Shown here one piece after another: positions 1-64,000 of a stretch of DNA of 64,000 nucleotides. Each line of letters opens with the position of its first letter. The stretch's first letter is position 1. The notes under the pieces are model-generated. The model was not told the origin of the DNA, did no database searches, and was given only the letters and a program-made list of their open reading frames with translations. Source of the DNA: Sulfurimonas xiamenensis (GTDB taxonomy: Bacteria > Campylobacterota > Campylobacteria > Campylobacterales > Sulfurimonadaceae); NCBI RefSeq assembly GCF_009258045.1, contig NZ_CP041166.1, positions 868,001 to 932,000 on the forward strand. The letters run 5' to 3'. The translations under genes were made by a program, and so were the position numbers.

Positions 1-616
1 CGACAGAGTAGGGCATATCCTGATACTTCTCAAACGCTTCGAAAGTCTCTTTTAGATTTTTTGTTTTTATGGTTGTCTGATTTATATTTTTAGAGTTGAT
101 TTTCTTTAGCGAAATTTTTGCACTTAAAATAACACCTGTAAGCCCCATACCTCCGCAGGTTGCATAAAAGAGTTCATCCCCTTTTTTGCAAACTTTTGTC
201 TCACCATCGGGAAGCATTATGGTGAGCTCTTCCACACATTCGCTAAAACACCCCTCTATATGATGATTCTTTCCATGAACATCACTTGCAATCGCTCCGC
301 CGAGGGTAATAAGTTTGGTTCCGGGAGTAACTTTTAAAAACCATCCGCGCTTTACTATAGAGTCTAAAATCTCACTCAGCAGCACACCGGCCTGGCATGT
401 AAGCATCCCGTTTTGCTCATCAAAGTTCAAAAAGTTGTTATAGTTTTTGCAGTAAATAATATTTTCATTTAAAGCGCTGTCGCCGTAGCTTCTGCCGTTT
501 CCATACGGGATAAATTCGGTAGTTTTTTCTAGATAATTTTTTAAGCTCTCTCTATCTCTTAGAGCAAATTTTTTGGTGATGATTTTTGGGTACATGCCCC
601 AGCTAAAGAGACTCAC
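1..616 (-). CDS. DprE1-like FAD-dependent oxidase, partial (C-terminus outside window)
   Basis: N-terminal 205 residues of an FAD-linked oxidase; the gene runs off the left edge. Translating the minus strand from a GTG at 616 gives PYGNGRSYGDS at residues 37-47 and a TPGT...LGGAIASDVHGKNHH block at about 98-119. Both are hallmarks of the PCMH-type FAD domain of DprE1, the decaprenylphosphoryl-ribose 2'-oxidase. DprE1 starts the epimerisation of polyprenyl-phosphate-ribose to arabinose. The GTG lies 2 nt after the GtrA stop, so the two are co-transcribed; an ATG at 595 is an alternative start. The UbiA-type enzyme and GtrA upstream support this role over a generic sugar-lactone oxidase. A DprE2 reductase would be expected just outside the window. 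Substrate is inferred. Confidence 0.8.
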   Translation of the reverse strand, partial: MSLFSWGMYPKIITKKFALRDRESLKNYLEKTTEFIPYGNGRSYGDSALNENIIYCKNYNNFLNFDEQNGMLTCQAGVLLSEILDSIVKRGWFLKVTPGTKLITLGGAIASDVHGKNHHIEGCFSECVEELTIMLPDGETKVCKKGDELFYATCGGMGLTGVILSAKISLKKINSKNINQTTIKTKNLKETFEAFEKYQDMPYSV

Positions 617-618
617 GG

Positions 619-1008
619 CTAATCCTTAAAGACAAATCTTTTATCAAGATAGTATTTTACTATATATCCTATACTAAGTCCAATAATAGCGCCTAAGTAT
701 TTTGCATTTTCATTTTCAAATATTGTGTCAAATCCAATCTCAAAGCCCCAAAAGATAAATGTCGTAAAAACTCCCATAAGTGAGTAGAGAAAAAATTTTT
801 TGCCATCATCCTTTTTACTCTTTGGAATATGAAAAAAGATATATTTTTTATCTAAAATATATTTTGATATCAGGCCTGCAGCCGTTCCGACAAACATTGC
901 TATATAGAGTGATAAAAATCCCTCATAAATCAGAAAGCTTATGTATTGAAACGCTATATTGAGCGCAGTTGAGAGAAGTGCAAAGAGCGTGTATCTGATG
1001 GCAATCAT
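619..1008 (-). CDS. GtrA-like small membrane protein
   Basis: A 129-residue protein with four hydrophobic segments and a basic C-terminus, matching the GtrA/DPMS-associated family. Members are proposed to move or hold polyprenyl-phosphate sugars at the membrane. I chose the ATG at 1008 because it overlaps the UbiA stop in an ATGA arrangement; the frame is open to a start at 1044 inside the UbiA gene, which is less likely. It sits between the UbiA-type transferase and the DprE1-like oxidase. Mycobacteria have the same association, where Rv3789 (GtrA family) neighbours DprE1. The family assignment is good; the exact role is inferred from context. Confidence 0.75.
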   Translation of the reverse strand: MIAIRYTLFALLSTALNIAFQYISFLIYEGFLSLYIAMFVGTAAGLISKYILDKKYIFFHIPKSKKDDGKKFFLYSLMGVFTTFIFWGFEIGFDTIFENENAKYLGAIIGLSIGYIVKYYLDKRFVFKD

Positions 1009-1886
1009 ATTAGTTTTACAATTCCTATAAAACAGATAAGCCAAGAAAGAATAGTTAGTTTTAAAAATTTATCTTCAATGACTATTTTTGTAGGATTGCC
1101 GCTATTTTCTTCTACAAAAGTTATCTGCATATAGCGGATAACTCCAAGGATTACAAAAAAAGAAGTAAGATAAAGATAGTTTGAGTCGAGTCTTTTTGTA
1201 ACTTCGGGTGAAATAGTGTATAAAATATAGCTCATAATTACAACGCCCGCCATTAAAACCATAGATGCGTTTACAAACTCAAGGTTGTAACCGTCAATGT
1301 TTTTGCGTGTTTCTTGACCTTCTAATGAGAGGAGAACGTCATCTCTTCTTTTTGCAAGAGCCAAAAAAAGTGCCAAAAGAAATGTCATAAGAATTATCCA
1401 CATAGAGAGTTCTATATCTGTTACAGCCCATCCTGCAAAAAGTCGTAAAACAAAACCTGTAGCGATGATAAATATATCCAAAACGGCAATATGTTTTAGT
1501 TTAATAGAGTAAAAAATATTTAAAATAAAGTAGATAAGCAAAACAAGAAAAAGAGTGCTGTTTAAGAAAAAAGATAGAAGAAGGGAAGATGAACAGAGCA
1601 GTAAAATAAGTAAAACGGCACTCCTTTTTGAAACACTTCCATTTGCAAGAGGACGATTTTTTTTAGTTGGGTGCGCTCTGTCTTCTTTAATATCTAAAAG
1701 ATCATTAAAAATATAAACACTGCTTGTTAAAACACAAAAGAGTAAAAAAGCCAAAAGAGTGTTAATATTATCATCTATATTTGAAAATGAGAACGAAAAC
1801 AGAAGCGGCATAAAAATAAAGAGATTTTTTATATATTGATGAACTCTAAAGAGCTTGAAAATGTCACTCAAAAAGACAACCTTCAC
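1005..1886 (-). CDS. UbiA-family prenyltransferase, DPPR synthase type
   Basis: A 293-residue integral membrane protein with about eight hydrophobic segments. The Mg2+/diphosphate motif NDLLDIKED lies at residues 61-69 and is followed by RAHPTKKNRPLANG. That extended string is typical of decaprenyl-phosphate phosphoribosyltransferases (UbiA/Rv3806c type), which transfer 5-phosphoribose from PRPP to a polyprenyl phosphate; quinone-forming UbiA enzymes differ there. It is the first gene of a minus-strand set with GtrA and the DprE1-like oxidase. Together they suggest polyprenyl-phosphate-arabinofuranose synthesis for a surface glycan. It is transcribed divergently from the DJ-1 gene across about 70 bp. 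Confidence is high for the family and moderate for the substrate. Confidence 0.85.
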   Translation of the reverse strand: MKVVFLSDIFKLFRVHQYIKNLFIFMPLLFSFSFSNIDDNINTLLAFLLFCVLTSSVYIFNDLLDIKEDRAHPTKKNRPLANGSVSKRSAVLLILLLCSSSLLLSFFLNSTLFLVLLIYFILNIFYSIKLKHIAVLDIFIIATGFVLRLFAGWAVTDIELSMWIILMTFLLALFLALAKRRDDVLLSLEGQETRKNIDGYNLEFVNASMVLMAGVVIMSYILYTISPEVTKRLDSNYLYLTSFFVILGVIRYMQITFVEENSGNPTKIVIEDKFLKLTILSWLICFIGIVKLI

Positions 1887-1953
1887 TTTTTAAGTAAATT
1901 ATAACATTATAAGTATAAAATTAAAAAGATAAAATAAGAGAAGGAGATAGATA

Positions 1954-2511
1954 ATGAACAGAGTTTTAGTGCCGTTGGCAGATGGATTTGAAGAGATAGA
2001 AGCGATAAATATCATAGATGTTTTAAGAAGAGGCGGTATTGAGGTTTTGGTTGCTTCTTTGGGTGAGAAGGGTTCAGTTAGAGGTGCTCATAATGTTACA
2101 GTTTTGTCTGATATGTCCATAAATGATGTAGTCGTAGAGAATCTTGATATGATAGTGCTGCCTGGCGGCTGGGACGGAACAGTTGCTCTGCGTGATGATG
2201 CAAATGTACAACGAATTCTTAAAGAGATGGATAAAAAAGGCAAAAGCATAGGAGCAATCTGTGCAGCACCTCTTGTGCTTGAGAGTGCAGGGGTATTAAA
2301 ACATAATTACACATGTTATCCGACTATTGAGAAGCAGATAAGAGAGGATGGATTTAGCGATAAAAACATGGTTGTGGAAGATGCTAATGTTTTGACATCG
2401 CGCGGACCTGCAACGGCTATCTGTTTTGGATTGCAAATCGTTAAAAAACTTCAAGGCGAGAAAAAGTACAGTGAGGTAAAATCTGCTCTTTTGGCCGAGT
2501 ACTGTGATTAA
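1954..2511 (+). CDS. DJ-1/PfpI (ThiJ) family protein
   Basis: A 185-residue single-domain protein of the DJ-1/ThiJ/PfpI superfamily. The nucleophile-elbow cysteine is C103 in GAICAAPLVLE. The acidic partner is in GFEEIEA (E14 or E16), and the second glycine-rich turn is LPGGWDG near residue 69. Members are glyoxalase-III/deglycase-like or redox chaperones, and I cannot tell which this is. A strong Shine-Dalgarno, GAAGGAG, precedes the ATG. The stop codon shares a TTAA with the stop of the convergent methyltransferase gene, a 4-nt overlap of termini. Length is normal for the family. Confidence 0.85.
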   Translation: MNRVLVPLADGFEEIEAINIIDVLRRGGIEVLVASLGEKGSVRGAHNVTVLSDMSINDVVVENLDMIVLPGGWDGTVALRDDANVQRILKEMDKKGKSIGAICAAPLVLESAGVLKHNYTCYPTIEKQIREDGFSDKNMVVEDANVLTSRGPATAICFGLQIVKKLQGEKKYSEVKSALLAEYCD

Positions 2512-3422
2512 GAGTTTTGCCTTTTAAAAACTAAGTTTTTAAGGCTTCTCTCTTCATCTTGGCTTGCAAACTCTTTTAGGTTTTCAAGCCGTTTAACAAA
2601 CTTAAATTCGGGTGCAAACTCATCTATCAGCTTAATCAAAAAATTTGAATCCAAATCAGGTGCGTTTAAAGATGCCAGAAGTATACACTCTTGTGATGCG
2701 ATATCGGGTAGTTTTTTTATGATTTTTTGATAATCTTTTTTGGCATCAAAACTCCCTTTTTGATAACTTGGCGGATCTATAATTATGAGATCAAAAGGTC
2801 CTTTTTTCTTTATTCTGGAAAATGATTTAAGTATATTGTATGGCAAAAAACTGACACCTTTTGTATCTATATCGTTAAGATAATGGTTTTTTCGTCCTAT
2901 TGAGAGTGCGCTTTTGCTCATATCAATATTTGAGACGCTTTTTGCACCGCCGAGTTTTGCAGCAACACTAAAGGCGCATGTGTAGGAGAAGAGATTGAGT
3001 ATATTTTTATTTTTAGCGTTTTCTCTAACAAATGTTCTACCGTTTTTCATATCTGCAAAGTAGAGGCTGTTTTGGTTTGAAGTAAGGTTAAGTTTTAATT
3101 TCATGCCGTTTTCAACTGCAAAGAGATTTTCTTCAAGCTCACCGGCAATAACTTCGCTTGGAGCACCCTTTATATAGCGTCTTTGAAGCACAATGATCTT
3201 ATGTCCTGAGTAGGATATAAATTTTTGCAGCATCTCTATAAGCTTATCCTCCTTTGCATCTTCAAAGTAGAGAGCCACACTTAAAACAGTATCTATTGAG
3301 TCGATTGTTAGATGCTTCCATTCATCATAAAGAGCTCCGCGACCGTGAAAAAGCCTTTTAAACTCCTCTGTTTTATCTTTTACACTCTCTTGCAGTAGTT
3401 CTTCTAATTGTTTGATTGTCAT
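2508..3422 (-). CDS. class I SAM-dependent methyltransferase, RlmI-like
   Basis: A 304-residue Rossmann methyltransferase of the COG1092 (RlmI/RlmK C-terminal) type. Visible motifs are VLNLFSYTCAFSVAA-like motif I (NILNLFSYTCAF), a middle DM(S) acidic loop and the catalytic-loop signature DLIIIDPPSY. The family methylates 23S rRNA cytosine C5 or guanine, but no PUA domain is seen, so the RNA target is unknown. I chose the ATG at 3422 because the frame upstream runs into the divergent NADH dehydrogenase gene. It converges with the DJ-1 gene, sharing TTAA at the stop codons. Confident as a methyltransferase, less so for the substrate. Confidence 0.8.
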   Translation of the reverse strand: MTIKQLEELLQESVKDKTEEFKRLFHGRGALYDEWKHLTIDSIDTVLSVALYFEDAKEDKLIEMLQKFISYSGHKIIVLQRRYIKGAPSEVIAGELEENLFAVENGMKLKLNLTSNQNSLYFADMKNGRTFVRENAKNKNILNLFSYTCAFSVAAKLGGAKSVSNIDMSKSALSIGRKNHYLNDIDTKGVSFLPYNILKSFSRIKKKGPFDLIIIDPPSYQKGSFDAKKDYQKIIKKLPDIASQECILLASLNAPDLDSNFLIKLIDEFAPEFKFVKRLENLKEFASQDEERSLKNLVFKRQNS

Positions 3423-3444
3423 TCTAAGCCTAAGTAAATTTTTG

Positions 3445-3450
3445 TATAAT
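3445..3450 (+). promoter_or_regulatory. probable -10 box for the NADH dehydrogenase gene
   Basis: TATAAT lies 36 bp before the TTG at 3481, in the short divergent gap. No good -35 box is visible, as is usual for sigma70 promoters in Campylobacterota. A start of transcription near 3457 would leave only a few bases before the ATG at 3463 but a normal leader before the TTG at 3481. Confidence 0.45.
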
Positions 3451-3480
3451 TCTATCGATTTTATGGTGCAAAGGCAAAAT

Positions 3481-4680
3481 TTGAATAAAAAAGTAGTAAT
3501 TATCGGCGGCGGATATGGCGGACTTCGCGCTATAGAGCATTTGGCTATGCGAGCAGATATAGATGTGACACTTATAGACAAACATCATTATCACTATCTT
3601 CAAACGGAGGCGTATGGCTATATTGCCGGTAGATTTGATCTTCATGATGTAGTTATTGATTTGCAAGATTGGTGTAGCGGATTTAAGAAAAAAGTTGCTT
3701 TTGTAAATGAGAGTGCTCTTTGTGTTGATTTTGAGTCTCAAAAAGTAAAAATTTGCAGCGGTGAGATAGCATATGATTACCTTATTATCGCAACAGGAGC
3801 AAAAACAAATTTTTTCTCTTTTATAGAGGGTCTTAGAGAACATAGTTTTGGCGTAAAAAATCTTCACAGAGCTCATAATTTTAGAGTAGAATTTGAAAAT
3901 CTGATCTATAAAAAACTTCAAAATGAGGATGATGCGCAAGAGATAAATTTGGCCATTGGAGGTGCGGGACTTAGTGGTGTTGAGGTGGCTGCAGAGATGG
4001 CAAATGTAGTTGCTGTTTATAAAAAAACACTTGGAAGCAGAGTAAACAGCATAAAAATTCATCTTATAGATGCAAGCAAGACAATCTTGCCGGGAATGAG
4101 CGATTTTTTGATAAAAAGTACACATAAGCGGCTTGAATCTCTTGGAGTCAATATTCTTACCGACGCTTTTATACAAAAAATGGATGATACAACTATCTAT
4201 TTTAAAAACGCTAATCCACTTCAATATCATTTTATGATTTTTACAGGTGGAATTAAAGCATCAGAATTTAATGAAACAATAGATACGCAAAAAAATAAAA
4301 TCTCTCAGTTTATTCCAAATGAGATGTTAAATATCGGCGGCAAAAAGAATGTATTTGCTATAGGAGATTGTGTTGAAATCAGAGATGCAGAACAAAATAT
4401 ACTGCCTCCAACAGCTCAAACTGCCGAGAGAAGCGCAGAGTATGTGGCAGACTCTATCCATAAAAAAATAGATAAACAACCTTTAAAACCTTTTGATGCA
4501 AAAGTGTTGGGTGTGTTTATAGCACTTGGCGGACGCTGGGCAAGCGGAGAGCTTTTTGGTTTTATAAAAGTAAAAGGATATAGTGCATACCTGCTTAAAA
4601 AAGCAATAACATACGCTTACTATATCGGACTTCGTCTTCGTATAAATACAGGCTATAAAAACAGGATAAAAAATCCTTAG
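3481..4680 (+). CDS. NAD(P)/FAD-dependent oxidoreductase, type II NADH dehydrogenase-like
   Basis: A roughly 400-residue pyridine nucleotide-disulfide oxidoreductase-family flavoprotein. The FAD-binding GGGYGG is at the very N-terminus, a second Rossmann motif (IGGAGLSGVEVAAE) near residue 160 and the FAD-closing AIGDC near 300. The pattern fits single-subunit NDH-2 enzymes that pass electrons from NADH to quinone at the inner face of the membrane; sulfide:quinone reductases are related, but the paired redox cysteines are not evident. I chose the TTG at 3481 because AAGG sits 6 nt before it. An in-frame ATG at 3463 would add six residues but has no Shine-Dalgarno. It runs convergently with cysS. 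Confidence 0.75.
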   Translation: MNKKVVIIGGGYGGLRAIEHLAMRADIDVTLIDKHHYHYLQTEAYGYIAGRFDLHDVVIDLQDWCSGFKKKVAFVNESALCVDFESQKVKICSGEIAYDYLIIATGAKTNFFSFIEGLREHSFGVKNLHRAHNFRVEFENLIYKKLQNEDDAQEINLAIGGAGLSGVEVAAEMANVVAVYKKTLGSRVNSIKIHLIDASKTILPGMSDFLIKSTHKRLESLGVNILTDAFIQKMDDTTIYFKNANPLQYHFMIFTGGIKASEFNETIDTQKNKISQFIPNEMLNIGGKKNVFAIGDCVEIRDAEQNILPPTAQTAERSAEYVADSIHKKIDKQPLKPFDAKVLGVFIALGGRWASGELFGFIKVKGYSAYLLKKAITYAYYIGLRLRINTGYKNRIKNP

Positions 4681-4684
4681 AAAA

Positions 4685-6085
4685 CTATATTTTTTCCCAA
4701 AAAGTTCCTTGCGGAGTATCCATTAGATTTACTCCATAAGCGAGTATCTCATCGCGGAGTTTATCTGAAGTTGCAAAATCTTTTGCTTTTTTTGCTTCAT
4801 CTCTTTTGGATATAAGTGCATTGATTTTTACTTTTGTCTCTTCATCGACGCCTAATTGAAAATATTCATAAGGATTTTTAACTCCAAATCCCAAAACTTT
4901 TTCAATATAGGCTAAATTTGAGAGAGTCTCTTTTTTAAACTCTTTATGTTTTCCTGCAGTGTCGAGTACTTCATTTGCATGCGAAATCATCTCATCTATA
5001 AGTGCAAGTGAAGCAGATATATTTAAATCATCATTTAGTGCTTTTAGCAACGAATCTTGAAAAGCTGTTCTTTCACTGTTGTGGCTCAAACCAAAGAGAC
5101 GCTTTTTAAGTCTGTAAATTTTATCCAATCTCTTTTTCGAAGCACTCAAATCCTCTTCATTAAAGTTAAAGTTGCTTCTGTAGTGTGTACTTAAGAGATA
5201 AAATCTTAAGACCTCTCCGTCATAGACTTTAAGAGCATCTTTTAAGAAAAAACTATTTCCTAAACTCTTTGACATCTTTTCACCCTCAATATTTACAAAA
5301 CCGTTGTGCATCCAGTAGTTAGCTAAAACATGATTTGTAGCACACCTAGTTTGAGCCGCTTCGTTTTCATGATGCGGAAAGAGCAGATCCGCTCCGCCGC
5401 CGTGAATATCTACTGCATATTTTACATCTTTTTGCGCCAGGTGCTTTTCTATCATTGCTGAACACTCTATATGCCATCCGGGGCGGCCTTTGCCAAAAGG
5501 AGAATCAAATGATATACTATCATCGCGTACGCTTTTCCATAGGGCAAAATCGGCGCTGTGTTTTTTTTGAGATGAGCTCTCGACACGCTGCATCTTCTCA
5601 TCCTCATCCTGGATTCTATGTGAAAGTTTTAGATACTCACTGTCACTTGAAGTATCAAAATATACATCACCATCCTCTGTTTTATAGGCGTGATTATTAT
5701 CAATAAGTTTTTGTATAAGTTCAAACATTGCTTCAAGCGACTCGGTTGCTTTTGGTTCAATATTTGGACGCATAACACCAAGTTTACTCATCTCTTCATG
5801 ATAAGCTTGTGTGTAAAAGTCTGTTATCTCTTTTATGCTTTTATGCTGCTCAATAGATTTTTTAATGATTTTATCATCTATATCTGTTATATTTCTGGCA
5901 TAAGTAACATCATAGCCGTTGGCTTTTAAGACTCTTGTAAGCAGGTCAAAAACCAAAGCACTTTTTGCATGACCTAAATGAGCATCATCATATACAGTCG
6001 GACCGCATACATAAAGAGTTACTTTAGCATCTCTTTGTGGAATAAATTTTCTTTTGGTTTTTTGTACAGAATCATATATATACAC
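4685..6085 (-). CDS. cysS: cysteinyl-tRNA synthetase
   Basis: A class I aminoacyl-tRNA synthetase of 466 residues, the usual length for CysRS. It charges tRNA-Cys in the cytoplasm. CGPTVYDDAHLGHAKS near residues 27-42 contains a zinc-ligand cysteine and the HIGH-type motif HLGH. GWHIECSAMI carries a further zinc ligand, HGGGADLLFPHHENE is diagnostic for CysRS, and KMSKSLGN is the KMSKS loop. It starts at a GTG at 6085 and overlaps the 3' end of murJ by 14 nt, so translation is probably coupled. No truncation is seen. Confidence 0.97.
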   Translation of the reverse strand: MYIYDSVQKTKRKFIPQRDAKVTLYVCGPTVYDDAHLGHAKSALVFDLLTRVLKANGYDVTYARNITDIDDKIIKKSIEQHKSIKEITDFYTQAYHEEMSKLGVMRPNIEPKATESLEAMFELIQKLIDNNHAYKTEDGDVYFDTSSDSEYLKLSHRIQDEDEKMQRVESSSQKKHSADFALWKSVRDDSISFDSPFGKGRPGWHIECSAMIEKHLAQKDVKYAVDIHGGGADLLFPHHENEAAQTRCATNHVLANYWMHNGFVNIEGEKMSKSLGNSFFLKDALKVYDGEVLRFYLLSTHYRSNFNFNEEDLSASKKRLDKIYRLKKRLFGLSHNSERTAFQDSLLKALNDDLNISASLALIDEMISHANEVLDTAGKHKEFKKETLSNLAYIEKVLGFGVKNPYEYFQLGVDEETKVKINALISKRDEAKKAKDFATSDKLRDEILAYGVNLMDTPQGTFWEKI

Positions 6086-7478
6086 TGATTAAATCCTTCA
6101 AAATTATAAGTAAAATAGTAAATAAAATTGAACCAATTATAAGATAGATGGCTTTTTTGCATAGAAGTATATCGAAAAAGTTTTTTACTCCAAATGCTTT
6201 TATAGTTAAGTAAAACCCGACAAATCCGCTAATAGTACTAGCTAACGCCAAACCTGCTGCTCCGAGAGGCATGATAAAAAACAAAGAGAAAAGAATATTT
6301 GCACTTAGAGATGCAGTAGCAATCTTTGCGGCTTGCATCTGCTGCTCATTTGCATATATCCAAAGCAAAAAGAGTTTTTGAAGACCAAAAGGCAAAAGAC
6401 CTATCATATACATCTGCAGTACCGCCGCTGTATTAAGAGTATCACTGTTAGTAAAGGCACCTCTCTCAAACAGAAGCCAGATAATCTCTTGCGAGAGTAT
6501 AAATCCGCCGATAGTGCTGGCACTAAGTAAAAAAGCCAAAAACCAGAAAGCTTTTTGCATAAACACTTTGGCTTTTATCTCATCTTTGTTTTTAATATAT
6601 TTTGCAATAGTTGGGAAAAGAGCGATGGATGTGGCAATTGCAAACAAAGCAAGAGGCAGTTGAAAAATACGGTTGGAGTAGTAGAGATAACTGATTGCTC
6701 CGCTTGCTAAAAATGAGGCAAGCCATGTATCTAAAAATGCGCTTATCTGCGCGGTTGAATTTCCCCAAATAGCAGGTAAAAACTGTTTTTGAAATTTTTT
6801 TGTCTCTTGTGTTATTTTTTTGAATTTTACTTTTAAATAGCTAAATCCGCCGCAAACAAGCCTAAAAAGCCCAAGGTTATAGATGGCGATCATATGTGAA
6901 AAAAGTTGTAAAAGACCACCGATAACTACCCCGTAACTTAGATAGTAGACTATCTCATTTTGGCTTTTGTCCTGCGAAAAATAGAGTGCTAAAATAAGTG
7001 AAATATTGAGCAAAGCAGTTGAAAAAGCTGTAGTGGCAAAATGTTGTTTATATTGTAAAAGAGTGCTTAAAAAAGTTACCATAAAGATAAGCGGCAGATA
7101 CCAGAAGTTGATTGCTACAAAAGGTGAAGCAAGATCTATCATCTCTTTGTCAAAACCGATTGCTATTGCTTTTGTAGCGATAGAGGGCAAAATATTTACA
7201 AAGAGTGTCAATATTACTATAATGGACAAAAATATACTAAATATATGCGCCAAAAAAACAGCTCTATGTTTTGATTTTGCATATGCAGGGATAAAAACTT
7301 GTGTAAAAGCACCTTCTGCAAAGATACGGCGAAAAAGATTTGGGAGTTTAAATGCAATAAAAAATATATCACTGTATATATTTGCGCCAAGAACAGATGC
7401 GGTTAAAAGATCTCTTAAAAATCCTAAAACTCTTGAAAATAAAATTCCAAAACTATTGGTGAAAATTGATTTAAACAT
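6072..7478 (-). CDS. murJ: lipid II flippase MurJ
   Basis: An approximately 468-residue polytopic membrane protein with about 14 hydrophobic segments, in the MOP exporter superfamily. MurJ flips lipid II to the periplasm for peptidoglycan synthesis. The N-terminal signature GILFSRVLGFLRDLLTASVLG and the stretch KLPNLFRRIFAEGAFTQVFIP are characteristic of MurJ/MviN. I prefer the ATG at 7478; a TTG at 7511 would add 11 residues before the conserved N-terminus. It is upstream of cysS and overlaps it by 14 nt. The ruvA-murF cell-wall operon begins on the opposite strand about 230 bp away. Confidence 0.93.
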   Translation of the reverse strand: MFKSIFTNSFGILFSRVLGFLRDLLTASVLGANIYSDIFFIAFKLPNLFRRIFAEGAFTQVFIPAYAKSKHRAVFLAHIFSIFLSIIVILTLFVNILPSIATKAIAIGFDKEMIDLASPFVAINFWYLPLIFMVTFLSTLLQYKQHFATTAFSTALLNISLILALYFSQDKSQNEIVYYLSYGVVIGGLLQLFSHMIAIYNLGLFRLVCGGFSYLKVKFKKITQETKKFQKQFLPAIWGNSTAQISAFLDTWLASFLASGAISYLYYSNRIFQLPLALFAIATSIALFPTIAKYIKNKDEIKAKVFMQKAFWFLAFLLSASTIGGFILSQEIIWLLFERGAFTNSDTLNTAAVLQMYMIGLLPFGLQKLFLLWIYANEQQMQAAKIATASLSANILFSLFFIMPLGAAGLALASTISGFVGFYLTIKAFGVKNFFDILLCKKAIYLIIGSILFTILLIILKDLISVYI

Positions 7479-7709
7479 AGGCTTCTTTTGTAGAATCTGG
7501 ACAGCTTTCAAAACTTATTGGATATTTTTGAATCTGCTTACATATTACTTTTACGAAAGTTTAACAAATATTTGATTAAAATGGAGAGTTTAATTTTAAA
7601 AATTTAATTTTAGATGAAATAGATAAAAAAACAATGATTTCTTCCTCTTTTTTACAACTAAAGCACTATTTTTTAAATGAGGGATACTTTAATTTAAGGC
7701 GGTAGATCA

Positions 7710-8276
7710 GTGATAGTAGGTTTAAAAGGAAAAATTGAGCATAAAGAGCCATCTTTTGTACATGTTGATGTAAATGGTGTAGTTTATGAAGTTTTTATAT
7801 CATTGCAAACTTTTTCTGCCATAGGAAATGATGAAGTAAAGCTCTATACATCACATATAATAAGAGAAGATGCACAGCTGCTTTATGGATTTTTAGAGAT
7901 AAGTGAAAAAAAGCTTTTTGAGAGACTTATCAAGATAAACGGAGTAGGTCCGAAAGTTGCAATGGCAATTTGTTCAACCTATACGCCGGCTCAATTTGCA
8001 GTTGTTATAAACAATAAAGATATGAACGGTGTAAAAAAAGTTCCCGGTATCGGGCCTAAAAGTGCAGGGCGGATTTTGGTTGAACTGAGCGGATTTGATG
8101 TTGAGCTTGTTTCATCACAAAATGAAGAGGTGAGTCAAGCCTTTAGCCAGGCTTCTGAAGCGCTTGAGTCACTGGGATTTAAAAAAGACAAGATATCCAA
8201 AGCACTTGCAAAATGCAGTGCAGATGATACAGCTTCACTCGTAAAAGAGGGTTTAAAGCTTTTACAAACAATTTAA
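7710..8276 (+). CDS. ruvA: Holliday junction helicase subunit RuvA
   Basis: A 188-residue DNA-junction-binding protein that partners RuvB in branch migration. The N-terminal OB-fold starts [14 protein letters not shown], the central helix-hairpin-helix motifs are [10 protein letters not shown] (about 74-83) and [16 protein letters not shown] (about 112-127), and a C-terminal ALESLGF region is the RuvB-contacting domain. The start is a GTG. It is the first gene of a run leading into ddl with a 15-nt gap, the same order I know from Campylobacter. Confidence 0.96.
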
Positions 8277-8291
8277 TCAAGGAAATATATA

Positions 8292-9329
8292 TTGAAATTA
8301 ACTATTTTATTCGGCGGGGCAAGTTTTGAGCATGAAATCAGTATAGTAAGCGCTATTACATTAAAACAAAAACTTTCAAATTTTGATTTAAGTTTTATTT
8401 TTTGTGATCAGGACCATACATTTTATCTTATTGAAGCAGCAAAAATGAAAGCTGTTACTTTCTCAAAAGGTGAGTACAAAAAAATGCCTAAGCTCTTAAT
8501 TGCTAACGGCGGATTTGTTCAAAAAGGAATTTTTAGTTCAACCATGCATAATGCCACTGTTTTAAACCTTATACACGGTGCAGATGGAGAAGATGGCACT
8601 ATAGCTGCACTTTTGGATTTTTTCTCCATAAAATATATCGGGCCTCGCATCGATGCAAGTGTTTTTTCGTACGATAAAAGATATACAAAATGGCTCTGTA
8701 AAGCCAGAGGCGTAAAAAGTGTTGCACATGAAGAGTTAAATATAAAAGAGCATAAAAATATAAATATTGAGTATCCTATAATTGTAAAACCGGCTAGACT
8801 TGGAAGCTCAATCGGAGTCAGTATAGTCAAAGAGGAGAGTGAGCTTGATTATGCGTTAGACAGTGCATTTGAATTTGATGGCAATGTTATAGTCGAACCA
8901 TTTTTAGAAGGTGTCAAAGAGTATAATTTAGCAGGTTTTATGGCAAATGAAGAGATACATTTTTCTATAATCGAAGAACCTCAAAAAGAGATGTTTTTAG
9001 ATTTTGAAAAGAAATATATGGATTTTTCAAGAAGTGAACAGGTTTTGCAAGCAGAGATATCAAAAGAGTTGGAATCAAAACTAAAAGATAATTTTGAAAA
9101 AATCTATAAAGATTTATTTGAAGGCGCACTTATTAGATGTGACTTTTTTGTTGTTGAAGGCGAAGTCTATTTAAATGAGATAAACCCTATACCGGGTTCT
9201 ATGGCAAACTATCTTTTTGATAATTTTGAAAACTCTTTGGCAATGCTTTTAAGTTCGCTTCCAAATGTTAAAAAAGCAAAGATAGGGTATGAATATATTC
9301 ACTCAATTTCTAAAGCAAAAGGGAAATAA
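8292..9329 (+). CDS. ddl: D-alanine--D-alanine ligase
   Basis: A 345-residue ATP-grasp enzyme joining two D-alanines for the peptidoglycan stem peptide. Seen are the N-terminal LFGGASFEHEIS, the ATP-grasp lysine loop PIIVKPARLGSSIGVSIV, and the metal-binding C-terminal YLNEINPIPGSM. It starts at TTG 8292 with AAGGA upstream. The stop overlaps the ATG of the next gene (TAATG), indicating coupling. Product goes directly to MurF, encoded two genes downstream. Confidence 0.96.
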   Translation: MKLTILFGGASFEHEISIVSAITLKQKLSNFDLSFIFCDQDHTFYLIEAAKMKAVTFSKGEYKKMPKLLIANGGFVQKGIFSSTMHNATVLNLIHGADGEDGTIAALLDFFSIKYIGPRIDASVFSYDKRYTKWLCKARGVKSVAHEELNIKEHKNINIEYPIIVKPARLGSSIGVSIVKEESELDYALDSAFEFDGNVIVEPFLEGVKEYNLAGFMANEEIHFSIIEEPQKEMFLDFEKKYMDFSRSEQVLQAEISKELESKLKDNFEKIYKDLFEGALIRCDFFVVEGEVYLNEINPIPGSMANYLFDNFENSLAMLLSSLPNVKKAKIGYEYIHSISKAKGK

Positions 9330-10066
9330 TGGCTATAAAGTCAATCCAGTTTCATCAACATACTTTGGATATAAGCTATGAGGTAGTAAATCCCAAAGCT
9401 ACCGTTGATCTAATTATTCTGCATGGATGGGGCAGCAATAAAAACTTGATGAAAAAAGCATTTTCGTCCTATATGGAGAGTTTTCGTCATATCTATATAG
9501 ATCTGCCCGGATTTGGCAACTCTACATGCAATATGCCTCTTGAGACAAAAGATTATGCAAGAGTAGTGGAACTTCTTATGATTCATTTAAATGCTTCTAA
9601 AGATATAGTTCTTGGTCACTCTTTTGGCGGCAAAGTTGCACTTTTGTTAAATCCTGAAGTACTTGTTTTAGTTGCAAGTGCTGGAATCTATAGGTCAAAA
9701 TCTATAAAAGTAAGAACAAAAATTGCACTCTTTAAACTTCTCAAACTATTAGGATTGACAAAATTTAGAGAGTTGTTCGTAGCAGAGGATGCAAAAAAAC
9801 TGAGTGAGCCAATGTATCAAACTTTTAAAAATGTGGTAGATGAAGATTTTTCTAAAGAGTTTGCTTCTTATAAAGGAAAAGCACTTTTGTGCTGGGGAAA
9901 AGAGGACAGTGCCACACCGCTTAGCAGTGCTTTGAAGATAAACAAACTTATAAAAGACTCCTCGCTTTTAACTTATGAGGGTGATCACTACTTCTTTTTA
10001 AATAACGCCAAAGATGTATCACAAAACATAGAAAAAACTTTTTTAAAAACAATGGAGCATAAATAA
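9329..10066 (+). CDS. alpha/beta hydrolase
   Basis: A 245-residue alpha/beta hydrolase fold protein. The oxyanion region is LHGWGSNKN (about 31-39), the nucleophile elbow is GHSFGG with S98, a possible acid lies in WGKEDSATP and a possible catalytic His in EGDHYFF near the C-terminus. A complete Ser-Asp-His triad is therefore plausible. It lies between ddl and murF with 1-nt overlaps on both sides. Campylobacter carries a hydrolase at the same place, so the link to cell-wall metabolism may be conserved, but the substrate is unknown. Confidence 0.8.
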   Translation: MAIKSIQFHQHTLDISYEVVNPKATVDLIILHGWGSNKNLMKKAFSSYMESFRHIYIDLPGFGNSTCNMPLETKDYARVVELLMIHLNASKDIVLGHSFGGKVALLLNPEVLVLVASAGIYRSKSIKVRTKIALFKLLKLLGLTKFRELFVAEDAKKLSEPMYQTFKNVVDEDFSKEFASYKGKALLCWGKEDSATPLSSALKINKLIKDSSLLTYEGDHYFFLNNAKDVSQNIEKTFLKTMEHK

Positions 10067-11511
10067 TGCAAAACTATGAAATAGTTATATCGTTTATTAC
10101 AAATGTTCTATTTGTAACAGCCCTAGGATGGTACCTTATTACCAATCTTCAGTGGTATGATTACAAACTTTCACGGGTTATTTTAAAACATCATAAGCCT
10201 CACTGGCATCTTGTCTACTTTTTTATACCATTTTTGGCTTATTATGCTATGGCTGGGTATTTTAGTATTTTTTTCTTTTTTGCATTTTTGCCGGCTCTTT
10301 TTATCTGGCACAAAAATCTTGATAAAAAACTTGTTTTAACATGGAGGGTAAAAAGATTTTTAATTCTTTTGCTCTCTTTTGTCTTTTTTCAGGATCTTCT
10401 TTGCAGTGTAAAATCAGCATGCGAAACTTACGGTGTTTTTATGCCTCTTGCACTTGCTTATATCGCCAGTTTAGGCATAGAAAAGTTTCTTTTTGCACTA
10501 TTTAAAAAAGAGGCGCAAAAAAAATTAAAAAGAATGGAAAAATTGCAAGTTGTCTGTATTACAGGAAGTTACGGTAAGACAAGTATAAAAAATTTTGTTT
10601 CTGAGATTTTAAGAAAAAAGTACAAAGTTTACGCAACGCCTAGAAGCGTAAATACTCTTGGGGGAATAGTTAAAGATATAAACGAATCACTGCCGGATGA
10701 TACAGATATTTATGTTTGTGAAGCAGGAGCCAGAGAGAGAGGGGATATCTATGAGATAACAACTTTTTTAGAGCCTCAAGTGGTTGTTGTCGGAAAAGTA
10801 GGACTTGCACATATAGAGTATTTTAAAACTCTGCAAAATATTATTGCAACTAAACTCGAAATTATGCAGTCACCAAGACTTGAGTGCGCTTTTATCCACA
10901 CCTCTGTAACAGATGAACCTCATGATAAAGTGACATTTTTCGGTGACGAGATACAAGATATAAACTCGACTTTAGAGGGAACTGATTTTGAATTGAAAGT
11001 ATATGACAATATCCTTCATCTGCACACAGATATTTTAGGCTCATTTCAAGCAACCAATATTGCTGTTGCTGTTCATATAGCAAAAACATTCGATATAAGT
11101 GATGAGCAGATAGTAGAAGCTGTAAAAGAGCTCAAACCGGTTGAACACAGACTTCAAATGATAAAAGCAGGCGGCAAGATTATTCTTGATGACGGTTATA
11201 ACGGTAATATAGAGGGAATGCTTGAAGCGATTCGCTTATGTTCGCTGCATAAAGGGAGAAAAGTAATCGTTACTCCGGGACTCGTAGAGAGCAGCGATGA
11301 ACTTAATCTTAAGCTTATAGAGGCGATAAACAGTGTGTTTGATATTGTAATAGTAACCGGTTCACTAAACGCAGAACTCTTTGATAAAAACCTAAAAGTA
11401 AAAAACAAGATAATGTTAGCAGACAAATCAAATCTTACAGAAGTTTTGGCAGATCAGACAAAAGCCGGCGATATCATACTTTTTGCAAATGATGCACCCA
11501 ATTTTATATAA
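10066..11511 (+). CDS. murF: UDP-MurNAc-tripeptide--D-alanyl-D-alanine ligase MurF with membrane N-terminus
   Basis: A 481-residue Mur ligase that adds D-Ala-D-Ala to UDP-MurNAc-tripeptide. The P-loop is GSYGKTS (about 167-173), with a later HRLQM and LDDGYNGN substrate/ligase motifs. Unusually, residues 1-145 contain several hydrophobic segments (about 8-26, 48-64, 66-81, 96-112, 124-146) in place of the soluble MurF N-terminal fold. The active domain is therefore probably tethered to the inner membrane. I believe other Campylobacterota share this architecture. It follows the hydrolase with a 1-nt overlap and is 9 nt from dctQ. Confidence 0.9.
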   Translation: MQNYEIVISFITNVLFVTALGWYLITNLQWYDYKLSRVILKHHKPHWHLVYFFIPFLAYYAMAGYFSIFFFFAFLPALFIWHKNLDKKLVLTWRVKRFLILLLSFVFFQDLLCSVKSACETYGVFMPLALAYIASLGIEKFLFALFKKEAQKKLKRMEKLQVVCITGSYGKTSIKNFVSEILRKKYKVYATPRSVNTLGGIVKDINESLPDDTDIYVCEAGARERGDIYEITTFLEPQVVVVGKVGLAHIEYFKTLQNIIATKLEIMQSPRLECAFIHTSVTDEPHDKVTFFGDEIQDINSTLEGTDFELKVYDNILHLHTDILGSFQATNIAVAVHIAKTFDISDEQIVEAVKELKPVEHRLQMIKAGGKIILDDGYNGNIEGMLEAIRLCSLHKGRKVIVTPGLVESSDELNLKLIEAINSVFDIVIVTGSLNAELFDKNLKVKNKIMLADKSNLTEVLADQTKAGDIILFANDAPNFI

Positions 11512-11520
11512 GAACAAAAA

Positions 11521-12006
11521 GTGAATTATTTAGATAAAGCTATAAAATATTTGGGTTACTTTACCGCTTTTATCCTCGGAGTTTTAATCTTGCTTGTTGT
11601 ATATGACGCAACTGCAAGATATCTCTTCTCTACCGGTTCAGTGGCACTTCAAGAGCTGGAGTGGCACCTCTTTGATATCGTGATTCTATTTGGAATAGCT
11701 TACACGCTTAAAGAGAATGCGCATGTGAGAGTCGATATTTTTTATGCCTCTTTTTCAAAAAAAACAAAAGCGTTGATAAATACTATAGCATCACTCTTTT
11801 TTGTTCTTCCTTTTTCTCTGCTTATCATTTATATAGGTATTGATTTTGTGCATATGAGTTTTGTACAGCAGGAAGCATCCTCAAATCCGGGCGGATTGGA
11901 GTATAGATTTATTGTTAAATCTCTTATGCCGCTCTCTTTTGTTTTTTTGTCACTTCAGGCGGTTTCACAGGCAATTAAAAGTTTTAAAAAATGGAGATCG
12001 CTATGA
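11521..12006 (+). CDS. dctQ: TRAP transporter small permease (DctQ)
   Basis: A 161-residue protein with four transmembrane segments and the DctQ-family features ELEWHLFDIVILFGIAYTLKENAHVRVDIF. It is the small membrane subunit of a tripartite ATP-independent periplasmic transporter driven by the sodium or proton gradient. It starts at a GTG 9 nt after murF and overlaps dctM by ATGA. No DctP solute-binding protein gene lies nearby, so the substrate cannot be inferred. Confidence 0.9.
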   Translation: MNYLDKAIKYLGYFTAFILGVLILLVVYDATARYLFSTGSVALQELEWHLFDIVILFGIAYTLKENAHVRVDIFYASFSKKTKALINTIASLFFVLPFSLLIIYIGIDFVHMSFVQQEASSNPGGLEYRFIVKSLMPLSFVFLSLQAVSQAIKSFKKWRSL

Positions 12007-13286
12007 TAGCCATATTGATGTTTATAGTTGCTTTAATACTGCTTATGGTTGGAATTCCCGTCGCTTTTGTGTTTGGAGGAGTCTCAATTGTTTTTGCTTT
12101 TTTGATTCCTGAACTTGGTTTTGATGTCTTTTCCGTTTTGCCGTTTCGCATCTATGGAATCATGTCAAATACGACGCTTATGGCGGTACCGCTCTTTATT
12201 GCAATGGGTTTATTACTTGAAAAATCTTTGATGGCTGAGAAACTTTTGGCAGCTATGACCTCTATGTTTCGAACTACAAGAGGCGGTTTGGCGGTGAGTG
12301 TAGTACTTGTAGGTGCAATGCTTGCAGCATCGACTGGAGTCGTGTCGGCAAGTGTTGTTATGATGAGCGTAATTGCGCTTCCATTGATGCTTCGTGCTGG
12401 ATATGACAAAGGACTTGCTGCGGGAACTATTGCTTCAAGCGGAACTCTTGGGCAGATTATACCGCCCTCAATTATATTGATTATTTTGGGTGATGTTATG
12501 AGTGTTAGCGTTGGAGAGCTTTTTATGGGAGCGGTACTTCCTGGAGTTGTACTTGTAGGACTTTATATTATTTATATCTTGATCTTTTCTTATCTTAAGC
12601 CTGATGCTGCTCCTATAGCTGAAGATCTTCAATTTGTGGGAATAAAAGAGATTATCGTAGCTGTTATTCCGCCTCTGCTTCTTATGGTGTCTGTTTTGGG
12701 AAGTATTTTTGTCGGCATTGCATCACCAACTGAATCGGCAGCTTTTGGAGTGATAGGTGCACTTTTGCTTGCATCTCTAAATAGATCCTTAAATTTTAAA
12801 ATGCTTCAGTATGCAGCTATGCAAACCGTGAAACTCAGCGGTATGATATTTATGATTCTTATTGGAGCAACAGCTTTTTCGTTGGTATTTAACGAGCTTG
12901 GCGGAACAGATATGATTTTAGAGTTTTTTAGTGATGATATAGGTGATGTCTGGATATTTATAGCTTTTGCTATGATAAGTATCTTTATTCTTGGTTTTTT
13001 TATAGATTTTATAGAGATAAGTTTTATCATTGTTCCGATTTTGGTGCCGGTTATGCATGCGTTTGGGATTGATCCTGTCTGGTTTGCAATACTAATTGCT
13101 CTAAATCTGCAAGCCTCGTTTTTAACTCCGCCGTTTGGACTCTCACTCTTCTTTTTAAAAGGAGCTGCGGGAGAGAGTATAAAGACAGCTGAAATTTATA
13201 AGGGAATTATCCCTTTTATACTGCTTCAAATTGTGGCGCTTGGTTTGGTAATGCTGTTTCCTGATTTAGTATTTGCATTTATTTAA
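12003..13286 (+). CDS. dctM: TRAP transporter large permease (DctM)
   Basis: A 427-residue protein with about 12 membrane segments, the ion-coupled large subunit of a TRAP transporter. Motifs typical of DctM are MAVPLFIAMGLLLEKS, the ASSGTLGQIIPPSIILIILGD loop and the C-terminal LNLQASFLTPPFGLSLFFLKG. I chose the ATG at 12003, which overlaps the dctQ stop (ATGA); an in-frame start at 11991 is possible. Without a local DctP the ligand is unknown; C4-dicarboxylates are the commonest but not the only TRAP substrates. Confidence 0.92.
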   Translation: MIAILMFIVALILLMVGIPVAFVFGGVSIVFAFLIPELGFDVFSVLPFRIYGIMSNTTLMAVPLFIAMGLLLEKSLMAEKLLAAMTSMFRTTRGGLAVSVVLVGAMLAASTGVVSASVVMMSVIALPLMLRAGYDKGLAAGTIASSGTLGQIIPPSIILIILGDVMSVSVGELFMGAVLPGVVLVGLYIIYILIFSYLKPDAAPIAEDLQFVGIKEIIVAVIPPLLLMVSVLGSIFVGIASPTESAAFGVIGALLLASLNRSLNFKMLQYAAMQTVKLSGMIFMILIGATAFSLVFNELGGTDMILEFFSDDIGDVWIFIAFAMISIFILGFFIDFIEISFIIVPILVPVMHAFGIDPVWFAILIALNLQASFLTPPFGLSLFFLKGAAGESIKTAEIYKGIIPFILLQIVALGLVMLFPDLVFAFI

Positions 13287-13322
13287 TTTTTTTGTGTTAG
13301 AGATTTTAATTAAAGGGTTGAA

Positions 13323-13817
13323 ATGAAAGATATTTTATATGCACCATGGCGGGATAAATATATAACAAGTAAAAAGATAGAGGGTTGTGTTTTTTGTTAT
13401 ATAAGCTCTCATAAAGAAGAGGATAAAGAGCTACATGTACTCTACAGAGATAAATACTGTTTTATGGTTATGAACCGCTATCCATATACACCGGGTCATT
13501 TTATGATTATTCCGCATCTTCATACCGATAAACTTGAAGAATTACCGAGTGAAACTTGGCTTCATATGAGTAACTTAGCGCAAAAAGGCGTAAAACTCTT
13601 AAAAGAGGGATTTGGTGCTCATGGGGTAAATATTGGTATGAATCTTGGAAAAGCCGGAGGTGCCGGAATAGCTGAACATATCCATATGCATTTGGTTCCC
13701 CGTTGGCAAGGTGACACCAATTTTATGACTTCAGTTGCAGATACAAGAGTTTATTCTACTGATTTTGAAAAGATATATGAAAAAATAAAGAGTTTGATTC
13801 CAGATTATATCAAATAG
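13323..13817 (+). CDS. HIT family nucleotide hydrolase/phosphorylase
   Basis: A 164-residue histidine-triad protein with the catalytic HIHMHLVPRW at residues 119-128. The N-terminal APWR...CVFC is typical of the HIT branch related to Ap4A phosphorylase in Campylobacterota and other bacteria. CVFC may be half of a metal site. The family cleaves nucleoside-phosphate bonds such as AMP esters or Ap4A. It is last in the ruvA-murF-TRAP run, 36 nt after dctM, and is followed by the convergent tRNA-Gln gene. Confidence 0.85.
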   Translation: MKDILYAPWRDKYITSKKIEGCVFCYISSHKEEDKELHVLYRDKYCFMVMNRYPYTPGHFMIIPHLHTDKLEELPSETWLHMSNLAQKGVKLLKEGFGAHGVNIGMNLGKAGGAGIAEHIHMHLVPRWQGDTNFMTSVADTRVYSTDFEKIYEKIKSLIPDYIK

Positions 13818-13823
13818 TCAGTG

Positions 13824-13898
13824 TGGATGGGGTAGAGGGATTCGAACCCCCGAATAGCGGCACCAAAAGCCGCGGCCTTACCGCTTGGCGATACCCCA
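13824..13898 (-). tRNA. tRNA-Gln (anticodon TTG), copy 1
   Basis: The reverse strand folds as a cloverleaf: acceptor TGGGGTA/TACCCCA, D-stem GCC/GGC, anticodon loop TTTTGGT with anticodon TTG, five-base variable loop and T-loop TTCGAAT. The 3' CCA is encoded (13824-13826) after discriminator T. It is identical to the copy at 18200-18274. The U1-A72 pair suits the indirect Glu-tRNA-Gln amidation route known in Helicobacter, but no gatCAB gene is in this window. Confidence 0.95.
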
Positions 13899-13933
13899 AT
13901 AGAGTTAAATATTGGTTTTGTAAAACGGGTGGA

Positions 13934-13962
13934 ATTATAAATATAGTCGCCTTATATTTACC
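13934..13962 (-). promoter_or_regulatory. probable promoter of tRNA-Gln copy 1
   Basis: Minus-strand TATAAT at 13934-13939, followed by TCCAC exactly as in the promoter of the second tRNA cluster. The -35 position 17 bp upstream is GGTAAA, a poor match. Confidence 0.5.
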
Positions 13963-14081
13963 TTAATTTTTAGTAAATAACGCCTCATATATATTTTTTA
14001 AAAGAGATGAAAATTAGTGTTGCAAATATAAAAAAAAGATGTATTATTCCATTTATTATACACAATAAAAAGAGGAACTCT

Positions 14082-15062
14082 ATGGGGCGTTTAACCGTAA
14101 ATAAACAAAAATTGAAACGATTTACTATAAATACAAAACTTGTTATGGAAGAGTATTTGGCAAAGCTTGATGTAGATATCAGCGACTATACTTTTGCCGC
14201 AAACTTTATATGGCTGGCTAACAGCAGCGGATTTTACGCGATTATAAACAAATGTTTTTGTCTCTTTGTTATGACGGGCGGTGAGTTAACGATGCTTCTT
14301 CCTCCTTTAGGAAAGAAAAAACATATAACTGATGCAATTATTCGCTGTTTTGAGATTATGAATACAAATAACTCTTCACCATATTACTCTCATATAGATT
14401 ATGTTCAGGCTTCTATGCTTGAAGAGTTTATTCAAAGTGCTGATGAAGCTCAGAGTATGTTTGAAATGCTTGAATCTTATATAGTAGAGAGAAAACTGGT
14501 TGATTATGTTTATGAAGTAGATGCGCTTATAGATCTGCGCGGAAACAGTTACCACACAAAAAGAACAGAGATCAATAAGTTTATGAAATCATATCCGGAT
14601 TATGTTATTGAAAAGTTAGAGAACATAAAACATAAAGATGAGATTATGCATCTATTTAACAAATGGGTTTCTGATAGGGTAAAATATATGCCAAAAGAGG
14701 AGGCAGAACACTTTTTAGAGGGGATTCATCAGGAGAGACATGCGGTAAAGCAGATGCTCAAATATTATGAAGAGCTCTCTTTAATCGGTTTGGTTATATA
14801 CATAAATGGCGAGCTAAAAGGTTTTACGGTAGGTGAGAGAATCAACGAAGATACGGCAACGGTTATTATAGAGAAAACCGATTTTGAGATTTTGGGATGC
14901 GCTCAGTTTATCTTTAGAGAGTTTTCTAAGATGCTAAAAGAGCATTATAATATCTCATATATTAATGTAGGTGATGACATGGGATTTGAAAATCTGCGCA
15001 AGGTAAAGATGTCTTATCGTCCGTTTAAGCTTGTGCCAAAGTATACGATCTACCAAAAATGA
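14082..15062 (+). CDS. DUF2156 (phosphatidylglycerol lysyltransferase C-terminal domain-like) protein
   Basis: A 326-residue soluble protein resembling DUF2156, a tandem-GNAT fold related to the aminoacyl-transferase half of MprF (LPG synthase). The MprF flippase membrane domain is missing. In the middle, EVDALIDLRGNSYHTKRTEINKF and the C-terminal INVGDDMGFENLRKVKMSYRP are the recognisable blocks. The start at 14082 is preceded by AGAGGA at good spacing; an in-frame ATG at 14007 would add a lysine-rich stretch with no Shine-Dalgarno. It overlaps the rimI-like gene by ATGA, suggesting the two acyl/aminoacyl transferases act together. Substrate unknown. Confidence 0.7.
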   Translation: MGRLTVNKQKLKRFTINTKLVMEEYLAKLDVDISDYTFAANFIWLANSSGFYAIINKCFCLFVMTGGELTMLLPPLGKKKHITDAIIRCFEIMNTNNSSPYYSHIDYVQASMLEEFIQSADEAQSMFEMLESYIVERKLVDYVYEVDALIDLRGNSYHTKRTEINKFMKSYPDYVIEKLENIKHKDEIMHLFNKWVSDRVKYMPKEEAEHFLEGIHQERHAVKQMLKYYEELSLIGLVIYINGELKGFTVGERINEDTATVIIEKTDFEILGCAQFIFREFSKMLKEHYNISYINVGDDMGFENLRKVKMSYRPFKLVPKYTIYQK

Positions 15063-15499
15063 TAATAAGAAAAGCCAAAACATCCGATGCCGCTTCGCTA
15101 TATGTGTTAGAAAAAGAGTCGTTTTCAGTGGAAAACTATCCTCTCTCAAGAGCTTCTTTTTTATACCATATTAAAAACAATCTGCTCTATTTAGCAGAGG
15201 TTGAGGGTAAGGTAGTAGGTTATATCTTGGTGCTCGTTAAACGAAAAAATGCCAAAATATACTCTTTGGGAGTCAGTAAAGCATATCGCAATAGAAAAAT
15301 TTCGCAAGAGCTGCTTCGATTGGCATTTCAAGAGATTTTGGCTTTAGGTTTTAAAAGAGTGCTTCTTGAAGTGCGTACGGATAATGAAGCAGCGATTGCT
15401 TTGTATAAAAAAATGGGCTTTAGCAAACTTAAGAAATTTAAAGCTTTTTACGGAGACGGTTGTGATGCCTATCTGATGCAATTAGAGATGGAAAAATAG
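15059..15499 (+). CDS. GNAT N-acetyltransferase, RimI-like
   Basis: A 146-residue single-domain GNAT protein. The acetyl-CoA-binding motif A is YSLGVSKAYRNRKISQELL, and RVLLEVRTDNEAAIALYKKMGF is the RimI-like motif B. RimI acetylates the N-terminus of ribosomal protein S18; small paralogues have other targets, so the function is tentative. It is coupled by a 4-nt overlap to the DUF2156 gene and is 9 nt before mgtE. Confidence 0.82.
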   Translation: MIIRKAKTSDAASLYVLEKESFSVENYPLSRASFLYHIKNNLLYLAEVEGKVVGYILVLVKRKNAKIYSLGVSKAYRNRKISQELLRLAFQEILALGFKRVLLEVRTDNEAAIALYKKMGFSKLKKFKAFYGDGCDAYLMQLEMEK

Positions 15500-15508
15500 G
15501 GAGAAAAC

Positions 15509-16870
15509 ATGAAACTGTCACTGCAAGAGTTGATTGATGCATTTAGAGATAAAGTAGAAAAATATTTAGAGGGTATTGACACTAGTCTGCACCCCTACGA
15601 TATCGCAGAAGATCTGCTTGAGTTGCGTGATGAAGATGAACAACTTTACTTAGATGAGCTCTTTAAACTTCCGCAAGAACTTCAAGCGCTTGTAATGATA
15701 GAACTTCCTCGTCACTGCCATGAGGAGATAGCTAAGTATTTTACGCCAAATAAACTTGCTTCTTTAGTAAATACGCTTGATACGGATGATGCAGCTGAGC
15801 TTATTCGAAACATAGAAGAGGTTGATGAGGAAGTAGCGCATAAGGTTCTTGAGAGTCTTCCGCACAAAGATAGAGAAAACCTGCAGACCCTTATCGCATA
15901 CGATGAGTATGAAGCGGGTGCATATATGCAGACTGAGCTTTTTTCTGCATTTATAGATGAACAGGTAGGAGACTCCATACGAAGGCTTAAGCGTCTAAAA
16001 GCCCAAAAAGAGTTAGACAGTGTCTATCAGGTTTATGTGGTGACTAGAAATCATAAGTTTTTGGGCTCAATTCCACTGGAAGATTTGATACTTCTTGGAC
16101 CAAATGTTAATTATAGAGAGCTAGTAAAAGAGGGGGTAAATATTATCTCTGTTAAAGCTTTAGATGATATTCACGATGTCGTAGAGGTTGCATCAAAGTA
16201 CGACATGGGGGTAATTCCGGTTACCGATGCCAAAGGCAGGCTTCTTGGGCGTATAACCTCGGATGATATATATGACATTATAGAGGAGCGTGCAACAGGG
16301 CAGCTCTATAATCTTGCGGGTGTTAATGAGGATGCAGAGCAGGAGGAAAGTCTTTTTCATATAGGAAAATATCGTGCTTACTGGCTTGGCATAAATCTTG
16401 TAACTGCTATTGCAGCATCGGTTGTCATCGGTCTTTTTGATGCAACTTTGCAGTCGTTTGTTGCACTTGCCGTCTTAATGCCAATCGTAGCATCTATGGG
16501 CGGAAATGCGGGAACGCAGACGCTGACGGTAACAGTTCGTCAAATGGCGCTTGGAGACATTAGCCTCGAAGATGCGAAAGAGACCATATTAAAAGAGGTA
16601 TATTTAGCTCTTATGAACGGTTTTATATTTGCAGTCGTTATCGGTCTTATAGCTTGGATGTGGTTTTCTATGCCTATGCTTGGAGTGATTATAGCTGCTT
16701 CCATGGTTATCAACATCATCACGGCGGGTTTTTTCGGCTCACTCATCCCTCTTCTTCTTCAAAAGGCAGATATTGATCCGGCTGTCGGTTCATCAGTGAT
16801 TCTTACAACGGTTACTGATATCGTAGGATTTTTCAGTTTTCTTGGATTGGCAACCATAATTTTGCTATAG
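15509..16870 (+). CDS. mgtE: magnesium transporter MgtE
   Basis: A 453-residue Mg2+ channel/transporter. Domain order is an acidic helical N-domain (about 30-130), two CBS domains (about 130-260; GSIPLEDLIL and MGVIPVTDAKGRLLGRITSDD) and five C-terminal membrane helices. The pore signature PIVASMGGNAGTQTLT lies near residue 325. The CBS/N domains are the known Mg2+ sensor that closes the pore. It carries a normal Shine-Dalgarno (GGGAGAA) and sits between the rimI-like gene and a polysaccharide deacetylase. No M-box-like leader is visible. Confidence 0.96.
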   Translation: MKLSLQELIDAFRDKVEKYLEGIDTSLHPYDIAEDLLELRDEDEQLYLDELFKLPQELQALVMIELPRHCHEEIAKYFTPNKLASLVNTLDTDDAAELIRNIEEVDEEVAHKVLESLPHKDRENLQTLIAYDEYEAGAYMQTELFSAFIDEQVGDSIRRLKRLKAQKELDSVYQVYVVTRNHKFLGSIPLEDLILLGPNVNYRELVKEGVNIISVKALDDIHDVVEVASKYDMGVIPVTDAKGRLLGRITSDDIYDIIEERATGQLYNLAGVNEDAEQEESLFHIGKYRAYWLGINLVTAIAASVVIGLFDATLQSFVALAVLMPIVASMGGNAGTQTLTVTVRQMALGDISLEDAKETILKEVYLALMNGFIFAVVIGLIAWMWFSMPMLGVIIAASMVINIITAGFFGSLIPLLLQKADIDPAVGSSVILTTVTDIVGFFSFLGLATIILL

Positions 16871-16894
16871 TAAAAGAAAAAACGGATTTTAAAA

Positions 16895-17941
16895 ATGAAA
16901 AAAATGTTACTAAGTTTTTTACTTTTGCTCTTATTTGTCGAATTTTTGAGTGCTCAAAATAGTGCTTATTTGGATGATGAGGGAGCAGTTGTCTTTATGT
17001 ACCACCGTTTTGGAGAATCAAAATATCCATCTACAAATATCAGGATGGAGCAGTTTGAAAAGCATCTGGAGTATTTATCGCAAAATGATTATAAGGTTTG
17101 GCCTCTTTCCAAAATTGCCCGTTATATTTTAGATGGCAGAGCTATCCCAAAAAAAGTTGTTGCATTAACTATGGATGATGCTTATGTCAGTGTTTACACA
17201 GAAGCCTTTGCAAAACTTAAAGAGAAAAACTTTCCTTTTACCGTCTTTGTAAACAGTACGCCGATAGACAATAGATCCAAAAACTATATGAGTTGGGAGC
17301 AGATGCGAGAGATGCAGTCTTTTGGAGCAGAATTTGCCAACCACTCCAAAACACATGATTATATGATACCCAAAGATGGCGAAGATGAACAGATATGGCA
17401 AAACCGCATAAGATATGAGCTTGAAACTGCACAAAAAAGATTGCAAGAGGAGCTTGGAGATGATACAAATGAAAATCCAAAACTCTTCTCCTACCCTTAT
17501 GGAGAGTATAGTATGCAAACGGCTGATTTTATTCGAAGTCTGGGGTATGTCAGCGTTACACAAACATCAGGTCCTATAGGTATGCATAGTGATACAAAAA
17601 CTCTGGCTCGTTTTCCTATGTCGGAGTTTTTTGGAAATATGGAAGGTTTTGTTTTAAAGCTAAACACTCTTCCTCTTCCTGTAAAAGAGATATCGCCAAA
17701 AGAGCCTTTAACAGCATCAAAAAATCCGCCTACATTGACAATAGAGTTGAAAAAACCGTTGAAAAATTTAGGATGTTACCTCTCAAGCGGCAAAACAGTG
17801 CCTCTTGAATGGATCTCTCCAACAAAAGTAAAGATCAAAGCAGAAGATAAGCTCAAAAGTCCAAGAGACAGATACACCTGCACCGCCCAGGCAAAAGATG
17901 GCAGATGGTACTGGTACAGCCATCTTTGGATAGTAAAGTAG
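16895..17941 (+). CDS. exported polysaccharide deacetylase (NodB family)
   Basis: A 348-residue protein with a cleavable signal peptide (hydrophobic residues 4-20, likely cut after LSA). The NodB/CE4 domain shows VALTMDD (D94, D95 in the catalytic base and metal positions) and NHSKTH (H150, H154 as metal ligands), so the metal site looks intact. The C-terminal 90 residues form a separate, probably beta-rich domain. Enzymes of this type remove acetyl groups from N-acetylglucosamine polymers in the periplasm, peptidoglycan or exopolysaccharide. It is last in the block between the tRNA genes. Confidence 0.85.
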   Translation: MKKMLLSFLLLLLFVEFLSAQNSAYLDDEGAVVFMYHRFGESKYPSTNIRMEQFEKHLEYLSQNDYKVWPLSKIARYILDGRAIPKKVVALTMDDAYVSVYTEAFAKLKEKNFPFTVFVNSTPIDNRSKNYMSWEQMREMQSFGAEFANHSKTHDYMIPKDGEDEQIWQNRIRYELETAQKRLQEELGDDTNENPKLFSYPYGEYSMQTADFIRSLGYVSVTQTSGPIGMHSDTKTLARFPMSEFFGNMEGFVLKLNTLPLPVKEISPKEPLTASKNPPTLTIELKKPLKNLGCYLSSGKTVPLEWISPTKVKIKAEDKLKSPRDRYTCTAQAKDGRWYWYSHLWIVK

Positions 17942-18004
17942 AAAATTTATTTGCTTAGAAGGATTTTTTTAAAAGCTAATGATAGTATATTTAAATGATT
18001 TGAT

Positions 18005-18081
<77 letters not shown>

Positions 18082-18199
18082 ATATTTTAAAATGGCACTT
18101 TTGGCTTTAATCTTTGTCAGTGTTTTCTTTAGATACTTCAGTATTCTTAAGTCAAAACTTTCTAGACTAAAACAAAAATTAATCATTTTATTGTAGAAG

Positions 18200-18274
18200 T
18201 GGATGGGGTAGAGGGATTCGAACCCCCGAATAGCGGCACCAAAAGCCGCGGCCTTACCGCTTGGCGATACCCCA
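18200..18274 (-). tRNA. tRNA-Gln (anticodon TTG), copy 2
   Basis: Same sequence as tRNA-Gln at 13824-13898, including the encoded CCA. It lies 18 nt after initiator copy 2 and 118 nt before initiator copy 1, all on the minus strand, so probably one transcript. Confidence 0.95.
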
Positions 18275-18292
18275 ATAGTGAAAAGTAAAATT

Positions 18293-18369
<77 letters not shown>

Positions 18370-18409
18370 TTACTTACAAACAAAGTTAATTTATGTTTGT
18401 TGGAGTGGA

Positions 18410-18438
18410 ATTATAGGCAAATAAGCTCTCTTTGTCAA
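18410..18438 (-). promoter_or_regulatory. consensus sigma70 promoter for the fMet-Gln-fMet tRNA cluster
   Basis: On the minus strand, TTGACA (18433-18438), a 17-bp spacer and TATAAT (18410-18415): a perfect consensus promoter about 40 bp upstream of initiator tRNA copy 2. Such exact -35 boxes are rare elsewhere in this window, where most promoters show only a -10. Confidence 0.88.
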
Positions 18439-18532
18439 GAAAATAATAAATAAGTTTTCAAAACAGTGGTTTGAACTAAAATTAATCAACTTTTATATAC
18501 AATTGTGTTAATTAAATTATAAAGAAGTATAC

Positions 18533-19561
18533 ATGACACCTACACAAAGAGTATTAGAAGCGATTGATGAGATAAAAAAAGGGCATATGGTCATAATGAT
18601 TGATGATGAAGATAGAGAAAATGAGGGTGATTTAGTTTACGCTTCAGCTTTTTCTACGCCTGCACATGTAAATTTTATGGCAACACATGCAAAAGGACTT
18701 ATATGTGTTGCTATCAGTAGAAGTATTGCTGCGCGTCTTGAGTTAAATCCAATGGTAAGTTCAAATACATCTTCATATGAAACAGCTTTTACGGTTTCCG
18801 TTGATGCGAAGAATGCGCTAACGGGAATCTCTGCAGCTGAGAGAGACGATACTATTAAAATTTTGGCTAATCCTATAAGTCATGCTGATGAGTTGGTAAA
18901 GCCGGGTCATATATTTCCTCTTATAGCAAAAGATGGCGGAACACTTGTAAGAACCGGTCATACAGAAGGCTCTGTTGATCTTTGTCGTCTTGCAGGTCTT
19001 AGCGAATCGGCTGTTATCTGTGAAATCATCAAAGAAGACGGTACTATGGCTAGACGCGATGATTTGGATCTATTTGGAGAAAAGCATAATCTAAAAACTG
19101 TTTTTATCTCCGATATTGTCGAGTATCGTCTTGCAAACGAGAGACTTGTAAATGAAATAGATGTACAAGAAGTTGAATTTTTTGGCGTAAAGGTAAAAAA
19201 ATATACATTTGCGGATCATGACAAAATTGAACATACAGCGATAGTATTTCATAAAGTAACTTCAGTTGCAAATGTAAGAGTACATAATGTTATACCAGAT
19301 ATGGAGCTTCTTTTAAATCAAAAAAAATACAATAATCTAATATCTTCAATAGAGTATTTTAAGAAAAACAGCGGTATTTTGATCTTTATCAATAAACCGA
19401 CGCATCATGATAATGCTGCTATGAAGGAGTTTGGCATAGGTGCGCAAATACTAAAATCTTTTGGTATATCAAAAATGAATCTTTTAACTTCTGCAAAAAC
19501 AACTGAGTTTGTCGGATTAAGCGGTTTTGGGCTAGAAGTAAATGAAGTGATTGATATATAA
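18533..19561 (+). CDS. ribB: 3,4-dihydroxy-2-butanone 4-phosphate synthase with degenerate GTP cyclohydrolase II domain
   Basis: A 342-residue RibBA-type protein in riboflavin synthesis. The N-terminal half is an intact DHBP synthase: DDEDRENEGD at residues 24-33 (metal and substrate) and RTGHTEGSVDL near 147-157. The C-terminal half keeps the GCH II outline (VRVHN, FGIGAQIL, NLLT) but has no cysteine, so the three zinc-ligand cysteines of GCH II are absent. It probably makes only the four-carbon precursor, while GTP cyclohydrolase II is encoded elsewhere (inference). Start is an ATG after GAAG. No FMN riboswitch fits in the upstream 95 bp. Confidence 0.9.
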   Translation: MTPTQRVLEAIDEIKKGHMVIMIDDEDRENEGDLVYASAFSTPAHVNFMATHAKGLICVAISRSIAARLELNPMVSSNTSSYETAFTVSVDAKNALTGISAAERDDTIKILANPISHADELVKPGHIFPLIAKDGGTLVRTGHTEGSVDLCRLAGLSESAVICEIIKEDGTMARRDDLDLFGEKHNLKTVFISDIVEYRLANERLVNEIDVQEVEFFGVKVKKYTFADHDKIEHTAIVFHKVTSVANVRVHNVIPDMELLLNQKKYNNLISSIEYFKKNSGILIFINKPTHHDNAAMKEFGIGAQILKSFGISKMNLLTSAKTTEFVGLSGFGLEVNEVIDI

Positions 19562-19594
19562 AAATTGAGTTAAAAATTCAAATGAAGTTGGTGT

Positions 19595-20314
19595 ATGAGA
19601 GAAATATTTAATAGAGTTGAAGATTCTGAGTCGGTTCATATAGAGGTAGATATTGATACAGAAGATTTTCAAGATTCTAATCCATGGTTATTTAGTTTAT
19701 TTATAAAATTAAGCAAAATAGATGAAGATAGTGATGCTTTTGATGCATTTTTAGAGACAAAAGAGTCTATTATTATAGCTCTTGAGCATGAGAATAGAGC
19801 AAAGTATGTCGGTAGTAGAGTTAATGAGGGTTGGCATGAATTTTATTTTTATGCAAAAAATTCGAAAAATTTAGAATCAATTGTTGCACATATGCTTAAA
19901 GAGAGCGGATATAAATATGAAAGCAGTATTGTAAAAGATGCAAAGTGGGATTTTTACAGTAAAAATCTTTTTCCTACTGAGCTGGAATTTCACAATATTC
20001 AAAGTGACAAGATTATCTTTTTGCTTCAAGAAGAGGGCGATGATCTCCTTATTTCAAGAGATGTAGAGCATTATGTCTCTTTTGATACTTCTTCGCAAAA
20101 AGAGAGATTTGTTCAAAATGCTTTACAAAACGGATTTAGATTCAAAGATGATATCAGCAGTGAAGAGTTTGAATATGGCGCGGCTTTGTTAAAAGAGCAC
20201 GCAGTTACAAACAAAGAGATAAAAAAAGTTGTAGAAGAGTTGTATAAACTTGTTAAAAAAGAGCATGGCTATTACGAGGGCTGGAGTACGACACTGGCTA
20301 TAGAGAATAATTAA
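19595..20314 (+). CDS. DUF695 / RraB-like two-domain protein
   Basis: A 239-residue acidic, soluble protein. The N-terminal half (about 15-130), with NPWLFSLFIKLSK and NEGWHEFYFYAKN, resembles DUF695. The C-terminal half (about 135-237), with FPTELEFHNIQ, a GFRFKDD-like block and HGYYEGWSTTLA, resembles the RraB (regulator of RNase E activity) fold. The pair occurs fused in other bacteria. Campylobacterota are not known for a canonical RNase E, so a direct RraB role is doubtful. It lies between ribB and the lplT-plsC fusion with small gaps and is probably co-transcribed. Function unknown. Confidence 0.65.
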   Translation: MREIFNRVEDSESVHIEVDIDTEDFQDSNPWLFSLFIKLSKIDEDSDAFDAFLETKESIIIALEHENRAKYVGSRVNEGWHEFYFYAKNSKNLESIVAHMLKESGYKYESSIVKDAKWDFYSKNLFPTELEFHNIQSDKIIFLLQEEGDDLLISRDVEHYVSFDTSSQKERFVQNALQNGFRFKDDISSEEFEYGAALLKEHAVTNKEIKKVVEELYKLVKKEHGYYEGWSTTLAIENN

Positions 20315-20320
20315 TAAAGC

Positions 20321-22147
20321 GTGAAAAAGATGTTTGCCATTGCCGGAGTAGTAAACTATTTGGCGGTTGTTTTTTTAAATGCTTTTACTGATTTAGGTCA
20401 TAAGATAATCATTCAAAACACAATCTTTAAAGTGTATGACGGCACTATACAGATTATTTTAACGGCAATTGTAAACTCTCTTATGCTTCTGCCTTTTATT
20501 CTTATGTTCTCTCCGGCTGGTTTTTTGGCTGATAGATTTGCTAAAAATATTATTATGAAATACTCCTCGCTTCTTGCAGTGGTTATAACCCTTATTATCA
20601 CATATTCCTATTATCAAGGTTGGTTTTTTACGGCTTTTGCCATGACTTTTTTACTGGCTCTTCAGAGTGCTATATATGGACCTGCAAAATATGGATATAT
20701 AAAAGAACTAGTCGGCGTAAAATTTATAAGTGCCGGAAATGGTGCCGTTCAAGCGACGACTACTGCTGCTATACTTTTAGGAATTATTTTTTATACTGCA
20801 CTTTTTGAGACTTTGCTTCAGGATAATTTTAGTACAAAAGAGGATATCTTGCATATCATAGCGCCGCTTGGCTGGCTTTTGGTTCTAGGCTCTGTTGTAG
20901 AATTTGTGTTAGCTTCAAAATTGCCAAATAAAATGGTAGAAGAGAGCAAAAGAGAGTTTAGATTTAAAAGATATATTATGGGCGCATATCTTAAAAAAAA
21001 TATTATTATGATAAAGAGAAAAAAAGAGATATTTGACTCCATAATAGCTCTTGGTCTTTTTTGGGCGATATCTCAAGTTGTTTTGGCTATATTTGGTGAA
21101 TATGCAAAAAGTGCTCTTGGTATTACAAATGCTGTTGTAGTTCAAGGCATTATGGCACTTGCTGTTATTGGCATAGTTTTTGGCTCAATAGTTGCGGCAA
21201 ATTTTTCAAAATACTATATAAATACAGCTCTCTCAGCAATAAGTGCTGCCGGAATTACGCTGATTTTATTTTGCATTCCATTTACAACTTCTGTTATACT
21301 TCTTAGTATAGAGTTTATGCTCTTTGGTCTGTTTTCTGGTCTGTTTATAGTTCCGTTAAACTCAAAAATCCAGTATCTATCACCAAATGTGCATTTGGGA
21401 ACTATTTTGGCTGGAAATAATTTTGTTCAAACTCTTTTTATGTTTACATTTTTGATAATAACAACGCTTTTTGCATATTTTTCGGCAGATGCGCAGATAC
21501 TTTTTTATATCATGACTTTTGTGGGACTATATCTGAGTGTTATGCTTTTTAGACGCTATTTTATTATGGCGAGCTGGACATTGTTGGAGTTTATATTTAA
21601 AATTCGCTACAGATTCAGATATATAGGTTTGCAAAATATTCCTAAAGACAGAGCTGTAATGCTTGTTGGAAATCATGTAAGCTGGATAGACTGGTTTGTA
21701 GTTCAGCTTCCAATAGAGAAGCGAATTAATTATATGATAGATAAAGATATTTACAACTGGAGAGTCTTTAATTGGATTTTTAAAAAAGCAGAGCTTATTC
21801 CAATATCTAAAAAAGCTTCCAAAGATTCATTTTATGAGGCTTCAAAAAGATTAAAAAATGGTAAAATAATAGCTATATTTCCGGAGGGTGAAATTTCCAG
21901 AAGTTCTGATGTTGCAAAATTTTATAGAGGCTATGAATTTATCGATAAAGGCGGTTCTGTAATAGTTCCTTTTTATATAGACGGTGTTTTTGGAAGTATA
22001 TTTTCAAGACACAAAGGTGATGCAAAAAGATGTTTTTTGAAAAAAAGAGAGATTGTCGTTTGCTTTGGAGAACCAATTTCAGAAGAAATTAAAGCAAACG
22101 AGCTTAGAGACAGAGTAATAAACTGTAAAACTAAATTAAAAGGATGA
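20321..22147 (+). CDS. LplT-like MFS transporter fused to PlsC-type acyltransferase
   Basis: A 608-residue fusion. Residues 1-410 form a 12-helix major facilitator domain like lysophospholipid transporter LplT, with SPAGFLADRFAKN between early helices. Residues 430-608 are a 1-acylglycerophosphate acyltransferase domain with the catalytic NHVSWIDW (H452, D457; HX4D) and FPEGEISRS. This fits re-acylation of lysophospholipids after inward flipping. The acyl-ACP synthetase part of classical Aas is missing from this protein, so the acyl donor must be made elsewhere. Start is GTG at 20321. It precedes the carboxynorspermidine gene by 4 nt. Confidence 0.85.
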   Translation: MKKMFAIAGVVNYLAVVFLNAFTDLGHKIIIQNTIFKVYDGTIQIILTAIVNSLMLLPFILMFSPAGFLADRFAKNIIMKYSSLLAVVITLIITYSYYQGWFFTAFAMTFLLALQSAIYGPAKYGYIKELVGVKFISAGNGAVQATTTAAILLGIIFYTALFETLLQDNFSTKEDILHIIAPLGWLLVLGSVVEFVLASKLPNKMVEESKREFRFKRYIMGAYLKKNIIMIKRKKEIFDSIIALGLFWAISQVVLAIFGEYAKSALGITNAVVVQGIMALAVIGIVFGSIVAANFSKYYINTALSAISAAGITLILFCIPFTTSVILLSIEFMLFGLFSGLFIVPLNSKIQYLSPNVHLGTILAGNNFVQTLFMFTFLIITTLFAYFSADAQILFYIMTFVGLYLSVMLFRRYFIMASWTLLEFIFKIRYRFRYIGLQNIPKDRAVMLVGNHVSWIDWFVVQLPIEKRINYMIDKDIYNWRVFNWIFKKAELIPISKKASKDSFYEASKRLKNGKIIAIFPEGEISRSSDVAKFYRGYEFIDKGGSVIVPFYIDGVFGSIFSRHKGDAKRCFLKKREIVVCFGEPISEEIKANELRDRVINCKTKLKG

Positions 22148-22151
22148 AGAT

Positions 22152-23339
22152 TTGAGAACAACATTAATAATTGGTGCTGGTGGAGTAGGTCGTGTAGTTG
22201 TGCATAAGTGCGTGCAAAATGCTGATGTATTCGGTCATATAGTATTGGCAAGCAGAACGCTTAGTAAATGCCAAGAGATAAAAGATGAACTTCCAAATGC
22301 AGATATAGAAGTGGCTTCTGTGGATGCTGATAAAACAGAAGATGTTATTAAACTTATCAATTTATGTAAACCAGATATAGTTATAAATGTTGCACTTCCT
22401 TATCAAGATTTGACAATTATGGACGCTTGTATAGCCACTAAGACACCATACCTTGATACCGCAAACTATGAACATCCAGATGAAGCGAAGTTTGAGTATA
22501 AACTTCAGTGGGCAAGGGATGAGAAGTTTAAAGAAGCTGGAATTATGGGACTTTTGGGCAGCGGATTTGACCCGGGAGCAACAAATATATTTTGTGCGTA
22601 TGCACAGAAACACTACTTTGACGAGATCCACACCATAGATATTTTGGATTGTAACGCAGGCGATCACGGATACCCGTTTGCAACAAACTTCAACCCTGAA
22701 ATTAACCTAAGAGAAGTCTCTTCAAAAGGGCGCTATTGGGAAAATGGCAAATGGATCGAGACTGAGCCAATGGAGATAAAAATGGTTTGGGATTATCCTG
22801 AGGTTGGTCCAAAAGACAGCTACCTGCTCTATCACGAAGAGATGGAATCGCTCGTAAAACATATCAAAGGATTAAAGCGTATAAGATTTTTTATGACTTT
22901 CGGGCAGAGCTATCTGACGCATATGAAGTGTTTGGAGAATGTCGGGATGTTGGGAATTGAGCCTGTTGAACATAAGGGAATGAAGATAGTCCCGATAGAG
23001 TTTTTAAAAACACTTCTTCCTGATCCAGCATCTTTGGGTCCTCGCACAAAAGGCAAAACAAATATCGGTATTGTCGCAGAGGGAATTAAAGACGGCAAAA
23101 AGAGAAAGATATATATCTATCAGGTAAAAGACCATGAAGAGTGCTACAGGGAAACAAACTCTCAGGGAGTGTCCTATACAACAGGCGTTCCGGCAATGAT
23201 AGGCGCAAAACTGATGCTAAAAGGCATCTGGAGCGGTAAAGGAGTCTTTAATATGGAGCAGATGGACCCTGATCCATTTATGGATGAGATGAACACGCAA
23301 GGACTTCCTTGGCAGATAAAAGAGCTAGATACAGAGTAG
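22152..23339 (+). CDS. carboxynorspermidine/carboxyspermidine dehydrogenase
   Basis: A 395-residue saccharopine-dehydrogenase-like NADPH enzyme. The Rossmann motif IGAGGVGRVV is at the N-terminus, followed by DTANYEHPDE and GLLGSGFDPGATNIF blocks typical of carboxynorspermidine synthase. It condenses aspartate semialdehyde with putrescine or diaminopropane to carboxy(nor)spermidine. The decarboxylase gene begins 2 nt after the stop, which settles the assignment over lysine-pathway saccharopine dehydrogenase. Start is TTG with AGGA upstream. Products feed spermidine synthesis without S-adenosylmethionine decarboxylase. Confidence 0.9.
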   Translation: MRTTLIIGAGGVGRVVVHKCVQNADVFGHIVLASRTLSKCQEIKDELPNADIEVASVDADKTEDVIKLINLCKPDIVINVALPYQDLTIMDACIATKTPYLDTANYEHPDEAKFEYKLQWARDEKFKEAGIMGLLGSGFDPGATNIFCAYAQKHYFDEIHTIDILDCNAGDHGYPFATNFNPEINLREVSSKGRYWENGKWIETEPMEIKMVWDYPEVGPKDSYLLYHEEMESLVKHIKGLKRIRFFMTFGQSYLTHMKCLENVGMLGIEPVEHKGMKIVPIEFLKTLLPDPASLGPRTKGKTNIGIVAEGIKDGKKRKIYIYQVKDHEECYRETNSQGVSYTTGVPAMIGAKLMLKGIWSGKGVFNMEQMDPDPFMDEMNTQGLPWQIKELDTE

Positions 23340-23341
23340 TT

Positions 23342-24484
23342 ATGAGTAAAAAAATCAATACACCATACTATATGTGCGATGAATCACTTCTTCGCGCAAA
23401 TCTTGAAATATTGGATTATGTGCAAAAAGAGAGTGGAGCAAAAATTATTTTGGCTCTAAAAGGTTTTGCTATGTGGAGCACATTTCCTTTGGTGAAACAG
23501 TATCTAAAAGGATGTACTTCAAGCGGACTTCACGAGGCACTGCTTGCTAGAGAAGAGTTTGCAAAAGATGATCCAAATTTAGAAGTACATACATATTCGC
23601 CTGCTTATAAAGATGAAGATATAGATCAGATAGCTGAGATATCTGATCATATTGTATTTAACTCTCCAAACCAGCTTTTTAAATATTGTGATAGAGTGAA
23701 AAATATAAATCCAAATATAAGTATGTCTTTAAGAATCAACCCGGAACAATCCTCTTCCCCAAAGGATATCTACAATCCATGCGGTTTGTACAGCAGGCTT
23801 GGAACAACATTTGCAAATTTTGACGAGAGAGTTTTAGAACATATTAAAGGACTCAATTTTCACGCACTCTGTGAACAGAATGTTGATGCGCTTGAAGATG
23901 TTTTAGCGGCATTTGAGACAAAATTTTCAAAATATTTTAAAAGTATGAAGTATATAAATTTTGGCGGCGGACATCATATAACAAAAAAGGGATATGATGT
24001 TGAAAAACTTATTCGAATTATTAAAGAGTTTAGAGCTAAATACGGCGTCGATGTATATTTGGAACCAGGTGAAGCTGTGGGATGGGAAACGGGTGTTTTG
24101 GTAAGCAGTGTCTTGGATATTGTTCACAATGGCATGGATATAGCTATTTTAGACACTTCAGCAGAGGCTCATATGCCTGATACTCTTGCTATGCCCTATC
24201 GTGCTATGGTTCGTGGAAGCGGCGAAGCCGGTGAGAAAAAACATACATACCGATTTGGCGGAAATACATGTTTGGCAGGCGATATTATGGGAGATTACTC
24301 ATTTGATGAACCGCTTAAAGTTGGTGATACTGTTATATTTGAAGATCAAATTCATTATACTTTTGTAAAAAATACTACTTTTAATGGCATTAAGTTACCA
24401 TCATTGGTTATACTAAAAGAAGATAAAACTCTAGATATTATAAAAGAGTTTGGATATCAAGATTATAAAAATAGATTATCATAA
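23342..24484 (+). CDS. nspC: carboxynorspermidine decarboxylase
   Basis: A 380-residue fold-III PLP decarboxylase. The Schiff-base lysine is K40 in LALKGFAMWS, which is the nspC family signature, and the glycine-rich phosphate loop is FGGGHH. EPGEAVGWETG and the C-terminal CLAGDIMGDY are further markers. It decarboxylates carboxy(nor)spermidine to (nor)spermidine in the cytoplasm. I chose the ATG at 23342 rather than an upstream in-frame codon inside the dehydrogenase gene. It forms a two-gene pathway with the dehydrogenase. Confidence 0.93.
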   Translation: MSKKINTPYYMCDESLLRANLEILDYVQKESGAKIILALKGFAMWSTFPLVKQYLKGCTSSGLHEALLAREEFAKDDPNLEVHTYSPAYKDEDIDQIAEISDHIVFNSPNQLFKYCDRVKNINPNISMSLRINPEQSSSPKDIYNPCGLYSRLGTTFANFDERVLEHIKGLNFHALCEQNVDALEDVLAAFETKFSKYFKSMKYINFGGGHHITKKGYDVEKLIRIIKEFRAKYGVDVYLEPGEAVGWETGVLVSSVLDIVHNGMDIAILDTSAEAHMPDTLAMPYRAMVRGSGEAGEKKHTYRFGGNTCLAGDIMGDYSFDEPLKVGDTVIFEDQIHYTFVKNTTFNGIKLPSLVILKEDKTLDIIKEFGYQDYKNRLS

Positions 24485-24498
24485 AAAGGATTTATTGC

Positions 24499-25053
24499 AT
24501 GATAGAAGATAAACAGAGATGGAATGAGAGATATTTAGACAATCCAATGCCGCAAAGTGTTTCTCCTTTGATTGAGAAATATATTGAGCATGCAAAAATA
24601 GGAGATGCTATAGATATAGCATGCGGAACAGGCAGAAATGCGCACTATTTATCTGATTTAGGTTTTATGGTAGATGCTGTTGATATATCTGATTATGCTC
24701 TTGGCAAAGTTAAAAACAGTGCAACTATTACAAAAATTGATACAGATTTGGATAAATATAATTTGACTCCAAATAAGTATGATTTAATCGTAAATATAAA
24801 CTATCTCAACCGTCGTTTAGTTTCACAAATGAAAGATGCTTTAAAAAGCGGTGGTGTTTTAATGTTTGAAACATTTATAGTTGCACATGGTGATTTTAAT
24901 CTTCCAACTACAAATCTAGATTATCTTTTGCGTAAAAATGAACTTCTGCACTCTTTTATAGGACTTGATGTTATATACTATGAAGAGAAAATCGATATAA
25001 ATTTAAGAGGCGAAAAAATTAAAGTTGCTTCTCTTGTAGCTAAAAAAAATTAG
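24499..25053 (+). CDS. class I SAM-dependent methyltransferase (TehB-like)
   Basis: A 184-residue methyltransferase with the SAM motif DIACGTGRNAHYLS (about 39-52) followed by VDAVDISDYAL. The layout resembles TehB/UbiE-type small methyltransferases, whose substrates range from tellurite to small metabolites. It follows nspC by 14 nt and is likely co-transcribed. The stop TAG abuts the recO stop on the other strand and both lie in one perfect inverted repeat. Substrate unknown. Confidence 0.78.
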   Translation: MIEDKQRWNERYLDNPMPQSVSPLIEKYIEHAKIGDAIDIACGTGRNAHYLSDLGFMVDAVDISDYALGKVKNSATITKIDTDLDKYNLTPNKYDLIVNINYLNRRLVSQMKDALKSGGVLMFETFIVAHGDFNLPTTNLDYLLRKNELLHSFIGLDVIYYEEKIDINLRGEKIKVASLVAKKN

Positions 25054-25059
25054 CTACAA
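25034..25059. terminator. 10-bp perfect inverted repeat over two convergent stop codons
   Basis: TTGTAGCTAA (25034-25043), a six-A loop and TTAGCTACAA (25050-25059). The right arm carries the stop codon of the methyltransferase gene on the plus strand and that of recO on the minus strand. No long U-tract follows on either side, so it may stabilise RNA ends or weakly terminate both transcripts. Confidence 0.45.
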
Positions 25060-25674
25060 CCCTTCAAGTAAAATATACCACAGTCTGTCTACTTCTTCAT
25101 CGTTTAAAAAAAGTGTTGATTTGTTTTTAAACAACTCATTTAAAGCATCTTTTTTTACTCCAAAAGTATGAGAGCACTCTTTGTGGGTCGGTAAAAATGC
25201 GCGAATAAGAGAAATATCATCTTCTTCTATTGCACTAGAGCATAAAAAACATTCAAACTCTGTGTGTAATCTTCCCTCATATTCAAGCAGTTTGATATAT
25301 GACTCTACTGCAACTCTTTTTGGGTTTTGTTTGTTCCAGATTTGTGAGGCACTGTCTAAAAGTTCAAAGTAAAAAACATCAAGATCATCTGTATCTTTAA
25401 GATGTTTATAAAAAAGTGCGCAAAAATCCTGCCACAATTTTAAAAGTTTATAATCATTTATCCATTTAAATCCAATATGGATTACATCTTTTAGTCTATG
25501 TATTGATGATTTTGAAGAGGCCTCTTTCTCATAATCTATCTTAAAGCCAAGATTGATAGCTCCATGTCTCGCTCCATAAAATCTATAAAGAGTATCTAAG
25601 CTCTCTCTTGATAAGATAGTAACAATTAAATCTTCATCTTTTACTTTATTAAGATTTAGAATAAATCCTTGCAT
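25054..25674 (-). CDS. recO: recombination protein RecO (Campylobacterota type)
   Basis: A 206-residue protein matching the short, divergent RecO of Campylobacterota. It has an N-terminal OB-like start (MQGFILNLNKVKDEDLIV), a helical middle and a CFLCSSAI cysteine pair near residue 141. RecO loads RecA on SSB-coated DNA with RecR in gap repair. It is transcribed alone and convergent with the methyltransferase gene. Sequence conservation in this family is low, so the call rests on the N-terminal pattern, size and the CxxC. Confidence 0.72.
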   Translation of the reverse strand: MQGFILNLNKVKDEDLIVTILSRESLDTLYRFYGARHGAINLGFKIDYEKEASSKSSIHRLKDVIHIGFKWINDYKLLKLWQDFCALFYKHLKDTDDLDVFYFELLDSASQIWNKQNPKRVAVESYIKLLEYEGRLHTEFECFLCSSAIEEDDISLIRAFLPTHKECSHTFGVKKDALNELFKNKSTLFLNDEEVDRLWYILLEGL

Positions 25675-25755
25675 TGTTTTGCTTCTTTACTTCACATATT
25701 GTATTTTTTCTAATAAAATTATTTTGATATTATATTTTTTTAAACCTTTAAACCG

Positions 25756-25785
25756 TATAATGCAAGTTCTATCTCTAAATAGAAC
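25756..25785 (+). promoter_or_regulatory. gltBD promoter -10 with an inverted repeat at the transcript start
   Basis: TATAAT at 25756-25761 is followed by GTTCTAT (25766-25772), a six-base loop and ATAGAAC (25779-25785). The repeat spans the expected +1, about 70-90 bp before the gltB start, so it is an operator or leader-hairpin candidate. No sigma54-type GG/GC element is seen. Confidence 0.4.
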
Positions 25786-25852
25786 AAGTTTCTTTAAAAA
25801 TAGATTAAATTTGTAAAAAAATTATAAATAATTACAAAATATAGGAGTTTAT

Positions 25853-28800
25853 ATGGTTGAACATCATGATTTATTGAGATCATTTAAAGATAATTGTGGT
25901 TTCGGGCTTGTTGCTAATATTAAAAATATAGCATCGCACAAAGTTTTAAATGATGCAGTTACGGCATTGGAAAGAATGATGCACCGGGGTGCAGTAGCGG
26001 CAGACGGTAAAACCGGAGATGGAAGCGGTCTTCTTTTTTCACTTCCGGAAGAATTTCTTCGTAAAGAGGCAACAAAAAAGGGTATTGAGCTGCCAAAACA
26101 GTTTGCAGTTGCTTCAGTTTTTACTAAAGATAAAAAACACTTAGATATTATAGAAGAAATTTCTGAAGCAAATGATTTAAAAATTGTTCTTCAAAGAGAT
26201 GTTCCAATAGACTCAAATGCACTTGGAGAGCAGGCCTTGGCTTCTCTCCCAAATATTGTTCAACTATTCATAATTCCAAACTCAATTATGGCTACAAATA
26301 GATTTGATGCACTTCTATATTTATCACGCAAAGAGAGCGAGCATAAACTAGCAGATGACAAAGATTTTTATATAGCATCTATGAGCTCAAAAGTTCTTTC
26401 ATACAAAGGGCTTGTAATGCCTACGCATATAAAAGAGTTCTATAAGGATCTTCAAGATGAGAATTTTAAAATCTCATTTTCACTCTTTCACCAAAGATTT
26501 TCAACAAATACATTGCCGGAGTGGAGGCTTGCTCAGCCGTTTCGCGCAGTTGCTCATAACGGCGAAATTAACTCTGTTGAGGGGAACCGCTTCAATGTAG
26601 AGATAAAATCTGAATCTATAAAAAGTGAAGTTTTTACAGATGAAGAGATTCAAAGATTGCTTCCTATCTTACAGCCAAGATCTTCAGATAGCGCTTCAGC
26701 TGATAACTTTTTTGAGTTTTTGCTTGTAAACGGCATGGACTTTTTTAAAGCAGTGCGCGCGGTTATTCCTGCAGCTTGGCAAAATGCTCCGCACATGGAC
26801 CCTGAACTTCGTGCATTTTATGAGTTTCAATCTACCGTTTTTGAAGCGTGGGACGGACCTGCAGCATTCTCCGTGACAGATGGAAGATATGTTGGATGTG
26901 TGCTTGATAGAAACGGGCTTCGCCCATCAAAATATATCATTACAAAAGATGATACGCTTCTTATAGCAAGCGAGTACGGTGTTGTCGATATTCCTGAAAA
27001 AGATATTAAAGAGAGAGGGCGTCTTCAATCAGGAGAGATGATAGGACTTGATCTTAAATTTGGAAAAATTTTTAAAAACAGTGATATTAATGATTATTTA
27101 AAAAGCTCAAACTCATATATGAAATGGCTTAATGAGCATATGATTTATCTTCAAGAGCATGTTGTAGACCAATATATGTCAGATTCAGAGTACACAAAAG
27201 AGGAGCTTGTCGCTAGACAGAGATACTTCAATATTACACATGAGGTAATAGAGCAGGTTATAGAGCCGATGATTTTAGAGGGCAAAGAGGCTGTCGGTTC
27301 CATGGGAGACGATACACCGCTTGCAGCTTTTTCAAATAAACAAAGAGCATTTAGTGATTTTTTTAAACAAAAATTTGCTCAGGTTACAAATCCTCCTATT
27401 GACCCGATTAGAGAAAAAGTTGTTATGAGTTTAAATACGGGTTTTGGCGAAGTTCACAATATACTTGATGAAGTTCCGTTTCACGCGCACCGTCTTAAAT
27501 CTGTTTCTCCTATTATTACAAGCGAAAAGTTAACTATTTTAAAATCATTCGGAGATAAAAAATCTCCGAGTTATCAGGATTTTTATCGCAATAAAACATT
27601 CTCTACTGCATATGAGAAGGATTTGAAAAAGTCATTGGATGTATTGGTAGAAAATGTTATTAATTCAGTAAAAAATGAAGGCACAAGAATTATTATACTT
27701 GATGATAGCGATTTTAGCAAAACAAAGAAAATTATTCCGATGGCAATGGCTATCGGATGTCTTAATATCGCTTTGTTAAAAGCAAAAGTACGCCATCTTG
27801 CATCTATGGTTGCAGTGAGCGGTGAAGTATATGACTCCCATAGTGCTGCTGTTCTTATAGGTTACGGCGCAAATGCGATTCATCCCAAACTTTTAGCTGA
27901 AACAGTTATTGAACATACTAAAAGATCTAATGCAATTAGCGTGGATTGCAGTGTAGCATTAAAAGCTGTTCACGGCTCACTAAATGCGGGAATACTTAAA
28001 ATCATGTCTAAAATGGGTATTTCAACTATAGCTTCATATAGAAATTCAGGTCTTTTTGATGTAATGGGTCTTAGTCGTGAGATAGTAAATGAGTGCTTTG
28101 GCGCTTCAAACTCTGCACTAAACGGACTTGATTATAACGATATAGATGAGAGACTTACAAAGTATCACAAAGATGCTTTTCAAGAGAGTGGATTCAATAA
28201 GATATTTCCTTTAAATATAGGCGGATACTATAAATTTTATAGCGGTCAAGAGCATCATGATTTTGGACCTGAGATTATTCATGCTATTCATGCAACAGCA
28301 GAGAGCGGAAGTAAAAAAGATTATGAAAAATTAAGAGATTTGGTAAACAGAAGAGGATTGAAATTTATTCGTGATTTCTTTGAGATAAAGTCGAACAGAA
28401 AACCGATTGATATCTCTGAAGTTGAGCCAAAAGAGGAAATATTTAAAAGATTTGCTTCTGCAGCTATGAGTCTTGGTTCTATAAGTCCTGAGGCGCATGA
28501 GACAATTGCTATAGCTATGAATAGAATCGGAGCACAATCAAACTGTGGAGAGGGTGGAGAAGATCCAGAGCGTTTTAAAACAGAAAGAAATTCAAAAATA
28601 AAGCAGGTTGCTTCAGGGCGTTTTGGAGTAACTCCTGCATATCTTAGAAGTGCTGAAGAGATTCAGATAAAAGTCGCTCAAGGTGCAAAACCGGGTGAAG
28701 GTGGACAGCTTCCTGGACATAAAGTATCGGCACTTATCGCAAAACTTCGCCACACAGTTCCGGGTGTTACGCTTATTTCCCCTCCGCCTCATCATGATAT

Positions 28801-30292
28801 CTACTCGATTGAGGATTTGGCACAGCTTATTTTTGATGTAAAGCAGGTAAATCCAAAAGCAAGAGTTGCGGTTAAGTTGGTTTCAACTATCGGTGTTGGA
28901 ACAATTGCTGCAGGTGTTGCTAAAGCGTATGCAGATAAGATTATTATATCCGGCGGAGACGGCGGAACAGGTGCTGCACCTCTGACTTCCATCAAATTTG
29001 CAGGAAATCCTTGGGAACTTGGTCTTAGCGAAGCGCATAATGCACTAAAAGCAAATAATCTTAGAAAAGTTGTTGAACTTCAAACAGACGGAGGTTTGAA
29101 ATCTGGTCTGGATGTGGTAAAAGCAGCACTACTTGGTGCTGAGAGCTATGGTTTTGGAACTGGAGTCTTAACTATCGTAGGTTGTAAAATGCTTAGAATA
29201 TGTCATGTAAATAAGTGTTCGGTGGGTATTGCTACGCAAAATGAAAAACTTCGTCAAGAGTTTTTTAAAGGACATGTCGATCAGCTTATAAACTATTTTA
29301 CACTTTTAGCCGAAGATATCCGTTCTATTATGGCAGAACTCGGATTTAAAACAATGCAGGAGATGATTGGAAGAAGTGATTTGTTGAAAGTCGTAGATAA
29401 CGATTTTGCTCAAAAATTTGATTTTAGTGCAGTTTTACATCAAGAAGATGGAACAAATACACATCAACAAAAATTCAATCCTCCATTTGACAAAAATGAT
29501 TTTGAAAAAGATGTATTAAAAGAGGCAATGAGCGCTATCAAGCATCCTGAGTATCCGGTAAGAATAAGCAGAAATATTACAAATGTAAATAGAAGTTTTG
29601 GTGCGCTTATTAGTGGTGAAATAGCCGAATATTATGGTGATAAAGGTTTAAGCTCTGATACGATTAGAATTAATCTAACAGGTATTTCAGGACAAGCACT
29701 CGGTGCATTTTTGATTCATGGGGTATCAATATACTTAAATGGTGTAGCAAATGACTATATTGGAAAAGGTATGCATGGCGGTAAGATAGTAATTACCTCT
29801 AAAAACAGCGGCGAAGAGTTTGCTGCGGGAGGAAATACATGTCTTTACGGCGCAACTGGCGGAAAACTTTATATCTCAGGAAGTGTGGGTGAGAGATTTG
29901 CAGTTCGAAATTCTGGAGCGCTTGCAATTGTTGAAGGAACAGGCGACAATGCCTGCGAGTATATGACAGGCGGTGTTGTAGTAATATTAGGTCGTACTGG
30001 AATAAACTTTGGTGCGGGTATGACAGGCGGAATCAGTTTTGTTTATGATGAAGAGCATAAATTTGTAGAAAATGTAAATCGTGAATTAGTAGAGCTTGTA
30101 AGAATCGATACGGATGAAACCGATGAAGCAAGACACTATCTTAAAAAACTTCTTAAAGATTATGTTGTTGAGACTCAGAGCAAAAAAGCAAAAGAGCTGC
30201 TTGATAATTTTAGAGTAGAAGTAAGAAATTTCTGGCTGGTAAAACCTAAAAATCTAACAAAATTGCCTATGAACTTAGAGATCGGAGATTAA
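25853..30292 (+). CDS. gltB: glutamate synthase large subunit
   Basis: A 1479-residue GOGAT alpha subunit, normal length. The Ntn glutaminase nucleophile is C15 in DNCGFGLV, after a 14-residue propeptide. The glutaminase domain runs to about residue 430. The FMN/synthase domain contains GSISPEAHETIAIAMNRIG and GGDGGTGAAPLTS. The iron-sulfur cluster site is CKMLRICHVNKC (CX5CX4C), and a C-terminal glycine-rich beta-helix closes the protein. It makes two glutamates from glutamine and 2-oxoglutarate for ammonium assimilation. gltD follows by 2 nt. Confidence 0.98.
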   Translation: MVEHHDLLRSFKDNCGFGLVANIKNIASHKVLNDAVTALERMMHRGAVAADGKTGDGSGLLFSLPEEFLRKEATKKGIELPKQFAVASVFTKDKKHLDIIEEISEANDLKIVLQRDVPIDSNALGEQALASLPNIVQLFIIPNSIMATNRFDALLYLSRKESEHKLADDKDFYIASMSSKVLSYKGLVMPTHIKEFYKDLQDENFKISFSLFHQRFSTNTLPEWRLAQPFRAVAHNGEINSVEGNRFNVEIKSESIKSEVFTDEEIQRLLPILQPRSSDSASADNFFEFLLVNGMDFFKAVRAVIPAAWQNAPHMDPELRAFYEFQSTVFEAWDGPAAFSVTDGRYVGCVLDRNGLRPSKYIITKDDTLLIASEYGVVDIPEKDIKERGRLQSGEMIGLDLKFGKIFKNSDINDYLKSSNSYMKWLNEHMIYLQEHVVDQYMSDSEYTKEELVARQRYFNITHEVIEQVIEPMILEGKEAVGSMGDDTPLAAFSNKQRAFSDFFKQKFAQVTNPPIDPIREKVVMSLNTGFGEVHNILDEVPFHAHRLKSVSPIITSEKLTILKSFGDKKSPSYQDFYRNKTFSTAYEKDLKKSLDVLVENVINSVKNEGTRIIILDDSDFSKTKKIIPMAMAIGCLNIALLKAKVRHLASMVAVSGEVYDSHSAAVLIGYGANAIHPKLLAETVIEHTKRSNAISVDCSVALKAVHGSLNAGILKIMSKMGISTIASYRNSGLFDVMGLSREIVNECFGASNSALNGLDYNDIDERLTKYHKDAFQESGFNKIFPLNIGGYYKFYSGQEHHDFGPEIIHAIHATAESGSKKDYEKLRDLVNRRGLKFIRDFFEIKSNRKPIDISEVEPKEEIFKRFASAAMSLGSISPEAHETIAIAMNRIGAQSNCGEGGEDPERFKTERNSKIKQVASGRFGVTPAYLRSAEEIQIKVAQGAKPGEGGQLPGHKVSALIAKLRHTVPGVTLISPPPHHDIYSIEDLAQLIFDVKQVNPKARVAVKLVSTIGVGTIAAGVAKAYADKIIISGGDGGTGAAPLTSIKFAGNPWELGLSEAHNALKANNLRKVVELQTDGGLKSGLDVVKAALLGAESYGFGTGVLTIVGCKMLRICHVNKCSVGIATQNEKLRQEFFKGHVDQLINYFTLLAEDIRSIMAELGFKTMQEMIGRSDLLKVVDNDFAQKFDFSAVLHQEDGTNTHQQKFNPPFDKNDFEKDVLKEAMSAIKHPEYPVRISRNITNVNRSFGALISGEIAEYYGDKGLSSDTIRINLTGISGQALGAFLIHGVSIYLNGVANDYIGKGMHGGKIVITSKNSGEEFAAGGNTCLYGATGGKLYISGSVGERFAVRNSGALAIVEGTGDNACEYMTGGVVVILGRTGINFGAGMTGGISFVYDEEHKFVENVNRELVELVRIDTDETDEARHYLKKLLKDYVVETQSKKAKELLDNFRVEVRNFWLVKPKNLTKLPMNLEIGD

Positions 30293-30294
30293 TC

Positions 30295-31680
30295 ATGAGA
30301 GAGTATTTAACAATTGAAAGAGTAGAAGCAAAAAAAAGATTAGTCGTAGAGAGAACAAAAGATTTTGGAGAGATTTACGAAGTTTTTGACAAGAGTGAAG
30401 CTGCAACACAAAGCGAGAGATGTATTCAGTGCGGAGACCCGTTTTGTCTCAACAAATGCCCGCTTCACAACTATATCCCGCAATGGCTAAAGGCTATAAG
30501 TGAGAAAGATTTAGAGTTTGCTTTTAAACTCTCAAACGAGCCATCTCCATTTCCTGAAGTTATGGGTAGAGTCTGCCCGCATGACAGACTCTGCGAAGGC
30601 GATTGTACTTTAAATGACGGTCATGGTGCTATTACAATCGGTTCAGTGGAAACACACATTACAGAAGAGGGATTTAAAGCAGGATATAAACCTGAATTTC
30701 CAGGAATAACAACTGATAAAAAAGTTGCAATTATCGGAAGTGGACCGGCTGGACTCTCGGCTGCAACCTATCTTTTGCGTTCAGGAATAGCAGTGACTAT
30801 GTATGAGAGAAGCGATAGAGCAGGCGGACTTTTAACATATGGTATTCCAAATTTTAAGCTTGACAAGAAAATAGTTGAGCGCCGTGTAAAATATCTTATC
30901 GAAGCAGGCATGGAGCTTGTGCTTGGGTGTGAAGTAGGCAAAGATATAGCTTTTGAAGAGATTGCAGATAAACATGATGCAATGTTTATAGGTGTCGGTG
31001 CTACAAAAGCCAAAAAAGCTTCTATCAACGGAGAACAAGCACCAAATGTTTACAAAGCAATGGATTATTTAACAGCGATTCAGAGAAAAAATTTTAAACA
31101 ATCTTATGATAAAAAATTTGATTTTAAAGATAAAAATGTTGTTGTAATCGGCGGTGGAGACACAGCTATGGATTGTTTAAGAACTGCTAAGAGAGAGGGT
31201 GCAAAAAGTGTTACCTGTCTATATAGACGCGATGCTCACAATATGCCAGGAAGTCAAAAAGAGTATAAAAATGCAATGGAAGAGGGAGTTGATTTTATAT
31301 TTTTTGTCTCCCCTAAAGAAATTGTTCTTAATGACAAAGGCAATGCAATTGCAGTAGAGTTAATTAAAACTACTCTTGGAGCAAAAGATGAGAGCGGCCG
31401 TCAAAAGATGGAGGAGATTAAAGGGAGTGAACACAGAATAAGTGCTGATGTAATAATCATGTCTTTAGGTTTTAATCCAGAAATCCCGTCATTTTTAGCA
31501 GAAAATGGTATAGAAACAAACAAGTGGGGCGGGATTGTTATTAATGAAAATACGCATGAGACTACAACTTCTGGAATTTATGCGGGAGGTGACTGTTATA
31601 GAGGTGCTGATTTGGTTGTAACAGCAGCTTACGACGGTCGTGAAGCGGCAAGAAGCATAGTGAAGTCTTTGTTTAAATAA
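30295..31680 (+). CDS. gltD: glutamate synthase small subunit
   Basis: A 461-residue flavoprotein that passes electrons from NAD(P)H to GltB. The N-terminal cysteine cluster CIQCGDPFCLNKCPLHNYIP and a second CPHDRLCEGDC set bind [4Fe-4S]. GSGPAGLSAATYL is the FAD Rossmann motif and GGGDTAMDC the nucleotide-binding one; AGGDCYRGADLVVTA closes the FAD site. It is co-transcribed with gltB and ends at a strong rho-independent terminator. Confidence 0.97.
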   Translation: MREYLTIERVEAKKRLVVERTKDFGEIYEVFDKSEAATQSERCIQCGDPFCLNKCPLHNYIPQWLKAISEKDLEFAFKLSNEPSPFPEVMGRVCPHDRLCEGDCTLNDGHGAITIGSVETHITEEGFKAGYKPEFPGITTDKKVAIIGSGPAGLSAATYLLRSGIAVTMYERSDRAGGLLTYGIPNFKLDKKIVERRVKYLIEAGMELVLGCEVGKDIAFEEIADKHDAMFIGVGATKAKKASINGEQAPNVYKAMDYLTAIQRKNFKQSYDKKFDFKDKNVVVIGGGDTAMDCLRTAKREGAKSVTCLYRRDAHNMPGSQKEYKNAMEEGVDFIFFVSPKEIVLNDKGNAIAVELIKTTLGAKDESGRQKMEEIKGSEHRISADVIIMSLGFNPEIPSFLAENGIETNKWGGIVINENTHETTTSGIYAGGDCYRGADLVVTAAYDGREAARSIVKSLFK

Positions 31681-31693
31681 AGGGGGCTTAATT

Positions 31694-31730
31694 TTCTGCA
31701 TGCAACAAATTTGTATGCAGAATTTTTTTT
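31694..31730 (+). terminator. rho-independent terminator after gltBD
   Basis: TTCTGCAT and ATGCAGAA pair around an ACAAA/TTTGT inner stem with a small bulge, followed by eight T residues. It lies 14-50 nt past the gltD stop. Confidence 0.8.
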
Positions 31731-31777
31731 ATTGATTATCTATAAAAAATTATATATGTAAAGTATAATATAAAATT

Positions 31778-31786
31778 TGATATAAT
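31778..31786 (+). promoter_or_regulatory. extended -10 promoter for the accD operon
   Basis: TGATATAAT followed by TCG: an extended -10 (TGnTATAAT) 31 bp before the accD start, with no clear -35. The same TGATATAATTCG string occurs before the TauE/SafE gene at 38358. Confidence 0.55.
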
Positions 31787-31816
31787 TCGTCCCATTAATA
31801 TAATAAAGGATAATCT

Positions 31817-32662
31817 TTGAACCTCTTAAGCATTTTTTCTAGAAATAAAAATCAAAAACAGCCAGTAAAGAGTGAAGCTCCTGCTCACTGGGTTAAATGT
31901 AAATCTTGTCAATCTTTGATGTATTACAAAGAGGTGGAAAATCAAAAACATGTTTGTCCTAAATGTGGTTATCATATTAGAATAGGAGTTAAAGAGAGAA
32001 TCGAACTTTTAGCAGATGAAGGAACATTTGTAGAGTATGATGATAATTTAAAACCTGTAGATCCTTTAGAGTTTGTAGATAAAATATCTTATAAGCAAAG
32101 GCTTGAAGATGCTGCAAAAAAAACAGGTAAAAATTCATCTGTTGTAAGCGGCGAATGTGAAATGAATGGCGTTGCAGCACAGCTTGTTATATTCGATTTT
32201 GCTTTTATGGGCGGCTCTTTAGGCTCTGTTGAGGGTGAAAAAATTGTTCGTGCTGTTAATCGTGCCATAGAGAAAAGACATGGTTTAATAATACTTAGTG
32301 CAAGCGGTGGTGCTAGAATGCAGGAGAGTACTTTTTCACTTCTTCAAATGAGTAAAACTTCTGCAGCTTTAGCAAAACTGGCAAATCATAATCTTCCATA
32401 TATTTCAGTTCTTACTGACCCTACAATGGGTGGAGTAAGTGCTTCATTTGCAACACTTGGTGATATCATTATAGCTGAACCAGGCGCTCTTATCGGTTTT
32501 GCAGGACAGAGAGTTATTGAACAGACAATCGGCTCTGCTCTTCCGGATGGATTTCAACGCGCAGAGTTTTTGCTTGAAAAGGGCTCCATTGACATGGTTG
32601 TAAATAGAAATAATCTTAAGCAAACACTTTCAGATCTTTTAACACTTCTAAAAGTTGCATAA
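31817..32662 (+). CDS. accD: acetyl-CoA carboxylase carboxyltransferase subunit beta
   Basis: A 281-residue subunit of the carboxyltransferase that makes malonyl-CoA for fatty acid synthesis. The N-terminal zinc ribbon is KCKSC...CPKCGYH, and the crotonase-type core has GGARMQES and [12 protein letters not shown]. Start is TTG at 31817 with AAAGGA upstream. It opens a seven-gene run and overlaps the next gene by 1 nt. Campylobacter also places accD beside rlmH and dksA. Confidence 0.96.
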
Positions 32663-33225
32663 TGCGTCTTTACGCACTATGTGACCAAGATCTTCTAGAT
32701 AAAAGAGAAATCTCAATAGAAGATTATATTCGCATTGCAATAGAGCAAAAAGCAGAGATAATCCAATACCGCAATAAAAATGCAAATAAGCAGTTTATAA
32801 AAGAACAGCTTATTAAAATCAGAAATATATATGATGGTTTTTTGATTGTAAACGATGCATATGAACTTGTAGAGTTTTGCGACGGTGTGCATGTCGGGCA
32901 AGAGGATTTAAAAACTATTGACAATGATCCAGTCAGAGCGGTAAAAACTTTAAGAGAAATTATTAAAAAAGATAAAATATTAGGCATCTCTACACACAGT
33001 AAAGCAGAGGTATTGCAAGCTAATGAGATGGAGTTAAATTATATTGGTTTAGGGGCATATAGAAATACAAATACAAAAAATGACATATCAACAATTCTTG
33101 GAGAAGAGCTGGATGAAATTGCTTCATTATCCAGACATTTTGTAGCTGCAATCGGAGGTGTTCAAAAAAGTGATAAATTTTCAAATGTTACATATCATGT
33201 CATAGGAAGTGGGCTTTTATCATGA
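32662..33225 (+). CDS. thiamine phosphate synthase-like protein (ThiE/TenI family)
   Basis: A 187-residue TIM-barrel protein with ThiE landmarks in order: [43 protein letters not shown] and VAAIGGVQ. ThiE joins thiazole phosphate and HMP diphosphate; TenI-type relatives aromatise thiazole. QYRNK rather than the usual QLRxK and the short length leave the exact reaction open. No other thiamine genes are nearby. It sits between accD and rlmH with 1-nt and 4-nt overlaps. Confidence 0.75.
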
Positions 33226-33680
33226 ATATAGAGATAGTCTCAATTGCAAAAAAAGAGCGCTCTACCTATGATCCTCTCTATAAAGAGCTTATAAAGATGA
33301 TTTCTCGCTTTGCAAAAGTTGATGATACGGAACTTTTTAACAAAGATGTAACAAAAGCACACACTATCTCACCGGAAGCCTCTAAACAGGCATATTCAAA
33401 ACTTTTAGAACCTTATATATCAAAAGGTTTTAATATAATATTGCATCCGGATGGGAAAATAGTTGATAGTTATGAATTTAGTAAGCTATTAGATGATAAA
33501 ATTGCGATTAAATTTTTTATAGGCGGAGCTTATGGCTTTGAAGACAAGTTTTTAAAAAAAAGTGATGTCGTAATAAGTTTGGGAAATATAACTATGAGTC
33601 ATAAGATTGCAAAAGTAGTTTTGCTTGAACAGATTTATAGAGGTTTTTCAATTTTAAGCAACCACCCATATCATAAATAA
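33222..33680 (+). CDS. rlmH: 23S rRNA pseudouridine-1915 N3-methyltransferase RlmH
   Basis: A 152-residue SPOUT-class methyltransferase acting on helix 69 of 23S rRNA in the assembled ribosome. The C-terminal knot motif is [10 protein letters not shown]...[28 protein letters not shown], ending with the typical NHPYHK. Length is standard. ATGA overlap with the thiE-like gene. Confidence 0.96.
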
Positions 33681-33689
33681 GGAAAGTAA

Positions 33690-34046
33690 GTGCAAGATAG
33701 TGAGCTAAAATACTTTAAAGAAATATTAGAAAGTAGAAAAGAACAGATAATAAAAAATATTAATAGTGTATATGCTGAGTTAGATGAGTTAGGTTTGCTA
33801 GAATTAAATGATGAAGGTGATCATGCGTCGGCGGACAATAACTCAATGGTAGAAAATGCAATAGTAAAACAACAAGAAAAAGAGTTAAAAGAGATCAATG
33901 TAACATTGGCAAAAATTGCAGCGCGTGAATATGGAGTATGTGAAATGTGTGAGGACCTTATTGGGTTTCAAAGATTAAAAGTTAAGCCTCATGCGATATA
34001 CTGTAAAGATTGTAGAGAGATCGTAGAAAAATCAGAATCTAAATAA
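33690..34046 (+). CDS. dksA: DksA/TraR-type C4 zinc finger protein
   Basis: A 118-residue RNA polymerase secondary-channel regulator. The coiled-coil tip DEGDHASAD contains DxxDxA, and the zinc finger is CEMCEDL...CKDC. DksA tunes transcription of stable RNA and amino-acid genes with ppGpp. Start is GTG at 33690 with AAGGAAAG upstream. It lies between rlmH and the membrane protein gene in the order I know from Campylobacter. Confidence 0.93.
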   Translation: MQDSELKYFKEILESRKEQIIKNINSVYAELDELGLLELNDEGDHASADNNSMVENAIVKQQEKELKEINVTLAKIAAREYGVCEMCEDLIGFQRLKVKPHAIYCKDCREIVEKSESK

Positions 34047-34056
34047 GGGGTAAAGC

Positions 34057-35073
34057 ATGCATATTAAAAAATACACAGTAGCAGCATTTATATTAATCAT
34101 ATTAGTCGGATGGTATATTTATGCGTTCGTAACTCAAGAAAGCTTAAGTATTAATTTATTTGGTACAACACTTCCATCGTTTTCAATAGCTGTTTGGGTA
34201 ATTTTGCCTATGATTATATTATATGTAGCCAGTGTAATTCATATGTTGTTTTACTCATTTTTAGGTACTTTAAAAAGTCGTAAATTTGATAAAGATTATG
34301 AAAAAATTGTTAACGCAATTATAGATGCTTATCTTGGTAAAAATGATCGTTCCAACTCATTTAAAACCAGTAGATATCAACTTTTAGGTTCTGTTATTGA
34401 TAATGCAACAATTTTTCCTGTCGGAGATGTAAATATAGACATTGATAATAAAAAAATCAGTGAAGTTCTTACTTTAATTAATAAAATTAGAAATGGAGAA
34501 CCTGTTGATTTAAAAAAATACTCTTTACTTCCGTCAAATCCACTTGTAATTCAAAATGAGAGAAACAGATACAAAAAAGGCGATATAAGTGCCGAAGATA
34601 TATTAGCTGATGAGAAAAAATATGACAGCAGCCTACGCAAAGAGGTATATATTGATTTTGTTAAAGAAGCACCGCTTTATTTGATAGAAAAATATAAAAG
34701 TGCTTTAACTAAAGAAGCTCTTTTTGAAATTTTATCCAGAGTTAATGCGGATAAGCATACATTAGAGATATCTAATGACTCATTAATTTCTCTTTTTAAT
34801 GATTTAAAATTAAGTTCAAAAGAGTATATAGAAGCATCTAAAAAATTATCTAAAACGATGCTTCCTGAACAGAGAATAAAACTTTTTGAAACATTAAGCA
34901 ATGAAAAAGAGTTTGCTATGGAAGCATATCTCTTTACTCTGTTTGATTTGGAGATGATCGATCCTGCAAAAGAGATATTAGATATTTCACAAGCAAATGA
35001 GTATATACCTTTTAAAGCATATAGTTCACTCAGAGAGTGTGGAGAAAATTTTGATATCAATCTTTTTGTATAG
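34057..35073 (+). CDS. conserved membrane protein of unknown function
   Basis: A 338-residue protein with two N-terminal membrane segments (about 8-26 and 42-68) and a long charged, mostly helical cytoplasmic C-terminus. I see no catalytic motif. A membrane protein occupies the same place between dksA and dus in Campylobacter, so it is a conserved Campylobacterota operon member. Start is ATG after AAGGGGT. Function unknown. Confidence 0.8.
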   Translation: MHIKKYTVAAFILIILVGWYIYAFVTQESLSINLFGTTLPSFSIAVWVILPMIILYVASVIHMLFYSFLGTLKSRKFDKDYEKIVNAIIDAYLGKNDRSNSFKTSRYQLLGSVIDNATIFPVGDVNIDIDNKKISEVLTLINKIRNGEPVDLKKYSLLPSNPLVIQNERNRYKKGDISAEDILADEKKYDSSLRKEVYIDFVKEAPLYLIEKYKSALTKEALFEILSRVNADKHTLEISNDSLISLFNDLKLSSKEYIEASKKLSKTMLPEQRIKLFETLSNEKEFAMEAYLFTLFDLEMIDPAKEILDISQANEYIPFKAYSSLRECGENFDINLFV

Positions 35074-35086
35074 TAAAAAAGCATAA

Positions 35087-36040
35087 ATGACTAAAAGTAT
35101 ATCCTTTGATAAACCAATATATGTTTTAGCACCTCTTGCGGGCTATACGGATCTGCCTTTTAGGAGTGTGGTTAAAAAATTTGGAGCTGATTTGACTGTA
35201 AGTGAAATGCTTAGTTCAAATGCTTTGGCTCACGGATCTGCTAAAACACTTCATATGATACAAAAAAGCACAAATGAAGATCCATATTCTGTTCAAATTG
35301 CAGGAGCAGATGTAAATGTTGTGCGTAAAGCAGTTGAGATTTTAAATGAGCAAGAGGGAATAGATATTATTGACCTAAATTGCGGCTGTCCCGTGCCAAA
35401 AGTAGTTGGTCACGGAAGCGGAAGCTCACTTCTTTTAGATCTTTCTTTAATGGGTGATATTATAAAAACTATCAAAGAGACCTCAAACAAAAAGCTAACA
35501 AGTGTAAAGATAAGACTGGGCTTTGAGAAGAAAAATCATATTGAAATAGCAAAGAGAGTTGAAGATTGCGGAGCCGATTTTTTAGCGGTTCATGGAAGAA
35601 CACGCATGGGAAAATTCAAAGCGCCGGTTGATTATGATGCTATAAAAGAGATCAAAGAGGCTATAAATATACCGGTTATCGCAAACGGTGATATAGACTC
35701 TTATGAGAAGGCAAAGTGGGTTTTAGAACACACAGGAGCAGACGGAGTCATGATCGGAAGAGGTGCTGTCGGTGCTCCTTGGATATTCCATCAGCTTAAA
35801 ACAGGAACTAAAGATATTGACAAAAATATTAAGCATGATATAATCATGGAGCACTTTGATAAGATGATAGAGTTTTATGGTTCTCATGGAGTACCCATGT
35901 TTAGAAAGCATACTCATACTTACTCTAAAGGTTACCGAGGTGCATCAGCACTTAGGGACAGTGTAAACCGTATATCAGATATAAAAGAATACCGTGCTGT
36001 CATAGATGACTTTTTTTGTAGTAATGAGATAATTTGTTAA
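35087..36040 (+). CDS. dus: tRNA dihydrouridine synthase (Dus family)
   Basis: A 317-residue FMN-dependent enzyme that reduces uridine in tRNA D-loops. Motifs are LAPLAGYTDLPFR at the N-terminus, DLNCGCPVPKVVGHGSGSSLL with catalytic cysteine, VHGRTRMGKF, VIANGDI and GADGVMIGRGAVGAPW. It is closest to the DusB type. It overlaps the next gene by 7 nt and follows the membrane protein gene by 13 nt. Confidence 0.95.
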   Translation: MTKSISFDKPIYVLAPLAGYTDLPFRSVVKKFGADLTVSEMLSSNALAHGSAKTLHMIQKSTNEDPYSVQIAGADVNVVRKAVEILNEQEGIDIIDLNCGCPVPKVVGHGSGSSLLLDLSLMGDIIKTIKETSNKKLTSVKIRLGFEKKNHIEIAKRVEDCGADFLAVHGRTRMGKFKAPVDYDAIKEIKEAINIPVIANGDIDSYEKAKWVLEHTGADGVMIGRGAVGAPWIFHQLKTGTKDIDKNIKHDIIMEHFDKMIEFYGSHGVPMFRKHTHTYSKGYRGASALRDSVNRISDIKEYRAVIDDFFCSNEIIC

Positions 36041-37161
36041 AAATCAGTAAATCAATAAAAACATTAGATGAGAGTGATATTGGAGATAATTTACTACATT
36101 ATGATTACAATGTAAAACACCTCTTATCTTTGATAAGAAGAGGCGTTAGCGAAGATGATCCCCACTTTTTAAGTTCATACCGCTCCTTTGAAGGTGAAGT
36201 TTTTGAAAACTTTATTTATGAAAAACTTCTTATTTACGCAGTAGAAAATGATAACATAGAAAAATTTGTACTTAAGGGTTTTCATCAAGACAAGATAAAA
36301 GCACATGCCAATACTCTCTCCATAAGTGAAAAACAGCAGATTGTTTATAGAACTAAAAGCAGAGAAATAAGTGAATTTGATGCTATGTTTATTACAAAAG
36401 ATAAAGAGCTCTATTTTGTAGAGATGACTCTTGTCAAATCTGTTTTAAAACTTAGAAAAAGACTTAGAAAGAAAAAAGCTTTACTTGAAATCATCTTTCC
36501 AAATTATGAGATAAAATCTTTAATTATTCTAAATGAAGGAGCTACAGGAGTAAGACAGTTTCCTTCATATTGCAGTGTTTGGTTTACCGAAGAGTTTTCA
36601 GCTAAGGGCGTGCTTGATTATATTGTTGATACGGATGCTAAAAAGCTGATGCCAAAGAAAAGAATTAAATCTGAGAAAATGATAGAAGCACACTCCTTAA
36701 AACTCTATCCGTTTAGATATTACAATACTATTTCATGGATTACCAAAACAATAAGAAGCCATAAAAAATATATACTAGATATGAATTTTTTAATGAGCGA
36801 AAAAATTCAAAGATATCATGATTTATATAATAAATTTTATATCGGTTATATCGATGTAGCCGAGATAAGAGATGAACTACAATTAGATAACAGTTATAGA
36901 GATGAGCAGCGGGTAATAGTAGCGATTGAAAAGAAGCATTCAAACGAGATAGTATTGACATACTATGTGCAGCTAACACGAAAAAGCTTGTATCTGTACT
37001 CTTTTGATGAAGATAAAATTATTAAAGAGAAAAAAGATCCTTACGGTATTACTGTGACTGAAGTATATCATATAAGTAAAATGATGGATGAACAATATAA
37101 ACTTACTCTGTCAAATCTTAAAATAATCAAAAAACTTTTACAAGATAGATCTCAACTCTAA
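36034..37161 (+). CDS. unknown protein with a degenerate PD-(D/E)XK nuclease-like core
   Basis: A 375-residue protein I do not recognise by name. Residues 53-135 look like a PD-(D/E)XK fold: a helix with EGEVFENFIYEKL, then ISEFDAMFI (D116) and LYFVEMTLVK (E130). The usual E-x-K lysine is threonine (T132), though K135 is close. A very basic stretch RKRLRKKK follows at 141-148. The C-terminal half, with YYVQLTRKSLYLYS, has no clear motif. Start is TTG overlapping the dus stop by 7 nt with a weak Shine-Dalgarno, so the start is uncertain. It converges with fliO. It may be an inactive or altered nucleic-acid enzyme (inference). Confidence 0.7.
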   Translation: MLKISKSIKTLDESDIGDNLLHYDYNVKHLLSLIRRGVSEDDPHFLSSYRSFEGEVFENFIYEKLLIYAVENDNIEKFVLKGFHQDKIKAHANTLSISEKQQIVYRTKSREISEFDAMFITKDKELYFVEMTLVKSVLKLRKRLRKKKALLEIIFPNYEIKSLIILNEGATGVRQFPSYCSVWFTEEFSAKGVLDYIVDTDAKKLMPKKRIKSEKMIEAHSLKLYPFRYYNTISWITKTIRSHKKYILDMNFLMSEKIQRYHDLYNKFYIGYIDVAEIRDELQLDNSYRDEQRVIVAIEKKHSNEIVLTYYVQLTRKSLYLYSFDEDKIIKEKKDPYGITVTEVYHISKMMDEQYKLTLSNLKIIKKLLQDRSQL

Positions 37162-37163
37162 TT

Positions 37164-37964
37164 TTAAGATTCGTATCGCAGCGAAGCTGCTTTTTCTTTA
37201 TATGATTGCAAATACTCTTTTGAATCTTTGTTATCACTGAAAAAAGCATCAATCTCTTTTTGCCTTTTTTGTAAAATAGAGTTAAATTCACTTTCTGTTA
37301 CTGGTCTGTTTTGAGTAAACTTATCAAGCAATATATTACTTTTTTCTATAAGAATAAGATAGCTTTGTTCACCAAAATCAAGCATAACAACACTGTTTTG
37401 GCTGTTGATGGATTTTTGAAATCTAATGCTGACGCTATTTATATGGGATAGAAAATTTTCTTGTTTAGAATCTTTACTTTGTTTTACAGATACTCTTTTT
37501 TTCATATAAAAAAGTATTGCTGCCGTTAAAATCAGCAAGGTTATAAAAATATAGTAATTTTGGGATATCTCATTATTCTCTTTTGTTTGAAGAGAGTTTG
37601 AAAGCACAGCCGAAGCTATAAACCTTAATCTTAAAGCATATGCATCAGGTGTTTTAGAAACTTCTAGGTTGACCAAAGGCAGCACATCTGCAATAATTTC
37701 TGTATACCCTTTTATTTGGGTTATTGTTATTGATTTTATATGCGATGATGAAAGTTTTTTAATTTTAGGTGATTCGATAGAAACATCTTCAAGTTTGATA
37801 ATTATATTTGAATCGTTTGATTTTTGTTTAATAACTCCATTGTATGGAGTATCAAAAGTCAAGATAATATCTACTTTGTCTTTTTTATCATAGATATTAA
37901 AGCTTAATATTTTTGAGGCATATAAAGAGAGAGGAAGCAAAAAAAGCAATAAGAATTTTATCAT
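37164..37964 (-). CDS. fliO: FliO-like flagellar export protein with AMIN-like periplasmic domain
   Basis: A 266-residue protein with a signal-like N-terminus (residues 3-15, cut near LYA), a beta-rich periplasmic region (about 17-115), one membrane helix (about 137-154) and a basic cytoplasmic tail. Position directly after fliN with a 4-nt overlap, and the layout, match FliO of Helicobacter (HP0583, next to fliN HP0584). FliO helps build the FliPQR export gate. The periplasmic part resembles an AMIN domain. The call leans on synteny and topology, since FliO sequence is poorly conserved. Confidence 0.68.
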   Translation of the reverse strand: MIKFLLLFLLPLSLYASKILSFNIYDKKDKVDIILTFDTPYNGVIKQKSNDSNIIIKLEDVSIESPKIKKLSSSHIKSITITQIKGYTEIIADVLPLVNLEVSKTPDAYALRLRFIASAVLSNSLQTKENNEISQNYYIFITLLILTAAILFYMKKRVSVKQSKDSKQENFLSHINSVSIRFQKSINSQNSVVMLDFGEQSYLILIEKSNILLDKFTQNRPVTESEFNSILQKRQKEIDAFFSDNKDSKEYLQSYKEKAASLRYES

Positions 37965-38287
37965 CGCTTTTCTTCTGCAAAATTATCTAAAACTGTATTT
38001 GGATCTAAAATTTCATTTATTCTCACTGCAAGATTTTTGTCACTTACAATGACTTCACCTTTACCTAAGAGATGGCCGTTAATATATGATTCAATGTCTC
38101 CGCCAGCCGGCTTTTTTAGATCTATAATAGAACCTTTTGTCAGTTTTAAAATTTCTTCGATTGAGAGTTCAATTCTGCCAAGTTCAGATACAAAGTCAAC
38201 TTCTACATCTAATAACCCTGAATAATCTATCCAAGAAAGTTCTGTTTTTGGGTTAAAATTTTCGTAGTTATATCTTTTCTCTTTCAA
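37961..38287 (-). CDS. fliN: flagellar motor switch protein FliN
   Basis: A 108-residue SpoA-domain protein. ISDxxV-like LLDVEVDFVSELGRIELSIEEIL, GSIIDLKKPAGGDIESYING and GEVIVSDKNLAVRI are the typical FliN/YscQ blocks. It sits in the C-ring and helps set rotation and export. Start is a TTG at 38287 with AAGGAG 7 nt upstream. A minus-strand TATAAT at 38310-38315 is the likely -10. It overlaps fliO by 4 nt. Confidence 0.93.
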   Translation of the reverse strand: MKEKRYNYENFNPKTELSWIDYSGLLDVEVDFVSELGRIELSIEEILKLTKGSIIDLKKPAGGDIESYINGHLLGKGEVIVSDKNLAVRINEILDPNTVLDNFAEEKR

Positions 38288-38357
38288 TTATAACTCCTTA
38301 ACATCGATGATTATACTTCAATAAATCTCAAAGTAAAATTAAACCCTGTTTTAAAAA

Positions 38358-38366
38358 TGATATAAT
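38358..38366 (+). promoter_or_regulatory. extended -10 promoter for the TauE/SafE gene
   Basis: TGATATAAT followed by TCG, 20 bp before the ATG at 38386. The leader would be short (about 13 nt), with no clear Shine-Dalgarno. The minus-strand fliN promoter lies 45 bp away. Confidence 0.5.
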
Positions 38367-38385
38367 TCGAAAAAAAGTTTGAACA

Positions 38386-39117
38386 ATGATAGAATTGATT
38401 TTTTTGGGTGTTGGTGTAGGTTTTTTATCTGGTTTTTTCGGCATTGGCGGAGGGACAATACTTGTTCCATCGCTTTTGTTATTGGGCTATCAGATTAAGG
38501 ATGCAATCGGTATTTCTGTAGTGCAAATGGTCTTTAGTTCTATCTATGGCAGTTATCTAAACAACAAAAAGAAAACATTAGATGTTCCAATGGTTCTCAC
38601 AATAGGTATCGGTGGGTTTTGTGGTGCATTTTTAAGTGGATTTATTGCTTCTGGTTTTGATGATAAAACATTAGAAATAATTTTTTTATTTTTTGCTTTT
38701 TTTGCTCTAAGCAGACTCTTTTTTAAAACAAAAATAGGTGCGGTTCAAAAAGATGTAAACAAATTTATTTTGTTTTTTATAGGAGTTGTTTTGGGCATTG
38801 TAAGTATGCTCATTGGTGTTGGCGGGAGTGTACTTTTAGTACCGATTTTGGTTGGATTTTTACATGTAGATCTTAAAAAAGCTATATCTGCGGGTCTATT
38901 TTTTGTAGTTTTTTCATCTATTTCAGGTCTTATTTCTCACTCATTAAGTAGAGAGATAGATTTTTTTAGTGGTATAACCATAGGATTGGCATCTCTTTTT
39001 GGTGTTTATGTCGGTATTTTACTTAAAGATAAAGTTGATGCAGTATTGCAAAAAAAACTATTAGTAGTTTTTTATCTTTTTATTGTTATATACTTAATGC
39101 AGAGAATATTTTTTTAG
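38386..39117 (+). CDS. TauE/SafE family sulfite/anion exporter
   Basis: A 243-residue membrane protein with about eight helices in two homologous halves. GFFGIGGGTILVPSLLLLG (repeat 1) and LIGVGGSVLLVPILV (repeat 2) are the family signatures. Members export sulfite, sulfoacetate or related anions. That would suit a sulfur-oxidising organism, but substrate is not determined by sequence. It is 16 nt before uvrA. Confidence 0.88.
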   Translation: MIELIFLGVGVGFLSGFFGIGGGTILVPSLLLLGYQIKDAIGISVVQMVFSSIYGSYLNNKKKTLDVPMVLTIGIGGFCGAFLSGFIASGFDDKTLEIIFLFFAFFALSRLFFKTKIGAVQKDVNKFILFFIGVVLGIVSMLIGVGGSVLLVPILVGFLHVDLKKAISAGLFFVVFSSISGLISHSLSREIDFFSGITIGLASLFGVYVGILLKDKVDAVLQKKLLVVFYLFIVIYLMQRIFF

Positions 39118-39133
39118 AGGAAGTTGATAAATA

Positions 39134-41962
39134 ATGAAAAAAAAAGAGTTAATTAAAATAATAGGTGCAAGGGAGAATAATTTAAAAAATATATCATTAG
39201 AAATTCCTAAAAATGAACTAGTTGTTTTTACGGGACTGAGTGGAAGTGGAAAATCAACCCTGGCTTTTGATACCCTGTATGCTGAGGGACAGAGACGCTA
39301 CATGGAGTCTTTATCATCTTATGCAAGACAGTTTTTAGATCGTGTCGGCAAACCTGATGTCGATAAGATCGAGGGGCTTACTCCTGCTATTGCCATCGAT
39401 CAAAAAACAACTTCTAAAAATCCGCGCTCAACAGTTGGAACAATTACTGAAATATATGATTATTTAAGACTTCTTTATGCACGCATTGGAGTGCAGCACT
39501 GTCATAAATGCGGCAAAAAAATTTCTCAAATGAGTGCTTCGGATATAATTGGCGAAGTTGCAAAACTTCCAGAGGGAGCAAAGCTTGTTCTTTTAGCACC
39601 TTTAGTGCGTGAAAAAAAGGGAAGTTTTCATGATATTTTAGAATCTTTGGTACACAAAGGGTATGTACGCGCCATGATTGACGGCGTAATGGTAAGGCTT
39701 GATGAAGAGATAGAGCTTAGCAAAACAAAAAAACATACTATAAAAGTTGTTGTTGACAGAGTCGTAGTCAAAGAGGAGAACAAAGAGAGAATAGCCGCTG
39801 ATGTTGAAAAAGCGCTTAAAGAGAGCTATGGAGAGCTGGAGGTTGATATACTAAACTATGAAGAGCTGGGTCTCAAAAGTCAAAGCATCCACTATAGCGA
39901 ACATAATGCATGTTTTGACTGTAAGATAAGTTTTGATCCTCTAGAACCCCTCTCTTTCTCTTTTAACTCTCCAAAGGGAGCTTGCAGCGAGTGTGACGGT
40001 CTTGGACTTCGCTATGCACTAGATCAAGATAAGATAATAGACAGAGATCTCTGCATAGAAAAGGGTGCCATAAAGATCGTTTACGGCTTTAACAAAGGGT
40101 ACTACTTTACCTTTTTAAAAGGCTTTTGTGCGGCAAACGACATTGACATCACCGTGCCGTACTCAGAACTGCCTGAGTATAAACAAAAAGCGATACTCCA
40201 CGGCGGCATCGATGAAGTGAGCTTTCTGTGGAAAAACCATGAGGTAAAGCGGGTCTGGCCTGGAATCATCAAGATAGCATACGATATGTTCAAAGATGAG
40301 AAAGAGTTGGCTGATTATATGAGTGAGAAGGTCTGCAATGTCTGTAATGGACATAGACTTAAAAGAGAATCACTTGCAGTAAAGGTGGCGGGCAAAGGAA
40401 TTGCAGAGATTTTGGATATGCCTATTGCAAAGAGCCATGAGTGGTTTAAAGAAGAGAGCAACTTTTCTGCTCTCTCAAAGCAGAATGAGCAGATATCAGC
40501 ACCTATTTTAAATGAGATTAGAGAGAGGCTCTACTTTTTGTTTGATGTTGGACTTGGTTACATTACCCTTGGGCGCGATGCAAGAACTATAAGCGGAGGA
40601 GAAGCGCAGAGAATCCGCATTGCTTCGCAGATCGGCAGCGGTTTAACTGGTGTTTTATATGTTTTGGATGAGCCGAGCATCGGATTGCATGAGAGAGATA
40701 CGCTAAAACTTATCCGCACCCTTAGAAGCCTTCAAGAGAAGGGGAACAGCGTTATCGTCGTCGAACATGACAAAGAGACCATAGAGAATGCAGATTTTAT
40801 AGTAGATATCGGAACGGGTGCAGGAAAATTCGGCGGAGAGGTCGTTTTTGCAGGAACGCTTGAGAAGTTAAAAAAGGCAAAAACACTGACCGCGGACTAT
40901 CTTTACGGCAGAAAAAAGATTGAGTATTTTTACAGACGCAAACAGGATAAGTTTATAGAGATTAAAAATGTGACACTTAACAATATAGAAAATCTAAGTG
41001 CAAGAATCCCTCTCAATAATTTTGTCTGTATAACAGGTGTGAGCGGAAGCGGAAAGAGCTCTTTGATGCTTCAAACACTTCTTCCGACAGCAAGAGAGCT
41101 TTTAAATCATGCAAGAAAGGTTAACAAAGTAGCAGGTGTTGAGATAACTGGATTAGAACATGTAGACAAAGTGATCTATCTCGACCAAAGTCCGATAGGG
41201 CGAACTCCGAGATCAAACCCCGCAACATACACGGGCGTCATGGATGAGATAAGAAATCTTTTCGCACAGACAAAAGAGGCACAGATACGAGGCTATACGA
41301 GTTCTAGATTTAGCTTCAATGTCAAAGGCGGAAGATGCGAGAAGTGTCAAGGCGAGGGCGAAAACAAGATTGAGATGCACTTTTTGCCTGACATTATGGT
41401 TAAGTGTGACACATGTAAGGGCACGCGCTACAATCAACAAACGCTAGAAGTGTTGTATAAAGGAAAAAATATCTCTGAAGTGCTTAAAATGAGCGTAGAA
41501 GAGGCATATGAATTTTTTAAACCTATTCCTAAAATCAATCAGATACTCTCAACACTTGTGGATGTTGGTCTTGGCTATATTACTCTTGGTCAAAATGCAG
41601 TAACACTATCAGGAGGTGAGGCTCAGAGAATCAAGCTTTCAAAAGAGCTTAGCCGAAAAGATACGGGCAAGACACTTTATATACTTGACGAACCGACAAC
41701 AGGACTTCATTTTGCAGATGTGGACAGGCTGACTGGTGTTCTTCATAAGTTTGTAGAGCTTGGCAACTCGGTGCTTATAATTGAGCATAATCTCGACATG
41801 ATAAAAAATGCCGACTACATCATAGACATGGGACCTGAAGGCGGAAGCGGCGGCGGTCTTATAATCGCTGAGGGAAGCCCTGAAAAGGTAGCAGACGAGC
41901 ATAAAAAAACTCTCTCTTATACGGGCGAATATCTTGCAAAAGAGCTTTTACTTCATAAATAA
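39134..41962 (+). CDS. uvrA: UvrABC excinuclease subunit A
   Basis: A 942-residue ABC-type damage sensor of nucleotide excision repair. First Walker A is GLSGSGKST (about 33-41) and second is GVSGSGKSS (about 638-646). There are two ABC signatures (ISGGEAQRIRIA and LSGGEAQRIKL) and zinc modules including CEKCQGEGENKIEMHFLP...CDTC. Length and all domains are complete. By eye, its middle part uses more G+C-rich codons than the first 300 bp. Confidence 0.98.
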   Translation: MKKKELIKIIGARENNLKNISLEIPKNELVVFTGLSGSGKSTLAFDTLYAEGQRRYMESLSSYARQFLDRVGKPDVDKIEGLTPAIAIDQKTTSKNPRSTVGTITEIYDYLRLLYARIGVQHCHKCGKKISQMSASDIIGEVAKLPEGAKLVLLAPLVREKKGSFHDILESLVHKGYVRAMIDGVMVRLDEEIELSKTKKHTIKVVVDRVVVKEENKERIAADVEKALKESYGELEVDILNYEELGLKSQSIHYSEHNACFDCKISFDPLEPLSFSFNSPKGACSECDGLGLRYALDQDKIIDRDLCIEKGAIKIVYGFNKGYYFTFLKGFCAANDIDITVPYSELPEYKQKAILHGGIDEVSFLWKNHEVKRVWPGIIKIAYDMFKDEKELADYMSEKVCNVCNGHRLKRESLAVKVAGKGIAEILDMPIAKSHEWFKEESNFSALSKQNEQISAPILNEIRERLYFLFDVGLGYITLGRDARTISGGEAQRIRIASQIGSGLTGVLYVLDEPSIGLHERDTLKLIRTLRSLQEKGNSVIVVEHDKETIENADFIVDIGTGAGKFGGEVVFAGTLEKLKKAKTLTADYLYGRKKIEYFYRRKQDKFIEIKNVTLNNIENLSARIPLNNFVCITGVSGSGKSSLMLQTLLPTARELLNHARKVNKVAGVEITGLEHVDKVIYLDQSPIGRTPRSNPATYTGVMDEIRNLFAQTKEAQIRGYTSSRFSFNVKGGRCEKCQGEGENKIEMHFLPDIMVKCDTCKGTRYNQQTLEVLYKGKNISEVLKMSVEEAYEFFKPIPKINQILSTLVDVGLGYITLGQNAVTLSGGEAQRIKLSKELSRKDTGKTLYILDEPTTGLHFADVDRLTGVLHKFVELGNSVLIIEHNLDMIKNADYIIDMGPEGGSGGGLIIAEGSPEKVADEHKKTLSYTGEYLAKELLLHK

Positions 41963-41997
41963 AAAAGCAAATTAAATAATAATTTTAAAGGAAAAGA

Positions 41998-43029
41998 GTG
42001 GAGCAAATAAAATTAACAGAGTATAGTCATGGAGCAGGATGCGGATGTAAAATCTCTCCAATGCTTCTTGATGAGATACTAAAAACCAACATCTCAACTG
42101 CTCTCTATCCACAGCTTCTTGTGGGAAATGAGCATAAAGATGACGCAGCTGCTTATGATTTGGGCAATGGCACATCTGTTCTCTCTACAACTGATTTTTT
42201 TATGCCTATAGTAGATGATCCTTTTACTTTCGGGCGCATCGCTGCTACAAATGCACTAAGTGATATTTATGCGATGGGAGGGAAGCCTCTTATGGCTATC
42301 TCCATCTTTGGATGGCCGATAGATAAGCTAAGCGCAGATGTGGCGCGTCAGGTAATAGAAGGAGGTCGAGCTGTTTGTGAAGATGCGGGTATTCCTCTTG
42401 CCGGCGGGCACTCTATAGACTCTCCCGAGCCGATTTTTGGATTGGCTGTTACGGGTTTGGTAGAGAATAAAAACCTTATGAAAAACAACAGTGCCGAGGA
42501 AGATTGTTTTATATTTCTAACAAAACCTATAGGTATCGGCATACTTACAACCGCTCAAAAACAAAAAAAGATTGAAGTAGGCGACATAGATGCAGCGATT
42601 GAAGCTATGGTTACACTCAATAAACAGGGGAGTGCTTTGGCATCTCTTGATGGTGTTTTAGCTATGACAGACATTACAGGATTTGGTCTTTTAGGACATT
42701 TGAGCGAAGTGTGCGAAGCAAGTGGAATAAGTGCAAATATATGGTTTGAGAAAGTCCCGCTTCTAAGAAATGTTGAAAAATATAGAGCGCTTGGCTGTAT
42801 ACCTGGCGGTTCTCGTAAAAACTTTATGAGTTACGGCCATAAAATTTCTCAGATGAGTGACATGCAAAGAGAGATACTCTGCGATGCACAAACCTCAGGC
42901 GGACTTCTTGTTATAGTTAAAAAAGATGGTTTAGATGCATTTTACAAAACAGTGCGTGCGGCAGGTTTAGAACTTGAGCCAATCGGTGAAACAGCAGCAC
43001 AAGGCAAATATTTAATAGAGGTTTTATAA
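41998..43029 (+). CDS. selD: selenide, water dikinase
   Basis: A 343-residue ATP-dependent enzyme making selenophosphate. The catalytic loop SHGAGCGCKISP near residue 9 has cysteine at the position that is selenocysteine in some species, so no recoding is needed. The N-terminal TTDFFMP and C-terminal DAQTSGGLLV blocks are typical. Start is GTG at 41998 with AAAGGAAAAG upstream. selU starts directly after the stop, indicating selenium use for tRNA modification. selA and selB are not in the window. Confidence 0.97.
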   Translation: MEQIKLTEYSHGAGCGCKISPMLLDEILKTNISTALYPQLLVGNEHKDDAAAYDLGNGTSVLSTTDFFMPIVDDPFTFGRIAATNALSDIYAMGGKPLMAISIFGWPIDKLSADVARQVIEGGRAVCEDAGIPLAGGHSIDSPEPIFGLAVTGLVENKNLMKNNSAEEDCFIFLTKPIGIGILTTAQKQKKIEVGDIDAAIEAMVTLNKQGSALASLDGVLAMTDITGFGLLGHLSEVCEASGISANIWFEKVPLLRNVEKYRALGCIPGGSRKNFMSYGHKISQMSDMQREILCDAQTSGGLLVIVKKDGLDAFYKTVRAAGLELEPIGETAAQGKYLIEVL

Positions 43030-44118
43030 GTGAATGAACTTTTTGATGACTTTAAATCAATTGTTGTAAATAATACTCCTTTAATTGATGTCCGTGCACC
43101 GGTAGAGTTTAAAAAAGGATCATTTTTACATGCTGCAAATCTTCCTATTATGAATGATGAAGAGCGGCACGATATAGGAATATGTTATAAAAACAACGGA
43201 AATGCAAAAGCTCTAGAGCTTGGGCATCAACTGGTAAGAGGAGATATAAAAGAGAAGCGTGTGCAGGCATGGCTTGATTTTATGGATTCAAATCCTGATG
43301 CTTTGCTTTATTGTTTTCGAGGCGGACAGCGCTCTAAGATAGCACAGAGCTGGATGCAAGAAAAAGGCAGAAAGATAGTTCGTTTAAAGGGCGGATACAA
43401 AGCCTTTAGAGGTTATTTGCTAAATGAACTTGAACATTTTAATCAACAATTTAAGCCTATAATTCTCGGCGGAAGAACCGGTTCAGGAAAAACAATAGAG
43501 CTTAAAAAGATGCAAAATGCAATCGATCTTGAAGGACTTGCAAACCACAGAGGCTCCTCTTTTGGGCAAAAAATCACACCGCAAACCTCACAGATTAATT
43601 TTGAGAATAATTTAGCATATAGATTGATTCAAAAAAGAGAAGAGGGGCTTAAAACTCTTGTTTTTGAAGATGAAGGAAAACATATCGGCACTGTTTTTAT
43701 GCCTGATAGTTTTATACCTGTGATGTCCAAAGCACCGCTTGTTATACTTGAAACGCCAATAGATAAGAGAATAGAGATAACTTTAGATGAGTATGTTGTT
43801 AAAGCGCAAGAAGTGTATGAGAGTGCAGGTTTTACAGATGCTTTCAAAGTTTGGCAAGAAAGCATAGAAAATGCCATGTATCGGATAAAAAAACGACTTG
43901 GAAATCAAAAGTACAGTGAGGTGTGTATGCTTTTTAAAAATGCTTTAGAGGAGCAGAAGAGAAACAGCTCATTTGATGGTTACAAAGAGTGGGTAGCGTA
44001 TCTTCTGCAAAACTATTATGATCCAATGTATGATTATCAGATACAAAAACGCTCTAAGCAGGTGGTCTTTAAAGGCAGTGCAGAAGAGATCAAAGAGTAT
44101 ATAGAGAGGGTTATTTAA
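43030..44118 (+). CDS. selU: tRNA 2-selenouridine synthase
   Basis: A 362-residue protein (MnmH/SelU) that converts 2-thiouridine to 2-selenouridine at the wobble base of Lys, Glu and Gln tRNAs. The N-terminal rhodanese domain carries catalytic C95 in YCFRGGQRS, and the C-terminal part has the P-loop GGRTGSGKT (about 147-155). Start is GTG with no gap after the selD stop. The 3' end overlaps the convergent mechanosensitive channel gene by 8 nt. Confidence 0.95.
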
Positions 44119-45298
44119 GAGTGCCTAACTCTCCCGATGGTTCTTGATAAAGTCTTAGGTCAAACTCTTTAAGCGCTACAAGAAGATGGTCAAAAATATC
44201 TGATTGTACTGCTTCATATTCTGCCCATTTATTTTTATTGCTAAAAGCGTAGACTTCAAGAGGAACACCTTTGGAAGTTGGCTGAAGCTGTCTTATAATA
44301 AAAGTGAAATTTTTGCTGTCTATATTTGGATTATTTTCCAAGTATCTTTTTATATACTCTCTGAAAGTTCCTATATTTGTAAGTTTTCTTTTGTTAAGCG
44401 TTATTTCATCTGTTGTATCGACAACTTTTTGTTTCTCTTTGAGATACTCTTTTAAAATCTCTATTTTATCTAGTTTTTCTAGAAGTTCAGTGTTGCAGAA
44501 TTTGATAGAGTTTACATCTATAAACAAAGAGCGCTTAATTCTTCTGCCGCCGCTCTTTTCCATGCCTCTCCAGTTTTTAAAAGAGCTCTCCATAAATTTA
44601 TAAGTCGGAATAGTAACTATGGTTTTATCCCAGTTTTGAACCTTTACCGAGTGCAGGGCGATATCGATAACTTCTCCATCTGCACCAAAATTTTCAGCTT
44701 CTATCCAGTCGCCGACTCTAAAGAGGTCATTTGCAACAATTTGCACGCTTGCAACAAGAGAGAGGATTGTATCTTTAAATATAAACATCAAAACGGCGGT
44801 AAATGCACCAACACCGCTTAGAACTCCCCATGGAGAAATGCCAACTAAAACACATACGGCGATAATAAAACCAAGGATATAAACAATCATTTTTAGAAGC
44901 TGGATATAACCCTTTATGGGTTTGTCTTTTGAAATTTCCAGAGTGTTATATATCTCTAGAGTAGTTGATAAAAATTTATCTATAGTTTTTATAATTACAA
45001 CAGCTATCCAAAATTTGATTATTTGAGAAACACTGCTGCTTATGTTTTGTGGATAAAATTGAGAAAAATAAAGAATTACAACAGGAGGAATAAGATGGGC
45101 AAGCTGCTCAAAAAAACCTGTTTTAATAAATGTATTGTCCAGCTCTGATTTTGTTTTAAAAATAAGTTTATGTATAATTTTTATTATATATTTTTTAGAT
45201 ATAAAATAGGCAATTATTGAAATGAGTATGCTTGAGCCGATTATTATAGAAACTTGTAAAAGAGCTTGAAAATCAATTTCATTTATGAAATTTTGCAT
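44111..45298 (-). CDS. mechanosensitive ion channel, MscS/YbdG type
   Basis: A 395-residue protein with five N-terminal membrane helices and an MscS core. The pore helix [33 protein letters not shown] and the beta-domain [37 protein letters not shown] are clear. The extra N-terminal helices and long C-domain fit the YbdG/MscM group. It opens on membrane tension after hypo-osmotic shock. I prefer the ATG at 45298, which has AGTAGGA at good spacing; an ATG at 45304 has none. Confidence 0.88.
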
Positions 45299-45451
45299 AA
45301 ACATTCCTACTAATAAATTTCAAATTTTATTTAGATAAAAAACAGTGCAATTTTAACATATATTGCAAATAAATTTAGGTAGAATTGTTTTAAATTCACA
45401 ATAGTTCTCTTTATAAGAGCGGGTATGATTTTATTTCAAAAGTGGGATTTT

Positions 45452-46879
45452 ATGATAAAAGTTTTATTAACAGGTGCAAATGGATATATCGGAAGAAGAT
45501 TGAAAAATGCACTTAAAAATCAAAAAGATGTAGAGCTTAGAATTTTTGTGCGAAATAAAAAGAGTCTCTCAGAGGATATACTTAAAAATTTTGAAGTGAT
45601 AGAAGGGGACACATTTGACAGGGATGCTTTAAAAAAAGCGTTAGATGGAATAGATATGGCTTATTATCTTATTCACTCTCTTAATAAAAAAAATTATAAG
45701 GATTTAGATAATCTCTCAGCTCAAAATTTTATAGATATTGCTTCTGAGTGCGGTGTAAAAAGAGTTATCTATCTTGGCGGACTTGGCGTTAAAAACAGCG
45801 ATACAAGTGAGCATCTCTTAAGTAGAATACAAACAGGAGAGATACTCAGCTCTTCTGATAGTGTTCAAAGTATTTGGCTGCGTGCAGGCGTGATAATAGG
45901 ATCTGGAGGTGCAAGTTTTGAGATTATAAGAAATCTTGTTGAAAAACTCCCTGTTATGATAACTCCAAAATGGGTCAATACATATGCGCAGCCGATTGCG
46001 GTTGATGATGTTATCAACTATCTTATTTCATCTCTCTATCTTGAGTATGATAAAAATTTAGTTGTAGATATAGGTTCACAAAAAATGATGTACAGAGATA
46101 TGATGCTACAAACAGCAAAAGCACTTGAACTTAAAAGATATCTTATTCCTGTTCCGTTTATGAGTATAAATTTTTCATCCTACTGGCTTAATCTCTTTAC
46201 ACCCGTTCCTTTTATTGTTGCAAAAGCATTGATAGAGGGTTTAAAATGCGAAGTAACTGTTCAAAACGATAATGCTAAAAAATATTTTCCAAATATTGAA
46301 CCTATGAATTATATCCAAGCCGTACAAAAAGCAGTAAGCGAGATAGAAGAGAATCAGGTAATAAGCAGATGGAGCGATGCGGAGGGTTCATCATGGGAGC
46401 AGACGCACGCAAAAGAGATAAATGACGCTATATTCGTAGATAGAAAAGAAGCCGATATCAGTGCTTATGATAAAGAGAAGGTGTTTAAGGCTATTAAATC
46501 AATAGGCGGCGAGAACGGCTGGTTTGATTATGATTTTTTATGGGAGTTGCGGGGCATTGCCGACAAAGCATTGGGCGGAGTAGGGCTTAATCGCGGCAGA
46601 CGAGATAGCTGTGATTTAAGACTAGGCGAGTGTCTTGATTTTTGGAGAGTTGAAGATTTAAAGGAAAATGAGAGACTGCTTCTATTTGCTCAAATGAAAT
46701 TGCCGGGTCATGCTTGGCTTGAGTTTAAGATAGAGGGGGATAGACTTATCCAATCTGCCTATTTTTATCCAAAAGGGATATGGGGCAGACTCTATTGGTA
46801 CTCTTTAGTCCCTGCACACTATTTTATATTTAAAAATATGATAAATGGCATTTTAAAGAATAGTTTAAAAAATATATAA
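45452..46879 (+). CDS. NAD(P)-binding SDR-like protein with C-terminal DUF2867
   Basis: A 475-residue two-domain protein. The N-terminal extended-SDR/NmrA domain starts with VLLTGANGYIGRRL and has the YYLIHSL and RVIYLGGLG blocks. Residues from about 340 match DUF2867: WFDYDFLWELRGIADKALGG, RRDSCDLRLGECLDFWRVE and the PGHAWLEFKI region, ending in a hydrophobic segment near the C-terminus. The combination is known in many bacteria but uncharacterised. An in-frame ATG at 45425 would add nine residues. Function unknown; redox on a lipid-like substrate is only a guess. Confidence 0.82.
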   Translation: MIKVLLTGANGYIGRRLKNALKNQKDVELRIFVRNKKSLSEDILKNFEVIEGDTFDRDALKKALDGIDMAYYLIHSLNKKNYKDLDNLSAQNFIDIASECGVKRVIYLGGLGVKNSDTSEHLLSRIQTGEILSSSDSVQSIWLRAGVIIGSGGASFEIIRNLVEKLPVMITPKWVNTYAQPIAVDDVINYLISSLYLEYDKNLVVDIGSQKMMYRDMMLQTAKALELKRYLIPVPFMSINFSSYWLNLFTPVPFIVAKALIEGLKCEVTVQNDNAKKYFPNIEPMNYIQAVQKAVSEIEENQVISRWSDAEGSSWEQTHAKEINDAIFVDRKEADISAYDKEKVFKAIKSIGGENGWFDYDFLWELRGIADKALGGVGLNRGRRDSCDLRLGECLDFWRVEDLKENERLLLFAQMKLPGHAWLEFKIEGDRLIQSAYFYPKGIWGRLYWYSLVPAHYFIFKNMINGILKNSLKNI

Positions 46880-46896
46880 ATTTTCATCTGTTTTTG

Positions 46897-47796
46897 TTAT
46901 GTTATGTAATTATAAACAACCCATGTTGTAAAAAATGAAAATATAATTCCATAGCCAACAATAGCAGAACTTAGCCTCGGCGCAAGTCCTGCCATAGAAG
47001 CAATTGCAGCTGCAGTAATCATAGGTGCCATAGAAGCTTCCATTATGGATATTAAAGCAGCTTTACTATTCCAAGAAAATATATTACAAATTATAATTGC
47101 TAAAATGGGAGCTAAGATAAGTTTAATTCCCAAAGCCAGTGTAAATGGTTTTATGTCTTCTGATGGAAGTTTGAATTGAAGTTGAAGACCGACTGCTACA
47201 AGAGCCAAAGGAATAATTGTGCTAGCAAGTGAAGATAACACACTCTCTACTACCGGATGAAATGTGGTGCCAATAAAACAAAGAGCAATGATTAGAGCCA
47301 AAAATGGCGGGAATGTTAATATTTTAAGAAATAGTACTTTTATATCAACATTTTGTGTATTTGAATAATAGATTGATACAAAAGTTCCATAGGTAGAAAG
47401 CGCTATAAAAGAGCCTAATTGATCATACATTACAACATATCCAAGCGCTGATTCTCCAAAATAAGCTTGAATCATTGGTATTCCTAGATAAGAAGTATTA
47501 CCCAAGACTGCTACAAGCATCAAAGCACCTGTTATCTCTTTTGTAAATGTGAGCAATTTTGAAAAGTATAAAACTGCCAAAGCGCTTATGCTCATTACAA
47601 GCCAAGCTATAAAAACAGGAATCATAACCTCAAAAGAGAAGTTTAATTTTGGAATTTGAAGAAGGACTAAAGCTGGAGCTGAAATATAGAGAATAAATTG
47701 GTTTAAAATAAGAGGTGTGTCTTTTGGAAAAACATCTAATTTATTTATAATATATCCTATAAAAATAGCGCTAAAAATAAGTGCAAAATTTTCCAT
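46897..47796 (-). CDS. AEC family transporter (auxin efflux carrier-like)
   Basis: A 299-residue membrane protein with about ten helices in the 5+5 arrangement of the AEC family. GNTSYLGIPMIQAYFG in the first half and EASMAPMITAAAIAS in the second are the crossing-region motifs. Bacterial members carry malate, malonate or other organic acids. It is transcribed alone and convergent with the SDR-DUF2867 gene. Substrate unknown. Confidence 0.88.
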   Translation of the reverse strand: MENFALIFSAIFIGYIINKLDVFPKDTPLILNQFILYISAPALVLLQIPKLNFSFEVMIPVFIAWLVMSISALAVLYFSKLLTFTKEITGALMLVAVLGNTSYLGIPMIQAYFGESALGYVVMYDQLGSFIALSTYGTFVSIYYSNTQNVDIKVLFLKILTFPPFLALIIALCFIGTTFHPVVESVLSSLASTIIPLALVAVGLQLQFKLPSEDIKPFTLALGIKLILAPILAIIICNIFSWNSKAALISIMEASMAPMITAAAIASMAGLAPRLSSAIVGYGIIFSFFTTWVVYNYIT

Positions 47797-47953
47797 AAAT
47801 TTATTTCTTTTATATTGTATTTCTTTTTTGTGACAAGCAATTTTTGGTCTTGTAACAGTTAATACAGCAAAATAGTCTCTATTTATTTTGCGTTTAAATT
47901 AAGAATGGAAGTATATAATCTTTTATTTAAATTATGACTTAGGAGCTATCTTT

Positions 47954-48532
47954 ATGGAAAAAAGTTTTAATGAAGCTATGGATTTTAGGCATGCGTGTAA
48001 AGTGTTTAACGAAAATAAGAAAATATCAGAGAAAGATATAATAGATATACTCGAAGCAGGGCGAAAATCTCCATCATCGTTTGGCATGGAACCATGGAAA
48101 TTTTTGGTAATTAAAAACGAAGAGTTAAAAGCAAAAATACGACCTTACTGCTGGGATCAAATTCAGGTTACTTCATGCTCCCATTTAGTGGTTATACTTG
48201 CTGCGATAGAAGATGTAAAACCGGAGAGTGGAGTCGTTAAGAAGAGATTTTCAAGAAGAGAGATGCCGCAGGAGATGCTTGATTTTTATATGCAAAAATA
48301 TGCATCACATTTGAGCAAAACTCTAAGCAGCGATGAAAACATACTTTGTTGGACTGCAAAACAAACTTATATTGCTGCTGCAAATATGATGACAAAAGCA
48401 GCTACTCTTGGGATAGACAGCTGCCCGATAGAGGGGTTTGAGAAAGAAAATGTAGAGAGAATTTTAAATATTGATATTAAAAAATATCAACTTTCTTTAG
48501 TACTTCCTTTTGGCTACAGAATCAATAAATAA
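47954..48532 (+). CDS. nitroreductase family FMN oxidoreductase, C-terminally truncated by an in-frame stop
   Basis: A 192-residue NAD(P)H:FMN nitroreductase. It shows FRHACKVFNENKKI, SPSSFGMEPWKFLVI (FMN loop) and LGIDSCPIEGF. The TAA at 48530-48532 follows FGYRINK. The same frame then stays open for 16 codons (SSQLRVPFEEVVEFID) to a TAA at 48581-48583. A tail of this kind closes normal nitroreductases, so the native gene probably ended at 48583 and has acquired a nonsense codon, unless this is a read error. The frame is otherwise intact. Confidence 0.85.
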   Translation: MEKSFNEAMDFRHACKVFNENKKISEKDIIDILEAGRKSPSSFGMEPWKFLVIKNEELKAKIRPYCWDQIQVTSCSHLVVILAAIEDVKPESGVVKKRFSRREMPQEMLDFYMQKYASHLSKTLSSDENILCWTAKQTYIAAANMMTKAATLGIDSCPIEGFEKENVERILNIDIKKYQLSLVLPFGYRINK

Positions 48533-48579
48533 TCATCTCAATTAAGAGTGCCGTTTGAAGAGGTTGTAGAGTTTATAGA

Positions 48580-49311
48580 TTAATATTTAAATTTTGCAAT
48601 AATAGGGTTGTGGTCTGAGATTTTTTTGCTGTCTATCACTTCGGAGTAGGTAAGATTCAAATCTCTGTAAAAGATATAATCTATTGAGTTTGTGAAAATT
48701 TTTTTAAGATGTATTTCATTGCTGAATATCACTTTTTTAAGAGAAAGATTTTCTGCAAACTCCTCTAAAAAGCGTACTCTTTTTAAGTTCCAAGTATTAA
48801 AATCACCCGCCACGATCATTGCTCCCTTATGTGAACTGATAGTTTCATAAAGTGAATTCAATTCATGTTTAAAATCAAGATTTCGTACAAAGTTGATAGC
48901 ATGAAGATTGACGACAAGCAGTGTCTGCTCCTGTGAAATTTTATGGTGTGTAATAAGTGATACTTTGTGTGTTGTGTAGCGCAGTTCCTGTTTTTTTGTC
49001 AGCAAAGAGAGTTCACTCTCACACGATGTTTTAAAAGCGCTAAGTACCCCAAAAACATGCTTTTTTGTCTCGATATTAGGCGATAAAACATAAGAGTAGT
49101 CATGTAGTTCTAGTTCATGAGGAATACTCTTTTTTACTTCTTGAAGCAGTAATATATCGAAGTTATGGTTTTGTATAAGTGAATCAATAAATGCTTTATA
49201 TGAGCTTTTAAGAGTAAGTTTTGCAACATTCCAACATAAAAGACTAAACTCCATGCCTAACTCAGATTCTTGATGTTTTAATGATTTTAGCAAACTATTT
49301 GGTTTAAACAT
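48580..49311 (-). CDS. endonuclease/exonuclease/phosphatase family protein
   Basis: A 243-residue EEP-fold protein. LLCWNVAK (start strand), LLLQEV (metal Glu), VVNLHA, VAGDFNTW and the terminal SDHNPI are the family motifs in order, so the metal site is complete. Substrates in the family range from DNA to phospholipids. No signal peptide is seen. It is 15 nt after the cardiolipin synthase gene and likely co-transcribed with it, which leaves a lipid link possible. Confidence 0.85.
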   Translation of the reverse strand: MFKPNSLLKSLKHQESELGMEFSLLCWNVAKLTLKSSYKAFIDSLIQNHNFDILLLQEVKKSIPHELELHDYSYVLSPNIETKKHVFGVLSAFKTSCESELSLLTKKQELRYTTHKVSLITHHKISQEQTLLVVNLHAINFVRNLDFKHELNSLYETISSHKGAMIVAGDFNTWNLKRVRFLEEFAENLSLKKVIFSNEIHLKKIFTNSIDYIFYRDLNLTYSEVIDSKKISDHNPIIAKFKY

Positions 49312-49326
49312 AATAAAATTCCAGCC

Positions 49327-50733
49327 TTAAAGTTGCGGTGCTAATATCCGCATAAGGTTTTCAAAAACTCTTTTGCCATAAGATACATTTTTTGTTCCAA
49401 AAGAGGAATTAGATATAAGTTTTTGTGTCCATATTTCTACCTCTTTTATGATTTTGCCGGAATAAACAAAAGTTACAACCTCATAGTTTAAAAAGAGACT
49501 TCTGTTGTCAAAGTTCACACTTCCAAGCATTACGCTGTGACTGTCAAAAAGCATGGCTTTTGCATGCAGCAGTGAGCCGTTATATAGATATATCTTTATT
49601 CCGGCTTCCTCAAGTTCTCTCATATAAGAACTTCTAACTAGATTTACTATAGTGTGATTAGCCTCTTTTGGTGTGATTAATTTTACATCAACCCCTTTGT
49701 GATGAGCAATAATAAGCGCTTGGATAAGAGAATTATTTGGTATAAAATATGGAGTTATTATATAAATTTTTTCTTTTGCGCCATATATTGCAGATAGGAG
49801 TACCTCATAAAGTGTGTCTTTATCCATATCCGGTCCAGATGGAACAACTTGCAGAAATATATCGCCATCTATCTCTCTATTTTTGCCGTTTTGTGCAAAT
49901 GTCAATTTTTCTTGAGAAGCATAAAGCCAGTCTGAAGCAAATATTTCAAAAAATTGCTCTACAGATGGACCGACAATTGAGAACATAATATCTTCCCATC
50001 TCTCTTTGCTGTAAGTTGGTCCCAAATATTCAAAAGATAAGTTTGCTCCTCCGCTTAAAACTTTTTCATTGTCAAAGATATATATTTTTCTATGATTTCT
50101 GAGATTTATATAGTTTCTAAAAGGCATTTCAAATATAGGCATAAAAAATTCAATTTTTGCACCGGCATTTCTTAGTTTTCTAAGTCTATATTGAAGTAAA
50201 TAAAGATTTATGGAACCTATGGAATCGATAAGTATTTTTATCTCAACTCCCTCTTTTGCTTTTTTTATTAAAGCTTTTATAATTTCTTTTGTAACTTTGT
50301 CATACTCAAAAATAAAAGTGCTGATATAGATTGATTGTTTTGCATTTTGTATGCAGTTTAAAAATTCATTATAAAATTGAACTGCATCAAGAAAAAGTTT
50401 AAATTCTTCGTTTCTTTGGGCATCGGCTATTTTATAATTTCTTAAAATTCTGTCGATATTATTTTGTATATTATTGTCCGTATTTTTATTTTTAAGTACT
50501 AAATTTTCTTTTTTATATCTGTTTTTTCGTTTTCTTGAGCCAATTATAAAGTATAAAAATATGGATATATACGGGATAAGAATAATAGAAAGAAGCCAGG
50601 CAATTATACTGCTTGGAGTCCGCCTATTATAAAGCATGTGGATTAACACGATTATTATTAAAAGACCGGTCAAAAATATTAAACCGTGATATAAAAATAT
50701 ATCTGTAATATTACTCTTTATCTCTTCATTCAT
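49327..50733 (-). CDS. cls: cardiolipin synthase
   Basis: A 468-residue phospholipase D-superfamily protein. Two N-terminal membrane helices (about 13-32 and 39-64) are followed by two HKD motifs, HRKIYIFDNEKVLSGGAN and HAKAMLFDSHSVMLGSVNFDNRS. It condenses two phosphatidylglycerols to cardiolipin in the inner membrane. Length and topology match ClsA-type enzymes. It is first in a two-gene minus-strand unit. Confidence 0.94.
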   Translation of the reverse strand: MNEEIKSNITDIFLYHGLIFLTGLLIIIVLIHMLYNRRTPSSIIAWLLSIILIPYISIFLYFIIGSRKRKNRYKKENLVLKNKNTDNNIQNNIDRILRNYKIADAQRNEEFKLFLDAVQFYNEFLNCIQNAKQSIYISTFIFEYDKVTKEIIKALIKKAKEGVEIKILIDSIGSINLYLLQYRLRKLRNAGAKIEFFMPIFEMPFRNYINLRNHRKIYIFDNEKVLSGGANLSFEYLGPTYSKERWEDIMFSIVGPSVEQFFEIFASDWLYASQEKLTFAQNGKNREIDGDIFLQVVPSGPDMDKDTLYEVLLSAIYGAKEKIYIITPYFIPNNSLIQALIIAHHKGVDVKLITPKEANHTIVNLVRSSYMRELEEAGIKIYLYNGSLLHAKAMLFDSHSVMLGSVNFDNRSLFLNYEVVTFVYSGKIIKEVEIWTQKLISNSSFGTKNVSYGKRVFENLMRILAPQL

Positions 50734-50797
50734 TTAAAAATTATATCATTATTGTTAGAAATGATTCCTCTAAAATATATCATCTAGAAAATTTTAG

Positions 50798-50803
50798 TAT
50801 AAT
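50798..50803 (+). promoter_or_regulatory. probable -10 box of ppaC
   Basis: TATAAT 64 bp before the ppaC start, in the divergent gap with cls. No clear -35. Confidence 0.4.
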
Positions 50804-50866
50804 TTCAAAAACAAAGTGAAATTTTTTATTAAAACGAAATTTCTCTAAACAATAAAAGGTTAATAC

Positions 50867-51784
50867 ATGTCAACATATATTTTTGGTCATACAAATCCAG
50901 ATTCTGATTCTATTATCGGTGCTATCTCTTTAGCTTATTTGAAAAATCAACTAGGTGAAGATTGTGTGCCTACGCGTCAAGGCGATATTTCTCCAGAGAC
51001 GGAGTTTATACTTAAAAGATTTGGAGCAGAGGAACCTGAACTTAAAACCTCTTATGCAGGTGAAAAGGTCTATCTGGTAGATTTTTCAGATCTTGCCCAA
51101 GCTCCAAAAGATATAAAAGAGGCGACTATTTTGGGTATAGTAGATCACCACAAATTAGGCGATATAACAACAGATACTCCACTTGAGTGTTGGATACGAC
51201 CTATCGGATGTTCAAATACGGTTATAAAAGAAATGTTTGACTATTATGGGGTTGCTATTCCAAAAAATTTAGCGGGAATGATGATGTGTGCAATTTTAAG
51301 TGATACGGTTATCTTTAAATCTCCAACATGCACTAAAGCTGACACAAAAGCAGTAAAAGATTTAGCAAAAATTTCTCATATTGATGATTACAAAGCACTA
51401 GGTATGGAGATGTTTATAGCAAAATCGGCTATAGAAGGCGCAAGTGCCAGAGATCTTAATATGAGAGATTATAAAGCTTTTGATATGAATGGCACCAAAG
51501 TCGGGATAGGTCAGCTTGAAATGGTTGATATTTCGGCATTAAATGATAGAATAGGTGAACTTTTTGCAGATATGAAACTTATAAAGCAGGAGGAGGGTCT
51601 TCATACTATTATTATTCTTTTAACCGATATTATGAAAGAAGGATCACAGCTTTTAGTTTTAAGTGATGATGTTTCAAAAGTTGAAAAAGCATTTAATGTA
51701 AAAATTCAAGACAACCAAGCATGGTTAGATGGTGTACTTAGCCGTAAAAAGCAAGTTATTCCTTTTCTTCAACCGCAGTTTTAA
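50867..51784 (+). CDS. ppaC: manganese-dependent inorganic pyrophosphatase
   Basis: A 305-residue family II pyrophosphatase of the DHH superfamily. FGHTNPDSDS (metal His/Asp), VDFSD, DHHKLGD (DHH) and a C-terminal SRKKQVIP substrate motif are all present. It hydrolyses pyrophosphate and drives biosynthesis. No CBS insertion is present, so it is the plain two-domain form. It is monocistronic between cls and the ABC exporter operon. Confidence 0.96.
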   Translation: MSTYIFGHTNPDSDSIIGAISLAYLKNQLGEDCVPTRQGDISPETEFILKRFGAEEPELKTSYAGEKVYLVDFSDLAQAPKDIKEATILGIVDHHKLGDITTDTPLECWIRPIGCSNTVIKEMFDYYGVAIPKNLAGMMMCAILSDTVIFKSPTCTKADTKAVKDLAKISHIDDYKALGMEMFIAKSAIEGASARDLNMRDYKAFDMNGTKVGIGQLEMVDISALNDRIGELFADMKLIKQEEGLHTIIILLTDIMKEGSQLLVLSDDVSKVEKAFNVKIQDNQAWLDGVLSRKKQVIPFLQPQF

Positions 51785-51799
51785 TTTTTTTAAAATTTT

Positions 51800-51827
51800 T
51801 ATATCGGACACTCTTTGGTCCGATATA
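51800..51827. terminator. hairpin between convergent ppaC and ABC exporter genes
   Basis: A perfect 10-bp stem, TATATCGGAC and GTCCGATATA, with an 8-base loop, lying directly between the two stop codons. The flanks are AT-rich rather than pure T-tracts; a shared bidirectional terminator is the likely role. Confidence 0.65.
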
Positions 51828-52541
51828 TTACAATATATTCTCTTCTTTTAGTTCGTGAAAAACTATACCTCTGTTTTGTATTTTCATAATTTTGTCACAA
51901 TATGGAAGAATCCTTTCATCATGTGTAACGGTGATGATTGCTACATTTTGCTCTCTTGCAATTTTTTTGAGCATTTTTATAACACTAACAGCTCTTTCTC
52001 CATCAAGTGCAGCTGTAGGCTCGTCCGCTAGAATAATTTCTGGATTGTTTGCAAGTGCGCGTGCAATGGCAACTCTTTGATTTTGCCCTCCAGAGAGCTG
52101 TGATGACATATTATTTGCTTTATCGGCAATTTCAAGATACTCTAAGAGTTCCATTGCCTTCTCTTTTGCCTCTTTTTCACTTACATTGTTTGCCTGCGGA
52201 AGAAGTGTTATGTTCTCTAAAACATTCAAAAAAGGGACAAGATAATGAGCTTGAAATATAAATCCTATCTTTTCTCTTCTTATGCGTCTTGTATCTTTAG
52301 CTAACCATTTATCATGATAAACTTTGTTTTCTCCTAGCCAAATCTCTCCGCTTGTTGGTTCTATAACACACCCTATCATCATAAGAAGAGTTGTTTTTCC
52401 TGCACCGCTTGGAGCAATCAGTGCAACAACTTCTCCTTTTTGTATCTCAAATGACGCATTTTCAATTACTCGGACTAAATTATCATCTTTACCAAAATTT
52501 TTGACTAAATTTTGAACTTTAATAGCACTATGCTTGCTCAT
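51828..52541 (-). CDS. ABC transporter ATP-binding protein (DevA/MacB/LolD type)
   Basis: A 237-residue ATPase. Walker A is APSGAGKTT, the signature is LSGGQNQRVAIARALA and Walker B is ILADEPTAALD. It resembles the type VII (MacB/LolD/DevA) group and pairs with the permease, fusion protein and TolC-like genes upstream. I chose the ATG at 52541 because GGAGG lies 5 nt before it; a TTG four codons earlier overlaps that Shine-Dalgarno. It energises an exporter across both membranes. Confidence 0.9.
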   Translation of the reverse strand: MSKHSAIKVQNLVKNFGKDDNLVRVIENASFEIQKGEVVALIAPSGAGKTTLLMMIGCVIEPTSGEIWLGENKVYHDKWLAKDTRRIRREKIGFIFQAHYLVPFLNVLENITLLPQANNVSEKEAKEKAMELLEYLEIADKANNMSSQLSGGQNQRVAIARALANNPEIILADEPTAALDGERAVSVIKMLKKIAREQNVAIITVTHDERILPYCDKIMKIQNRGIVFHELKEENIL

Positions 52542-52542
52542 T

Positions 52543-53688
52543 TTATCCTCCAATTGCTGCTGCCGGGTCGGCGCTTATTACTTTTTTTACACCTACAAAA
52601 GAGGCTAGAATAGATGCAAAAACAATTACGCCAAAAAGTATCCATGCATCGGGAATTTGCAACACAACAAGTTTAGGAAATTTATCGTAAATTAAGTGTG
52701 AAAATATATTTCCAAAAATAAAAGCAAAAATACCAAGGAGTATTGTCTCTTTAACAATCATCTCTATAATAAGAGTGTTTGGAAGCCCCATAAGCTTCAT
52801 AATAGATATCTCTTTCATTTTTTCCAATGTCATGGTATAAATAATAAGAGCAATAATAATTGTTGAGACTATAACCAATATAATAGTAAATAGTCCTATC
52901 TGTTTAGAAGATTTTTCAATTAGATTTTTTGTGAGTATATCTCTTTGCTGCTTGTCCGTATATACATTTTTATGTTGCCACTTTCTTATATCATGGGCCA
53001 CTTTATCGACATCAAAACCATTTTTAACAGTTGCGACAATCGCGTTTACTCTGTAAGATTCCGAATTTTCTATTCCTCTTGCTTCATCGTTTTGTATCTC
53101 TTTGTTTGAGTATAAAAACTGTAGCTCTTGGGCATCTTTTAGACTTATATAGACAAGAGGATCTCCACCGCTTGAAACTGTTTTACTTGTAATGCCGACA
53201 ACTTTATAAAAATTTCTTCCGAGTTTTATTTCTTCTCCTAGTTGAAAGCCTGTCTTGTCTGTAACTACAATTTCATAATGGTCATTTTTTAGTTTTCGTC
53301 CTTTTATCAACCTTTTAGGATTGATGGGATTAATAGCTCCATAGATATCATATCCGACTGCAACGGCAAGAACTGACTTGTCTTTTTGTGGTAGCTGGAT
53401 ATTTTGAAAAGTCATTGCTTCACTTTTATCTATACCCTGCATTACATAGATGATATTTTTAAGGTCCTCGTGAACTCTTGAGGATTCGGCAAAAGGTCCT
53501 AAGGTGTCTTCTTGAACTATCCACATATCTGCGCCAATATCATTAAGTAATATTTCCGCTTCTACCATCATGCCACGGTATACGCCAATCATAATAAGAA
53601 CAATTCCAAGCAACATCCCAACACCCATAGCGGTGACTATAAATTTGCCAAGGGTGTGCTCAATATCTCTTTTTGCTAAATTAATCAT
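52543..53688 (-). CDS. ABC transporter permease (FtsX/DevC-like)
   Basis: A 381-residue permease with one N-terminal helix, a roughly 230-residue periplasmic MacB-like domain and three C-terminal helices (about 270-290, 312-333, 345-366). That is the FtsX/MacB topology without a fused ATPase, as in DevC. LGFxK-type ALEYTMTLEKMKEISIMKLMGLP precedes the second helix. Overlaps of 4 nt with the fusion-protein gene show one operon. Confidence 0.9.
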   Translation of the reverse strand: MINLAKRDIEHTLGKFIVTAMGVGMLLGIVLIMIGVYRGMMVEAEILLNDIGADMWIVQEDTLGPFAESSRVHEDLKNIIYVMQGIDKSEAMTFQNIQLPQKDKSVLAVAVGYDIYGAINPINPKRLIKGRKLKNDHYEIVVTDKTGFQLGEEIKLGRNFYKVVGITSKTVSSGGDPLVYISLKDAQELQFLYSNKEIQNDEARGIENSESYRVNAIVATVKNGFDVDKVAHDIRKWQHKNVYTDKQQRDILTKNLIEKSSKQIGLFTIILVIVSTIIIALIIYTMTLEKMKEISIMKLMGLPNTLIIEMIVKETILLGIFAFIFGNIFSHLIYDKFPKLVVLQIPDAWILFGVIVFASILASFVGVKKVISADPAAAIGG

Positions 53689-54830
53689 CTGTATATCTTC
53701 ATGCCGTCACTAAGTGGTTTGTTGCTGCTTGTAGGTACTAACAGTTCAGTATCCGCATCTATTCCTGATGAAATGGCTGCTTCTTCGTCATTTTGTGCCA
53801 AAATAGAAATCGGATGAAAGTATGCATTATCGCTGTTTGCTACCCAGACTCCTTTTTTTCCATCTTTAGTAGTAATTAAATTAAGAGGAATTTTTACAAC
53901 ATTTTCATACTTTTGAACTTTTATATTTACTTCAGCCTGCTCATTAATATAAAACGGAATCGGAGTGGTTTCAAATCCTATCGCTATCTCTCTCTCAAGT
54001 GTAACAAGATTGCTTATAGCTACTATTCTTTCAACATTTCCGTTTAATTTTACATTTGGCTGTGATCTAAGTTTAATAGAAGCTTTTTGATCAAGCTTGA
54101 TACCCTTTGCCACTCTTTCATCAATATTTGCCACAACCCATAATGTCTTTGGATCTACTATTTTAAAAACAGGTGCAGACGGCAGGACATATTGCGCTGC
54201 TTCTGCCTCTTTTGAAATAATGTAACCATCAACAGGAGAGTAAACTTTAAATCTTTGCAGTTTTGCATCTATCGCTTCCATACTCTTTTGCAATCTTTGA
54301 ATCTCTAGTTTTGCAGAAGCAATTTTTGCTTTAGAAGCATTTATTTGCGCATCTATATTTTGCAAATCGCTGCTTGCTTTGTCATATTCTGCTTGCGTTA
54401 CATATTTCTGTTCCAACAGTTTTTTGTAACGATTGTATGTTACTAAAATAAGTGTTTTTTGCGCTTTGAGACTTTCAAGATCACTTTGTGTTGTTTGAAC
54501 CTCTTGCTTAGCTTTTTTAAGTGCTACTTTTTGTTCATCAAGAAGCATAGGAAGATCTACCGGATCAATCGTTAAAAGAAGATCACCCCTCTTAACCCAT
54601 TGACCCTCATCAAAGTATATATTTTCTATCTCTCCGCCGCTTTGCGCCGTAATAGTGTATATATTTTTAGCATCAACATTTCCAATGCCGCGCACTGTTA
54701 TATGAAGATCTCCTTTTGTCGGTTTTGTTGTAGCAAATGTTGATTTTACAATGTATACTTTATTGTAAAATAGAGCGCCTCCAATAGCGATAAATAGTGT
54801 AATTATTGTATATTTTAGCCATTTGTTCAT
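53685..54830 (-). CDS. HlyD/MacA-family membrane fusion protein
   Basis: A 381-residue periplasmic adaptor. N-terminal anchor helix (about 7-24), lipoyl-like half (GGEIENIYFDEGQWVKRGDLLLTI), a helical hairpin of about 110 residues, the second lipoyl half (FKVYSPVDGYIISKEAEAAQYV) and beta-barrel. It links the inner-membrane pump to the TolC-like channel encoded upstream. ATGA overlaps occur on both sides. Confidence 0.93.
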   Translation of the reverse strand: MNKWLKYTIITLFIAIGGALFYNKVYIVKSTFATTKPTKGDLHITVRGIGNVDAKNIYTITAQSGGEIENIYFDEGQWVKRGDLLLTIDPVDLPMLLDEQKVALKKAKQEVQTTQSDLESLKAQKTLILVTYNRYKKLLEQKYVTQAEYDKASSDLQNIDAQINASKAKIASAKLEIQRLQKSMEAIDAKLQRFKVYSPVDGYIISKEAEAAQYVLPSAPVFKIVDPKTLWVVANIDERVAKGIKLDQKASIKLRSQPNVKLNGNVERIVAISNLVTLEREIAIGFETTPIPFYINEQAEVNIKVQKYENVVKIPLNLITTKDGKKGVWVANSDNAYFHPISILAQNDEEAAISSGIDADTELLVPTSSNKPLSDGMKIYR

Positions 54831-56086
54831 TGAATTTGTCCTTGTAGATAATCTAATCTGTTTATTATATTATTGATGCTGAATTTGGCTTCAAGAAGTC
54901 CAAGTTTAGCAAAGAGATATGTTGATGATGCATCAAGTACTTCTATATAGGTTGCAAGTCCCTCTTTGTATCTTGCTTCAACTATCTCTTTTGTTGCATT
55001 TGACGACTCTATAAGAGCCTCTTTAGCTTTTATGGTATATCTATATCTTTGTAAATCAATTACCAAATTTTCCACCTCCTCTTGAAGTAGGAGTTTTTGG
55101 GAATTATACGACTCTTTTGCTATCTCTTTTGCGATGCGTGCTTGTTGTGTTTGAGCACTTATTCTTCCACCGTTGTAAATTGGAACAGTAATACTTACTC
55201 CAACCAAGGATTCATCATACTCATTAAGTGAATTTTGATAATTATATGAAGCTATAGCATCTATTGAACCTAAGTTTTGAGCTTTTGTGGCTTTATATAT
55301 TAAAGCATCTTTTTTTATCTCTTCCTGTGAGCTTTTAAGCAATAAGTTTTTAGATAAAATATCTTTAAAAAGCATATCTGAACTCATTATATTTTGATTT
55401 TTGACCTCTACACTCTCTTTAAGTTGAGTATCTGCATCTAATCTTTCTCCTGTATAAAGAGAGAGAGTTGTAAGTGCTTTATTGAGATCAGCTTTGGCAA
55501 TAGCTAAGTTGTCTTGAGCAATATAGAGTTCACTTAGTATGCTAGTTGCATCCGCTTCTGTTTTTAAACCTTGTAAAACAAGCGCTTTTGCTTGTTTATA
55601 AAGTTCTTCTTTTGTTTTTAAATCTTTTTTTCTTACCTCAATCTCTTTTGTTTTTAAAAGTGCTAAATTATACTGATTTTTTACATTGTAAACCAGGAGA
55701 GCTTTTGCATCATTTAGAGAAAGATTGGCTATATTTTCATCTTTTTCATATGCTTTAATAGTTGAAGTGGTTTTTCCAAAATCATATATTTTTTGATTTA
55801 GCACCGCATCAACTCGCCAGCTGTCATCTTCAATAGTTTCAAACTGATTATCCTTCGGCACAGCGAAAGTGTCGATTGGGTTATATTGAGCACTCACATT
55901 TATCTGTGGAAGATAATCCGCTTTAGCAATATCTACAGAAGATTTTTTTTCAAAAATACCTAGGGCTGCTTTTTTAACATCAGGGTGATTTTTGAGTGTT
56001 TTATCGATGCATTCATCAACACTAACTACTTTAGCACTAAGTACAAAAACAAAGATATAGAAGTATACAAATAAAATTTTTATCAC
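54827..56086 (-). CDS. TolC-family outer membrane efflux protein
   Basis: A 419-residue outer membrane factor with a signal peptide (residues 3-17) and two repeats of the long alpha-hairpin/beta-strand unit. ADYLPQINVSAQYN and the C-terminal EARYKEGLATYIEVLDASSTYLFAKL are typical. It is the first gene of the exporter operon and provides its outer-membrane duct. Exported substrate is unknown. Confidence 0.92.
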   Translation of the reverse strand: MIKILFVYFYIFVFVLSAKVVSVDECIDKTLKNHPDVKKAALGIFEKKSSVDIAKADYLPQINVSAQYNPIDTFAVPKDNQFETIEDDSWRVDAVLNQKIYDFGKTTSTIKAYEKDENIANLSLNDAKALLVYNVKNQYNLALLKTKEIEVRKKDLKTKEELYKQAKALVLQGLKTEADATSILSELYIAQDNLAIAKADLNKALTTLSLYTGERLDADTQLKESVEVKNQNIMSSDMLFKDILSKNLLLKSSQEEIKKDALIYKATKAQNLGSIDAIASYNYQNSLNEYDESLVGVSITVPIYNGGRISAQTQQARIAKEIAKESYNSQKLLLQEEVENLVIDLQRYRYTIKAKEALIESSNATKEIVEARYKEGLATYIEVLDASSTYLFAKLGLLEAKFSINNIINRLDYLQGQIQ

Positions 56087-56100
56087 ATTGAAATCCTTTT

Positions 56101-56157
56101 ATTACATCTAAAAATGTAATGTGTATTATATTTTTTAGATGTGAAATTAGTGTGAAA
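56101..56157 (-). promoter_or_regulatory. structured control region of the ABC exporter operon
   Basis: A minus-strand TATAAT (56125-56130) lies between the arms of an 11-bp inverted repeat, ACATCTAAAAA (56104-56114) and TTTTTAGATGT (56132-56142). A second small repeat, ATTACAT/ATGTAAT, shares the first arm. Overlapping the -35 position are two TGTGAAA repeats (56140-56146, 56151-56157) with an 11-bp period, as seen for OmpR-type response-regulator sites. Likely operators; the regulator is not in the window. Confidence 0.45.
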
Positions 56158-56166
56158 CTTTTTAAT

Positions 56167-56190
56167 TATATACTATATACTATATACTAT
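56167..56190. repeat. 7-bp tandem repeat (TATATAC, 3.4 copies)
   Basis: Three complete TATATAC units plus TAT in the intergenic region upstream of the exporter operon, followed by a T6 run. Short enough to vary by slippage. Confidence 0.75.
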
Positions 56191-56313
56191 TTTTTAAAAA
56201 ATAAAATAAATTAGCACTATCAAAAGATGCAAGAAATAAAAATATTGCAACTCTTACATCAATTTCAGTTTTATTTCTCTACAATATAAAAAAAATATAA
56301 TAAATGGTGTTTT

Positions 56314-56562
56314 ATGAGAATAGATAAATTTTTAAATTCGGTAAATATTACAAAAAGAAGATCCATATCGCAGGATATGATAGAAAATGGTGTTGTTCTT
56401 ATAAATGATGCGGTAGCAAAAGCAAGTAAAAATGTTGCTGTCGGAGATATTATTACTATAAATTATCTAAACTTTACAAAAAAATACAAAATACTTCAAA
56501 TTCCTCAGAGTAAATCAACGCCAAAAAGTCTTCAAGAAGAGTATGTTAAGGAGATTTCATGA
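56314..56562 (+). CDS. small S4-domain RNA-binding protein
   Basis: An 82-residue single S4 domain: MRIDKFLNSVNITKRRSISQDMI then GVVLINDAVAKASKNVAVGD. It resembles HslR/RqcP-type proteins that bind rRNA or peptidyl-tRNA on 50S subunits. A TATAAT at 56296-56301 would give a very short leader. It overlaps trpD by 4 nt and opens the run S4-trpD-tsaE-lptB-TIGR02757. Which S4 role it plays is open. Confidence 0.8.
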   Translation: MRIDKFLNSVNITKRRSISQDMIENGVVLINDAVAKASKNVAVGDIITINYLNFTKKYKILQIPQSKSTPKSLQEEYVKEIS

Positions 56563-57545
56563 ACTACGAAGAGGCTAAAAAACTATTTACCTCGCTTTTT
56601 AAGCATGAGATGAGTGATAATGAGATTAGAGAATTTTTACTGAGCGTAAAACTTGATGAAAATACTGAAGGTGAAACTATTGCAGCAGCAGCTGAAGTTA
56701 TGCGCTCATTTGCGATAGAGCTCCCCATATCTGATGATCTGCGCTCAAAAGTTATAGATATTGTCGGAACAGGAGGAGATAAGATAGGAAGTTTTAACAT
56801 CTCTTCAACCGTTTCTATTGTAGCTGCTTCATGCGGCAGCATGGTTGCAAAGCATGGCAGCCGTTCTGTTACTTCAAAATCCGGCAGCGCAGATATGTTT
56901 GAAGAACTTGGTGTGAGACTTGATTTAGGTATAAAAAACAGTGCAAAACTTCTTGAAGAGTCAGGCTTTACTTTTATGTTTGCACAGACGCATCATCCTG
57001 CTATGAAATTTATTATGCCTGTTCGAAGAACTATACCCGATAAAACAATTTTTAATATTTTAGGTCCGCTTACAAATCCCGCAGGAGCGAAAAAATCACT
57101 TTTAGGCGTTTTTAATAAATCCTTTGTTCCAAAAATAGCAGAGGCTCTTCGTATAAACGGGGCTACCTCTACCATCGTTGTAAGTTCAAAAGAGGGTATG
57201 GATGAGATAAGCATAAGCGATATTACTTACGCTTCACAGCTGTGTGACGGAGTTGTGCATGAGTTTGTTATAGACGCTCAAGAGTATGGCATTAAAAGAG
57301 TTCCCTTAAAAGCTATTGTTGGTGGAGATTCAAAAGAAAATGCAAAAATTTTGTATAATATTCTTGATGGAAAATCAACGGATGCACAAAGGGATATTGT
57401 ACTTATAAATACTGCTTGTGCTCTTATGGTTGATGGCTTGGCGCGTGATCTTCAAGATGGAATGGAAATGGCAAGAATGGCCATAAGAACAGGAAAAGCT
57501 AAAGAAAAACTTAAACAAATTATTGAGATATCAAATAAATTATGA
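56559..57545 (+). CDS. trpD: anthranilate phosphoribosyltransferase
   Basis: A 328-residue enzyme of tryptophan synthesis that joins anthranilate to PRPP. The diphosphate-binding GTGGDKIGSFNISS, the KHGSRSVTSKSGSADM (metal/PRPP) and LGPLTNPAGA blocks are complete. No other trp gene is nearby, so it is separated from the rest of the pathway. ATGA overlaps with the S4 gene and with tsaE indicate coupling. Confidence 0.96.
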   Translation: MNYEEAKKLFTSLFKHEMSDNEIREFLLSVKLDENTEGETIAAAAEVMRSFAIELPISDDLRSKVIDIVGTGGDKIGSFNISSTVSIVAASCGSMVAKHGSRSVTSKSGSADMFEELGVRLDLGIKNSAKLLEESGFTFMFAQTHHPAMKFIMPVRRTIPDKTIFNILGPLTNPAGAKKSLLGVFNKSFVPKIAEALRINGATSTIVVSSKEGMDEISISDITYASQLCDGVVHEFVIDAQEYGIKRVPLKAIVGGDSKENAKILYNILDGKSTDAQRDIVLINTACALMVDGLARDLQDGMEMARMAIRTGKAKEKLKQIIEISNKL

Positions 57546-57955
57546 AAAAATATATACTAAGTTTAGATGAACTTGATGTTTTAATAGAAGATATAGATAA
57601 AAATTTTAAAAACGGTGTCATTATTTTGCGTGGAGATTTGGCGGCGGGCAAAACTACTTTTGTAAAAAAAATGGTTAAATTTTTAGAAATTGATGAAGAG
57701 GTGACTTCGCCTACATTTTCTCTTCAGCACTGCTATGGAGATAGAATTTTTCATTATGATATGTACAATCACGGATTAGAACATTTTATCTCTTTGGGTA
57801 TGCTTGAAGAGTTAGAAAAAGATGGTCTTCATTTTGTAGAGTGGGGTGATGATGCGCTGGCAAACATATTGGATTCTGCCGGAATAAAGACTATAACAAT
57901 AAACATAAAAAAAATTTCTAACGATAAAAGAGAGTACACAGTATGCACACATTAA
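57542..57955 (+). CDS. tsaE: tRNA threonylcarbamoyladenosine ATPase TsaE
   Basis: A 137-residue P-loop protein with Walker A GDLAAGKTTFVKK, the VTSPTFSL switch and HYDMYNH. It powers the TsaB-TsaD complex in forming t6A37 on ANN-decoding tRNAs. Overlaps trpD by 4 nt and lptB by 13 nt. Length is normal. Confidence 0.93.
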   Translation: MKKYILSLDELDVLIEDIDKNFKNGVIILRGDLAAGKTTFVKKMVKFLEIDEEVTSPTFSLQHCYGDRIFHYDMYNHGLEHFISLGMLEELEKDGLHFVEWGDDALANILDSAGIKTITINIKKISNDKREYTVCTH

Positions 57956-58665
57956 AAGCGGTGAATTTAAAAAAGAAAATAAAAGATTTAGAGATAGTAA
58001 AAGGTATGAGCTTAGAAGTTAAAAGTGGTGAAGTTGTTGGACTTTTAGGTCCAAATGGAGCAGGAAAAACAACAACATTTTATATGATTTGCGGACTTGT
58101 TGAAGCAAGCGGCGGTGAGGTTTTTTTTGATGATGAAAATCTCTCAGGAATGCCACTGCATCAAAGAGCTTTAAAAGGCATAGGTTATCTTCCGCAAGAG
58201 GCTTCTATATTTAAAGATTTGAGTGTAGAAGATAATCTTTTAATAGCTGCAGAAGTAAAAATAAAAGATAAAAAAGCTCAAGAAAAAAGGATTTTAGAAC
58301 TGCTTGATATGTTTAACATAGAACCGATTCGTTATCGTAAGGGAATTAGTTTAAGCGGAGGAGAGAGACGCCGTGTTGAAATTGCAAGAGCTTTGGTTAA
58401 TTCGCCTAAATTTTTACTTTTAGATGAGCCTTTCGCCGGAGTTGACCCAATAGCGGTTATGGACATACAAATAGTTATCAAACAACTTGTATCATATGAT
58501 ATCGGTGTTTTAATCACCGATCATAATGTTCGTGAAACATTGGATGTCTGCGATAGAGCATATGTGATAAAATCAGGCTCTCTTTTAGCGAGCGGAACGA
58601 GTCTAGAGATAGGTCAAAATCCTGATGTTCGTAAGCACTATCTGGGCGCAGAATTTAAGCTATAA
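57943..58665 (+). CDS. lptB: LPS export ABC transporter ATP-binding protein LptB
   Basis: A 240-residue ABC ATPase. GPNGAGKTTTFYMICGLV is Walker A, LSGGERRRVEIARALV the signature, FLLLDEPFAGVDPIAV Walker B and LITDHNVRETL the switch; this set is LptB-specific. It drives LPS extraction from the inner membrane with LptFG. It overlaps tsaE by 13 nt. Other lpt genes are not in the window. Confidence 0.95.
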   Translation: MHTLKAVNLKKKIKDLEIVKGMSLEVKSGEVVGLLGPNGAGKTTTFYMICGLVEASGGEVFFDDENLSGMPLHQRALKGIGYLPQEASIFKDLSVEDNLLIAAEVKIKDKKAQEKRILELLDMFNIEPIRYRKGISLSGGERRRVEIARALVNSPKFLLLDEPFAGVDPIAVMDIQIVIKQLVSYDIGVLITDHNVRETLDVCDRAYVIKSGSLLASGTSLEIGQNPDVRKHYLGAEFKL

Positions 58666-58691
58666 AAAAAATTTTAAGAGTATGGCTTTAG

Positions 58692-59450
58692 GTGAATGAT
58701 ATATATATTAAGCGACTTCTCGATTTAGAAGTTGCTAAACGCAATTGTGACGGCGAACTTTGTGAGGAGCGATTAGATCCGATAATGATTGCACGGCGTT
58801 ATAAAGATCCGACTATTTCATTAATTTGTGCTCTTTTTGCTTATGGAAATGTAAAACAGATTATTAAATTTTTAAATTCTCTTGATTTTTCTCTTTTGCA
58901 AAAAAGTGATGATGAGATAAGAGATGCTTTAAAAAATCACTACTATAGATTTCAAAAGAGTGAAGATATAACAGTTTTATTTATAGCACTAAAAAGACTC
59001 AATAAAAAAAACACTCTTGAAGAAATTTTTAAAATTGGTTATAAAAAAAATAAAAGTGCTGTTGAAGGTGTTAATGAACTTATAAAAACATTGCAAAATG
59101 TATATCCCTATAATAGCCAAGGTTATAACTTTTTGATATCTAATATCACTACAAAAACAAAGGGAGCGGGTGCATTGAAAAGATGGATGATGTATCTTCG
59201 CTGGATGGTAAGAGCTGACGCAATAGATATGGGATTATGGAGAGGAATTGACAGGGCTGATTTAATTGTGCCGCTTGACACACATACTTTTACCGTTTCT
59301 AAAAAGCTTGGTCTGCTAAAGAGAAAAAGTTATGATTTACAGGCAGCTATAGAATTGACTCTTAAACTTAAAACTTTTGATAATAGTGACCCTCTAAAAT
59401 ATGATTTTGCACTTTATAGAATAGGACAGGAAAAATTATTATTTAAATAA
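58692..59450 (+). CDS. TIGR02757 family protein (unknown function)
   Basis: A 252-residue soluble protein of the TIGR02757 (DUF2400) family. Recognisable blocks are LDPIMIARRYKDP, ICALFAYGNVKQI, KRWMMYLRWMVRADAIDMGLW and IVPLDTHTFTVSKKLGL. The helical layout with a GW/LDTHT region recalls helix-hairpin-helix DNA glycosylases, but no catalytic Lys/Asp pair is certain. Start is GTG, 26 nt after lptB. Function unknown. Confidence 0.83.
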   Translation: MNDIYIKRLLDLEVAKRNCDGELCEERLDPIMIARRYKDPTISLICALFAYGNVKQIIKFLNSLDFSLLQKSDDEIRDALKNHYYRFQKSEDITVLFIALKRLNKKNTLEEIFKIGYKKNKSAVEGVNELIKTLQNVYPYNSQGYNFLISNITTKTKGAGALKRWMMYLRWMVRADAIDMGLWRGIDRADLIVPLDTHTFTVSKKLGLLKRKSYDLQAAIELTLKLKTFDNSDPLKYDFALYRIGQEKLLFK

Positions 59451-59485
59451 ATATCCGGCTGATTATAGTGATTTGTTCATTAGTT

Positions 59486-59494
59486 TGATATAAT
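59486..59494 (+). promoter_or_regulatory. extended -10 promoter for the CoA-binding protein gene
   Basis: TGATATAAT 28 bp before the ATG at 59522, of the same extended type as at 31778 and 38358. AAAGGA lies before the start. Confidence 0.55.
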
Positions 59495-59521
59495 CACTTA
59501 CTATTTTTTAAAGGATATAAA

Positions 59522-59947
59522 ATGGAGTGTGAATTTCCAACAATTAATTCAAATAAAGAAGAGATAAAAGATATTTTTGATATCACTAAAACTATTGCTG
59601 TTGTGGGTTTGTCGCCTGATGAAAGTAAAGATAGCCATAAAGTTGCAAAATATTTGCAAGAGCAAGGTTTTAAAATAGTTCCTATTTATCCGAAAGAGGA
59701 GACTATTCTCGGTGAAAAGGTGTACCGTTCACTTTTAGAAATTCCTTTTAAAGTTGATATGGTAGATATTTTTAGAAAACCAAGCGTACTTGACGCAGTT
59801 GCAGATGCATGCATTGAGAGAGGCGATATTAAGGTTTTTTGGGCTCAAAAAGGGATTGTAAATAATGAAGCGGCTGCTAAAGCAAAGGCTGCGGGAATAA
59901 AAGTTGTTCAAAATATGTGCACAATGGTAGAACATAAATTTTTATAA
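59522..59947 (+). CDS. CoA-binding domain protein (COG1832)
   Basis: A 141-residue single Rossmann CoA-binding domain: AVVGLSPDESKDSHKVAKYLQEQGFKIVPIYP, then a VDMVDIFRKP block and a C-terminal NMCTMVEH. It is related to the succinyl-CoA ligase alpha nucleotide/CoA-binding fold without the ligase part. The biological role is not known. It is 11 nt before ilvA, which may be co-transcribed. Confidence 0.88.
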   Translation: MECEFPTINSNKEEIKDIFDITKTIAVVGLSPDESKDSHKVAKYLQEQGFKIVPIYPKEETILGEKVYRSLLEIPFKVDMVDIFRKPSVLDAVADACIERGDIKVFWAQKGIVNNEAAAKAKAAGIKVVQNMCTMVEHKFL

Positions 59948-59958
59948 AGGAGTTGTAG

Positions 59959-61164
59959 TTGTTTGATGTAAAAAAGATTTATGAGGCGAGAGAGCGAATA
60001 AAAGAGATTGCAGTTGATACACCTTTCTCATATGCACCGCATCTTAGTCAAAGCAGCGGTTGTAATGTTTATCTTAAGAAAGAAAATCTCCAAATTACAG
60101 GTGCATTTAAGATTCGAGGTGCATACAATAAAGTTGCATCATTAAGCGATGAACAAAAAGCATGTGGTGTTATAGCCGCAAGCGCAGGAAATCACGCTCA
60201 AGGAGTTGCACTCTCAGCTTCTAAATTTGGCATAAAAGCCGTAATCGTTATGCCGGAATCTACACCGCTTACAAAAATAAACGGTGTTAAGAATTATGGT
60301 GCAGAAGTTATTTTACATGGAACTAACTATGATGAAGCATATGCTTATGCTATAGAGCATGGCAAAAAAAATTCATTAACTTTTATACATCCGTTTGAAG
60401 ATGAATATGTCATAGCAGGACAGGGAACATTGGCACTGGATATCTTGGATAAGTGCAAAGACTTGGATGCAGTTGTTATTCCTGTAGGCGGAGGCGGACT
60501 TATATCTGGAATGGCAGCGGCATTTAAAAGTATAAACCCCAAGATAGAAGTTATTGGGGTAAGCGCAAAAGGAGCGCCTGCGCTTAAAAATTCATTTGAG
60601 CTTAAAAAACCTATAGATAGTTTAAGCGTGCGAACAATAGCAGACGGTATTGCAGTTCGTGACACATCTCCTATAACCTTAGCTTATATGTTAGAGACTG
60701 TAGACAGGTTTATCAGTGTTGATGATGAAGAGATAGCAAGCGCAATTCTTTTTTTACTTGAAAAACAAAAATTGGTGGTTGAGGGAGCTGGAGCCGTCGG
60801 TGTTGCTGCACTTCTTCATGATAAACTTGAAGATTTAAAAAATAAAAATGTAGCTATTGTTCTAAGTGGCGGAAATATGGATGTTACACTTTTGTCTGTA
60901 ATTATAGAAAAAGGTTTATTGAAATCAGGCAGAAAAATGAAATTTACAGTAACGCTTGTCGATAAGCCCGGCTCTTTGATGCGTTTTACTCAAATACTTC
61001 AAGAGTTAAATGCAAATATCGTTCATATAGCATATGACAGAACATCTATTTCGCTTGATTATGGTGATGCGAATGTAACGGTACATGTCGAAACTAAAGG
61101 TGAAGAGCATCAGCAAACTATTTATAAAGTATTAAAAGAAGAGAATTATATTAGAGGCGAGTAA
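59959..61164 (+). CDS. ilvA: threonine ammonia-lyase
   Basis: A 401-residue PLP enzyme that converts threonine to 2-oxobutanoate, first step to isoleucine. The PLP lysine is K51 in TGAFKIRGAYNK, and the phosphate-binding loop is VGGGGLISG. The C-terminal 70 residues (MKFTVTLVDKPGSLM onward) form one ACT domain, the shorter form compared with two-ACT biosynthetic enzymes, so isoleucine feedback may be altered (inference). Start is TTG with AAAGGAG upstream. ilvB and ilvN follow after about 115 bp. Confidence 0.94.
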   Translation: MFDVKKIYEARERIKEIAVDTPFSYAPHLSQSSGCNVYLKKENLQITGAFKIRGAYNKVASLSDEQKACGVIAASAGNHAQGVALSASKFGIKAVIVMPESTPLTKINGVKNYGAEVILHGTNYDEAYAYAIEHGKKNSLTFIHPFEDEYVIAGQGTLALDILDKCKDLDAVVIPVGGGGLISGMAAAFKSINPKIEVIGVSAKGAPALKNSFELKKPIDSLSVRTIADGIAVRDTSPITLAYMLETVDRFISVDDEEIASAILFLLEKQKLVVEGAGAVGVAALLHDKLEDLKNKNVAIVLSGGNMDVTLLSVIIEKGLLKSGRKMKFTVTLVDKPGSLMRFTQILQELNANIVHIAYDRTSISLDYGDANVTVHVETKGEEHQQTIYKVLKEENYIRGE

Positions 61165-61220
61165 ATTGTTTGTAATAATAATTAAATAGATATTAAATTA
61201 AAAATTAAACCAAATTTTAA

Positions 61221-61249
61221 CTTTCAATATAGTTCACTTTATATATAAT
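61221..61249 (+). promoter_or_regulatory. possible promoter of ilvBN
   Basis: TATAAT at 61244-61249, 31 bp before the ilvB ATG; a weak CTTTCA occupies the -35 position. AGGAG precedes the start. No leader peptide or attenuator is visible. Confidence 0.4.
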
Positions 61250-61279
61250 TAGCGAATTTTTTACAATAGGAGACTTTTC

Positions 61280-62977
61280 ATGCAGATAAGTGGCGCACAG
61301 ATGGTCATTGAAGCTTTAATTGCAGAGGGTGTAGACAAAATATTTGGCTATCCCGGCGGAGCAATTATGAATGTCTACGATGAGATTTATAAACAAAATA
61401 ATTTTGAACATATTTTAACAAGACATGAACAAGCTGCAATCCATGCTGCTGAAGGTTATTCAAAGGCAAGTGGAAAAGTAGGTGTTGCCATGATAACAAG
61501 TGGTCCTGGATTTACAAATGCCGTAACTGGACTTGCAGATGCATACATGGATTCAATTCCGCTTGTGGTAATTAGTGGTCAAGTTCCTATGAGTCTTATC
61601 GGAACAGATGCATTTCAAGAGATTGATGCTGTTGGAATAAGTCGTTCATGTACAAAACACAACTATCTTGTAACAGACGCAAAAGAGCTCCCGCGCATAC
61701 TTAAAGAGGCTTTTTACATCGCAGCGAGCGGTCGTCCGGGTCCTGTTCATGTAGATATACCAAAAGATGTAACAGCGCAGATGGCAGATTTTGATTATTC
61801 GATTGAACTTGATTTAGAGACATATAAACCAAATGTCAAAGGAAATCCTCGTCAAATCAAAAAAGCTATGGAAGCTATAGCAAAATCGAAGAGACCTCTT
61901 TTTTATTTGGGCGGCGGTGTTATAAACTCCAATGCTGCTTATGAAGTAAGAGAGCTGATTCATACAACAGGGATTCCTGCTGTTGAGACATTTATGGCAA
62001 GAGGAACTCTTAGTCACGATGATGAATTTTTAATCTCTATGCTTGGTATGCACGGCTCATATGCTGCGAATATGGCTATGAGTGAAACAGATTTAGTAAT
62101 AGCTCTTGGTGCTAGATTTGATGACCGTGTAACAGGTAAACTTTCAGAGTTTGCTAAAAATGCCGGTGTTATTCATGTGGATATAGATCCTGCTAGTATT
62201 TCAAAGCTTGTAAATGCTGACTATCCAATAGTGGGTGATGTTAAAAATGTTGTTGGTGAAATGTTAAAATTGTCATCCAGTGTTAATCCTGCAAAATATA
62301 CAGCATGGAGAGATACTATAAATAATTTTAATGAACTTCATCCGTTGGCGTATCATGAAGATACAGATAGATTGAAGCCTCAATGGGTTATACAGAGAGT
62401 AGGGGAACTTTTAGGAGATAGTGCGAATATCTCAACGGATGTTGGACAACATCAAATGTGGACAGCGCAATTTTATCCTTTTACTCGTCCTCGTCAGTTT
62501 ATAAGTTCAGGCGGACTTGGAACTATGGGATTTGGTTTTCCTGCAGCTATGGGTGTTAAAGCAGCATCACCTGATAAAATAAGTATAAATTTTACAGGAG
62601 ATGGTTCAATTTTGATGAATTGTCAAGAGTTAATGACTGCAGTTGAGAAAAAACTGCCGGTTATTAATATTATATTAAATAATAATTATCTTGGAATGGT
62701 TCGTCAGTGGCAGACTCTTTTTTATGATAAAAGACACAGTGAAACTGATTTAAGTGTTCAACCCGATTTTGTAAAGCTTGCAGAAGCATTTGGTGGAATA
62801 GGATTTAGAGTCAAAACGAAAGAGGAGTTTGACGCAGCACTTAAAGAAGCAGTTGATAAAAATGTTGTTACATTTATAGATGTTGTTGTAGAGAGATTAG
62901 AAAATGTTATGCCGATGGTACCGTCCGGCGGTTCACTGTTTAACATGATGCTATTAGAGAAAAAGGAGAAAAAATAA
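61280..62977 (+). CDS. ilvB: acetolactate synthase large subunit
   Basis: A 565-residue ThDP/FAD enzyme starting branched-chain amino acid synthesis from pyruvate. FGYPGGAIMNVYD, RHEQAAIHAAEGY (catalytic Glu), the FAD domain ALGARFDDRVTGK and the ThDP motif TGDGSILMNCQELMTA are intact. The stop overlaps the ilvN ATG by 1 nt, fitting the heteromeric enzyme. Confidence 0.97.
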   Translation: MQISGAQMVIEALIAEGVDKIFGYPGGAIMNVYDEIYKQNNFEHILTRHEQAAIHAAEGYSKASGKVGVAMITSGPGFTNAVTGLADAYMDSIPLVVISGQVPMSLIGTDAFQEIDAVGISRSCTKHNYLVTDAKELPRILKEAFYIAASGRPGPVHVDIPKDVTAQMADFDYSIELDLETYKPNVKGNPRQIKKAMEAIAKSKRPLFYLGGGVINSNAAYEVRELIHTTGIPAVETFMARGTLSHDDEFLISMLGMHGSYAANMAMSETDLVIALGARFDDRVTGKLSEFAKNAGVIHVDIDPASISKLVNADYPIVGDVKNVVGEMLKLSSSVNPAKYTAWRDTINNFNELHPLAYHEDTDRLKPQWVIQRVGELLGDSANISTDVGQHQMWTAQFYPFTRPRQFISSGGLGTMGFGFPAAMGVKAASPDKISINFTGDGSILMNCQELMTAVEKKLPVINIILNNNYLGMVRQWQTLFYDKRHSETDLSVQPDFVKLAEAFGGIGFRVKTKEEFDAALKEAVDKNVVTFIDVVVERLENVMPMVPSGGSLFNMMLLEKKEKK

Positions 62978-63450
62978 TGGAGAAAAGTGAAAGAAGAGTT
63001 ATTTCTGTTATTGTTGTAAATGAAGCAAGTGTTTTGTCTCGAATTACAGATCTTTTTTCCGGACGGGGATACAATATTACATCATTGACGGTAGCGCCTA
63101 TTCCAGAGAGCAAGTATTCAAGACTTACTATTGTTACTTCAGGTTCAGTGCGGGTTATAGAGCAGATAATAAAACAACTTCATAAACTTATTCCTGTTTT
63201 AAAAGTTTATGAACACGCTGATTTAGTTGAAAAAGAGATGGCATTGGTCAAATTTCCTTTAACTGAAGATATTACAGAAATAAGCATTTTATGTTCTGCT
63301 TACAATGGTAAAATTGTTAATGTCGGAGAGAATGTAATTATAACAATGGTTGCAGATGAACCAAAAAGAGTGGAGAACTTTTTAAAAATTATCAATAAAT
63401 ATAACCCAAAAGAGATTGTAAGAAGCGGTGCTGTAGCACTAGAGAGATAA
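62977..63450 (+). CDS. ilvN: acetolactate synthase small (regulatory) subunit
   Basis: A 157-residue regulatory subunit with an N-terminal ACT domain (VISVIVVNEASVLSRITDLFSGRGYNI) that binds valine and a C-terminal ACT-like half. It activates IlvB and gives feedback inhibition. Coupled to ilvB by a 1-nt overlap; lpxD begins 5 nt later, an order also found in Campylobacter. Confidence 0.96.
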   Translation: MEKSERRVISVIVVNEASVLSRITDLFSGRGYNITSLTVAPIPESKYSRLTIVTSGSVRVIEQIIKQLHKLIPVLKVYEHADLVEKEMALVKFPLTEDITEISILCSAYNGKIVNVGENVIITMVADEPKRVENFLKIINKYNPKEIVRSGAVALER

Positions 63451-63455
63451 ATCAA

Positions 63456-64000
63456 GTGCTTTTGAGTGATGTAGCTTCGCATCTAAAGCTTGAGTTTTTG
63501 GGCAAAGATATAGAGATAGAGTCCATGAATGAACTTTCTCTCTCTTCATCATCACAATTAGCATTTGCAATACATAAAAAATACTCTTACGAATTAAAAT
63601 CTTCCAAAGCCAAAGCTTTTTTAATAACAAATGCATTAATTGAACATCTTCCTGAAGACTCTTCTTATATAATTTGTGAAGATGTCTCTATCTCCATGGC
63701 AGAAGCTACAAAACTTTTTTACAAAAAACCCATTGAGCAGCGGCTTTCGCATGCAGTAGTGGGTCAAGAGTGTTATATAGACGCTATGGCAAAGGTGGAA
63801 AAAGGTGTAGTTATTGGCTCAAATGTTACTGTAATGGCGGGTGCATATATTGGGACAAATGTTGTAATCGGTGATAACACTATAATATATCCAAATGTGA
63901 CCATCTATAGAGACAGTGTTGTTGGAAGTGATTGTATCATTCATGCAGGAAGTGTAATCGGTGCTGATGGATTTGGTTTTTCTCATACAAAAGAGGGTAA
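63456..64000 (+). CDS. lpxD: UDP-3-O-acylglucosamine N-acyltransferase LpxD, partial (C-terminus outside window)
   Basis: The first 181 residues of LpxD, third enzyme of lipid A synthesis, which adds an R-3-hydroxyacyl chain. After the small N-terminal domain, isoleucine-patch hexapeptides begin near residue 105 (VGQECYIDAMAKVEKGVVIGS) and continue to GSVIGADGFGF, the hallmark of the active-site region. Start is GTG at 63456. It runs off the right edge in a frame with no stop. Confidence 0.93.
   Translation, partial: MLLSDVASHLKLEFLGKDIEIESMNELSLSSSSQLAFAIHKKYSYELKSSKAKAFLITNALIEHLPEDSSYIICEDVSISMAEATKLFYKKPIEQRLSHAVVGQECYIDAMAKVEKGVVIGSNVTVMAGAYIGTNVVIGDNTIIYPNVTIYRDSVVGSDCIIHAGSVIGADGFGFSHTKEG

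Follow-up and report, generated by a model that had tools for sequence, protein, structure and literature searches.

The question raised by the minus-strand gene group at the start of this stretch of the Sulfurimonas xiamenensis chromosome is whether it encodes the synthesis of polyprenyl-phosphate-D-arabinofuranose (D-Araf), and to which acceptor this sugar would be delivered. The window, which is the whole stretch of 64,000 nucleotides that was analysed (G000:C1:868001-932000, in a single-contig genome of 1,916,242 bases), begins in the middle of a six-gene operon and cuts it in half. Inside the window are the genes of a UbiA-type synthase (1005..1886), a GtrA-family membrane protein (619..1044) and the first 205 of the 430 residues of a DprE1/NoeH-type FAD oxidase (window 2..616; full gene G000:C1:867324-868616), all three coupled on the minus strand as described in the initial annotation, and the motifs reported there (NDLLDIKEDRAHPTKKNRPLANG for the synthase, PYGNGRSYGDS and HGKNHH for the oxidase) are present as written. 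The initial annotation had also proposed to look further to the left for a DprE2-type reductase and an arabinofuranosyltransferase. Beyond the left edge, on the same chromosome and strand and reading leftwards, the oxidase gene is directly followed by that of a DprE2/NoeO-type SDR reductase (243 residues, G000:C1:866596-867327), and then come a PMT_2-type GT-C transferase with a predicted ArnT fold (491 residues, G000:C1:865124-866599), which is a candidate for the transferase sought, and a HAD-IB phosphatase (192 residues, G000:C1:864549-865127). The six genes form an unbroken run: four of their five junctions (UbiA/GtrA, DprE1/DprE2, DprE2/GT-C and GT-C/HAD) are ATGA overlaps, and at the fifth (GtrA/DprE1) there is a gap of 2 nucleotides. 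The operon is abutted by a divergent gene (window 1954-2511) starting MNRVLVPLADGFEEIEAINIIDVLRR, which by eye is DJ-1/PfpI-like; this neighbour also borders the operon in most of the related Sulfurimonas loci.

The first gene is assigned to the UbiA-superfamily polyprenyl-phosphate phosphoribosyltransferases (PPPRS or DPPR synthase type, NoeC-like). The open reading frame has 293 residues from a GTG start, but the true start is probably the TTG at 1871, because the homologues have about 288 residues. The protein matches Pfam PF01040 (3.7e-27) and the NCBIfam model of decaprenyl-phosphate phosphoribosyltransferase, NF008977 (232.2 bits, 8.3e-69), and when compared with the structure of DPPR synthase (PDB entry: 8j8j) by phmmer the E-value is 4.5e-35, the next protein being at 6e-6. 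The HMM comparison suggested in the initial annotation thus places the phosphoribosyltransferase model far ahead of the quinone and haem models, since 4-hydroxybenzoate octaprenyltransferase (the best quinone model) scores 47 bits and haem O synthase 34 bits; no family with another named function exceeds 70 bits. The score is narrowly below the equivalog cut-off of NF008977 (232.2 versus 234 bits); this cut-off is not a marker of function, as the rhizobial NoeC scores 126 bits. The signature NDxxDxxxDxxHPTKxxRPxAxG is present, and its residues N61, D62, D65, D69, H72, K75, R78, P79, A81 and G83 are invariant among 15 Campylobacterota UbiA homologues. One other UbiA locus is found in the genome, at 1642293, having a stronger general UbiA score than the operon protein, and this is taken to be a putative menaquinone enzyme. 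For the GtrA protein, the E-value against PF04138 is 1.5e-9 and the score on NF037976 is 172.8 bits (cut-off 50); translation more likely starts from the ATG at 1008, giving an ATGA overlap with the UbiA stop codon.

The oxidase matches the Pfam family FAD_binding_4 (4.7e-17) and scores 370 bits (1.8e-110) on the NCBIfam DprE1 model NF053785, clearly over the sugar-lactone (aldonolactone) oxidases at 57 bits, so that the HMM check proposed for this protein also points to DprE1. This is in agreement with the phmmer comparison with the DprE1 structure (PDB entry: 4aut), which gives 4e-69, against 1.1e-5. The score is below the DprE1 equivalog cut-off (370 versus 500 bits); the rhizobial NoeH (401 bits) is also below 500, and so this cut-off is apparently a test of close orthology, not of function. 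Tyr44, Lys116, Trp207, Gln303, Gln305 and Lys388 do not vary among the 40 aligned sequences, including that of Mycobacterium smegmatis, and we take these columns to be the FAD- and substrate-site residues Y60, K134, W230, Q334, Q336 and K418 of the M. tuberculosis DprE1; the HGKNHH motif is conserved as well. The column of the mycobacterial active-site cysteine that reacts with benzothiazinones (Cys387/394) is occupied by Ala357, and an alanine is found in this column in 39 of the 39 non-mycobacterial DprE1 sequences aligned, including NoeH of Rhizobium sp. IRBG74. The natural resistance of M. avium has been attributed to an alanine at this site (PMC3206020), and the constant alanine predicts that covalent DprE1 inhibitors fail on these enzymes. 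In the DprE1 tree the mycobacterial branch is very long and 17 forks are open, which is why the deep relationships have been left unused.

For the reductase, the best match among solved structures is the mycobacterial DprE2 (21gq_C, 7.6e-29; next match 1.3e-12), and the score on the NCBIfam DprE2 model NF053786 is 178.7 bits (1.6e-52). As for the oxidase, this is below the equivalog cut-off (250 bits), which the rhizobial NoeO also fails to reach (192.4 bits). The catalytic Ser-Tyr-x3-Lys arrangement of the SDR enzymes is present (SSVAG...YGSAK).

The GT-C transferase matches PF13231 (PMT_2, 4.4e-17); a sequence search of the PDB gave no match. Its predicted model (pLDDT 83.2, pTM 0.84) has ArnT (PDB entry: 5ezm) as the best fold match, with a Z-score of 26.0 and an rmsd of 3.8 over 412 residues, and this match covers residues 2-452 of 491, spanning both the membrane part and the soluble part. 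Other fold matches are Pmt4 (Z 23.6), the mycobacterial arabinofuranosyltransferases AftD, EmbB and AftA (Z 17.0, 14.8 and 13.0), with which the GT-C fold is shared, and oligosaccharyltransferases. The ArnT fold by itself does not indicate a specificity for D-Araf. When the orthologue group is defined by an E-value below 1e-200, it is found in 10 of 397 Campylobacterota genomes, and in all ten a DprE1 gene is present and adjoins the transferase gene. The HAD-IB protein matches PF12710 (9.8e-34), and its catalytic residues, DFDGT (DxDxT), S112, K154 and D175/D179, are invariant in 14 homologues. A homologue is encoded within four open reading frames downstream of DprE1 in 41 of 80 loci from several phyla, as opposed to none of 638 other open reading frames; these 80 loci were picked by DprE1 similarity and are non-independent, and the count is read as linkage, with no p-value. 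BLAST found no HAD/UbiA fusion among the loci compared. Judged by the Pfam E-values of the UbiA, GtrA and FAD_binding_4 matches and the phmmer E-values of the synthase and the oxidase, chance is excluded as an explanation of the three genes in the window.

The initial annotation had compared this gene set with the mycobacterial pathway of decaprenyl-phosphoryl-arabinose (Rv3806c, Rv3807c, DprE1, DprE2, Rv3789 and Emb/Aft). This comparison holds for the families, the synthase, DprE1 and DprE2 being homologous, but the sequence comparisons indicate that the rhizobial noeCNHOP operon is the better comparator: the oxidase is 34% identical to DprE1 of M. smegmatis and 44% identical to NoeH, which is encoded on the symbiosis plasmid of Rhizobium sp. 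IRBG74 (NC_022536, A. pusense; L128). On this plasmid the genes are contiguous in the same order (UbiA-GtrA-DprE1-DprE2-transferase), with identities of 45% for DprE2, 43% for GtrA and 32% for UbiA, and DprE1, DprE2 and GtrA have a common NCBIfam scoring pattern in the two organisms. The same order, ending in NoeP, is found in Sinorhizobium alkalisoli, and noeCHOP of Azorhizobium caulinodans is also counted with the closest systems. The Sulfurimonas operon differs from noeCNHOP in the separate HAD-IB gene that follows and in its PMT_2/ArnT-fold transferase; a NoeP homologue was considered for the latter and rejected, as there is no detectable sequence similarity. There are no nod genes near the Sulfurimonas module, and therefore its acceptor differs from the Nod factors. 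In IRBG74, deletion of noeP abolishes Nod-factor arabinosylation and deletion of noeN reduces it, and NoeN has been suggested to be a phosphatase (PMC5080398). By gene order NoeN of IRBG74 (L128:7582-8004, NC_022536.1) is a GtrA-family protein, scoring 147.6 bits on NF037976 (cut-off 50), and because of this membership a flippase role would fit NoeN better than a phosphatase role.

Compared with mycobacteria, the Sulfurimonas HAD phosphatase replaces the unrelated Rv3807c type, Cys387 of DprE1 is exchanged for alanine, there is one small transferase instead of many, and the lipid is probably undecaprenyl. The three-component pentofuranose systems of Citrobacter youngae O1/O2 (PMC11127046) resemble the Sulfurimonas operon in having a PPPRS, a HAD-type phosphatase, a flippase and a GT-C transferase in one cluster, and the Araf versions of such systems carry DprE1/E2 homologues (PMC11127046). 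They differ in having a MATE flippase where Sulfurimonas has GtrA, and a PPPRS-PRP fusion where Sulfurimonas has a free HAD protein. Likewise, a PPPRS and a D-Araf donor occur in a Gram-negative organism in the type IV pilin pathway of Pseudomonas aeruginosa; by the account that PMC11127046 gives of Harvey et al. 2011, this pathway differs in its pilin acceptor and its phosphatase, PA7_6246. Within the Campylobacterota, arabinofuranose is found on the surface of Campylobacter jejuni, in the HS:15 and HS:41 capsules (PMC10615251); this is L-Araf, derived from UDP-glucose by means of a nucleotide-sugar mutase, and the route has no enzymes in common with that of Sulfurimonas.

The operon is most probably a complete pentofuranose donor-and-transfer module, by which polyprenyl-phosphate-D-Araf is made, flipped and moved to a periplasmic or surface acceptor, and the D-Araf reading of the initial annotation is supported at this level of sequence comparison. 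The computed evidence comprises gene content, order, coupling, families, key residues, the predicted fold of the GT-C protein and co-occurrence, and the individual reactions, including flipping, are assigned by analogy with relatives. In the proposed pathway, the UbiA enzyme would move 5-phosphoribose from PRPP onto a polyprenyl phosphate, with undecaprenyl phosphate a likelier lipid than decaprenyl phosphate, as argued for Gram-negatives (PMC11127046), so that the lipid named in the mycobacterial comparison would not apply here. The 5-phosphate would then be removed by the HAD-IB enzyme, after which C2 of the lipid-linked ribofuranose would be oxidised by DprE1 and reduced by DprE2 to the opposite configuration, giving polyprenyl-phosphate-D-arabinofuranose. 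GtrA, the proposed flippase, would bring this lipid to the periplasmic face, where the ArnT-fold GT-C enzyme would transfer D-Araf onto the acceptor.

The acceptor is most likely a surface polysaccharide, either an O antigen or an exopolysaccharide, and less likely a pilin or another glycoprotein. The neighbouring genes speak for the polysaccharide: genes for chain length or export come after the module in several loci, with a Wzz-type chain-length protein encoded there in this genome, in L025/L048 (both from the same related Sulfurimonas genome) and in the related Sulfurimonas locus L049, and in L030 the module lies in a polysaccharide cluster, among genes of a Wzx-type flippase, a glycosyltransferase, a UDP-GlcNAc 2-epimerase and an initiating sugar transferase. 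In several Sulfurimonas genomes housekeeping genes follow the module, without a polysaccharide neighbour, and for this reason the acceptor is not fixed by the context; nor is it decided by the presence of pilin-like and O-antigen-ligase/polymerase-type genes, since both are present in the genome. Genes of a Wza-type export protein, a Wzc-type tyrosine kinase and a CpsB-type phosphatase are seen directly after the module here (L002:12536-16451, left of the window); in the related Sulfurimonas that were compared they are absent from this position, where pyrD stands in several cases.

It is conceivable, although unlikely, that the same donor pathway serves a protein, with the GT-C enzyme O-arabinosylating a type IV pilin-like protein. 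The genome encodes five proteins with an N-methylation signal, the protein O-mannosyltransferases are among the fold matches of the GT-C model (Pmt4, as given above), and a PPPRS and D-Araf are involved in pilin O-glycosylation in P. aeruginosa, going by what PMC11127046 says of Harvey et al. 2011. Against this, no pilin gene adjoins the module, its informative neighbours are polysaccharide genes, and ArnT, the best fold match, is an enzyme that transfers a sugar to lipid A. It is improbable that the lipid-linked product stays a ribofuranose or becomes another epimer, for a glycan with Ribf or Xylf. There are related three-component systems for Ribf or Xylf, and ORF12 (GT136) takes both donors (PMC11127046), but here the DprE1 and DprE2 types are both intact and conserved together, and Araf glycans are tied to DprE1/E2 homologues, Xylf being tied to an ORF13-type epimerase (PMC11127046). 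An unrelated pair of genes, with a prenyltransferase of quinone or haem synthesis lying beside a gulonolactone-type oxidase, is rejected as having a negligible likelihood, because the weak matches of these members of broad superfamilies to such groups are far outscored (232 versus 47 and 34 bits for UbiA, 370 versus 57 bits for the oxidase), a second UbiA locus is present whose general UbiA score is higher, DprE2 is next door in the operon and the synteny extends across families.

The D-Araf module is accessory in the genus and in the phylum: among the 397 Campylobacterota genomes sampled, 19 have DprE1, and within the genus it is found in 33 of 135 genomes (24 of the 79 high-quality ones). 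G340, of the same genus, carries the module, and the initial annotation was right to name the Campylobacterota. With few exceptions the Campylobacterota loci found keep UbiA, GtrA, DprE1 and DprE2 together, and in several Sulfurimonas loci the module lies between the same housekeeping genes. DprE1 sequences labelled as Thermodesulfobacteriota and Cyclobacteriaceae are placed inside a mostly Campylobacterota clade (supports 98/90 and 99/96), which suggests horizontal transfer of the module, these sequences being MAG contigs for which mis-binning is possible. Phages were considered as carriers and rejected, as a search of 50,697 phage records gave no DprE1 match. Modules of this kind are spread over many phyla and end in differing transferases, the transferase slot being filled in other loci by unrelated multi-spanning proteins.

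Several loci depart from the common arrangement. In L053, L054, L069, L077 and L078 the slot after DprE2 is taken by multi-spanning proteins without a Pfam match, possibly of unrecognised GT-C families. Two UbiA-GtrA-DprE1-DprE2 sets are present in G263 (L034 and L042), and two DprE1 genes in G397, of the same genus as the window. In G060, of the same family (L040:10743-11783), no UbiA gene adjoins GtrA, and because a Na/Ca exchanger gene occupies its place the synthase is elsewhere or missing. The locus L041 (G324) is divergent: its DprE1 is about 50% identical and has a 14-residue insertion shortly after HGKNHH, the UbiA gene comes after DprE1, and there is no adjacent GtrA.

Mycobacteria, nodulating rhizobia and a small number of further Gram-negative bacteria are known to have the pathway, and both the pathway and this type of module have already been described in Gram-negatives (PMC11127046, PMC5080398). 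A literature search (Araf or arabinose in Sulfurimonas; DprE1 in Campylobacter) found no description of it in the Campylobacterota. The polyprenyl-phosphate-D-Araf pathway, which is a drug-target pathway in tuberculosis, is extended by this operon to free-living, sulfur-oxidising Campylobacterota, where it is seen as a compact, accessory and apparently horizontally moving cassette. The free HAD-IB gene, which is tightly linked to this cassette, may encode the phosphatase of the pathway, and the ArnT-fold transferase offers a small candidate enzyme with which D-Araf transfer might be studied in organisms other than mycobacteria. There is about an even chance that Sulfurimonas and its relatives decorate a surface glycan with D-Araf by means of this ArnT-fold GT-C protein as a new family of polyprenyl-phosphate-D-Araf-dependent transferases, and that the module has a swap site in its last position, where unrelated multi-spanning transferases would pass one and the same donor on to differing acceptors.
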